Shown one piece after another: positions 1 through 32,982 of a stretch of 32,982 bases of DNA. Position 1 is the stretch's first letter; every line of letters begins with the position of its first letter. Source of the stretch: Oscillibacter sp. (lineage in GTDB: Bacteria > Bacillota > Clostridia > Oscillospirales > Oscillospiraceae); the NCBI GenBank assembly GCA_017482345.1, contig JAFUNB010000033.1:1-32982 (forward strand). Direction: 5' to 3'. Position numbers and translations under genes: made by a program. The notes beneath the pieces are model-generated. The model was not told where the DNA came from. It saw only the letters and a list, made by a program, of their open reading frames with translations, and made no database searches.

Positions 1-944
1 TCTACACCGAAAAGTGCGAGGCCATGCGCAACTTCGCCAACAAGATCTGGAACGCCAGCCGCTTCGTCATGATGAACCTGACCATCCACAAGTGCCAGCT
101 GCCCGAGGCCTCCAAGCTGGCTCCCGAGGATAAGTGGGTCCTGTCCAAGCTGAACAGCCTGGTGAAGGAAGTCACTGAGAATCTGGACAGCTTCGAGATC
201 GGCGTCGCCTCCGCCAAGGTCTACGACTTCATCTGGGACACCTACTGCGACTGGTATATCGAGCTGACCAAGACCCGTCTGAACGGCGAGGACGAGGAGG
301 CCAAGCTGGTTGCCCAGAACGTCCTGTGCTTCGTGCTGACCGAGCTGCTGAAGCTGCTGCATCCCTTCATGCCCTTCATCACCGAGGAGATCTTCCAGGC
401 TCTGCCTCACAGCGGCGACTTCCTGATGATGTCTCAGTGGCCTGAGTACCGCGAGGAGCTGAACTTCCCCGTGGAGGAGGCCGCCATGGAGGCTGTGATG
501 GATACCATCAAGGCCATCCGCGCCCGCCGCGCCGAGATGAACGTGCCTCCTTCCAAGAAGGCCGAGGTCATTCTGGTGACCGAGGAGCCCGCTATCTATG
601 AGCAGGGCACCCACTTCATCCAGCGTCTGGCCTATGCCGAGAAGGTCACCGTTACCGGCCAGGCTCCCGAGGAGCTGGGCGGTCTGGTGAACATCGTCAC
701 CCACAAGGCCAACGCCTATATCCCCCTGAGCGAGCTGGTGGACTTCAAGGCTGAGCTGGAGCGTATCGCCAAGGAGATGGAGAAGGCCCAGAATGGTCTG
801 CGCATCACCGAGAACAAGCTGAACAACGAGAAGTTCGTGGCCAACGCCCCCGAGGCTGTTGTCAACGCCGAGCGTGAGAAGGCCGCCAAGTATCGTGAGC
901 TGATCGCCAAGCTGGAGGAATCCGCCAAGGCGATGCAGGCATAA
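1..944 (+). CDS. valS: Valine--tRNA ligase, C-terminal part (5' end outside window)
   Basis: This is the last 313 codons of a class I valyl-tRNA synthetase, which charges tRNA-Val in the cytoplasm. The reading frame is open from base 3 to the TAA at 942-944, so the gene begins upstream of the window. The segment opens with the conserved RNFANKIWNASRF stretch that starts the anticodon-binding helical domain. It continues through HPFMPFITEEIFQAL, typical of ValRS/IleRS/LeuRS. The end is a charged heptad-like stretch (roughly the last 70 codons, around 730-940) that matches the ValRS C-terminal coiled coil contacting the tRNA elbow. The catalytic HIGH and KMSKS motifs are in the missing part. 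A strong terminator follows within 20 bases, so this gene is transcribed separately from the spoIIA operon. Identification is confident. Confidence 0.96.
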   Translation, partial: YTEKCEAMRNFANKIWNASRFVMMNLTIHKCQLPEASKLAPEDKWVLSKLNSLVKEVTENLDSFEIGVASAKVYDFIWDTYCDWYIELTKTRLNGEDEEAKLVAQNVLCFVLTELLKLLHPFMPFITEEIFQALPHSGDFLMMSQWPEYREELNFPVEEAAMEAVMDTIKAIRARRAEMNVPPSKKAEVILVTEEPAIYEQGTHFIQRLAYAEKVTVTGQAPEELGGLVNIVTHKANAYIPLSELVDFKAELERIAKEMEKAQNGLRITENKLNNEKFVANAPEAVVNAEREKAAKYRELIAKLEESAKAMQA

Positions 945-961
945 TCGAATCCTGAATCGAC

Positions 962-997
962 AAAAAGCACCCATGCCAATGGCATGGGTGCTTTTTT
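962..997 (+). terminator. Rho-independent terminator of valS
   Basis: A 16-base stem (962-977 with 981-996) closes a three-base loop and ends in a run of six T. The A-rich 5' side makes it potentially bidirectional. Confidence 0.93.
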
Positions 998-1042
998 GCG
1001 CCTTTTCAGGAAATTTTTCAAAAAAGAAAACCGCGGAAAGAA

Positions 1043-1076
1043 TCCGACAAAAAAGAAGGGAGGGTGCTCCTATAAT
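1043..1076 (+). promoter_or_regulatory. spoIIA promoter, Spo0A-activated type (putative)
   Basis: A perfect TATAAT lies at 1071-1076. A -35-like CCGACA at 1044-1049 is 21 bases away, too far for an ordinary sigma-A promoter. It overlaps TCCGACAA (1043-1050), which matches 7 of 8 positions of the inverted Spo0A box TTCGACAA. A 21-22 base spacer with a 0A box at -35 is the layout of Spo0A-activated sigma-A promoters such as B. subtilis spoIIG. Regulation is inferred from this layout only. Confidence 0.55.
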
Positions 1077-1116
1077 GGAGGAGAACCTCAAAATACAAAA
1101 GCAAAGGGGATTATTT

Positions 1117-1422
1117 ATGGAAATACAGGTGAAAAGCGCAGACCGGAATCTGCTGCTGGAGCTGAGCGGTGAGCTGGATCACCACGGTGCCCGGGGGGCG
1201 CTGCGGGAGGTGGAGCTGGCCATCGACGCGGCGCTGCCGAAAACGCTGGTGATGGACATGAGCGGCATCACGTTCATGGACAGCTCCGGCATCGCCCTGA
1301 TCCTGCGGGTGCAGCAGCGGATGCAGCTGCTGGACGGCAGTATTCTGGTTTGCAACGTGCCCCAGCAGGCCCGGCGGGTACTGGACGCCGCCGGCATTGG
1401 TCGGCTGGTTACGATTCGATAA
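1117..1422 (+). CDS. spoIIAA: Anti-sigma F factor antagonist SpoIIAA (STAS domain)
   Basis: This 101-residue single-domain STAS protein should be the anti-anti-sigma factor that releases sigma-F in the forespore. When dephosphorylated it binds SpoIIAB; SpoIIAB inactivates it by phosphorylating a serine. The diagnostic loop MDSSG is present, with D55, S56 and S57; by alignment with B. subtilis (S58) the phosphoacceptor is S57. The ATG at 1117 is preferred because AAAGGGGA (1103-1110) sits six bases upstream. The earlier in-frame ATG at 1075 overlaps the TATAAT box and cannot be transcribed from that promoter. The gene is followed by spoIIAB and sigF in the classical order. Fourteen bases separate it from spoIIAB, and that gap holds an AGGAGG. 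Confidence 0.93.
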   Translation: MEIQVKSADRNLLLELSGELDHHGARGALREVELAIDAALPKTLVMDMSGITFMDSSGIALILRVQQRMQLLDGSILVCNVPQQARRVLDAAGIGRLVTIR

Positions 1423-1436
1423 AGGAGGGTTACATA

Positions 1437-1886
1437 GTGAAACCGAAAGCACAGAATGAATTTCTGCTGGAATTTCCCAGCCGCAGCAGCAACGAGGGGT
1501 TTGCCCGCTCCGCGGTGGCCAGCTTTGCCGCCCAGCTGGATCCCACGCTGGGAGAGCTGGAGGACATCAAGACCGCCGTCAGCGAGGCGGTGACCAACGC
1601 CATCGTCCACGCCTATCCTGACTCTATCGGCAAGGTGACCATCCGGGGCCGCATCTGCGATGGGAACGAGCTGGAGCTGACCGTGAAGGACAAGGGGCGG
1701 GGCATTCCGGACGTGGACAAGGCCCGGCAGCCCATGTTTACCACCGGCGGCACGGAGCGCAGCGGCATGGGCTTCACCATTATGGAGAGCTTCATGGACC
1801 GGATCACGGTGCGCTCCGCGGCGGGAAAGGGCACCAGCGTGACCATGCGGAAAAAGCTGGCGCCCCGCGTCCGAAGCGCAAAATGA
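1437..1886 (+). CDS. spoIIAB: Anti-sigma F factor / serine kinase SpoIIAB
   Basis: A 149-residue GHKL-type ATPase kinase, close to the 146 residues of B. subtilis SpoIIAB. It holds sigma-F inactive and phosphorylates SpoIIAA. The Bergerat-fold motifs are clear: the N box in SEAVTNAIVHAYP, the G1 box in KDKGRGIPDV, and the G2 box in GTERSGMGFTIME. The start is a GTG at 1437, with AGGAGG at 1423-1428 eight bases upstream; any earlier start would overlap spoIIAA out of frame. Its stop overlaps the sigF start as ATGA, so the anti-sigma factor and its sigma factor are translationally coupled, as in other spore formers. Confidence 0.94.
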   Translation: MKPKAQNEFLLEFPSRSSNEGFARSAVASFAAQLDPTLGELEDIKTAVSEAVTNAIVHAYPDSIGKVTIRGRICDGNELELTVKDKGRGIPDVDKARQPMFTTGGTERSGMGFTIMESFMDRITVRSAAGKGTSVTMRKKLAPRVRSAK

Positions 1887-2587
1887 GCGCCGCCATGGAG
1901 CTGCTGCAGGTGGCCCAGGCGGGAGACCGGGAGGCCTGCGAGCAGGCAGTCATTGAAAACAGCGGCCTGATCTGGAGCATCGTGCGCCGGTATTACGGCC
2001 GTGGCGTGGAGCCGGACGACCTGTATCAGTTGGGTTGTCTTGGTTTTTTAAAGGCAGTGCAGGGATTCGACTTTTCTTACGGCACCTGCTTTTCCACATA
2101 TGCCGTTCCGAAGATCGCAGGGGAGATCCGCCGCTTTTTGCGGGACGACGGAACCGTAAAAGTCAGCAGGACCATACGGGAGCAAGCGATTCGACTTTAC
2201 AGTACCAGAGAGCGGCTGCGGCAGGAATTGGGCCGGGAACCGTACCTTTCAGAGCTGTCTGACTGCACCGGACTGACGGTGGAGGAGATCGCCCGGGCGG
2301 ACCTGGCGGCCAACGCGCCGAAGTCGCTGCAGCAGGAAACGGTTGACGGCCTGACACTGGAAGGAATGCTGGGCACGGAAGCGCCGGAGGAGGAGCTGGT
2401 GGAACGCATCGCCCTGCGGGAGCTCATCGACCGGCTGCCGGAAAAGGAGCGGCTGACCATCCTGCTGCGGTATTTCAAATGCCTGACCCAGGAGCAGACA
2501 GCCCGGGTGGTTGGCGTGTCTCAGGTGCAGGTCTCCCGTCTGGAACGGCGGGGGCTGCAGCGTCTGCGGGAGAGTTTTGCTCCTTAA
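1883..2587 (+). CDS. sigF: RNA polymerase sporulation sigma factor SigF
   Basis: A 234-residue sigma-70-family factor, somewhat shorter than B. subtilis sigma-F (255). It is the first compartment-specific sigma factor of the forespore. Region 2 contains DLYQLGCLGFLKAVQGFD and the -10-recognition segment around FSTYAVPKIAGEIRRFLRDD. Region 3 follows as TVKVSRTIRE. Region 4 ends with a helix-turn-helix in QEQTARVVGVSQVQVSRLER that would read the -35 element. The position directly after spoIIAB with a four-base ATGA overlap separates it from sigma-G, SigE and SigK. Its 3' end overlaps the convergent TIGR03915-family gene by 113 bases, with no terminator between them. Confidence 0.93.
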   Translation: MSAAMELLQVAQAGDREACEQAVIENSGLIWSIVRRYYGRGVEPDDLYQLGCLGFLKAVQGFDFSYGTCFSTYAVPKIAGEIRRFLRDDGTVKVSRTIREQAIRLYSTRERLRQELGREPYLSELSDCTGLTVEEIARADLAANAPKSLQQETVDGLTLEGMLGTEAPEEELVERIALRELIDRLPEKERLTILLRYFKCLTQEQTARVVGVSQVQVSRLERRGLQRLRESFAP

Positions 2588-3332
2588 AATAGTCCTCGTC
2601 CTGAAATTCTGTCATGGTGTTCCAGTACCGCTTCGGCATCTGCGTCTGCCGGCACTTGGGGTTGTACCGCTCTTTGATGGCGATGGTGTCGTAAAACCGC
2701 TTCCACAGCAGGCGGTAGCGGGCCTCGGCCTCATCCGGCGGAGCCATTTCGAAGTGTTCCAGCGGCTGGATGACAGCTTTTCCGTTGGCATAGAGGAGGA
2801 CCTCCTTGTGGGTCCGGTCATACAGGAAAAATGTCTCGCCCTGATAGCGGGCGCAAAAGTGGCTGCGCAGCAGGGGAAGGACCCGGTTCTTCGGCTCAAT
2901 CTCACCGCCCAGCACGCCGCCGAAATCGGAAAAGCGGGTGAAACCCTTCAGAAGATGGGCCTCGCCGTTTAAGTGCCGCACGGCGGCGGCCACCGGGTGC
3001 AGCGTCTCGTCGGAAAAGTTCCGCAGAAAGCCGGGGCCTTCCTTCAGCAGCTTCACCACCACCCGGTACATGTGGATCTCCTTGTCCGGCAGGCAGGTAA
3101 GATGACATTTTTGCAGCAGATTTGCTGTATAGGGCGAGCACTTTACAATCTTTCTCAGTACGCGGTTTGCGTGTTCCCGGTCGGTAAGAATACTGCGGGA
3201 AGCGAACAGCGTGGGAACAAGGTCCTCATCGCGGTAAATGGCGGTGAGGACCTCTTTGTTTGCGTAGCTGTCAAAGACGCAGCAGAGGAATCCCTCGAAG
3301 CTGCCGTCGTAGTAGTAAACCATATCTGTCAT
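2475..3332 (-). CDS. TIGR03915 family putative DNA repair protein
   Basis: A 285-residue protein of the TIGR03915 family (DUF4130-like), which is encoded beside the radical SAM protein TIGR03916 and in some genomes fused to a uracil-DNA glycosylase-like domain. Its chemistry is not established. Recognisable features are YYYDGSFEGFLCCVF at the start, NFSDETLHPVAAAVRHLNGE near the middle, and MPKRYWNTMTEFQ near the end, which resembles the usual C-terminus of the family. The ATG at 3332 has GAGG seven bases upstream; the in-frame ATG at 3338 leaves one base and is less likely. The gene starts nine bases after the radical SAM stop, so the two are co-translated. The last 38 or so residues, rich in A, P and S, are read antisense to the end of sigF and look like a run-on tail. 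Confidence 0.85.
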   Translation of the reverse strand: MTDMVYYYDGSFEGFLCCVFDSYANKEVLTAIYRDEDLVPTLFASRSILTDREHANRVLRKIVKCSPYTANLLQKCHLTCLPDKEIHMYRVVVKLLKEGPGFLRNFSDETLHPVAAAVRHLNGEAHLLKGFTRFSDFGGVLGGEIEPKNRVLPLLRSHFCARYQGETFFLYDRTHKEVLLYANGKAVIQPLEHFEMAPPDEAEARYRLLWKRFYDTIAIKERYNPKCRQTQMPKRYWNTMTEFQDEDYFKEQNSPADAAAPAVPDGRPAPETRQPPGLSAPGSGI

Positions 3333-3341
3333 AAACATACC

Positions 3342-4616
3342 TCATACGGTGGCCAGCGCGTCGAACAGGGACAGCTGCACCATCTCCGGCTGGGGAAGCT
3401 GAGGCCGCTCGACGGCGATCAGGTTGCGTAGCAGGCTGTCCTGCGTGAACAGCAGCCCCTCGGCCCGCTTGCCGGAGGCGGTGAGAAAATACTGCGCCCG
3501 CTTCATGACAACACCCAGCTTTCGCAGATCCTCGATCCGCAGCCGACCTGCCCGGCGAGCGGTCAGGATCCGGCGGGCGGAGGTGACGCCGATACCGGGG
3601 ACTCGCAGCAGCGCCTCGTAATCGGCGGTGTTGACTTCAACCGGGAAGAAGTCCAGATGGGCCAGCGCCCAGCTGCACTTGGGATCCACCAGCGGGTTGA
3701 AATCCTGATTCTGTTCGTCCAGCAGCTCTTCAGCCCGGAATCCGTAGAACCGCAGCAGCCAATCCGCCTGATACAGCCGATGTTCCCGTAGCAGGGGCGG
3801 CTTCACATCTTTCGAGGGAAGCAGCGCGTGCTCCACCACCGGCACATAGGCGGAGTAGAACACCCGCTTGAGCCGGTACTGATCGTACAGCCCCTGAGTC
3901 AGGCGGAGAATGTGATAGTCACTGTCCGCCGTGGCGCCCACGATCAGCTGGGTGCTCTGGCCGGCGGGGGCGAATTTGGGCGCGTGGCGGTATTTGACGA
4001 TCTCCTCGTGGTTTTGTTTGCCCCGTACCTGAATCTGCCGCATAGGGGCCAGAATGGCCTGCTTGGTCTTATCCGGCGCCAGCGTCTTCAGACCCGATTC
4101 AGAAGGCAGTTCGATATTCACGCTGATACGGTCCGCCAGAAAGCCCAGCTGCTCCACCAGCTCCGGCGAGGTGCCGGGGATGGCCTTGGCGTGGATATAG
4201 CCGTTGAAGCGGTATTCCTCCCGCAGCAGCCGCAGGGATTGGATCATCAGCTCCGTGGTGTAGTCCGGACTGCGCAGCACGCCGGAGGAGAGGAACAGTC
4301 CCTCGATATAGTTGCGGCGGTAAAAGCTGATGGTCAAGTCCGCCAGCTCCCGGGGCGTGAAGGCGGTGCGCTTCGTGTCGTTGCTGCGGCGGTTGACGCA
4401 GTATTTGCAGTCGTACACACAGCAGTTGGTCATCAGCACCTTCAGCAGCGTCACACACCGGCCGTCCGCAGAAAAGGAATGGCAACACCCGGCCACAGAA
4501 GAGGAGGTGTTGCCAATGTAACCCTTTTTGGATGTGCGGCTGCCGCCGCTGGATGTGCAGGCTGCGTCATATTTGGCTGCGTCTGTCAGGATCGTCAGTT
4601 TTTCCAGAACGTCCAT
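3342..4616 (-). CDS. Putative DNA modification/repair radical SAM protein (TIGR03916 family)
   Basis: A 424-residue radical SAM enzyme. The 4Fe-4S-binding CX3CX2C is at C66, C70 and C73 (CVYDCKYC), and other conserved cysteines lie at 20, 44, 45, 54 and 65. A C-terminal helix-hairpin-helix DNA-binding motif follows in YEALLRVPGIGVTSARRI. The family is annotated as putative DNA modification/repair because of this HhH and its link to TIGR03915 and uracil-DNA-glycosylase-like proteins; the substrate is unknown. The last 11 residues begin with QLSLF (414-418), a canonical beta sliding-clamp-binding pentapeptide, suggesting recruitment to replication or repair sites. No good ribosome site precedes the ATG at 4616. 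The upstream miniprotein gene stops 12 bases before it, so coupling is likely. It is transcribed from the LexA-type promoter at 4797-4825. Confidence 0.9.
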   Translation of the reverse strand: MDVLEKLTILTDAAKYDAACTSSGGSRTSKKGYIGNTSSSVAGCCHSFSADGRCVTLLKVLMTNCCVYDCKYCVNRRSNDTKRTAFTPRELADLTISFYRRNYIEGLFLSSGVLRSPDYTTELMIQSLRLLREEYRFNGYIHAKAIPGTSPELVEQLGFLADRISVNIELPSESGLKTLAPDKTKQAILAPMRQIQVRGKQNHEEIVKYRHAPKFAPAGQSTQLIVGATADSDYHILRLTQGLYDQYRLKRVFYSAYVPVVEHALLPSKDVKPPLLREHRLYQADWLLRFYGFRAEELLDEQNQDFNPLVDPKCSWALAHLDFFPVEVNTADYEALLRVPGIGVTSARRILTARRAGRLRIEDLRKLGVVMKRAQYFLTASGKRAEGLLFTQDSLLRNLIAVERPQLPQPEMVQLSLFDALATV

Positions 4617-4628
4617 ACGCGCATAGGA

Positions 4629-4754
4629 TCAGCGGGCCATGGCACGGCGATGATGACGCCGGGCAGGACGCTCGATATAGTCGATGACGCGAAACAGCTG
4701 TGCAGTCAGAAACGTGACGCCAACCAGCATGAAAAAGAAAGCCCAACCTGTCAT
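4629..4754 (-). CDS. 41-residue single-span membrane protein, first gene of LexA-type operon
   Basis: A small gene encoding 41 residues. Residues 3-21 (GWAFFFMLVGVTFLTAQLF) form one hydrophobic segment. A short tail rich in Arg and His (RPARRHHRRAMAR) follows, which by the positive-inside rule should stay in the cytoplasm. AAAGGAGG (4764-4771) lies nine bases before the ATG, the strongest ribosome site in this operon. The promoter is immediately upstream and the radical SAM gene starts 12 bases after the stop. I recognise no family. Known SOS-induced miniproteins of this format include cell-division inhibitors such as Caulobacter SidA and membrane toxins such as TisB. A similar role here is only an inference from the operators and topology. 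It could instead serve mainly to couple translation of the next gene. Confidence 0.72.
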   Translation of the reverse strand: MTGWAFFFMLVGVTFLTAQLFRVIDYIERPARRHHRRAMAR

Positions 4755-4776
4755 AATGTACGTCCTCCTTTAAAAT

Positions 4777-4790
4777 CGAACTGTTGTTCT
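4777..4790. promoter_or_regulatory. LexA-type SOS box, downstream operator
   Basis: CGAACTGTTGTTCT contains GAAC-N4-GTTC, the core of the Gram-positive SOS box (CGAAC-N4-GTTYC). It covers the predicted transcription start, near 4790 on the minus strand, so a bound repressor would block initiation. Its centre is 29 bases from that of the second box. Confidence 0.75.
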
Positions 4791-4796
4791 ATACAT

Positions 4797-4825
4797 ACTA
4801 TAACTCGAACAACTGTTCGTGTCAA
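4797..4825 (-). promoter_or_regulatory. Promoter of the miniprotein-radical SAM-TIGR03915 operon
   Basis: On the minus strand this reads TTGACA, 17 bases, TATAGT: a perfect -35 (4820-4825) and a five-of-six -10 (4797-4802) at ideal spacing. The whole spacer is occupied by the LexA-type palindrome. The predicted leader is about 35 bases. Confidence 0.85.
4806..4819. promoter_or_regulatory. LexA-type SOS box, spacer operator
   Basis: CGAACAACTGTTCG has perfect five-base inverted arms, CGAAC and GTTCG, around four bases. It lies exactly between the -35 and -10 hexamers, a standard repressing position. Confidence 0.82.
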
Positions 4826-4834
4826 GAGAAAAAC

Positions 4835-4875
4835 GCAAAAAAATCCCCCGCTTTTTTTGCAAAAGCGAGGGATTT
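4835..4875 (-). terminator. Terminator of the threonine aldolase gene
   Basis: Read on the minus strand, a stem with AAATCCC and CGCTTTT arms (one mismatch) ends in seven T. It lies just upstream of the SOS operon promoter and insulates it from readthrough. Confidence 0.85.
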
Positions 4876-4890
4876 CAAGGGCTTGCGGCA

Positions 4891-5913
4891 TTACTTGCAG
4901 GCAGCCAGATCCTTCAGGAACTGATCGACAGCCTCCACGGGAGTGGCCCAGCTGGTGACGAAACGAACGATGGTGTTGTTCTCGTCCACGGCCTCCTGAG
5001 CCTCGAACACATAGCCCATGGCCTCCAGTTTGGCGGCAATGTCGTTGGGCAGGACGGGGAACTGCTGGTTGGTGGGGGAGGGAACGGGGAACTCATAGCC
5101 CAGAGCGGCCATGCCGTCGCGCAGGCGGTAGGCCATGTCGTTGGCATGCTTGGCGATATCGAAGTACAGGTTATCAGTCAGCAGAGCCTTGAACTGGACG
5201 CCCAGCAGACGGCCCTTGGCCAGCATGGCGCCGCGCTGCTTCATGTGCCAGCGGAAGTGGGCGTTGGGAGAGTTTAGCACCAGAGCCTCGCCGAACAGAG
5301 CGCCATTCTTGGTGCCGCCGATGTAGAACATATCGGTCAGGGCAGCCAGGTCGGGCAGCGTCAGATCGTTGTCGGGGGAGGTGAAGGCGGAGCCCAGACG
5401 GGCGCCGTCCAGGAACAGCAGCAGACCGTGCTTGTCGCAGCACTCACGCAGAGCCACCAGCTCGGCCTTGGTATACAGGGTGCCGATCTCGGTACTGTCG
5501 GAGATGTAGACCATCTTGGGAGCCACCATATGCTCGCTGCTGTGGCCGTTGACCACGGACTCCACCAGGGAGGGAGTCAGCTTGCCGTCGGGGGCGTAGG
5601 CGGTGCAGACCTTGTGGCCGGTGGCCTCGATGGCGCCGGTCTCATGGACGTTGACATGGCCGGTGTGAGCGGCGATGACAGCCTCGTAGGAGGCCAGATA
5701 GGAGGTGATGGCCAGCAGGTTGGTCTGGGTACCGCCAACCAGGAAGTGCACGTCGGCCTCGGGAGCCTTGCACAGGTCACGGATGAGCTGAGCTGCCTCG
5801 GCGCAATAGGGGTCCGTGCCGTAGCCGCTGGTCTGCTCCAGATTGGTGTCAGTCAGAGCCTGGAGGACGACGGGATGGGCGCCCTCGCTGTAGTCGTTAC
5901 GAAAACTGTACAT
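4891..5913 (-). CDS. ltaE: Low-specificity threonine aldolase (PLP-dependent)
   Basis: A 340-residue fold-type I PLP enzyme of the beta-eliminating lyase/threonine aldolase family, cleaving threonine or allo-threonine to glycine and acetaldehyde. The PLP lysine is K202 in FYIGGTKNGALFGEAL. D169 in LLFLDGARLGSAF should contact the pyridine nitrogen. HTGHVNVHETGAIE (83-96) is the usual active-site histidine region. Length and motifs fit a full-length enzyme. The ATG at 5913 is preceded by only a weak AGTAGG. It is a single-gene unit with a terminator downstream, and the divergent lipoprotein gene lies beyond its 5' end. Which beta-hydroxy amino acid it prefers cannot be read from sequence. Confidence 0.92.
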   Translation of the reverse strand: MYSFRNDYSEGAHPVVLQALTDTNLEQTSGYGTDPYCAEAAQLIRDLCKAPEADVHFLVGGTQTNLLAITSYLASYEAVIAAHTGHVNVHETGAIEATGHKVCTAYAPDGKLTPSLVESVVNGHSSEHMVAPKMVYISDSTEIGTLYTKAELVALRECCDKHGLLLFLDGARLGSAFTSPDNDLTLPDLAALTDMFYIGGTKNGALFGEALVLNSPNAHFRWHMKQRGAMLAKGRLLGVQFKALLTDNLYFDIAKHANDMAYRLRDGMAALGYEFPVPSPTNQQFPVLPNDIAAKLEAMGYVFEAQEAVDENNTIVRFVTSWATPVEAVDQFLKDLAACK

Positions 5914-5971
5914 GGGAAAAACCTACTTTCTATATTAAATATTAAAAAGCCATAAAAATAAAAAATTCCTG

Positions 5972-6000
5972 TTGAAATCATACCGCCTTTCCTGTATAAA
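5972..6000 (+). promoter_or_regulatory. Promoter of the DUF4358 lipoprotein gene
   Basis: TTGAAA (5972-5977), 17 bases, TATAAA (5995-6000): near-consensus sigma-A. The leader would be about 125 bases. I see no riboswitch fold in it. Confidence 0.75.
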
Positions 6001-6133
6001 TGCAAGGAGAGGAATCAAAATACCCGCAAGAAAAATTTAAAAAGATCGCAGCAGACATGGGAACCTTTTCGAGGATCGTCCGTCTGTTATGTGGAAACAA
6101 AAAACAAGAATCAAAACAGAGGAGATTAAACTT

Positions 6134-6625
6134 ATGAAAAAATGGATGACCCTGACTCTGGCCATGGTGATGGCCATCTGCTGCCTGACTGCCTGCGGCG
6201 GCAAGAAGGAAGAAGCGCCCGCCCAGGTGGACGTGGACCTGTCCGCTTTCTACACTGATGTTGAAGCCGAGTGCGGTATTCCCGAGGGCTATATGGCCGA
6301 TCTGGAGGGCGAGATGCTGGAGGGCTACTATCCCGGTCTGGCTGACATCGCCGCCAAGCAGCTGATTGCCAAGGCTCCCATGATGAGCGCCGTTGTCAAC
6401 GAGATGGTGTTCATGCAGTGCGAGACCGAGGAGGACGCCGCTGCCGCTGCCAAGATCCTGCAGGATCGCGTGACCATGCAGGCCGAGGGCGGCGCCTGGT
6501 ACCCCGAGTCCATGGAGGCCTGGAGCAAGGGCGAAGTGATCCAGCAGGGCACTTACGTTGCCATGGTCGCTTCCGCGGAGTACCAGTCCACCATCGTGGA
6601 TGCCTTCAACGGTCTGTTCGCCTGA
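6134..6625 (+). CDS. DUF4358-type lipoprotein
   Basis: A 163-residue predicted lipoprotein. It has a short basic N-terminus, a hydrophobic core and the lipobox LTAC, giving lipidation at C21. The mature part starts with a GGKKEEAPAQ linker. The rest resembles DUF4358 lipoproteins of Clostridia, for example YTDVEAECGIPEGYMADLEG and the ending YQSTIVDAFNGLF. Function is unknown. The ATG at 6134 follows GAGGAGA at 6118-6125; an earlier in-frame ATG at 6089 would add an implausible basic extension before the signal peptide. It lies just upstream of the MBOAT/DHHW acetylation pair but has its own promoter and a hairpin after it, so a functional link is only suggested by proximity. Confidence 0.8.
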   Translation: MKKWMTLTLAMVMAICCLTACGGKKEEAPAQVDVDLSAFYTDVEAECGIPEGYMADLEGEMLEGYYPGLADIAAKQLIAKAPMMSAVVNEMVFMQCETEEDAAAAAKILQDRVTMQAEGGAWYPESMEAWSKGEVIQQGTYVAMVASAEYQSTIVDAFNGLFA

Positions 6626-6642
6626 TCAAAACATCATCTAAG

Positions 6643-6674
6643 ACGGCCGAGGTTCGCAGCCCCGGCCGTTCTTT
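6643..6674 (+). terminator. Hairpin between lipoprotein and MBOAT genes
   Basis: ACGGCCG pairs with CGGCCGT across about 14 bases and is followed by TTCTTT. The T run is interrupted, so it may only attenuate transcription into the MBOAT gene, for which no separate promoter is visible. Confidence 0.6.
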
Positions 6675-6696
6675 CTGCACGACAGGAGGGAAACAA

Positions 6697-8121
6697 GTGG
6701 TTTTCAGCAGTCTGACATTTTTATTCGCATATATGACCATCACGCTGGCGCTGTATTTTGTCTCGCCGCTGAAGTGGCGCAATTTTGTGCTGCTGATGGT
6801 CAGCCTGTTTTTCTATGGCTGGGGCGAGCCGGTGTATATCACCATCATGTTCGTCTCCATTATGATCGACTATACCCATGGCCTTCTGGTAGAGAAATAC
6901 CGCGCCAACGATAAGCTGGCCCGGTACTTTGTGGGACAGAGCGTGGTGTTCAACCTGCTGCTTCTGGGCTTTTTCAAATACTGGGATTTCTTTGCGGACA
7001 ACCTGTTGCTCCTGGGCATCACGCTGCCGGAGAACCTGACGCTGTTTGGGAATACCATCGCCCTACGGAACATCCCTCTGCCCATCGGCATCTCCTTCTT
7101 CACGTTCCAGACCATGAGCTACACCATTGACGTGTACCGCAAGGATGCGCCGGCCCAGCGGAATATCGTGAACTTCGGTGCCTTCGTCACCATGTTCCCC
7201 CAGCTGATCGCCGGTCCTATCGTCAAGTATAAGACCGTGGCCCGGGAACTGGACCACCGGGTGAACACCACGGAGGAGTTCGCCGCAGGTGTCCAGCGAT
7301 TCTGCGTGGGTTTTGCCAAGAAGGTGCTGTTGGCCAACTCCATCGGTGCCCTGTGGGACGCTCAGCTGGCAGCCGGACAGGCCGGCAGCCTGACGGTGGT
7401 TGGCGGCTGGATGGGCTTGCTGGCCTATGGCTTCCAGATCTACTTCGACTTCTCCGGCTATTCCGATATGGCCATCGGCCTGGGCCATATGCTGGGCTTT
7501 ACCTTTGAGGAGAACTTCAACTATCCGTACTGCGCCTCGTCCGTGACGGACTTCTGGCGCCGGTGGCATATGTCCATGACCAGCTGGTTCCGGGAGTATC
7601 TGTATATCCCCCTGGGCGGCAACCGGGGCGGCACCGCCAAGGCCCTGCGCAACATCCTCATCGTCTGGTTCTGCACCGGCTTCTGGCACGGGGCCAGCTG
7701 GAACTTTATTCTGTGGGGCCTGTATTTTGCCGCATGGCTCATTCTGGAGAAGTATGTGATGAAGAACGTGCTGGCAAAAACGCCGGCGGTGCTCAAGCAT
7801 CTCTACACCCTCATCGTGGTCTTTGTTGGCTGGGGCCTCTTCGCCATGGAGAATCTGGGCGTGTGCGGCCGGTATCTGGCTGCCTGCTTCGGTAATGCGC
7901 CCCTTTGGAGCGCTGTGGATGGTTATACCATCCGCAGCTATGCCATCACGTTCCTGGCGCTGATCGTGGCGTCCACGGCCCTTGGCAAGTGGGTGTGGGA
8001 GAAGCTGCCTGAGCGTGTGCAGCAGATCGCGGTGCCTGTCCTCGTGGTGATCAGCCTGCTGATCGGCACAGCCTATCTGGTGGACGGCAGCTACAATCCC
8101 TTCCTGTATTTCCGATTCTGA
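6697..8121 (+). CDS. MBOAT family O-acyltransferase (AlgI/DltB-like)
   Basis: A 474-residue polytopic membrane acyltransferase of the MBOAT family. It would pass an acetyl group across the membrane to an exported glycan, as AlgI, PatA and DltB do. The catalytic histidine is H331 in GFWHGASWNFILWG; the second conserved histidine is H291 in DFWRRWHMSMTSWFR. Other family signatures are IGISFFTFQTMSY and FDFSGYSDMAIGLG. About ten hydrophobic segments are spread over the length. The start is a GTG at 6697 with AGGAGGG at 6684-6690. It is followed after 16 bases by a DHHW-family gene, the usual partner that finishes transfer on the outer side. The acceptor (teichoic acid, peptidoglycan or capsule) cannot be told from sequence. 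Confidence 0.92.
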   Translation: MVFSSLTFLFAYMTITLALYFVSPLKWRNFVLLMVSLFFYGWGEPVYITIMFVSIMIDYTHGLLVEKYRANDKLARYFVGQSVVFNLLLLGFFKYWDFFADNLLLLGITLPENLTLFGNTIALRNIPLPIGISFFTFQTMSYTIDVYRKDAPAQRNIVNFGAFVTMFPQLIAGPIVKYKTVARELDHRVNTTEEFAAGVQRFCVGFAKKVLLANSIGALWDAQLAAGQAGSLTVVGGWMGLLAYGFQIYFDFSGYSDMAIGLGHMLGFTFEENFNYPYCASSVTDFWRRWHMSMTSWFREYLYIPLGGNRGGTAKALRNILIVWFCTGFWHGASWNFILWGLYFAAWLILEKYVMKNVLAKTPAVLKHLYTLIVVFVGWGLFAMENLGVCGRYLAACFGNAPLWSAVDGYTIRSYAITFLALIVASTALGKWVWEKLPERVQQIAVPVLVVISLLIGTAYLVDGSYNPFLYFRF

Positions 8122-8137
8122 GAAAGGAGGCAGACCT

Positions 8138-9271
8138 ATGACAAAAGCATACAGCCGCTTTCTGACGGCCATGTTCTGCCTCTTTCTGGGCGGCGTCCTG
8201 GTGTGGCATATCGTTCTGCCGGACCGGGACCGCTCCGACGTGGAGAACCGCACGCTGGAGCAGTGGCCGGAATTTTCCTGGGAGGCACTGAAGGACGGCA
8301 GCTTCACCGCCGGTGTGGAGGCTTATTTTGCCGATCAGTTCCCCCTGCGTGACCAGTGGACGGTGGTGAAGGCCCGGGCGGAGCAGCTCATCGGCAAGAC
8401 GGAGTTCAACGACATCTATCTCTGCGACGATCCTCTCTATGGCAGCGGCACCCTGATTTCCAAGGTGCCTGAGCCGGATCTGGATCTGGTGGATAAGAAC
8501 CTGTCCTATGTGGACCGCTTGCAGGATAAAACCTCTGCCACCGTGCATCTGGGTCTGATCCCTTCCGCGGCAGAGGTCTGGAAGGATCTGCTGCCCGCCG
8601 GCGCACCCAGTTGGGATCAGCAGGCATTTCTGGAGCAGGCCGCAGACCTCGGCCTGCCCATGGTGGATTTCCACACCGCTCTGACGGAGCACGCAGAGGA
8701 GTATATCTTCTACCGCACTGACCATCACTGGACCACCCGCGGCGCTTATTATGGCTACACCGCCCTCATGGAGGCGTTGGGCCGGGGCGACGAGGTGCGG
8801 GACATCTCCTCCTATGGGGTGGAGACTGTTACCGACGACTTCAACGGCACCCTGTACTCCACCTCAGGAATTCACTGGCTGGAGCCGGACTATATGCAGT
8901 TCTGGGTGGGGGAGGATGGCCTGTCCATCACCTCCTGGCGCAGCGGCAAGGCGGAGCCGGCGGAGCTGTACGACCGCAGCTATCTGGAGGCCAAGGACAA
9001 GTATTCTTCTTTCCTGGGCGGCAACCAGCCTCTGTGCGTCATTGAAAATGCTGCCGGAGAGGGAAAGGTCCTGCTGGTGCGCGACTCCTATTCCGACGCT
9101 CTGGCGCCCTTCCTGGCCCAGGATTTCGCCGAGGTTCATTTGATGGACCTGCGCTACTACCGCGGCGGCGTGGCCGCATACGCGGAGGAGCACGGCATCG
9201 AGAATATTGTGGTGCTCCAGAGCATCCCCAACTTCATCACCGACCGGAACCTGGTGTTCCTGGCACAGTGA
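8138..9271 (+). CDS. DHHW family protein (AlgJ-like, partner of MBOAT)
   Basis: A 377-residue protein with one N-terminal membrane anchor (about residues 8-28). Its extracytoplasmic domain carries the name-giving DHHW at D195-W198 (FYRTDHHWTTRGAYYGY). DHHW proteins resemble the SGNH-like AlgJ/AlgX acetyltransferases, in which an Asp-His pair works with a nucleophilic Ser. LLVRDSYSDALAPFLAQDF near residues 310-330 is the likely Ser block. Together with the preceding MBOAT gene it forms a two-gene glycan O-acetylation module. The ATG at 8138 has AGGAGG eight bases upstream, and a terminator follows the stop. Family assignment is firm; the substrate is unknown. Confidence 0.9.
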   Translation: MTKAYSRFLTAMFCLFLGGVLVWHIVLPDRDRSDVENRTLEQWPEFSWEALKDGSFTAGVEAYFADQFPLRDQWTVVKARAEQLIGKTEFNDIYLCDDPLYGSGTLISKVPEPDLDLVDKNLSYVDRLQDKTSATVHLGLIPSAAEVWKDLLPAGAPSWDQQAFLEQAADLGLPMVDFHTALTEHAEEYIFYRTDHHWTTRGAYYGYTALMEALGRGDEVRDISSYGVETVTDDFNGTLYSTSGIHWLEPDYMQFWVGEDGLSITSWRSGKAEPAELYDRSYLEAKDKYSSFLGGNQPLCVIENAAGEGKVLLVRDSYSDALAPFLAQDFAEVHLMDLRYYRGGVAAYAEEHGIENIVVLQSIPNFITDRNLVFLAQ

Positions 9272-9277
9272 CAACGT

Positions 9278-9308
9278 AAAAGACGCTCCCAGTCGGGAGC
9301 GTCTTTTT
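9278..9308. terminator. Terminator after the DHHW gene, shared with the convergent miniprotein gene
   Basis: AAAAGACGCTCCC pairs with GGGAGCGTCTTTT around a four-base loop. T runs are present on both strands. The minus-strand miniprotein stop overlaps it. Confidence 0.92.
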
Positions 9309-9450
9309 ATGTCTCGTCAGATTCTTCGGCCTCTTTCAGCTCTTTGTCCAGTTGTTTCTGGATGCGGTTGGGCGTCATGGTGCGGGTCAGCAGCTTGATA
9401 GCTGCGGCGCCTGCGGCGATCAGTACCAGCATTTTCAAAAGTTCCAGCAT
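9307..9450 (-). CDS. 47-residue membrane miniprotein
   Basis: A small gene of 47 codons. Residues 1-20 are hydrophobic (MLELLKMLVLIAAGAAAIKL). A basic segment, TRTMTPNRIQKQL, follows, and the end is very acidic (KELKEAEESDET). AGGAGGG at 9458-9464 is well placed before the ATG at 9450, and TATACT at 9482-9487 (minus strand) could be its -10 box. It is transcribed divergently from pcrA. I recognise no family. The strong ribosome site, sensible single-span topology and convergent terminator argue that it is real, although the same frame stays open far upstream, antisense to pcrA, as a shadow. Confidence 0.65.
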   Translation of the reverse strand: MLELLKMLVLIAAGAAAIKLLTRTMTPNRIQKQLDKELKEAEESDET

Positions 9451-9526
9451 GGTGAAACCCTCCTGTGCAGCTCTTTTCTTCAGTATACCTGATGGAGCGG
9501 GAAAAGGGAAGCGGGGAAAAGCGCGG

Positions 9527-9555
9527 TTGACCTGCGGCTGGTTTTGTCCTAAAAT
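9527..9555 (+). promoter_or_regulatory. Promoter of pcrA
   Basis: TTGACC (9527-9532), 17 bases, TAAAAT (9550-9555). Transcription would start near 9562, only about nine bases before the first ATG, leaving GGAGG (9556-9560) upstream of the transcript. That favours the second ATG (9589) if this promoter is used. Confidence 0.7.
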
Positions 9556-9570
9556 GGAGGCTGAGATTTT

Positions 9571-12126
9571 ATGAAGCATGGTGACAGTATGACTGATTTC
9601 AACAAACGATATATCGCCGCCCGCCGGGCCGTCATCGCCCGGGATCTGGCACGGCTGAATCCCATGCAGCGTCAGGCCGCCATGACCACGGAAGGCCCGC
9701 TGCTGCTGCTGGCCGGCGCCGGCAGCGGAAAGACCACCGTCCTCATCCAGCGGGTCTATAACCTGCTGACCTACGGCCGGGGCAGTGACTCGGACGTGGT
9801 GCCCGAGTGGGCCACGGAGGAGGATCTGGCCTTTCTGGAGAACTTCCCGGAGCATCCGGAGCCACATGAGGCTGCCCAGGCCCGCCGCCTGTGCGCCGTG
9901 GATGTGCCCCGCCCCTGGGAGATCATCGCCATCACCTTTACCAACAAGGCGGCAGGGGAGCTGAAGGACCGTCTGGCGGCCCGTATGGGCCCCATGGCCA
10001 ACGACATCTGGGCCTCTACGTTTCACTCCGCCTGCGTCCGCATCCTGCGGCACGACATTGACCGTCTGGGCTTCGACAAGTCCTTTACCATCTACGATAC
10101 GGACGATTCCAAGCGCGTCATCAAGGATGTGGTGAAGGAGCTGAATTTGGACGAGAAGGCCTTCAATCCCAAGAGCATCCTTGGCATCATCAGCAACGCC
10201 AAGGACAAGTACCAGAGCCCCGAGGACTTCGCCAAGGCCCATTCCAATGAAAACGACTGGAAGATGAGCCGCATTGCCAAGGTATACGCCAAGTATGCCC
10301 AGAAGCTCCGGGGCGCCAACGCGCTGGACTTTGACGACATCATCTATTACACCGTCCAGCTGCTGCAGCAGGAGCCGGAGGTGCTGGCCTATTACCAGAA
10401 CAAGTTCCGCTATGTGCTGGTGGACGAGTATCAGGACACCAACCACCTGCAGTATCTGCTGACCAGCCTGCTGGCCGGCGGACGGAACAACCTGTGCGTG
10501 GTGGGCGATGACGACCAGTCCATCTACCGCTTCCGGGGCGCCAACATTGAGAATATCCTCAGCTTTGAAAAGCAGTACAAAAACGCCCGTGTCATCCGCC
10601 TGGAGCAGAATTACCGCTCCACCCAGAACATTCTGGATGCTGCCAACGCCGTCATCAAGAATAACGCCGGCCGCAAGGGCAAAACCCTCTGGACGGACAA
10701 CGGCACCGGCGACACCGTCACCGTCAAAACCACCTTCAACGAGAGCGACGAGGCCAATTACGTGGTGGGCGACATCATGATGGGCATCAACCGGGGCCGG
10801 AATTTCCGGGAGACGGCGGTGCTGTACCGCATGAACGCCCAGTCCAACGCGCTGGAATACGCCATGAAGCGCAACGGCATCCCCTATAAAGTGGTGGGCG
10901 GCATGAAATTCTTTGACCGCGCGGAAGTGAAGGACATGCTGGCCTATCTGTGCGTGCTGAACAACCCCATGGACGATCTGCGCCTGCGCCGCATCATCAA
11001 TATCCCCGCCCGCGGCATCGGCGCCACCACCATGGACAAAGTGGCTCTGCTGGCGGAGCAGCAGGGAGCATCCCTGTACGAGATCATCCGCAACGCGGAT
11101 TTGTTCCCGGATCTGAAGAGCGCCAGCGGCAAGCTGCTGAAATTCGCCGACCTCATCGACAATCTCCGCCGTGCCGGCGGCGAGCTGGCTCTGCCGGAGT
11201 TCTACGACGCCGTCTGCGACCAGACCGGCTACATCCGGGCGCTGGAAGTGAAGAACGACATGGAGAGCCGGGGGCGCATCGAAAACGTGCAGGAATTGAA
11301 GTCCAATATTCTGGGCTTCCTGGAGCAGGATCCCGAGGATGCAACGCTCTCCGGCTTCCTCAACGAGATCGCCTTGTATACGGACCTGGATAACATGGAT
11401 GCCGACGGCAACTGCGTCACCATGATGACCATCCACTCCGCCAAGGGTCTGGAGTTCCCCGTGGTGTACGTGGTGGGTCTGGAGGAGGGGATTTTCCCCG
11501 GAGCTTCCGCCCAGTACGACATGGAGGAGCTGGAGGAGGAGCGCCGCCTGTGCTATGTGGCCATGACCCGCGCCAAGGAGAAATTAGTCATGACCAACTG
11601 CCGCCAGCGTATGCTGTACGGCCGCACCAGCGCCAACCGGGCCTCCCGTTTCCTGGAGGAGATTCCGGAGGACAACATGCGCTGGGAGAGCAAGCCCCAG
11701 CCCCGCTACACCCAGGACGACACCTTTGGCGGCGACCGCTGGGACAGCGAGCGGGAGGAGATCACCCGCACCATCGGCGCCAGAACACCGGCCCGACCCG
11801 CTCGTCCCGCAGGCGGCGGCTATACCACCGGCGGCTACACCACCAACACCCCCTGGAGCGGTGGCGGCAGCGTCTATACCTACAAGGCAAAGCCTCAGAC
11901 CCAGGAGAAGCCCCTGGCCTCTGTTCGCCGGGGCGCCACGACTCCCACCACCCATCTCATGCAGATCAATAAGGGCGACATGGTGGAGCACACCGCTTTT
12001 GGCAAGGGTATGGTCATGTCCATGCGGCCCATGGGCGGCGACGCCCTCATCGAGGTGGCTTTCGACAAGGTGGGCACCAAGAAGCTCATGCTGAAATCCG
12101 CCGGCGCACATATGAAAAAACTGTAA
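9571..12126 (+). CDS. pcrA: ATP-dependent DNA helicase PcrA/UvrD
   Basis: An 851-residue superfamily 1A 3'-5' helicase for nucleotide excision repair, plasmid replication and removal of RecA or stalled RNA polymerase. In order: Walker A AGAGSGKTT (K54), motif Ia ITFTNKAAGELK, motif II LVDEYQDTN, motif III GDDDQSIYRFRGA, motif IV RLEQNYRST, motif V TIHSAKGLEFPVVYV, motif VI YVAMTRAKEKL. The C-terminal 50 residues (GDMVEHTAFGKGMV onward) are the Tudor-like domain that binds RNA polymerase. A stretch of about 44 residues (67-110, acidic then A/R-rich) between motifs I and Ia is absent from B. subtilis PcrA. A low-complexity G/T/Y linker precedes the Tudor domain. The start may be 9571 or 9589. 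It is a single-gene unit ending in a bidirectional terminator. Confidence 0.95.
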   Translation: MKHGDSMTDFNKRYIAARRAVIARDLARLNPMQRQAAMTTEGPLLLLAGAGSGKTTVLIQRVYNLLTYGRGSDSDVVPEWATEEDLAFLENFPEHPEPHEAAQARRLCAVDVPRPWEIIAITFTNKAAGELKDRLAARMGPMANDIWASTFHSACVRILRHDIDRLGFDKSFTIYDTDDSKRVIKDVVKELNLDEKAFNPKSILGIISNAKDKYQSPEDFAKAHSNENDWKMSRIAKVYAKYAQKLRGANALDFDDIIYYTVQLLQQEPEVLAYYQNKFRYVLVDEYQDTNHLQYLLTSLLAGGRNNLCVVGDDDQSIYRFRGANIENILSFEKQYKNARVIRLEQNYRSTQNILDAANAVIKNNAGRKGKTLWTDNGTGDTVTVKTTFNESDEANYVVGDIMMGINRGRNFRETAVLYRMNAQSNALEYAMKRNGIPYKVVGGMKFFDRAEVKDMLAYLCVLNNPMDDLRLRRIINIPARGIGATTMDKVALLAEQQGASLYEIIRNADLFPDLKSASGKLLKFADLIDNLRRAGGELALPEFYDAVCDQTGYIRALEVKNDMESRGRIENVQELKSNILGFLEQDPEDATLSGFLNEIALYTDLDNMDADGNCVTMMTIHSAKGLEFPVVYVVGLEEGIFPGASAQYDMEELEEERRLCYVAMTRAKEKLVMTNCRQRMLYGRTSANRASRFLEEIPEDNMRWESKPQPRYTQDDTFGGDRWDSEREEITRTIGARTPARPARPAGGGYTTGGYTTNTPWSGGGSVYTYKAKPQTQEKPLASVRRGATTPTTHLMQINKGDMVEHTAFGKGMVMSMRPMGGDALIEVAFDKVGTKKLMLKSAGAHMKKL

Positions 12127-12127
12127 G

Positions 12128-12163
12128 AAAAAGCAGCCAAAACATTTGTTTTGGCTGCTTTTT
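12128..12163. terminator. Bidirectional terminator between pcrA and the transglutaminase operon
   Basis: A 16-base perfect stem, AAAAAGCAGCCAAAAC, with a four-base loop and T runs on both strands serves two convergent units. Confidence 0.94.
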
Positions 12164-13185
12164 TATGCGATTGGTTCGCAGTTTCCCTCGTCGGCCTCTT
12201 CCTCCGTGGCCTCGCCGGGAAGCTCGGTGGGGAAGGTGACGTGGAGCACCGCCTGAGAGCGGTTGTAGCTGACGGCGGCGTGGCGGCCCTTTTTCTGGGC
12301 GGCCTCCTCCAGCGCGGCGATCAGCTCTGCCAGAATGTCCCGGTTCAGTGCGCCGCCCCGCCAGTGGAACACGAAGGGGAGACCCTTGCGGACGAACATC
12401 TGCGCCCGCTTGGCCACGTCCTCAACCTTGGTAAAGGACAGCTTGCTCTCCCGGTAATAAAACCGGTCGCTGCGGCCGCAGGCGGGAACAGGGTAGACCA
12501 GCTTCTGGTGGTCCCGGAAGCAGCGACTGTCGTCCAGATTGAAGTAGTCGTAGCGGATGACGCCGTCCCGGCCCAAAGAGTTATCAAAGGTGGCGTCCAG
12601 ATGGTAGTAGTCGCCGTCCAGCTTGATGATGTTCCATGCGTGGCGGTAGCGGACGCCCTGCTCCGGATTGGACTCGGCGATGGCGATGATGCACCAGATC
12701 TCCAGCGCGTCGCACAGGATCTTCACGGATTTGGCAATGCCCTCGCACACGCCCACGCCCTGACCTAAGGGGCCGATGATCTCGTGGGAATAGGGTTTTT
12801 TCAGCTTGTCATAGCGGACATTGGTGCAGATAAAATCGTGGATGTACCGCTCCTTTTCCAGGGTTGTCATGTTCTGAGCGGCACGGGCCAGCTTGGTGAC
12901 ACGGGCGGAGAGAGCCTTCTGATGGTCTTTAATCTTGGCCTTGTCGAAGAGGTATTCCGGCACCAGCTCCACATGGTCGGCGCCGGGGTAGAAGCGGTAG
13001 GAGAAGGAGGTCAGATAGAAGAGCTCCGGACAGTCCAGACGTAGCTTGAAAAAAATATCGGACAGCTCGTGATTCTCCAGCTTTGGCACGGAAAAGGAGG
13101 GGCTCAGGGCAGTGAAGCCGGTTTTCATGGCGTGGTAGGCCGCCTGATGGGCTTTGCTCATATGTTGGTAGTAATAGGCTTCCAT
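12163..13185 (-). CDS. Transglutaminase-like domain protein
   Basis: A 340-residue protein with a transglutaminase/protease core. The Cys-His-Asp triad is C147 in GVGVCEGIAKSVKIL, H182 in VRYRHAWNIIKLDG and D197 in YYHLDATFD, in the order and spacing of the family. The preceding 110 residues are helical and hold the usual YDKLKKPY-type segment that leads into the domain. No signal peptide is seen, so it is probably cytoplasmic. The C-terminal 100 residues are not recognised. The substrate is unknown; bacterial members are often peptidases or cross-linking enzymes. AAGGAGA lies five bases before the ATG at 13185 and overlaps the stop of the upstream HAD gene, so it is the last gene of the mpg-HAD-TG operon. 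Confidence 0.83.
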   Translation of the reverse strand: MEAYYYQHMSKAHQAAYHAMKTGFTALSPSFSVPKLENHELSDIFFKLRLDCPELFYLTSFSYRFYPGADHVELVPEYLFDKAKIKDHQKALSARVTKLARAAQNMTTLEKERYIHDFICTNVRYDKLKKPYSHEIIGPLGQGVGVCEGIAKSVKILCDALEIWCIIAIAESNPEQGVRYRHAWNIIKLDGDYYHLDATFDNSLGRDGVIRYDYFNLDDSRCFRDHQKLVYPVPACGRSDRFYYRESKLSFTKVEDVAKRAQMFVRKGLPFVFHWRGGALNRDILAELIAALEEAAQKKGRHAAVSYNRSQAVLHVTFPTELPGEATEEEADEGNCEPIA

Positions 13186-13194
13186 AGGGTCTCC

Positions 13195-13842
13195 TTAAGC
13201 GTTCTCCGATCGGTGCAGCAGTTCTTCGAAGCGCTCGATATACTGATCGCAGAACCGGCGCATGTCCTGTTCGTGCTGGGCGAAGAACTGATCGTGAACG
13301 CCGACGACCCGCATACCGGCGGCCTTTGCCCCCTGACAGGCGGCGAAGCTGTCGTCAAACACGGTGCAATCCTCCGGCCGTTCACTGTTTTTCTCCGCGG
13401 CGGCCAGCCACACGTCCGGCAGCTTTTTGTGCATCCCGGCCTGCTGGGCGAAGGTGACGTTTTCAAAATAGTCCTCGATCTCCAGCTTTTTCAGCGCCGT
13501 ATAGCAGTGCTCAGGTACGCTGGAGGTGACGATGGCCATCCGCTGGCCCTCGGCCCGGCACTGGTCCAGATAGGCCCGCACGCCGGGCTTCAGGGGCACT
13601 CTGGAGTACATATCCCGGCTCATCTCCATCCACTCGGCGATGATTTCCTCGCAGGATTCCTCCAGCTTGCAGTACTCCTTGGTGAACACCGCCGCCATGG
13701 GCAGAGCGGTGTGGGCCACGCCCTCGTAATATTCGTGGGTATAGGGCATGTTCCGTCTGGCAAGAAACTCCCGGTCCACATCCTTCCAGATGCCGTTGGA
13801 GTCGATGAGAGTGCCGTCCAGATCAAAGAAAAACATACTCAT
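13195..13842 (-). CDS. HAD family hydrolase (beta-phosphoglucomutase/phosphatase type)
   Basis: A 215-residue haloacid-dehalogenase-superfamily phosphatase with a C1 helical cap. Motif I is FFFDLDGTLID (D7 nucleophile, D9 general acid). Motif II is the TSS in MAIVTSSVPEH, motif III the lysine in HKKLPDVWLAAAE, and motif IV DDS in CTVFDDSFAA. The substrate cannot be read from sequence; sugar phosphates or nucleotides are usual. The ATG at 13842 overlaps the stop of the glycosylase gene as ATGA. An alternative ATG at 13836 would remove two residues. It is the middle gene of a three-gene unit with a DNA glycosylase and a transglutaminase-like protein; the biochemical link between them is unclear. 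Confidence 0.88.
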   Translation of the reverse strand: MSMFFFDLDGTLIDSNGIWKDVDREFLARRNMPYTHEYYEGVAHTALPMAAVFTKEYCKLEESCEEIIAEWMEMSRDMYSRVPLKPGVRAYLDQCRAEGQRMAIVTSSVPEHCYTALKKLEIEDYFENVTFAQQAGMHKKLPDVWLAAAEKNSERPEDCTVFDDSFAACQGAKAAGMRVVGVHDQFFAQHEQDMRRFCDQYIERFEELLHRSENA

Positions 13843-14465
13843 TTGGGTTCCTCCGTTTCCAGCCAGAAGCGCCAGGGAAAGTCCCGGGCCTCTTCTGCAT
13901 AGTCTACGCCGATCCGTGGGCCGCTGCGGATGATCTCATGGATAGGAGCGGGGCAGGGAAGTCCCGCATCCTCCGGAGAATCGCAGACAAACAGGGTTTC
14001 CCCCGTCACCAGATCCAGGCGGTTTTCGTGTTTGGTGATACTCAGTGCCTGACACAGCTTGCCGGGGCCGTTCAGCAGGGCCCGCAGCCGCTGGGGCGTC
14101 ACGGTCTTTTCCCCGTATCTGGCCCGCCACATAGCGTCCATACCGGAAACCGGCTGTGCGCCCCGGATGAGGACGGCGGCCGGTTCATCTTGCGGCTCCG
14201 TGACGAAGTTCAGGCAGTGGTGCATGCCGTAAATGAGATACACATAGGCGCGGCCCGGCGGCTGAAACAACGCCGAGGTGCGCTCTGTTTTCTTGTAGTT
14301 GTAGGCGTGGCAGGCCTTGTCACAGCGGCCGATGTAGGCCTCGGTCTCCGTGATGCGGCAGATGAGCGTCTCGCCGTCCAGCACCCGGACCAGATATTTG
14401 CCCAGCAGTTCCCGGGCCACCTGCACGGTGTCACGGTTATAGAATTCCTGTGAAAGTCTTGCCAT
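13839..14465 (-). CDS. DNA-3-methyladenine glycosylase (AAG/MPG type)
   Basis: A 208-residue base-excision repair glycosylase of the mammalian-type alkyladenine family, unrelated in fold to AlkA and Tag. It flips out 3-methyladenine, hypoxanthine and related bases and hydrolyses the N-glycosidic bond. The ITETEAYIG block contains the catalytic glutamate (E42 by alignment with human E125) and the intercalating-region Y44. VYLIYGMHHCLNFVTE and AVLIRGAQP are the other family blocks, and LLNGPGKLCQALSI completes the pocket. The ATG at 14465 has GGGGTGG a few bases upstream. It is the first gene of its operon, divergent from the EamA transporter across 73 bases. No LexA-type palindrome is present in that gap, so SOS control is not indicated here. 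Confidence 0.93.
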   Translation of the reverse strand: MARLSQEFYNRDTVQVARELLGKYLVRVLDGETLICRITETEAYIGRCDKACHAYNYKKTERTSALFQPPGRAYVYLIYGMHHCLNFVTEPQDEPAAVLIRGAQPVSGMDAMWRARYGEKTVTPQRLRALLNGPGKLCQALSITKHENRLDLVTGETLFVCDSPEDAGLPCPAPIHEIIRSGPRIGVDYAEEARDFPWRFWLETEEPK

Positions 14466-14538
14466 TTTGCCACCCCGGTGCTACAATCCAACGTATCGCC
14501 CAAAAGTATACCATGAAACGAGAAACGGAGCAAGATTC

Positions 14539-15441
14539 ATGAAAGCCATTCACTCCCGTCAAAATATATTCGCGGTGCTGGCGGCCCTGATCTGGGGCAC
14601 GGCCTTTGTGGCCCAGAGCGTCGGCGCCGATTATGTGGAGCCCTTTACGTTCAATGCCTCCCGCGCCGCCATTGCCACGGTGTTCCTGTTTGTACTGTGC
14701 AGCATTTTACGCCGCGGTCGAGTGAAGGCCGGCAAACCGGCAGCCATTGGCAGCCGCCGGGATCTGGCGCTGGGCGGCCTCTGCTGCGGCACAGCGCTGG
14801 CTGTGGCCACAGCGCTGCAGCAGAAGGGTCTGGAGACCACCACCTCCGGCAAGGCGGGCTTTATCACGGCGCTGTATATTGTGCTGGTGCCCATTGCCGG
14901 ACTGTTTCTGAAGAAAAAGCCCCCCAAGGCCATCTGGTTCAGCGTGCTGCTGGCGGTGGCGGGACTGTATTGCCTGTGCATCACCGAGGACTTCACCATC
15001 ACCCGGGGCGACTTCTATGTGCTGCTGTGCGCTTTCTGCTTCACGGCTCACATCATGGTCATCGACCACTTTACCGCAAAGGTGGACGGCGTAGAGCTGT
15101 CCTGCGCCCAGTTCTTCGTGGTGACGGTGTTCTCCGCCGTCGGCATGCTGCTGACGGAGTCTCCCAGCATGGAGGCTGTGTTGGCCTGCATCGGCCCCAT
15201 CCTGTATGTGGGCATCTTCTCCAGCGGTGTGGCCTATACCCTGCAGATCCTGGCCCAGAAGGATTCCGACCCTACAGTCATTTCCGTTCTGTTGAGCCTG
15301 GAGTCCGTGTTCGCCGTGATTGCCGGCGCCATCATTCTGGGCGACCAGATGAACGGCAAGGAGTATTTCGGCTGCGCGCTGGTGATGGTTGCGGTCATTC
15401 TGGCCCAGCTGCCGGACAAAAAGGCGGTTTCCCTGCAATAA
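14539..15441 (+). CDS. EamA/DMT superfamily transporter
   Basis: A 300-residue drug/metabolite transporter with two EamA repeats of about five membrane helices each. The first repeat opens with FAVLAALIWGTAFVAQSVG, the classical WG-containing helix. The second starts around GDFYVLLCAFCFTAHIMV and ends with PTVISVLLSLESVFAVIAG, the conserved E-S-V motif region. Likely role: proton-linked export of a metabolite or amino acid; the substrate is unknown. The ATG at 14539 follows GGAG at short distance. The longer frame from 14467 lacks a ribosome site and reads into the divergent glycosylase promoter. A strong terminator follows, so it is monocistronic. Confidence 0.9.
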   Translation: MKAIHSRQNIFAVLAALIWGTAFVAQSVGADYVEPFTFNASRAAIATVFLFVLCSILRRGRVKAGKPAAIGSRRDLALGGLCCGTALAVATALQQKGLETTTSGKAGFITALYIVLVPIAGLFLKKKPPKAIWFSVLLAVAGLYCLCITEDFTITRGDFYVLLCAFCFTAHIMVIDHFTAKVDGVELSCAQFFVVTVFSAVGMLLTESPSMEAVLACIGPILYVGIFSSGVAYTLQILAQKDSDPTVISVLLSLESVFAVIAGAIILGDQMNGKEYFGCALVMVAVILAQLPDKKAVSLQ

Positions 15442-15445
15442 GCGA

Positions 15446-15477
15446 CAAAAAAGGAGCGCGTTTGGCGCTCCTTTTTC
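15446..15477 (+). terminator. Terminator of the EamA transporter gene
   Basis: AAAAAAGGAGCGC pairs with GCGCTCCTTTTT around a short GTTTG loop. Confidence 0.92.
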
Positions 15478-15479
15478 AT

Positions 15480-15508
15480 TGGACAAGGGCAGGGGAGTAT
15501 GGTATAAT
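15480..15508 (+). promoter_or_regulatory. Promoter of the tagA-like/tmk operon
   Basis: TGGACA (15480-15485), 17 bases, perfect TATAAT (15503-15508). The start codon lies 34 bases downstream. Confidence 0.8.
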
Positions 15509-15542
15509 GCAAAACTGTATGAGTATGTAACGAGGTGATTCT

Positions 15543-16262
15543 ATGCGCATCGACGTTCTTGGCGTCGGTTTTGATAATCTGACGATGGAAGAGGCTGTGG
15601 CGGAGGGCATGAGTCTGGTAAACAGCGATGGCTTCCACTACGTGGTCACGCCCAATCCGGAGATCGTGGAGGTCTGCCAGGAGAATCCGGAGGCTATGAA
15701 GACGGTCAACGGCGCCGATCTGGTTCTGCCGGACGGCATCGGCGTGGTGAAGGGTGCCGCCATGCTGGGCACGCCCCTGAAGGGCCGCGTTCCCGGCATC
15801 GAGTTTGCCTCCGGTCTTATGGCCGAGATGGCAAAGAGCGGCAAAACGCTGTATCTGCTGGGCGCCAAGCCCGGCGTTGCGGAGCAGGCGGCTGAAAAGC
15901 TGAAGGGGAACTTTCCGGGTCTGAATATCGTCGGAACCCATGACGGATATTTCAAGGAGGACGGCCCCATCGTGGAGGACATCCGCGCCAGCGGCGCCGA
16001 CGTGGTGTTCGTGTGTCTGGGCGCTCCCAAGCAGGAGTTCTGGATGGTAAAGAACGGCCCCGCCTCCGGCGCACACCTGATGTGCGGTCTGGGCGGCAGT
16101 CTGGATGTATTTGCCGGCGTGGTGGAGCGCGCGCCCAAGTTCTGGTGCGACCACGGTCTGGAGTGGTTCTACCGTCTGTGCAAGGAGCCCAAGCGCATCG
16201 GCCGCATGATGAAGCTGCCGCTGTTTTTGGTGCATGTGAAGCAGGAGAAACGGAAAAAATGA
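15543..16262 (+). CDS. WecG/TagA/CpsF family glycosyltransferase
   Basis: A 239-residue GT26 glycosyltransferase. Family members transfer ManNAc (TagA) or ManNAcA (WecG) to a lipid-linked GlcNAc, an early step in teichoic acid or surface polysaccharide synthesis at the inner membrane face. Signatures are HYVVTPNPEIV, LVLPDGIGVV with the proposed catalytic Asp, LYLLGAKPGVAEQAAEKL, and FVCLGAPKQEFWM. The C-terminal GLEWFYRLCKEPKRIGRM is the basic appendage that peripherally anchors TagA enzymes to membrane. GAGGTGAT precedes the ATG. The stop overlaps the thymidylate kinase start. The sugar specificity is not visible. The MBOAT/DHHW pair upstream may act on a related polymer, but that is speculation. 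Confidence 0.92.
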   Translation: MRIDVLGVGFDNLTMEEAVAEGMSLVNSDGFHYVVTPNPEIVEVCQENPEAMKTVNGADLVLPDGIGVVKGAAMLGTPLKGRVPGIEFASGLMAEMAKSGKTLYLLGAKPGVAEQAAEKLKGNFPGLNIVGTHDGYFKEDGPIVEDIRASGADVVFVCLGAPKQEFWMVKNGPASGAHLMCGLGGSLDVFAGVVERAPKFWCDHGLEWFYRLCKEPKRIGRMMKLPLFLVHVKQEKRKK

Positions 16263-16924
16263 GAGGTAAACTGATCGTATTTGAGGGGACGGACGGTTCC
16301 GGCAAGGCCACCCAGTCCCGCATGCTGTGCCAGCGTCTGGCACAGGAGCAGATCGCATATCAGAACATCGACTTTCCCCGTTATGGAAAACCCTCCGCCG
16401 TTATGGTGCAGGAGTATCTGGACGGCAAGCTGGGTAAAAATCCCGGCGATGTAAATGCCTACGCCGCGTCCATTCTGTACGCTGTGGACCGTTACGCCTC
16501 CTATAAGCAGGACTGGGGCGAATTTTATGAGGCCGGCGGACTGATCGTGGCTGACCGGTACACCACCTCCAATGCCGTCCATCAGGCCTCCAAGCTGCCT
16601 GACGAGGAGCGGACGGAGTATCTGAACTGGCTCTTTGAGCTGGAATACGGCCGCATCGGTCTGCCGGAGCCGGATCTGGTCATCTATCTGGATATGCCCA
16701 CGGAGATCACGGAGCGCATGATGCGCAGCCGCGAGCAGCAGAGCGGCACCCACGCCGATATCCACGAACAGGACGCCGCCTATCTGCGCAAGTGCCGGGC
16801 CAACGCCCGCGAGGTGGTTCGCCAGTGCGGCTGGACGGTGATCCACTGTGCCGAGGGCGACGCCCCCCGCACCATCGAGGACATCCACGAGGAGGTCTGG
16901 AAGACGGTGCAGAAGCTGCTGTAA
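16259..16924 (+). CDS. tmk: Thymidylate kinase (dTMP kinase)
   Basis: A 221-residue P-loop kinase that phosphorylates dTMP to dTDP. The P-loop is FEGTDGSGKATQS; an Ala replaces the usual second Thr after the Lys. The DR motif is in IVADRYTTSNAVHQ and the LID-like segment is SREQQSGTHADIHEQD. Its length is normal, though the sequence belongs to the branch often labelled thymidylate kinase or deoxynucleoside kinase in Clostridia. The ATG overlaps the preceding stop (ATGA), and the ribosome site would lie inside the glycosyltransferase 3' end, so expression is coupled. A second tmk elsewhere in the genome would not be surprising. Confidence 0.87.
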   Translation: MRGKLIVFEGTDGSGKATQSRMLCQRLAQEQIAYQNIDFPRYGKPSAVMVQEYLDGKLGKNPGDVNAYAASILYAVDRYASYKQDWGEFYEAGGLIVADRYTTSNAVHQASKLPDEERTEYLNWLFELEYGRIGLPEPDLVIYLDMPTEITERMMRSREQQSGTHADIHEQDAAYLRKCRANAREVVRQCGWTVIHCAEGDAPRTIEDIHEEVWKTVQKLL

Positions 16925-16948
16925 GGGCCTGTCTCCGCGGCGAACGGC

Positions 16949-16971
16949 AAAACGGGGCGCGGGGCGCCCCA
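16949..16971 (-). terminator. Hairpin downstream of the cysteine-rich miniprotein gene
   Basis: A GC-only stem, GGGGCGC/GCGCCCC, followed on the minus strand by GTTTTG. It lies between two convergent genes and may also stop tmk transcripts, although the plus strand lacks a T run. Confidence 0.55.
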
Positions 16972-16985
16972 TCTCGCACGGTTTT

Positions 16986-17183
16986 TCAGCAGCAGGTGGT
17001 GTTGCAGCAGTTGTCGCCGCATCCGCAGCCACAGTTGCTGCCACAGCCGCAGTTGTGACCGCAGCCACAGTGGTGTTCGCAGCCGCAGAAGTTGTTCCCA
17101 TTGTTGCCGCAGCAGCAGAACAGGATGACAAGAATGATGATGAGCCACAGGCAGGAGCAGTTGTTGTTATTGTTGAAGTTCAT
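16986..17183 (-). CDS. Cysteine-rich membrane miniprotein
   Basis: A 65-residue protein with 18 cysteines. It begins MNFNNNNNCSC, continues with a single hydrophobic span LWLIIILVILF, then CCC. It ends in an array of Cys-Gly, Cys-Gly-Cys-Gly and His/Asn-Cys units that includes CEHHCGCGHNC, and finishes with two CC pairs. GAGGTGA seven bases or less before the ATG at 17183 is a clear ribosome site. It resembles short Asn- and Cys-rich proteins of spore formers (YjcZ-like, or entries named 'chorion class high-cysteine'), whose roles are unproven. A spore-coat, redox or metal-binding role is possible. A CATAGAAT sequence upstream recalls sporulation-sigma -10 boxes, but I find no matching -35. 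Confidence 0.75.
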   Translation of the reverse strand: MNFNNNNNCSCLWLIIILVILFCCCGNNGNNFCGCEHHCGCGHNCGCGSNCGCGCGDNCCNTTCC

Positions 17184-17271
17184 GTTCGTCACCTCGCTTT
17201 GAGACATTCTATGCGCCGCGATCCCAAAGGGGGCCTGGCCATGGAAAAAATAATTTTGACGCAGAAAATGA

Positions 17272-17300
17272 TTGAAAATCAGTCCGGTTTCGATCAAAAT
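17272..17300 (+). promoter_or_regulatory. Possible promoter of mltG
   Basis: TTGAAA (17272-17277), 17 bases, CAAAAT (17295-17300). The -10 is weak (four of six). No better candidate is visible between 17184 and 17330. Confidence 0.4.
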
Positions 17301-17330
17301 GACCGGAACGGAGGATTTGGAGGTTCATAT

Positions 17331-18488
17331 ATGGCTGATTACAGAAAGGGCGATACCGCCAGCTGGGACACCGAACAGGTGCGCCGGAGCCAGAGCAGCG
17401 GTCAGCAGAAGCGCCCCCGCAAGAAAAAAAGAAAAACTCCCTGGATTTTGAAATTCATCGGATGGCTCCTGTTTGTGGCCATCACCTCCTGCATCCTGGC
17501 CGGTGTGGGCTGGATGCTGATGAACGACCTGTGCGCGTTCAACAAGGAGGATATCACCGCCACCATCGAGGTGACAGCGGATGACGATGTGGAGACCATC
17601 GCAAACAAGCTGGAGGAGGCCGGACTCATCGAGTACAAGTGGTTCTTCCGCCTGTTCGGCAAGGTGGCCAAGGCCGAGGAGAAGATCGGCATCGGCACCT
17701 ATGAGCTGAACACCGACATGGACTACCGCGCCCTCATCATGGGCATGCGCAACTCCTCCGGCAACATGAATGCCGAGACCGTCACCGTCACCATTCCCGA
17801 GGGCTACACGGTGGCCCAGACGCTGCGCCTGCTGGCGGAGAAGGGCGTCAACACCGAGGAGAACCTCATCGAGGCCGCCCAGACCGCGGATTTCGGCTAT
17901 GAGTATATCGACAAGAACTCTCAGGACATCAGCCGTCTGGAGGGCTTCCTGTTCCCGGATACCTATGAGTTCTATGTGAACGAAAAGGGCTCCAGCGCCC
18001 TCAAGCGCCTCATTGACAACTTTGACCGCAAGCTGGACGACGAGCTGCTGGAGGCCGCGCAGGCCCGCGGCTATACCCTGAAGCAGATCGCCACCATCGC
18101 CTCCCTCATCGAGAAGGAGACCGACGGCGGGGACCACGAAAAGATCGCCTCTGTCATCTACAACCGTCTGGAGGGTGAGGGCGACAAGGGCGGCACCTAC
18201 GGCTATCTGCAGGTGGACGCCGCGCTGTTGTATGCTCTGCCTGATCACGAGGGCGCCATCACCAACAGCGACAAGGAGACCGACTCCAAATACAACCTGT
18301 ATAAGTACGTCGGCCTGCCTCCCACGCCCATCGCAAATCCCGGTCTGGCCGCTCTGAACGCCGCTCTGGATCCGGCTCAGACGGATTATTACTACTACGC
18401 ACTGGGCAAGGATGGCCGGCACCGCTTCTTTACCAACTATAACGACCACGTCAACTTCGTCAACAGCAGCGAGTATATCGGTAACTGA
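17331..18488 (+). CDS. mltG: Endolytic murein transglycosylase MltG
   Basis: A 385-residue YceG/MltG-family lytic transglycosylase that cuts nascent peptidoglycan strands at the outer face of the membrane, setting glycan length. A basic, lysine-rich cytoplasmic head (KKRKTPWILKF) precedes one membrane span (about residues 40-62). A LysM-like segment with VTVTIPEGYTVAQTLRLL follows. The catalytic domain carries E261 in ASLIEKETDGGDHEK, equivalent to E. coli E218. YNRLEG and YVGLPPTPIANPGLAAL are further family blocks. The ATG at 17331 has GGAGG seven bases upstream. A U32-family gene follows after one base, as around yrrL (mltG) and yrrO in B. subtilis, but the methyltransferase gene yrrM is absent here. 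Confidence 0.93.
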   Translation: MADYRKGDTASWDTEQVRRSQSSGQQKRPRKKKRKTPWILKFIGWLLFVAITSCILAGVGWMLMNDLCAFNKEDITATIEVTADDDVETIANKLEEAGLIEYKWFFRLFGKVAKAEEKIGIGTYELNTDMDYRALIMGMRNSSGNMNAETVTVTIPEGYTVAQTLRLLAEKGVNTEENLIEAAQTADFGYEYIDKNSQDISRLEGFLFPDTYEFYVNEKGSSALKRLIDNFDRKLDDELLEAAQARGYTLKQIATIASLIEKETDGGDHEKIASVIYNRLEGEGDKGGTYGYLQVDAALLYALPDHEGAITNSDKETDSKYNLYKYVGLPPTPIANPGLAALNAALDPAQTDYYYYALGKDGRHRFFTNYNDHVNFVNSSEYIGN

Positions 18489-18489
18489 C

Positions 18490-19710
18490 ATGAGAAAGAG
18501 ACCTGAACTGCTGGCTCCGGCAGGAGATATGGAGCGGCTGCGCATGGCCGTGGAATACGGCGCTGACGCGGTCTATCTGGCGGGCACGGACTTCGGTATG
18601 CGTGCCTTCGCCGGAAACTTTGATCCCGACGAGCTGCGCCGGGCCGTGGAATTTGCCCACGGCCGCGGCGTGCGGGTTCACTGCACCATCAACACCATGC
18701 CCCGCAACGACGAGATCGTCCGCCTGCCGGCGCATTTGGAGCTGCTGAACGACGCCGGCGTGGACGCTGTCATCGTGGCGGATATGGGCGCGTTCCGCAT
18801 GGCGGGGAAGTACGCCCCGGGCTGCCAGCGTCACATCTCCACCCAGGCCAGCATCAGCAACTACGAGACCGCCTGCGCCTGGCACGATCTGGGTGCTGAG
18901 CGCGTCATTCTGGCCCGTGAATTGAGTCTGGAGGAGATCCGGACCATCCGGCAGAATACCCCGAAGGAGCTGGAGATCGAGGCCTTTGTCCACGGCGCCA
19001 TGTGCGTCAGCTATTCCGGCCGTTGTCTGCTGAGCAACTATATGACCAGCCGCGACTCCAACCGCGGCGCCTGTGCCCAGCCCTGCCGCTATCACTATAC
19101 CCTCATGGAGGAGAAGCGCCCCGGCGAGTATTTCCCCATCGAGGAGGACGACAAGGGCACCTACATCCTCAACTCCCGGGATATGTGCATGATCGACCAT
19201 CTGGACGATCTGTGCGATGTGGGACTGGACAGCCTGAAGATCGAGGGGCGTGCCAAGTCCGCCTACTACGCCGCCATCGTCACCGGTGCCTACCGCCACT
19301 GTCTGGACGCCGTGGCGGAGGGGAGACCCATCGACCCCGTCTGGCGGGATGAGGTGGACCATGTGAGCCACCGGCCCTATGCCACCGGCTTCTACTACGG
19401 CCATCCCGGTCAATATTATGAAAACTCCAGATATATTAGAGAGTGGCAGGTGGTTGCACTTGTCACCGACTGTGACGAAAACGGCAACGCCACGCTGTCC
19501 CTGCGGAACAAATTCCGCACCGGCGACACCGTGGAGCTGGTGGGCCCGGACCTGCGGCCCTTCGCCATGGAGGTACCGGAGATGGAGGACGCTGAGGGCA
19601 ATGTCCTGACAGAGCCCCGCAACCCCCAGATGACCTTCCGCATGAAGCTGCCCAAGGCCGTGCCGCCTCTGACGGTGGTGCGTCACGCGGTGGAGCTGTC
19701 CGCAAAATAA
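18490..19710 (+). CDS. U32 family protein, TrhP-like tRNA hydroxylation factor
   Basis: A 406-residue peptidase-U32-family protein. It starts with the typical RPELLAPAGDMERLRMAVEYG. The U32 signature region is FVHGAMCVSYSGRCLLSNY through GACAQPCRYHY, with cysteines at 172, 179, 195 and 199 placed to hold a 4Fe-4S cluster. Despite the family name, characterised close members (E. coli TrhP, B. subtilis YrrN/YrrO) are prephenate-dependent enzymes making 5-hydroxyuridine at tRNA position 34, not proteases. The gene's position directly after mltG is shared with the yrr cluster and supports this reading. The ATG at 18490 is one base after the mltG stop without a clear ribosome site, so it is translationally coupled. 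Confidence 0.88.
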   Translation: MRKRPELLAPAGDMERLRMAVEYGADAVYLAGTDFGMRAFAGNFDPDELRRAVEFAHGRGVRVHCTINTMPRNDEIVRLPAHLELLNDAGVDAVIVADMGAFRMAGKYAPGCQRHISTQASISNYETACAWHDLGAERVILARELSLEEIRTIRQNTPKELEIEAFVHGAMCVSYSGRCLLSNYMTSRDSNRGACAQPCRYHYTLMEEKRPGEYFPIEEDDKGTYILNSRDMCMIDHLDDLCDVGLDSLKIEGRAKSAYYAAIVTGAYRHCLDAVAEGRPIDPVWRDEVDHVSHRPYATGFYYGHPGQYYENSRYIREWQVVALVTDCDENGNATLSLRNKFRTGDTVELVGPDLRPFAMEVPEMEDAEGNVLTEPRNPQMTFRMKLPKAVPPLTVVRHAVELSAK

Positions 19711-19715
19711 AAAGA

Positions 19716-19744
19716 AACGTGCCGGGAATGATTCCCGGCACGTT
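19716..19744. terminator. Bidirectional terminator between the U32 and DUF5662 genes
   Basis: A near-continuous palindrome, AACGTGCCGGGAAT and its complement, serves convergent genes. T runs are short on the plus strand. Confidence 0.82.
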
Positions 19745-19745
19745 G

Positions 19746-20270
19746 TCATTTACCCAGTACTTCGTGCTTCACATATGCAAATGCGGCGTCCTCGCCCTCG
19801 TCCCGCAGCTTCAGCAGGATCGTCTCCAGCAGGTCGGCGGTGGCAGGGTGGAGCAGCAGGTTGCGGCCCTTGCCGCGCAGAAAAAATTTATAGGGATCAC
19901 CGGGGTCGAAATCCTTGCCCCGGTAGGTCTTGCTGGCGGCCAGACGGTCGCAGAACATCTCGGCCACGTATTTCTTCGGCATCTCAATACCCGTGATGCC
20001 GCCGGGGCCATAGTCGGTCCAGAACTCAAAGTGGTGGCGGTTGCGGCCCTTGTGGTGCATCCAGGAGGCACTGTAGCCGTTGGCCTTGCGCTGTGCGTCG
20101 TTGGGGCTGTGGTCGCCCTGATAGTACTTGACGCCGGCCCAGAATTCCACGGGGGAGTACTTGGACAGGTCGTGCATCAGACCCTGCCGGTAAAGCCCCA
20201 GCCGGAAGCAGTATTTCCGCACCAGCGCGCGGTGGTGATGCACCGTTTTCAGATGTGCCCAGAAATGCAA
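19746..20270 (-). CDS. DUF5662 family protein
   Basis: A 174-residue protein of DUF5662, common in Firmicutes and of unknown function. It is rich in conserved His and Asp residues: HLKTVHHHRALVRKYC, LYRQGLMHDLSKYSPVEFW, MHHKGRNRHHFEFWTDY and AEMFCDRLAASK. The HDLSKYSP and HHKGRNRHH blocks look like a metal site resembling HD-domain hydrolases, but that is an inference. No signal peptide or membrane span is present. The start is TTG at 20270, chosen because GAGGTGA lies six bases upstream. A TGG-TATACT extended -10 (20308-20316, minus strand) is a plausible promoter. It is divergent from the alaS T-box leader. Confidence 0.85.
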   Translation of the reverse strand: MHFWAHLKTVHHHRALVRKYCFRLGLYRQGLMHDLSKYSPVEFWAGVKYYQGDHSPNDAQRKANGYSASWMHHKGRNRHHFEFWTDYGPGGITGIEMPKKYVAEMFCDRLAASKTYRGKDFDPGDPYKFFLRGKGRNLLLHPATADLLETILLKLRDEGEDAAFAYVKHEVLGK

Positions 20271-20307
20271 AGCCTGTCACCTCACTGTCTAAAAAATGCT
20301 CTCATGT

Positions 20308-20316
20308 AGTATACCA
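20308..20316 (-). promoter_or_regulatory. Extended -10 promoter of the DUF5662 gene
   Basis: On the minus strand TGG precedes TATACT, an extended -10. There is no convincing -35. Confidence 0.5.
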
Positions 20317-20381
20317 CAGCCCAAAGGAAAAAACGAGAGGATTTTTCCAGCAGAAAAGTGGGGAAAAGCGCGGGAAGTGTC

Positions 20382-20409
20382 TTGACAAATCCCACAAAAA
20401 GGATATAAT
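20382..20409 (+). promoter_or_regulatory. alaS promoter
   Basis: Perfect TTGACA (20382-20387), 16 bases, perfect TATAAT (20404-20409). Transcription begins near 20416, at the head of the T-box leader. Confidence 0.92.
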
Positions 20410-20415
20410 AATTTC

Positions 20416-20657
20416 GGTCAAACAGCAAAACGCGATGACAAAGCCAGCTTTTTGAAACAGACCCAAGCGAGAGGGGAGACGGTGCGAGCCCCTTGGTCAT
20501 GCCGGAGAGCAGCCACTTTGGAGCAGCCCGCGACGAGCGGGACGGTTCATTCCCGTTACAGAATGGCTAAGATGCTTCCCCCAGGGGGAAGATAATTAGG
20601 GTGGTACCGTGAAGTAAGATCGTCTTCGCCCCTAAGCATGGGGTGGAGGCTTTTTTT
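20416..20657 (+). ncRNA. T-box leader controlling alaS (Ala specifier GCC)
   Basis: A tRNA-sensing T-box riboswitch. The invariant T-box AGGGTGGTACCG is at 20598-20609. GGTGCGAGCC (20491-20500) fits the distal loop of stem I. GCC followed by A (20512-20515), just before CTTTGGAGC, sits where the specifier codon belongs and matches tRNA-Ala with anticodon GGC. A CTTCCCC/GGGGAAG hairpin (20574-20592) precedes the antiterminator region. The terminator stem at 20622-20650 is followed by seven T. Uncharged tRNA-Ala should stabilise the antiterminator and switch alaS on. The whole 429-base gap between the DUF5662 gene and alaS is accounted for by this leader and the two promoters. Confidence 0.93.
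20622..20657 (+). terminator. T-box conditional terminator
   Basis: GTCTTCGCCCC pairs, with G-U wobbles, to GGGGTGGAGGC and runs into TTTTTTT. It competes with the T-box antiterminator. Confidence 0.88.
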
Positions 20658-20699
20658 ATTTGTCAATTCAAAATATATAACATAGGAGGAAACAACATT

Positions 20700-23342
<2,643 letters not shown>

Positions 23343-23399
23343 GACGCCCATGGCGCGTAACTCCGGGTACCCAGGCCGAGCCCAGCGAAGCGGGTCGGG

Positions 23400-23480
23400 C
23401 TGGGAGAGGAGGAGCAAGGAAGCGTGTGGAGGTTTCGCCGCAAGGGGGAACCGGAACAAAGCGGACTTTGCGACGACGAG
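23400..23480 (+). repeat. Dispersed repeat element, copy A
   Basis: Two 16-base blocks, GAGGAGCAAGGAAGCG (23409-23424) and AGCGGACTTTGCGACG (23460-23475), are separated by exactly 35 bases. Both blocks and the spacing recur in reverse orientation at 24013-24079. The 35-base interior is partly conserved, including GTTTCGCC. Outside the blocks weaker similarity continues toward 23380. No transposase or convincing gene is present. It fills most of the 137-base stretch between the alaS stop and the duplicated alaS end. The 328-base gap from alaS to hinT holds only this repeat, the duplicated end, a terminator and the hinT promoter. Confidence 0.85.
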
Positions 23481-23558
23481 GGCGGTGGCAGCGATCTGCT
23501 GAAGCTGGATGACGCGCTGGCTTCCGTGGACGATTTCGTCGCCTCCAAGCTGGGTTAA
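23480..23558 (+). pseudogene. Duplicated 3' end of alaS (direct repeat, copy 2)
   Basis: This stretch repeats 23264-23342 at 76 of 79 positions, including the TAA. The three differences (23486, 23522, 23555) are all third-position and synonymous: GGC to GGT, GCA to GCT, GGC to GGT. The offset of 216 bases is a multiple of three. The alaS-type terminator starts 12 bases after this copy, which suggests that this is the ancestral gene end and that material with a substitute 3' end was inserted in front of it. It has no start codon or ribosome site of its own. Confidence 0.9.
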
Positions 23559-23570
23559 TTGAATCCATTT

Positions 23571-23606
23571 ATCTCCCGCATGGTTCTTCCATGCGGGAGA
23601 TTTTTT
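23571..23606 (+). terminator. Terminator of alaS, after the duplicated end
   Basis: ATCTCCCGCATGG pairs with CCATGCGGGAGAT around a short TTCTT-type loop, followed by six T. Confidence 0.94.
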
Positions 23607-23627
23607 GTTTCCTTTTTGGGGAAGGGG

Positions 23628-23636
23628 TGTTATAAT
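23628..23636 (+). promoter_or_regulatory. Extended -10 promoter of the HIT gene
   Basis: TGT-TATAAT: a perfect -10 with the TG extension. The -35 is weak. Confidence 0.65.
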
Positions 23637-23670
23637 AGCGGAAACACCCAAGAAAAAGGAGGCCCCAATC

Positions 23671-24009
23671 ATGTCTGACTGCTTATTCTGCAAAATCATT
23701 GCCGGCGACATCCCCAGCAGCAAGGTCTATGAAGATGACCTGTGCTTTGCGTTCAATGATATCGCCCCTCAGGCACCCAAGCACTTTCTGGTGATCCCCA
23801 AGGCCCACATCGGCTCCGTGTCCGAGGTGAACAGCGAAAACAGCGCTGTCGTGGCCCACATTTTTGAGGTCATCGCCAAGATCGCTGCCGAGCAGGGAAT
23901 GGACAGCTATCGCGTGGTGTCCAACATCGGCGAGCAGGCCGGCCAGAGTGTGTTCCATCTGCATTTCCATGTCCTGTCTGGCAGAGACATGACCTGGCCC
24001 CCGGGCTGA
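23671..24009 (+). CDS. HIT family protein (HinT-like nucleotide hydrolase)
   Basis: A 112-residue histidine-triad protein of the HinT branch. These are purine nucleoside phosphoramidases or AMP-lysine hydrolases acting in the cytoplasm. The triad HLHFHVL gives H96, H98 and H100; the middle histidine (H98) is the nucleophile in the family. The N-terminal CLFC (C4, C7) may help bind zinc with other residues. FLVIPKAHIGSVSE and RVVSNIGEQAGQSV are further signature blocks, and the C-terminal RDMTWPPG is the normal family ending, so the gene is intact. AAGGAGG at 23657-23663 sets the ATG at 23671. The repeat element B begins directly after its stop, and the gene is bracketed by an inverted pair of that repeat. 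Confidence 0.94.
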   Translation: MSDCLFCKIIAGDIPSSKVYEDDLCFAFNDIAPQAPKHFLVIPKAHIGSVSEVNSENSAVVAHIFEVIAKIAAEQGMDSYRVVSNIGEQAGQSVFHLHFHVLSGRDMTWPPG

Positions 24010-24100
24010 GCTCGTCGCAAAGTCCGCTGAGCTTCGTTTCCGCCTGATGGCGAAAACTGTGCCCGCTTCCTTGCTCCTCGCCTTCCTCCGCAAACGCTCC
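24010..24100 (-). repeat. Dispersed repeat element, copy B (inverted relative to copy A)
   Basis: CGTCGCAAAGTCCGCT (24013-24028), 35 bases, then CGCTTCCTTGCTCCTC (24064-24079): the exact reverse complement of the two blocks of copy A, with the same spacing. Similarity continues into CGCTCCGCTGG (24095-24105). The element starts one base after the HIT stop and separates the gene from its terminator. The remaining bases to the terminator show nothing recognisable. Confidence 0.85.
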
Positions 24101-24142
24101 GCTGGTTTGCATCGGAGTTGGAGATACGAAATATCGCAAATC

Positions 24143-24173
24143 AAGCAGCCGTCCATTCAGGACGGCTGCTTTT
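24143..24173 (+). terminator. Terminator of the HIT gene
   Basis: AAGCAGCCGTCC pairs with GGACGGCTGCTT around ATTCA and continues into a short T run. Confidence 0.88.
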
Positions 24174-24208
24174 GTCAAGTTAGGAGTTTGTGAGAAAATT
24201 ATCGTTGA

Positions 24209-24237
24209 TTGACAAAGGAAACCCCTCGTGATACCCT
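24209..24237 (+). promoter_or_regulatory. Promoter of the riboswitch-permease unit
   Basis: Perfect TTGACA (24209-24214), 17 bases, TACCCT (24232-24237). The -10 is poor but is preceded by TGA, giving an extended form. Confidence 0.6.
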
Positions 24238-24244
24238 GAAGATA

Positions 24245-24340
24245 CCAAGAGGGAGTAGCTTGCGCGCAAGCGTCATGTGGTTCGTCATCACAGCTGAAAG
24301 GCTCGGGCCATGTGGTAAGAAGCGAGACTTTTGCCGTGAA
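24245..24340 (+). ncRNA. yybP-ykoY-type (Mn2+) riboswitch
   Basis: The leader has the conserved 5' block AGGGAGTAGC (24250-24259) followed by a GC-rich hairpin (TTGCGCGCAA). The middle holds CGTCAT repeated, then GGCTCGGGCC. The 3' block GCGAGACTTTTGCC (24322-24335) matches the other side of the yybP-ykoY manganese aptamer. That 3' block is also the 5' arm of the terminator, the usual way this riboswitch works: metal binding sequesters it and prevents termination. Assignment is by recognition of these blocks, not by a covariance-model search. Confidence 0.75.
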
Positions 24341-24367
24341 CCGTTACGGCAGGAGTCTTTTTATTTT
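24325..24367 (+). terminator. Riboswitch expression-platform terminator
   Basis: GACT and TTGCCGT pair with ACGGCA and AGTC around GAACCGTT, followed by a long T/A run. The 5' arm overlaps the aptamer 3' block. Confidence 0.82.
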
Positions 24368-24402
24368 TGCGTGTTAAGCGCTGCAGGGAAGGAGTTGTTT
24401 GC

Positions 24403-25671
24403 GTGAAGACTTTCGCGCTGATCGTGTTTATCGCAGTTTACGCCATGTTGCTGCTGCTGCCCAAGTACCGGGCGTATGTGGCGCTGGGGGCCGCGGCCAT
24501 CTTTATTGCGCTGGGCATCGTCCCGGCAGGGGAGGCCGCCGCCGCGGTGGACTGGAACGTGCTTTTGATGCTGGCGGGCACCATGGGTACCGTGGACCTG
24601 TTTATCCGCTCCAATATGCCGAACCGCCTGTCGGACTATCTGGTGCGGGCTCTGCCCAACGTGAAGGCGCTCATCATCGTGCTGGCGCTGTTCGCGGGAC
24701 TCGTCTCTGCCTTTGTGGACAACGTGGCCACGGTGCTGATGCTGGCGCCTGTGGGCGTGGCGATCGCACAGAAGCTGAAGATCTCTCCTGTGAGTATGAT
24801 CCTGGCCATCGCCGTCTCTTCCAACCTGCAGGGTGCGGCCACACTGGTGGGTGACACCACATCCATTCTGCTGGGCAGCCATATGGGTCTGGATTTTGCC
24901 GACTTTTTTATCTATGAGGGTAAACCCGGTATGTTCTGGGTGGTGCAGATTGGCGCGCTGGCTACGATTCCCGTGATGATGTTCCTGTTCCGGAAAGAGA
25001 GCGGCGAGATCGATTCCGACTATCTGACTCCGGTAAAGGATCCCGTTCCCACTGTGCTGCTGGTAGGCACGGTGCTGACCCTGATCGCGGCGTCCTTCCT
25101 GCCGGAAAAGCCCGCGCTGACCAACGGCATCATCTGCATGGCCTATCTGATCATTGGTCTTGTCATCGCGTGCGTGAAAGACCACGGCGCCAAGCTGGTC
25201 AAGGACGTGATCCTTGGCATCGACTATGTGACGCTCCTGCTGCTGGCCGGACTGTTCCTGGTGATCGACGGCGTGAACCGCGTGGGTATCATCAGCGACA
25301 TCAGCCGGATCATCGCCAGTCTCGGCGGCGGAAACCTGTTCCTGACCTATACGATTGTCGTCTGGTTCTCGGTGCTGGCCTCCGCCTTCATCGATAACAT
25401 TCCCTATACGGCCACCATGCTGCCGGTAGTAGGCGGTGTGGCTGCGTCTCTGGGTGTGGATCAGGCGGTTCTGTGCTTCGGCCTGCTGTGCGGCGCCACG
25501 CTGGGCGGCAACCTGACTCCCGTGGGCGCCTCCGCCAACATTGCTGCTGGCGGCATCCTCCGCAAGGCTGGCTATGAAGTCACCACAAAGCAGTTCATGC
25601 GGATCGGCGTGCCCTTCACACTGGCCGCGGTCATGACCGGATATCTGCTGATCTGGTTCATTTTCACCTGA
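24403..25671 (+). CDS. ArsB/NhaD-like (ion transporter superfamily) permease behind a Mn2+ riboswitch
   Basis: A 422-residue polytopic membrane protein with about eleven hydrophobic segments and the two inverted halves of the ArsB/NhaD/SLC13 fold. Half one has the hairpin block SAFVDNVATVLMLAPV and NLQGAATLVGDTTSILLG. Half two has SAFIDNIPYTATMLPVV and GATLGGNLTPVGASAN, with an Asn-Xaa-Xaa-(Thr/Ala) type ion site in each. Family members move Na+/H+, arsenite, citrate or dicarboxylates. The manganese-type riboswitch upstream points instead to metal homeostasis, possibly Mn2+ export; that is inference. The start is GTG at 24403, with GGAAGGAG (24387-24394) eight bases upstream; an earlier ATG-type start would lie in the terminator tail. 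A strong terminator follows. Confidence 0.85.
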   Translation: MKTFALIVFIAVYAMLLLLPKYRAYVALGAAAIFIALGIVPAGEAAAAVDWNVLLMLAGTMGTVDLFIRSNMPNRLSDYLVRALPNVKALIIVLALFAGLVSAFVDNVATVLMLAPVGVAIAQKLKISPVSMILAIAVSSNLQGAATLVGDTTSILLGSHMGLDFADFFIYEGKPGMFWVVQIGALATIPVMMFLFRKESGEIDSDYLTPVKDPVPTVLLVGTVLTLIAASFLPEKPALTNGIICMAYLIIGLVIACVKDHGAKLVKDVILGIDYVTLLLLAGLFLVIDGVNRVGIISDISRIIASLGGGNLFLTYTIVVWFSVLASAFIDNIPYTATMLPVVGGVAASLGVDQAVLCFGLLCGATLGGNLTPVGASANIAAGGILRKAGYEVTTKQFMRIGVPFTLAAVMTGYLLIWFIFT

Positions 25672-25676
25672 TACAT

Positions 25677-25713
25677 GAAAAAACAGCGTCCGAAGTTCGG
25701 ACGCTGTTTTTTT
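25677..25713. terminator. Bidirectional terminator between the permease and SLH genes
   Basis: AAAAAACAGCGTCCGAA pairs with TTCGGACGCTGTTTTTT, with T runs on both strands. Confidence 0.94.
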
Positions 25714-25721
25714 GCTGCATA

Positions 25722-27137
25722 TCAGAACTGAATGACCTCTTCCTGGGGATCGACGATCTCCTCACCCTCAGGCAGTTCCTGGAACTGGGAGAAATCCGGC
25801 CAGTCGATGACCACATCGTCGCCGGTCTTCTTGATGGTCATGAGCATGTCGTAATCATAGTCCATGACCATGGCGATGGTGTTGCCCGCCTCATCCAGCG
25901 GGATTGGCGTCTCCACAGAGGCGGAGAACACCATCTCCATCTTCTTCAGCTGTCCCTTGCGGATGGTGTAGATGGATTTGATGGCGCCGTACTTTACGCC
26001 CAGCTCCTCGTCCAGCGCGGCGATCTCCATGGCACCGGTCATGGCACCGCCCAGGTTTTCGCGGATGACCAGCGTGTAGATCATGTTGCTGCCCTGTTTT
26101 TCCTCGGTGATGGACTCGATCATGGCCAGACCGCTGACGTTCATGGCGCTGGGCTCCACTGCGCCGACATCCTCGAGAGAATCCAGCTCCCCACCGGCAG
26201 GCACCTTATACATGACCTTTTCATCGCCATACTCCGCAGACTGATAGATCCAGCCGTCCTTCATCCAGGTGCCGACCGTCATATCCAGGCCGTCTGTCTG
26301 GGTTTCGACGATATAAGCCAGCTCCGGCTGGGCCTTGTTCTCCTCATCGACCCGCATAGCCATGGTGCCGGCGCTGGAGGTTGTGCTCTCAATGAGAATA
26401 CCAAGCTCTTCCACGGAGGTCTTCATGTCCATCGTCATGTTGATGTCCATTTCCATGGCGTCGTCCTCAAAGTCCTCCATAGCGGCCTGCATAGCGCGGT
26501 AAGCCTCGATGGTCTTGGTCATGGGCTTTGCGTCCTTGGAGTCGATTGCGCCGCTCTTAATGAGGCTGTCCAGGAGGTAGGTGCTGCCGTCGGCCAGATC
26601 GGCGGCCAGCCCCTGATAGGTCAGAGCTGCCAGATCATCCCGCAGGAAGGTTCCGGTAAACAAAATGGGATCGTAAAAGCCTTTTTCCTGGGCAAAGGTC
26701 AGGCACTCGGAATACTGGAAATCCTTGCCGTCCTCATAGCCCAGCGCCCGCAGCAGGAAGGCGCAGTACATTCTGGCGCTGCATGCGCTGGCGGAGCCGA
26801 AGGTGGTGGCAGTGGTTCCCTTGGTGATGCCGTTGGTATACAGCCAGGCCACAGCAGGGGAGGCAGTAGGACTGACATCCGTGAAGGGATGGGAGATCTC
26901 GCCCGCCTCATAGGCGGCCTTGGCGCTCTCCTCAGCGCCATAGAGCCGCACCAGCATGATGGCGGCCTCAGAGCGTTTGGGAGCGCGGTCCAGCTCATAT
27001 CCGGCGGAGGTCCCCCGGAACATGCCAATTGCGGCCAGATCGTCCGCCACAGCGTCAAAATCCGAGGCGGCGGCGGTAACAGTCAGTGCCGCTGTCAAAC
27101 ACAGCACAACAGCAAACATTGTCAAAAAACGCTTCAT
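25722..27137 (-). CDS. Exported S-layer-homology domain protein
   Basis: A 471-residue secreted protein. Residues 1-24 are a signal peptide (MKRFLTMFAVVLCLTAALTV) with a likely AAA-S cleavage. Residues 25 to about 200 hold two to three SLH-type repeats, the clearest being FTDVSPTASPAVAWLYTNG followed by ITKGTTATTFGSASACSARM. Such repeats bind pyruvylated cell-wall polymers. The C-terminal 270 residues are beta-rich and start with MEMDINMTMDMK; they resemble LppX/LolA-like domains of DUF6612-type proteins, but I cannot assign a ligand. The last residues are acidic (EGEEIVDPQEE). AAGGAG precedes the ATG at 27137; the longer frame upstream has no ribosome site. It is monocistronic, with its own promoter and terminator. 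Confidence 0.85.
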   Translation of the reverse strand: MKRFLTMFAVVLCLTAALTVTAAASDFDAVADDLAAIGMFRGTSAGYELDRAPKRSEAAIMLVRLYGAEESAKAAYEAGEISHPFTDVSPTASPAVAWLYTNGITKGTTATTFGSASACSARMYCAFLLRALGYEDGKDFQYSECLTFAQEKGFYDPILFTGTFLRDDLAALTYQGLAADLADGSTYLLDSLIKSGAIDSKDAKPMTKTIEAYRAMQAAMEDFEDDAMEMDINMTMDMKTSVEELGILIESTTSSAGTMAMRVDEENKAQPELAYIVETQTDGLDMTVGTWMKDGWIYQSAEYGDEKVMYKVPAGGELDSLEDVGAVEPSAMNVSGLAMIESITEEKQGSNMIYTLVIRENLGGAMTGAMEIAALDEELGVKYGAIKSIYTIRKGQLKKMEMVFSASVETPIPLDEAGNTIAMVMDYDYDMLMTIKKTGDDVVIDWPDFSQFQELPEGEEIVDPQEEVIQF

Positions 27138-27189
27138 AGCAAAACTCCTTTCCAGATGCAAACGGGAAAACTCCCAGTTTTCTATATTT

Positions 27190-27218
27190 ATCGTACTGCG
27201 GAGCGAAGAGAACGTCAA
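27190..27218 (-). promoter_or_regulatory. Promoter of the SLH-domain gene
   Basis: On the minus strand TTGACG (27213-27218), 17 bases, TACGAT (27190-27195). The start codon lies about 50 bases downstream. Confidence 0.6.
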
Positions 27219-27234
27219 GTTAAATAAGTTGGAG

Positions 27235-27263
27235 TGGAAATCCGGCAAAAAATCAGGTATAAT
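27235..27263 (+). promoter_or_regulatory. Promoter of comEC-holA-rnmV
   Basis: TGGAAA (27235-27240), 17 bases, perfect TATAAT (27258-27263). Confidence 0.7.
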
Positions 27264-27304
27264 ATTTGCGTTTTTATGTGTCACGTCAGAAAGGGGAGAG
27301 GCGC

Positions 27305-29548
27305 ATGCGGAAATTGGCGTATTTTGCGTTCTCATTTTCCGCGGCTATCTTTCTAGCCCAGTATTTATTGGCCTATGAATCTCTGCTCCGGGCCATGGCC
27401 GCCGCATTGGCAGCGGCCTGCGGCGCGCTGTTTCTGCCTGACGCGTGGCGCAGGCGGTTGCTGCTGATCGGTGTGGGCGCGTCGCTGGCCTTTGGCTATA
27501 ACTGGCTGTATACCCGCCAGGTACAGCTGCCGGCAGAGCGGTTGGCTGACACGGACGCCGTCGTCACCATGATACTGCAGGACTATGCCGTAGCCGGCGC
27601 GTACGGCGGGAAAGTCACTGTGAAGATCGAAGGCGTGCCCGGAAAGGCCGTTTACTACGGCGATGATGGCATGCTTGATCTGCGGCCCGGCCAGACGCTG
27701 ACCGGCAGTGTCCATCTGAAAAGTGCCGCCCAGATCCGGGATGACGATGTCACCTCATTCACCTCCAAAGGCGTCTTTCTGCTGGCCTATAACCGGGGAG
27801 AGATGATCGCGGAACAGGGCTCGGCGAACTCGGTCCGCTGGTGGCCGGCGCGGATGGGCAGAGCCATGCGGACGCAGATTAACCGCCTGTTTTCCGGTGA
27901 TACGGCTGGATTCCTGACAGCTATCCTCACCGGCGACAAGTCCGGTATCTCGGAGCGGTCCTCCATCGCCATGTCGGAGGCCGGTATCTATCACATTCTG
28001 GCGGTGTCCGGCATGCACTGCATGTTTCTGGCGGAGATGGCCATCGGCCTTCTGGGACGACACCGAAAAAGAATGGTGGCAGCGTGGACGCTGCCCATGC
28101 TGGTGTTTTACGCCCTGCTGACCGGCGGAAGTCCGTCGGTGGTGCGGGCCGGCGTCATGCTGGGTCTACTGCTGTCGGCGCCTCTATTTGGCCGGGACAG
28201 CGACGGTCCCACGTCCCTCTCCGCCGCGCTGCTGCTCATTCTTTTGAAGAACCCATTCGCCGCCGCTTCGGTCAGTCTGCAGCTGTCTTTTGCGGCTATG
28301 GCGGGCATCATTCTGGTGTCCAGCCAGATGAACCGATTGCTGCTGGGCGGCAGAAAGCACGGAAAGCTGTATCGCTTTACAGCGTCCAGCGTTTCTGCAA
28401 CTGCCGGTGCGACGTTGTTCACGCTGCCACTCAGCGGCTGGTATTTCGGCACACTGGTGCTCATTTCTCCCGTTGCGAACCTCCTGTGCCTGTGGTGTGC
28501 CAGCATTGTATTTATGCTGGGTCTGACAGCGGTGATGCTGTCGTTCCTGTGGCTGCCGCTGGGCGCTGTTGTTGGATTTGTGCCACGGCTTCTCGTTGTT
28601 TATATTCTGCGTATGGCGGGACTGTTGGCTGCGGTTCCGTATCACGCGCTGTATTTCTCAAATCCCTATCTGAAATTCTGGCTGGCGTTTTTCTACATTC
28701 TGCTGGCAGTTGTCTGTTTCTCCAGACAAAAACGGCGGGCCAGCTATGGTCTTGCGGCAGTGCTTGCGGCTGTGACTCTGGTGTGCACGGTGTATCTGGG
28801 CGCCGCCCGCTTCCGGGAAGGTAAACTGCACATCATGGCACTGGACGTGGGGCAGGGGCAGAGTGTTCTGCTGTCCTCCGGCGATGCTTACGCCCTCGTG
28901 GACTGCGGCGGCGGCAACAGCTGGTATGACGCAGGACAGATCGCTGCCGGACAGCTGCACACCATGGGCTGCCGGGAGCTGGATTATCTGGTTCTGACCC
29001 ACTACGATTCTGACCATGTAAATGGACTTTCCGGCCTGCTGGCCCGGATGCCGGTGGATGTCATTCTGGCGCCGGAGCAGGCAGACGAGGATGGCTTGCA
29101 GGCAGAGATTCTGGCCCTGGCCGCCGACTATAAAACGGAAGTCCGGTTTGTGGAAACGATTTCCACTCACGCACTTGGCGAAGCAGAGCTGACGCTTTAT
29201 CCGCCGGTGGGGGAGGGCGGCGACAACGAGCGGGGAATTGCCGCGCTCTGTACTGCCGGAGACTATGACCTGCTCATCACCGGCGATCTGGACATGGCTG
29301 GTGAGCGGCAGCTGCTGGAGCGGTACAATCTGCCGGATATCGAGATGCTGATGGTGGGCCACCATGGCTCCAAATACTCCACTTCTGAAGAATTGCTGAC
29401 CGCGCTGACGCCGGAAACGGCTATCGTCAGCTGCGGCTCCAACAGCTACGGCCACCCGACGGAGGAGACCCTGCGCCGTCTGGTGACCCACGGGGCGGAA
29501 CTGTTCCGCACCGACCTGCAGGGCACCATTCACTTCACCCTGAACTGA
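27305..29548 (+). CDS. comEC: ComEC/Rec2 family competence protein
   Basis: A 747-residue DNA-uptake channel protein. Three membrane spans at the start are followed by an OB-like DUF4131 region (about residues 70-160). The multi-span Competence domain comes next, with FLTAILTGDKSGISERSS and GIYHILAVSGMHCMFL, the family hallmark. The C-terminal metallo-beta-lactamase-like domain (from about residue 510) contains LDVGQGQSVLLSS, LVLTHYDSDHVNGL for metal binding, LITGDLDMAGE and VGHHGSKYSTSEELL; it is thought to degrade the non-transported strand. All three domains are present, so the protein looks functional. The ATG at 27305 follows GGGGAGAGG. comEC is followed by holA, as in B. subtilis. Other competence genes are not in the window, so natural transformation cannot be claimed. 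Confidence 0.94.
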   Translation: MRKLAYFAFSFSAAIFLAQYLLAYESLLRAMAAALAAACGALFLPDAWRRRLLLIGVGASLAFGYNWLYTRQVQLPAERLADTDAVVTMILQDYAVAGAYGGKVTVKIEGVPGKAVYYGDDGMLDLRPGQTLTGSVHLKSAAQIRDDDVTSFTSKGVFLLAYNRGEMIAEQGSANSVRWWPARMGRAMRTQINRLFSGDTAGFLTAILTGDKSGISERSSIAMSEAGIYHILAVSGMHCMFLAEMAIGLLGRHRKRMVAAWTLPMLVFYALLTGGSPSVVRAGVMLGLLLSAPLFGRDSDGPTSLSAALLLILLKNPFAAASVSLQLSFAAMAGIILVSSQMNRLLLGGRKHGKLYRFTASSVSATAGATLFTLPLSGWYFGTLVLISPVANLLCLWCASIVFMLGLTAVMLSFLWLPLGAVVGFVPRLLVVYILRMAGLLAAVPYHALYFSNPYLKFWLAFFYILLAVVCFSRQKRRASYGLAAVLAAVTLVCTVYLGAARFREGKLHIMALDVGQGQSVLLSSGDAYALVDCGGGNSWYDAGQIAAGQLHTMGCRELDYLVLTHYDSDHVNGLSGLLARMPVDVILAPEQADEDGLQAEILALAADYKTEVRFVETISTHALGEAELTLYPPVGEGGDNERGIAALCTAGDYDLLITGDLDMAGERQLLERYNLPDIEMLMVGHHGSKYSTSEELLTALTPETAIVSCGSNSYGHPTEETLRRLVTHGAELFRTDLQGTIHFTLN

Positions 29549-29558
29549 GGAGATATGC

Positions 29559-30614
29559 ATGGCATACGCAAAAAAAGCTCCCAAGGCCAACGAGGCCTTC
29601 CAAAAACTGAAAAATGATCTCGCCGAGGGCACGCTGGGCTGTGCCTACATCTTCTACGGAGAGGAGAGCTATCTGCGGGAATACTATCTGGGCGAGCTGC
29701 GCAAGGTGCTGGTGCCCGCCGGCTTTGAGGAGTTCAACTACCATCGGCTGGAGGGCAAGGACCTGACGGTGCAGACTCTCTCTGAGATGGCGGAGGCCAT
29801 GCCCATGCTGGCGGAGCGCACCCTCATCGTAGTGACGGATTACGACATCTTCAAGCTGAACGAGGAACAGCGGGAGAAGATGATCGCCTTCCTGGACGAT
29901 ATCCCGCCCTACTGCTGCGTGGTATTTGTATACGATACCGTTGCCTACAAGCCCAACAAGACGCTGAAAAAGCTTTGCAAAGCAGTCAGCGACCACGTGG
30001 AAGCCGTGGAGTTCCGGGCCGCTGAGAACAGCGATCTCATCAGCTGGATTACCCGCCGGTTCAAGGCCCTGGGCAAGGAGATCGACCGCCAGACGGCGGA
30101 GTATCTCATCTTCACCTGCGGCGGTCTCATGACCGGTCTGGTGCCGGAGATCACGAAGATCGGCACCTACGCCAAGGGCAAGGCCATCACACAGAAGGAC
30201 ATCGACGCCGTAGCGGATCCCGTCCTGTCCGCGGAGGTGTTTAAGCTCTCCGACGCGGTGCTGCAGGGGGACTATGACCGGGCGGCCGGAATTTTAGGAG
30301 ACCTTCTGAAAATGCAGACGGAGCCTATCATGATTCTGGCGGCGCTGGGCAGCCAGCTGCGGCGCATTTACACCGCCCGCATGGCCATTGACAGCGGTAA
30401 GGACAAGTACTGGCTCATGGAGCTGTGGGACATGAAGAGCGACTATCCGGCAAAGCTGCTGCTTGCCTCCGCCAAAAAGACCACCGCCGCCTGGTGCTCT
30501 GACGCGGTGAAGATGTGCCAGGTACTGGACCGCCGCATGAAGAGCGAAAAGGGCATTGATTCCGCCGGCGAGCTGAAGCTGCTGCTGGTGCGTCTGGGGG
30601 CCAAGCGGAAATGA
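29559..30614 (+). CDS. holA: DNA polymerase III subunit delta
   Basis: A 351-residue clamp-loader delta subunit, the wrench that opens the beta clamp during loading. The N-terminal AAA+-like domain starts around AYIFYGEESYLREYYL, where the degenerate P-loop region lies. ALPMLAER-type residues (EAMPMLAERTLIVV) form the clamp-interacting segment expected in delta. The middle has the FVYDTVAYKPNKTLKKL block and the C-terminal collar domain ends with SAGELKLLLVRLG. GAGG precedes the ATG at 29559, ten bases after comEC. The stop overlaps rnmV by four bases (ATGA), so the three genes form one transcript. Confidence 0.93.
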   Translation: MAYAKKAPKANEAFQKLKNDLAEGTLGCAYIFYGEESYLREYYLGELRKVLVPAGFEEFNYHRLEGKDLTVQTLSEMAEAMPMLAERTLIVVTDYDIFKLNEEQREKMIAFLDDIPPYCCVVFVYDTVAYKPNKTLKKLCKAVSDHVEAVEFRAAENSDLISWITRRFKALGKEIDRQTAEYLIFTCGGLMTGLVPEITKIGTYAKGKAITQKDIDAVADPVLSAEVFKLSDAVLQGDYDRAAGILGDLLKMQTEPIMILAALGSQLRRIYTARMAIDSGKDKYWLMELWDMKSDYPAKLLLASAKKTTAAWCSDAVKMCQVLDRRMKSEKGIDSAGELKLLLVRLGAKRK

Positions 30615-31213
30615 GAGCCATTAAGGAAGTCATCGTCGTAGAAGGGCGTTACGATAAAAACGCCCTGTCTCAGGTGGTGGACGCCACCATCATCACCCTT
30701 GGCGGCTTTTCCGTGTTCAACGATAAGGAGAAGCTGGCGTTTCTCCGGCGTCTTGCGGAAAAGCAAGGCGGTATGATCGTCCTGACGGACAGCGACGGCG
30801 CCGGCTTTGTCATCCGCAATTATCTCAAGGGCGCATTGCCCCGCGAGCTGGTGAAGCAGGCCTATATTCCCGATATCGCCGGCAAGGAGCGCCGCAAGCG
30901 CAAGGCCGGCAAGGAGGGCAAGCTGGGCGTGGAGGGCATGAAGCCGGAGGTGCTGCTGGAGGCCCTGCGCCGGGCCGGCGCCACTTTTCTCGATGAGGCG
31001 GACACGCCGAAGCAGAAGGGCGATCCCATCACCAAGGCGGATCTCTTTGCCATGGGTCTCTCCGGCGGAGCGGGAAGCGCCGCCAAGCGGCAGGCGCTGC
31101 TGCAAAAGCTGGAGCTGCCGGAACACCTGACTGCCAACGGCCTGCTGGAGGCGCTGAACGTGCTCTTTACCCGGGAGGAGCTGGCCGCCGCCATGGAAGA
31201 ATTGGAATTGTGA
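30611..31213 (+). CDS. rnmV: Ribonuclease M5 (Toprim domain, 5S rRNA maturation)
   Basis: A 200-residue RNase M5, which trims 5S rRNA precursors on the ribosome in low-GC Gram-positives (186 residues in B. subtilis). The Toprim metal site is visible: E12 in VIVVEGRYDKNAL and the DxD in VLTDSDGAGF. A KERRKRKAGKEGKLGVEGM segment follows, a hallmark of the family, and the C-terminal DUF4093-like domain begins near KQKGDPITKADLFAMGL. Here it sits behind holA rather than beside ksgA as in B. subtilis. The start overlaps holA as ATGA. A terminator follows the stop. Confidence 0.92.
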   Translation: MRAIKEVIVVEGRYDKNALSQVVDATIITLGGFSVFNDKEKLAFLRRLAEKQGGMIVLTDSDGAGFVIRNYLKGALPRELVKQAYIPDIAGKERRKRKAGKEGKLGVEGMKPEVLLEALRRAGATFLDEADTPKQKGDPITKADLFAMGLSGGAGSAAKRQALLQKLELPEHLTANGLLEALNVLFTREELAAAMEELEL

Positions 31214-31218
31214 TCCGA

Positions 31219-31248
31219 AAGAACTGCCCGCAGGCAGTTCTTTTTTTC
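31219..31248 (+). terminator. Terminator of the comEC-holA-rnmV operon
   Basis: AAGAACTGCC pairs with GGCAGTTCTT around CGCA, followed by seven T. Confidence 0.93.
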
Positions 31249-31285
31249 TTTCGACACGATTCGACAAATTTCCCCATTTTCCGCG

Positions 31286-31294
31286 TGCTATGCT
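31286..31294 (+). promoter_or_regulatory. Extended -10 promoter of the DUF6514 gene
   Basis: TGC-TATGCT extended -10. TCGACA lies further upstream (31261-31266), but 22 bases away, so it is not a normal -35. Confidence 0.45.
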
Positions 31295-31332
31295 GGAGTC
31301 ATAGAAAAAAGTAGGGGAGGGGACAGAAAGAA

Positions 31333-31566
31333 ATGGAGACTGTATGGTGTAAGGTCGTGGCGCAGCATGGCATGACCGTCCGCTATGAGGTATTTTCGGA
31401 CGGGGGAGACTACGGACTGCGGATCGTCTGCGGCGGCGACGTCGTGGAGATCCCGGCGCTGACAACAGAAAAAGAATCGCTTCTGGCGCTGGCGGACGCC
31501 ATGGCCCGGGGCTTTGTCACGCCGGTGACGGCCCGTGATGTGGCAGAAGACTGGCTTCTGCGTTGA
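31333..31566 (+). CDS. DUF6514 family small protein
   Basis: A 77-residue soluble protein resembling DUF6514, a Clostridia family of unknown function. It starts METVWCKVVAQ and includes RYEVFSDGGDYGLRIVCGG. The second half, TTEKESLLALADAMARG followed by FVTPVTARDVAEDWLL, fits the recurrent pattern in this family of a helix followed by a PVTA.DVVEDWL-like ending. No membrane span or metal motif is present. The ATG at 31333 has a G-rich stretch (GTAGGGGAGGGG, 31311-31322) somewhat far upstream. It stands alone between two transcription units. I cannot propose a function. Confidence 0.78.
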   Translation: METVWCKVVAQHGMTVRYEVFSDGGDYGLRIVCGGDVVEIPALTTEKESLLALADAMARGFVTPVTARDVAEDWLLR

Positions 31567-31594
31567 AATGCCTTGGAAAAAGGTGGTTTGTCCC

Positions 31595-31623
31595 TTGCAA
31601 TTTCTGTAAAGATTCTGTATACT
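31595..31623 (+). promoter_or_regulatory. glnS promoter
   Basis: TTGCAA (31595-31600), 17 bases, TATACT (31618-31623). The leader is about 37 bases, too short for a T-box. Confidence 0.8.
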
Positions 31624-31666
31624 ACATGGGATACTTTTTGTAACTTGCACAGGAGGACTGACACCT

Positions 31667-32982
<1,316 letters not shown>

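Follow-up and report, generated by a model that had tools for sequence, protein, structure and literature searches.

A probable LexA-controlled promoter with paired operators heads a miniprotein and radical SAM repair operon in Oscillospiraceae

Which regulator acts on a promoter whose spacer is filled by a palindrome, and what would the genes behind it do once they are released? The question is raised by a 32,982-nt stretch of Oscillibacter sp. DNA (contig JAFUNB010000033.1, assembly GCA_017482345.1), here called the window. An earlier note had read positions 4777 to 4825 as a promoter TTGACA-N17-TATAGT on the minus strand, with one palindrome in the spacer and a second over the predicted start, and had assigned it to a DNA-damage-induced repair operon. 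Our promoter scan confirmed this layout. On the minus strand, the −35 element TTGACA (4825-4820), the 17-nt spacer CGAACAGTTGTTCGAGT (4819-4803) and the −10 element TATAGT (4802-4797) follow one another. They agree with the consensus at 11 of 12 positions and rank first among four promoter-like matches in 601 bp, where shuffled sequence gave a mean of 0.3. Both boxes were also found as described, i.e., the LexA-type operator 1, CGAACAGTTGTTCG, lies within the spacer (4806-4819, minus strand) at 7 nt from the −35 start, and the LexA-type operator 2, AGAACAACAGTTCG (4777-4790, minus strand), lies at a spacing of 29 nt from it, over the transcription start expected at about 4790. An operator in the spacer and one over the start occupy the classical blocking positions. 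With boxes of the CGAAC-N4-GTTCG type placed in this way, the site has the properties of a member of the Gram-positive LexA regulon whose operator can block the promoter. On the same strand, the Shine-Dalgarno sequence GGAGG of the first gene, which encodes a miniprotein, was read at 4764-4768, and a hairpin scan found a terminator-like hairpin of the upstream aldolase-like gene at 4840-4876.

Taken alone, GAACN4GTTC is a weak eight-base motif, which is what speaks for reading the palindromes as chance or as structural repeats with no regulatory role. The window holds three such sites against a shuffle mean of 0.49 (2 of 100 shuffles reach three), and two of the three are the promoter operators. 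Throughout the 1.63-Mb assembly the motif occurs at 20 places, compared with 9 for a reversed control pattern; the promoter boxes are the sole pair among the listed sites of the assembly that are less than 100 nt apart.

We compared the arrangement with 80 relatives' loci taken from named records in one scan, two of which (L185 and L190) share one assembly, so that the set does not amount to 80 genomes. A miniprotein gene stands between promoter and radical SAM gene in 57 of these loci, and together with the window they make 58 operons, in which boxes were allowed up to two mismatches; by our own arithmetic, such a box arises by chance in about one of ten random 25-position stretches. In 57 of the 58 the promoter reads TTGAC[A/G]-(17, once 16)-TAnnnT with the spacer box in one and the same register. 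The second, downstream box was present in all 57 operons that could be analyzed and stood at exactly 29 nt in 46 of them. This conservation of spacer box and spacing makes the chance reading scarcely credible. A third, upstream box was found in 35 of 57 operons, at exactly 28 nt in 27. The window is counted among the 57 and itself lacks this box, the place for which, about 4834-4847, is occupied by the hairpin of the upstream gene. One close relative, L147, has kept the miniprotein, but the 320 nt ahead of its radical SAM gene (L147:2681-3000) contain no LexA-type site. Among the 23 loci without miniprotein, nine have the promoter with a spacer box in another register, and in 12 of the remaining 14 a site with one mismatch lies 30-44 nt ahead of the radical SAM match; the two without a site are L198 and L192, the sequence of the latter ending 36 nt upstream.

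A second sample consisted of the 65 genomes, out of 200 of the family, that carry TIGR03916 above cut-off; some organisms occur in both sets. Here 260 nt upstream of TIGR03916 were scanned, a site had to agree with the core motif at seven or more of its eight bases, and a genome was scored as having canonical lexA when a match exceeded the family cut-off. At least one box-type site was found in 51 of the 65 genomes, compared with a mean of 6.0 and a maximum of 12 in 50 rounds of dinucleotide shuffling. The boxes are thus conserved in relatives, in this sample as well as in the miniprotein operons, and a loss of the palindromes in related genomes, which would have refuted the earlier note, was not observed. 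Sites were present in 48 of 52 genomes with canonical lexA versus 3 of 13 without, and these three, the window's genome included, are assemblies of 72-85% completeness. When only genomes at least 90% complete were counted, the figures were 40 of 43 with lexA versus none of nine without (Fisher P 6e-8). Collapsed by genus, they were 25 of 26 versus none of four (P 2e-4), which is the fairer comparison because related genomes are not independent. As only four of the 30 genera are without lexA, the association is partly phylogenetic. Four genomes (G108, G180, G014 and G047) have lexA and no site at TIGR03916. In eight genomes from three genera (L020, L021, L023, L024, L026, L129, L133, L137), TIGR03916 is kept, and canonical lexA and boxes were not found. 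If these drafts are complete, the gene must be controlled otherwise there.

Is the repressor LexA itself? The boxes might instead serve another repressor with a LexA-like motif, e.g., of phage type. For this one may adduce that a search of the window's assembly, which is 72% complete at 1.63 Mb, recovered no lexA (TIGR00498), and that the lexA boxes across the family are slightly different, mostly RGAACRAATGTTTG-like. As a yardstick, the 400 nt upstream of lexA, in some cases shortened by a contig end, contain a site of this kind in 19 of 30 instances. In recA upstream regions alone (260 nt), just 2 of 30 had a site, which counts against LexA control and seemed adverse until the window's genome and the two congeners each turned out to have a site about 2 kb upstream of recA. 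In the window's genome, among whose nearest named relatives are Oscillibacter and Dysosmobacter, CGAACAAATGTTTG heads a gene row DUF1385-prmC-recA (gene names by eye). This LexA-type site lies at L254:3836-3848, ahead of DUF1385 and prmC, and reads GAACAAATGTTTG, the base C that precedes it having been taken from the translation. The two congeners have GAACAAATGTTTG and GAACAAACGTTTG about 2 kb upstream of recA; the intervening genes were read in the window's genome only. Both same-genus genomes searched contain lexA, in each case with the box GGAACAAATGTTTG. In one of them, G155, AGAACAAATGTTTG stands upstream of a gene that reads by eye as uvrB, and AGCACATCTGTTCG, with one core mismatch, upstream of one that reads by eye as dinB. 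The LexA-type motif hence agrees with the operon boxes at the recA row in the own genome, at lexA in both congeners and at uvrB and dinB in G155, so that a differing motif, the other refuting outcome of the earlier note that could be checked, was not seen either. As the motif is common to these genes of genome or genus, and as site presence tracks canonical lexA across genera, we regard a different repressor as very improbable. As a side observation from the window's genome and its two congeners, i.e., from one genus, recA may be driven there from the distant LexA-type site and not from a promoter of its own.

The genes downstream had been named in the earlier note as a miniprotein, TIGR03916 and TIGR03915, and family scans showed this to be right. 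The second gene (3342-4616, minus strand) encodes a TIGR03916 radical SAM protein with a helix-hairpin-helix motif (rSAM_link_UDG; 653 bits versus a cut-off of 343.5; Pfam Radical_SAM and HHH_3), for which only weak local PDB matches were obtained. The third (2475-3338, minus strand) encodes a TIGR03915/DUF4130 putative DNA repair protein (204 bits versus a cut-off of 112; Pfam DUF4130). TIGR03915 and DUF4130 were its sole matches at E ≤ 0.001, and no glycosylase model was among them. Its fold model is of modest confidence (mean pLDDT 71) and gave no PDB match at E ≤ 0.001, nor did its sequence up to E 1.

Motif, geometry, conservation, co-occurrence with lexA and the boxes at core SOS genes together support the proposed LexA control of the repair pair. 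Judged by these comparisons, the site is very probably a promoter repressed by LexA, and the three genes behind it, for the miniprotein, TIGR03916 and TIGR03915/DUF4130, very probably form an SOS operon. We infer LexA binding itself, induction and the enzymatic repair step. In the undamaged cell, one LexA dimer on operator 1 would fill the space between the −35 and −10 elements and a second dimer on operator 2 would cover the start; with both bound, we propose that RNA polymerase cannot open this near-consensus promoter. Many relatives would add a third LexA site upstream. After damage, RecA on single-stranded DNA would stimulate self-cleavage of LexA and the promoter would fire, a course of induction that we assume because of the LexA family.

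How far is such control known? The closest comparison is the COG1573-COG4277 operon, the second member of which we take to be of TIGR03916 type. SOS control of this operon was predicted in Bacteroidetes, and a glycosylase-based system is cited for Verrucomicrobia and Alphaproteobacteria (PMC8565304, accessible parts). As far as these parts go, both operons would place a radical SAM gene of TIGR03916 type, together with a repair gene as its partner, under the SOS response. In contrast, the published operon has a different LexA and motif, whereas the window has the B. subtilis-type motif, with two or three operators in the clade. Moreover, the partner here matches only TIGR03915/DUF4130, without a uracil-DNA glycosylase domain match, and a miniprotein leads the operon. 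For the Gram-positive LexA regulon, GAAC-N4-GTTC/T operators are described at lexA, recA and uvrB in the available portions of studies on C. difficile (PMC4234289), a gut meta-regulon (PMC3998124) and C. thermocellum (PMC8457756), through which B. subtilis was also covered; the gut survey adds error-prone polymerase genes (PMC3998124). Supplementary tables aside, the accessible text of the Gram-positive surveys (PMC3998124, PMC4234289, PMC8457756, PMC9380542, PMC7739468) does not name the pair. It does mention a 'radical SAM protein', not specified further, as part of the Gram-positive core regulon (PMC7739468), the radical SAM gene vnz_31145 (PMC9380542) and two unspecified 'DNA repair proteins' (PMC8457756), all of which could be relatives. 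We found no report of LexA control of the pair in Clostridia or Oscillospiraceae, nor of the miniprotein, in a search whose scope excluded most subscription papers and supplementary tables. As far as the accessible texts tell, a related radical SAM-glycosylase operon has already been described as LexA-controlled in other phyla; what is new is the clade, together with the operator array and the miniprotein. For the TIGR03916/TIGR03915 pair, itself uncharacterised, probable SOS control is hereby extended to a group of gut bacteria, where genera without canonical lexA and boxes act as natural controls. A role of the pair in dealing with DNA damage becomes more credible in this way.

The first gene of the operon (4629-4754, minus strand) encodes a putative membrane miniprotein of 41 residues, with its counterparts at the same place in the 57 relatives' loci. 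An alignment of 42 of these 57 with the window gave the approximate pattern MTGWxxFFxLVGVxxLTAQLFRxIDxIERPxRRxRR. For the 16 of 58 genes that are exactly 126 nt long (120 pairs, 101 unsaturated), the median dN/dS was about 0.17 in frame, whereas reading in the other two frames gave 1.40 and 1.80; in this set, codon positions 1, 2 and 3 are identical in 79, 84 and 53%, respectively. The miniprotein, which the earlier note had only named, is a genuine and conserved gene on which purifying selection acts. AlphaFold2 predicted one helix, residues 2-28, followed by a low-confidence tail (mean pLDDT 81.8); this C-terminal tail is basic, and the helix presumably spans the membrane because it is hydrophobic. 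No match was found in NCBIfam, Pfam or PHROGs. A small, conserved and selected family of putative membrane proteins is hence defined, under a tightly built LexA-type promoter, which opens the way in which these bacteria pause after DNA damage to direct tests. In a FastTree tree of 145 radical SAM rows (duplicates included, L192 not counted), miniprotein presence required two changes, so that it is a clade trait; the tree fits gain as well as loss. Thirteen loci have a longer miniprotein tail, often with tryptophans (L166, L171, L172, L175, L177, L180, L181, L184, L187, L188, L193, L194, L197).

Homologues were also found away from the operon. In a profile search of the 200 family genomes, the miniprotein was recovered at this operon in ten (E ≤ 2e-7), some of which were in the profile by construction, and two further genomes gave weak matches only (E 0.004 and 0.006). 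Six of the ten carry second copies, seven in all, when part of the first-look candidates was scored: one in the window's genome G000 (E 1.5e-10) and the others in G036, G080 (two), G082, G154 and G155 (E 2e-8 to 9e-4). The diverged copy of the window's genome (L270:1495-1584, contig C10) lies in a mobile-element-like replication region, with an HTH-type regulator on one side and, on the other, a replication initiator (phrog_270, E 7.5e-31). Four of the copies (two in G080, one each in G082 and G154) stand directly 3' of a small gene, and G155 has one of this kind a gene further up; two of these small products were scanned and match the phage families phrog_434 (RecE-like) and phrog_1956, one of them being also Mu Gam-like (E 0.002). 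The G036 copy has no mobile-element neighbour in the stretch seen. Within 300 nt upstream, no LexA-type site was found for six of the seven second copies; for the remaining one (L275), a site with one mismatch lies 56 nt upstream, within the gene before it. Three viral contigs contain further relatives (L278:4001-4120, L279:665-775 and L280:4001-4096); those of L278 and L279 are immediately preceded by an HTH-regulator-like gene and followed by what read as replication genes. A second viral scan returned two of the same contigs, named phages gave no match to the viral-contig miniprotein, and an order-level search of 295 genomes added one match, broken by three stops. Judged by their neighbours, the diverged homologues lie mostly in mobile-element-like regions, and the family appears to be shared with mobile elements.

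What might the miniprotein do? As a conserved, one-helix protein at the head of a repair operon that LexA probably keeps closed, it is a good candidate for a component of a DNA-damage checkpoint. We lean, without calling it probable, to an SOS-made inner-membrane effector that would delay division or alter the membrane while the enzymes work. Small membrane proteins that inhibit division are an obvious comparison, among them SidA, which we take to be SOS-induced. YneA (PMC8457756) and SosA (PMC6851548) are SOS-controlled division inhibitors of this kind and DidA is an SOS-independent one (PMC4211646), according to the accessible parts of these papers. Like YneA, SosA and SidA, as far as the available descriptions go, the miniprotein is small, with one predicted membrane helix and a LexA-type promoter; in contrast to division inhibitors it has a basic C-terminal tail and no LysM, and the likeness is one of description, not of sequence. 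The gene that faces lexA in B. subtilis and C. thermocellum is yneA or one like it, in the portions available (PMC8457756). The miniprotein gene, in contrast to such a gene divergent to lexA, heads a repair operon, so that on these descriptions it is not a YneA. In both congeners, the first open reading frame above 90 aa that faces lexA looks by eye like secG. When six genomes, the two congeners among them, were searched for a YneA-like protein, the best E was 0.3, with a query too approximate to judge absence by.

Alternatively, the miniprotein could be a translated leader that opens or couples the radical SAM ribosome-binding site, with a peptide that is itself functionless. Its gene comes first in the 57 loci, as it does in the window. 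Its end lies between −12 and +1 nt relative to the radical SAM start in 44 of the 57 loci and overlaps this start by 22 nt in the other 13, which are the long-tail loci listed above; such adjoining or overlapping ends suggest translational coupling. But a mere leader should not show the purifying selection on residues seen here, nor the conserved helix and basic tail, and homologues occur elsewhere without a radical SAM gene behind them. We therefore consider a leader without own function rather unlikely.

A third reading has the miniprotein depolarise the membrane, leading to dormancy or reduced energy, in the manner of E. coli TisB or DinQ. DinQ is a LexA-controlled E. coli peptide with a single transmembrane helix and TisB an E. 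coli SOS membrane peptide (PMC3567139, accessible parts). Predicted LexA-type control and a single predicted helix make the miniprotein resemble both, and DinQ in particular, in so far as that source describes it (PMC3567139). Yet tisB and dinQ are type I toxin-antitoxin loci outside any repair operon, on the same partial basis, whereas the miniprotein gene lies within one, where it is co-transcribed and apparently translationally coupled with the enzymes. Its charged tail also seems unlike TisB, and we hence regard membrane depolarisation as doubtful. The remaining share of our expectation goes to a tether or some other role. The membrane effector stays the reading to which we lean.

The far end of the operon meets a gene of another kind. 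The TIGR03915 gene (minus strand) and the 3' end of a SigF-type gene (plus strand, 1883-2587) overlap convergently by 113 nt (2475-2587). Such an overlap was found in 44 of 48 relatives with both ends callable and measured exactly 113 nt in 38. This count used 50 of 60 open reading frame calls as TIGR03915-like; ten were left out as not TIGR03915-like or without a clear call (L189, L190, L192, L198, L205, L209, L212, L214, L218, L223). Where the sequence reaches far enough, 53 of 54 miniprotein loci are followed by a sigF-type gene, versus 1 of 17 others, and it is always opposite in orientation to the operon. As the last gene overlaps sigF by 113 nt, the SOS transcript would be antisense to the end of sigF, and antisense transcription across sigF after damage is possible. 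A crude terminator scan of the SOS strand gave matches in 8 of 55 loci (three inside sigF, five near its start), the window included with a terminator-like match near the sigF start (1879-1860); the opposite-strand control gave 5 of 55, so that the SOS-strand count does not exceed its own control. The scan is weak evidence, and Rho termination was outside its scope.

One LexA promoter might thus serve a whole checkpoint, i.e., repair, a brake on membrane or division and a block of the sporulation sigma factor through antisense sigF. The miniprotein would then be a new SOS membrane effector that mobile elements also carry, with diverged copies by replication and recombination genes and on viral contigs. 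Transcription into sigF is assumed because of the 113-nt overlap and the few terminators before the far sigF end in the crude scan. We think it unlikely that all these parts hold together.

The constant overlap length was considered as a sign of selection and rejected, since the first antisense stop falls at the same place of sigF in most relatives. By inspection, the length is constant because this stop lies in conserved sigF codons, where TTC-A.. reads TGA on the other strand.
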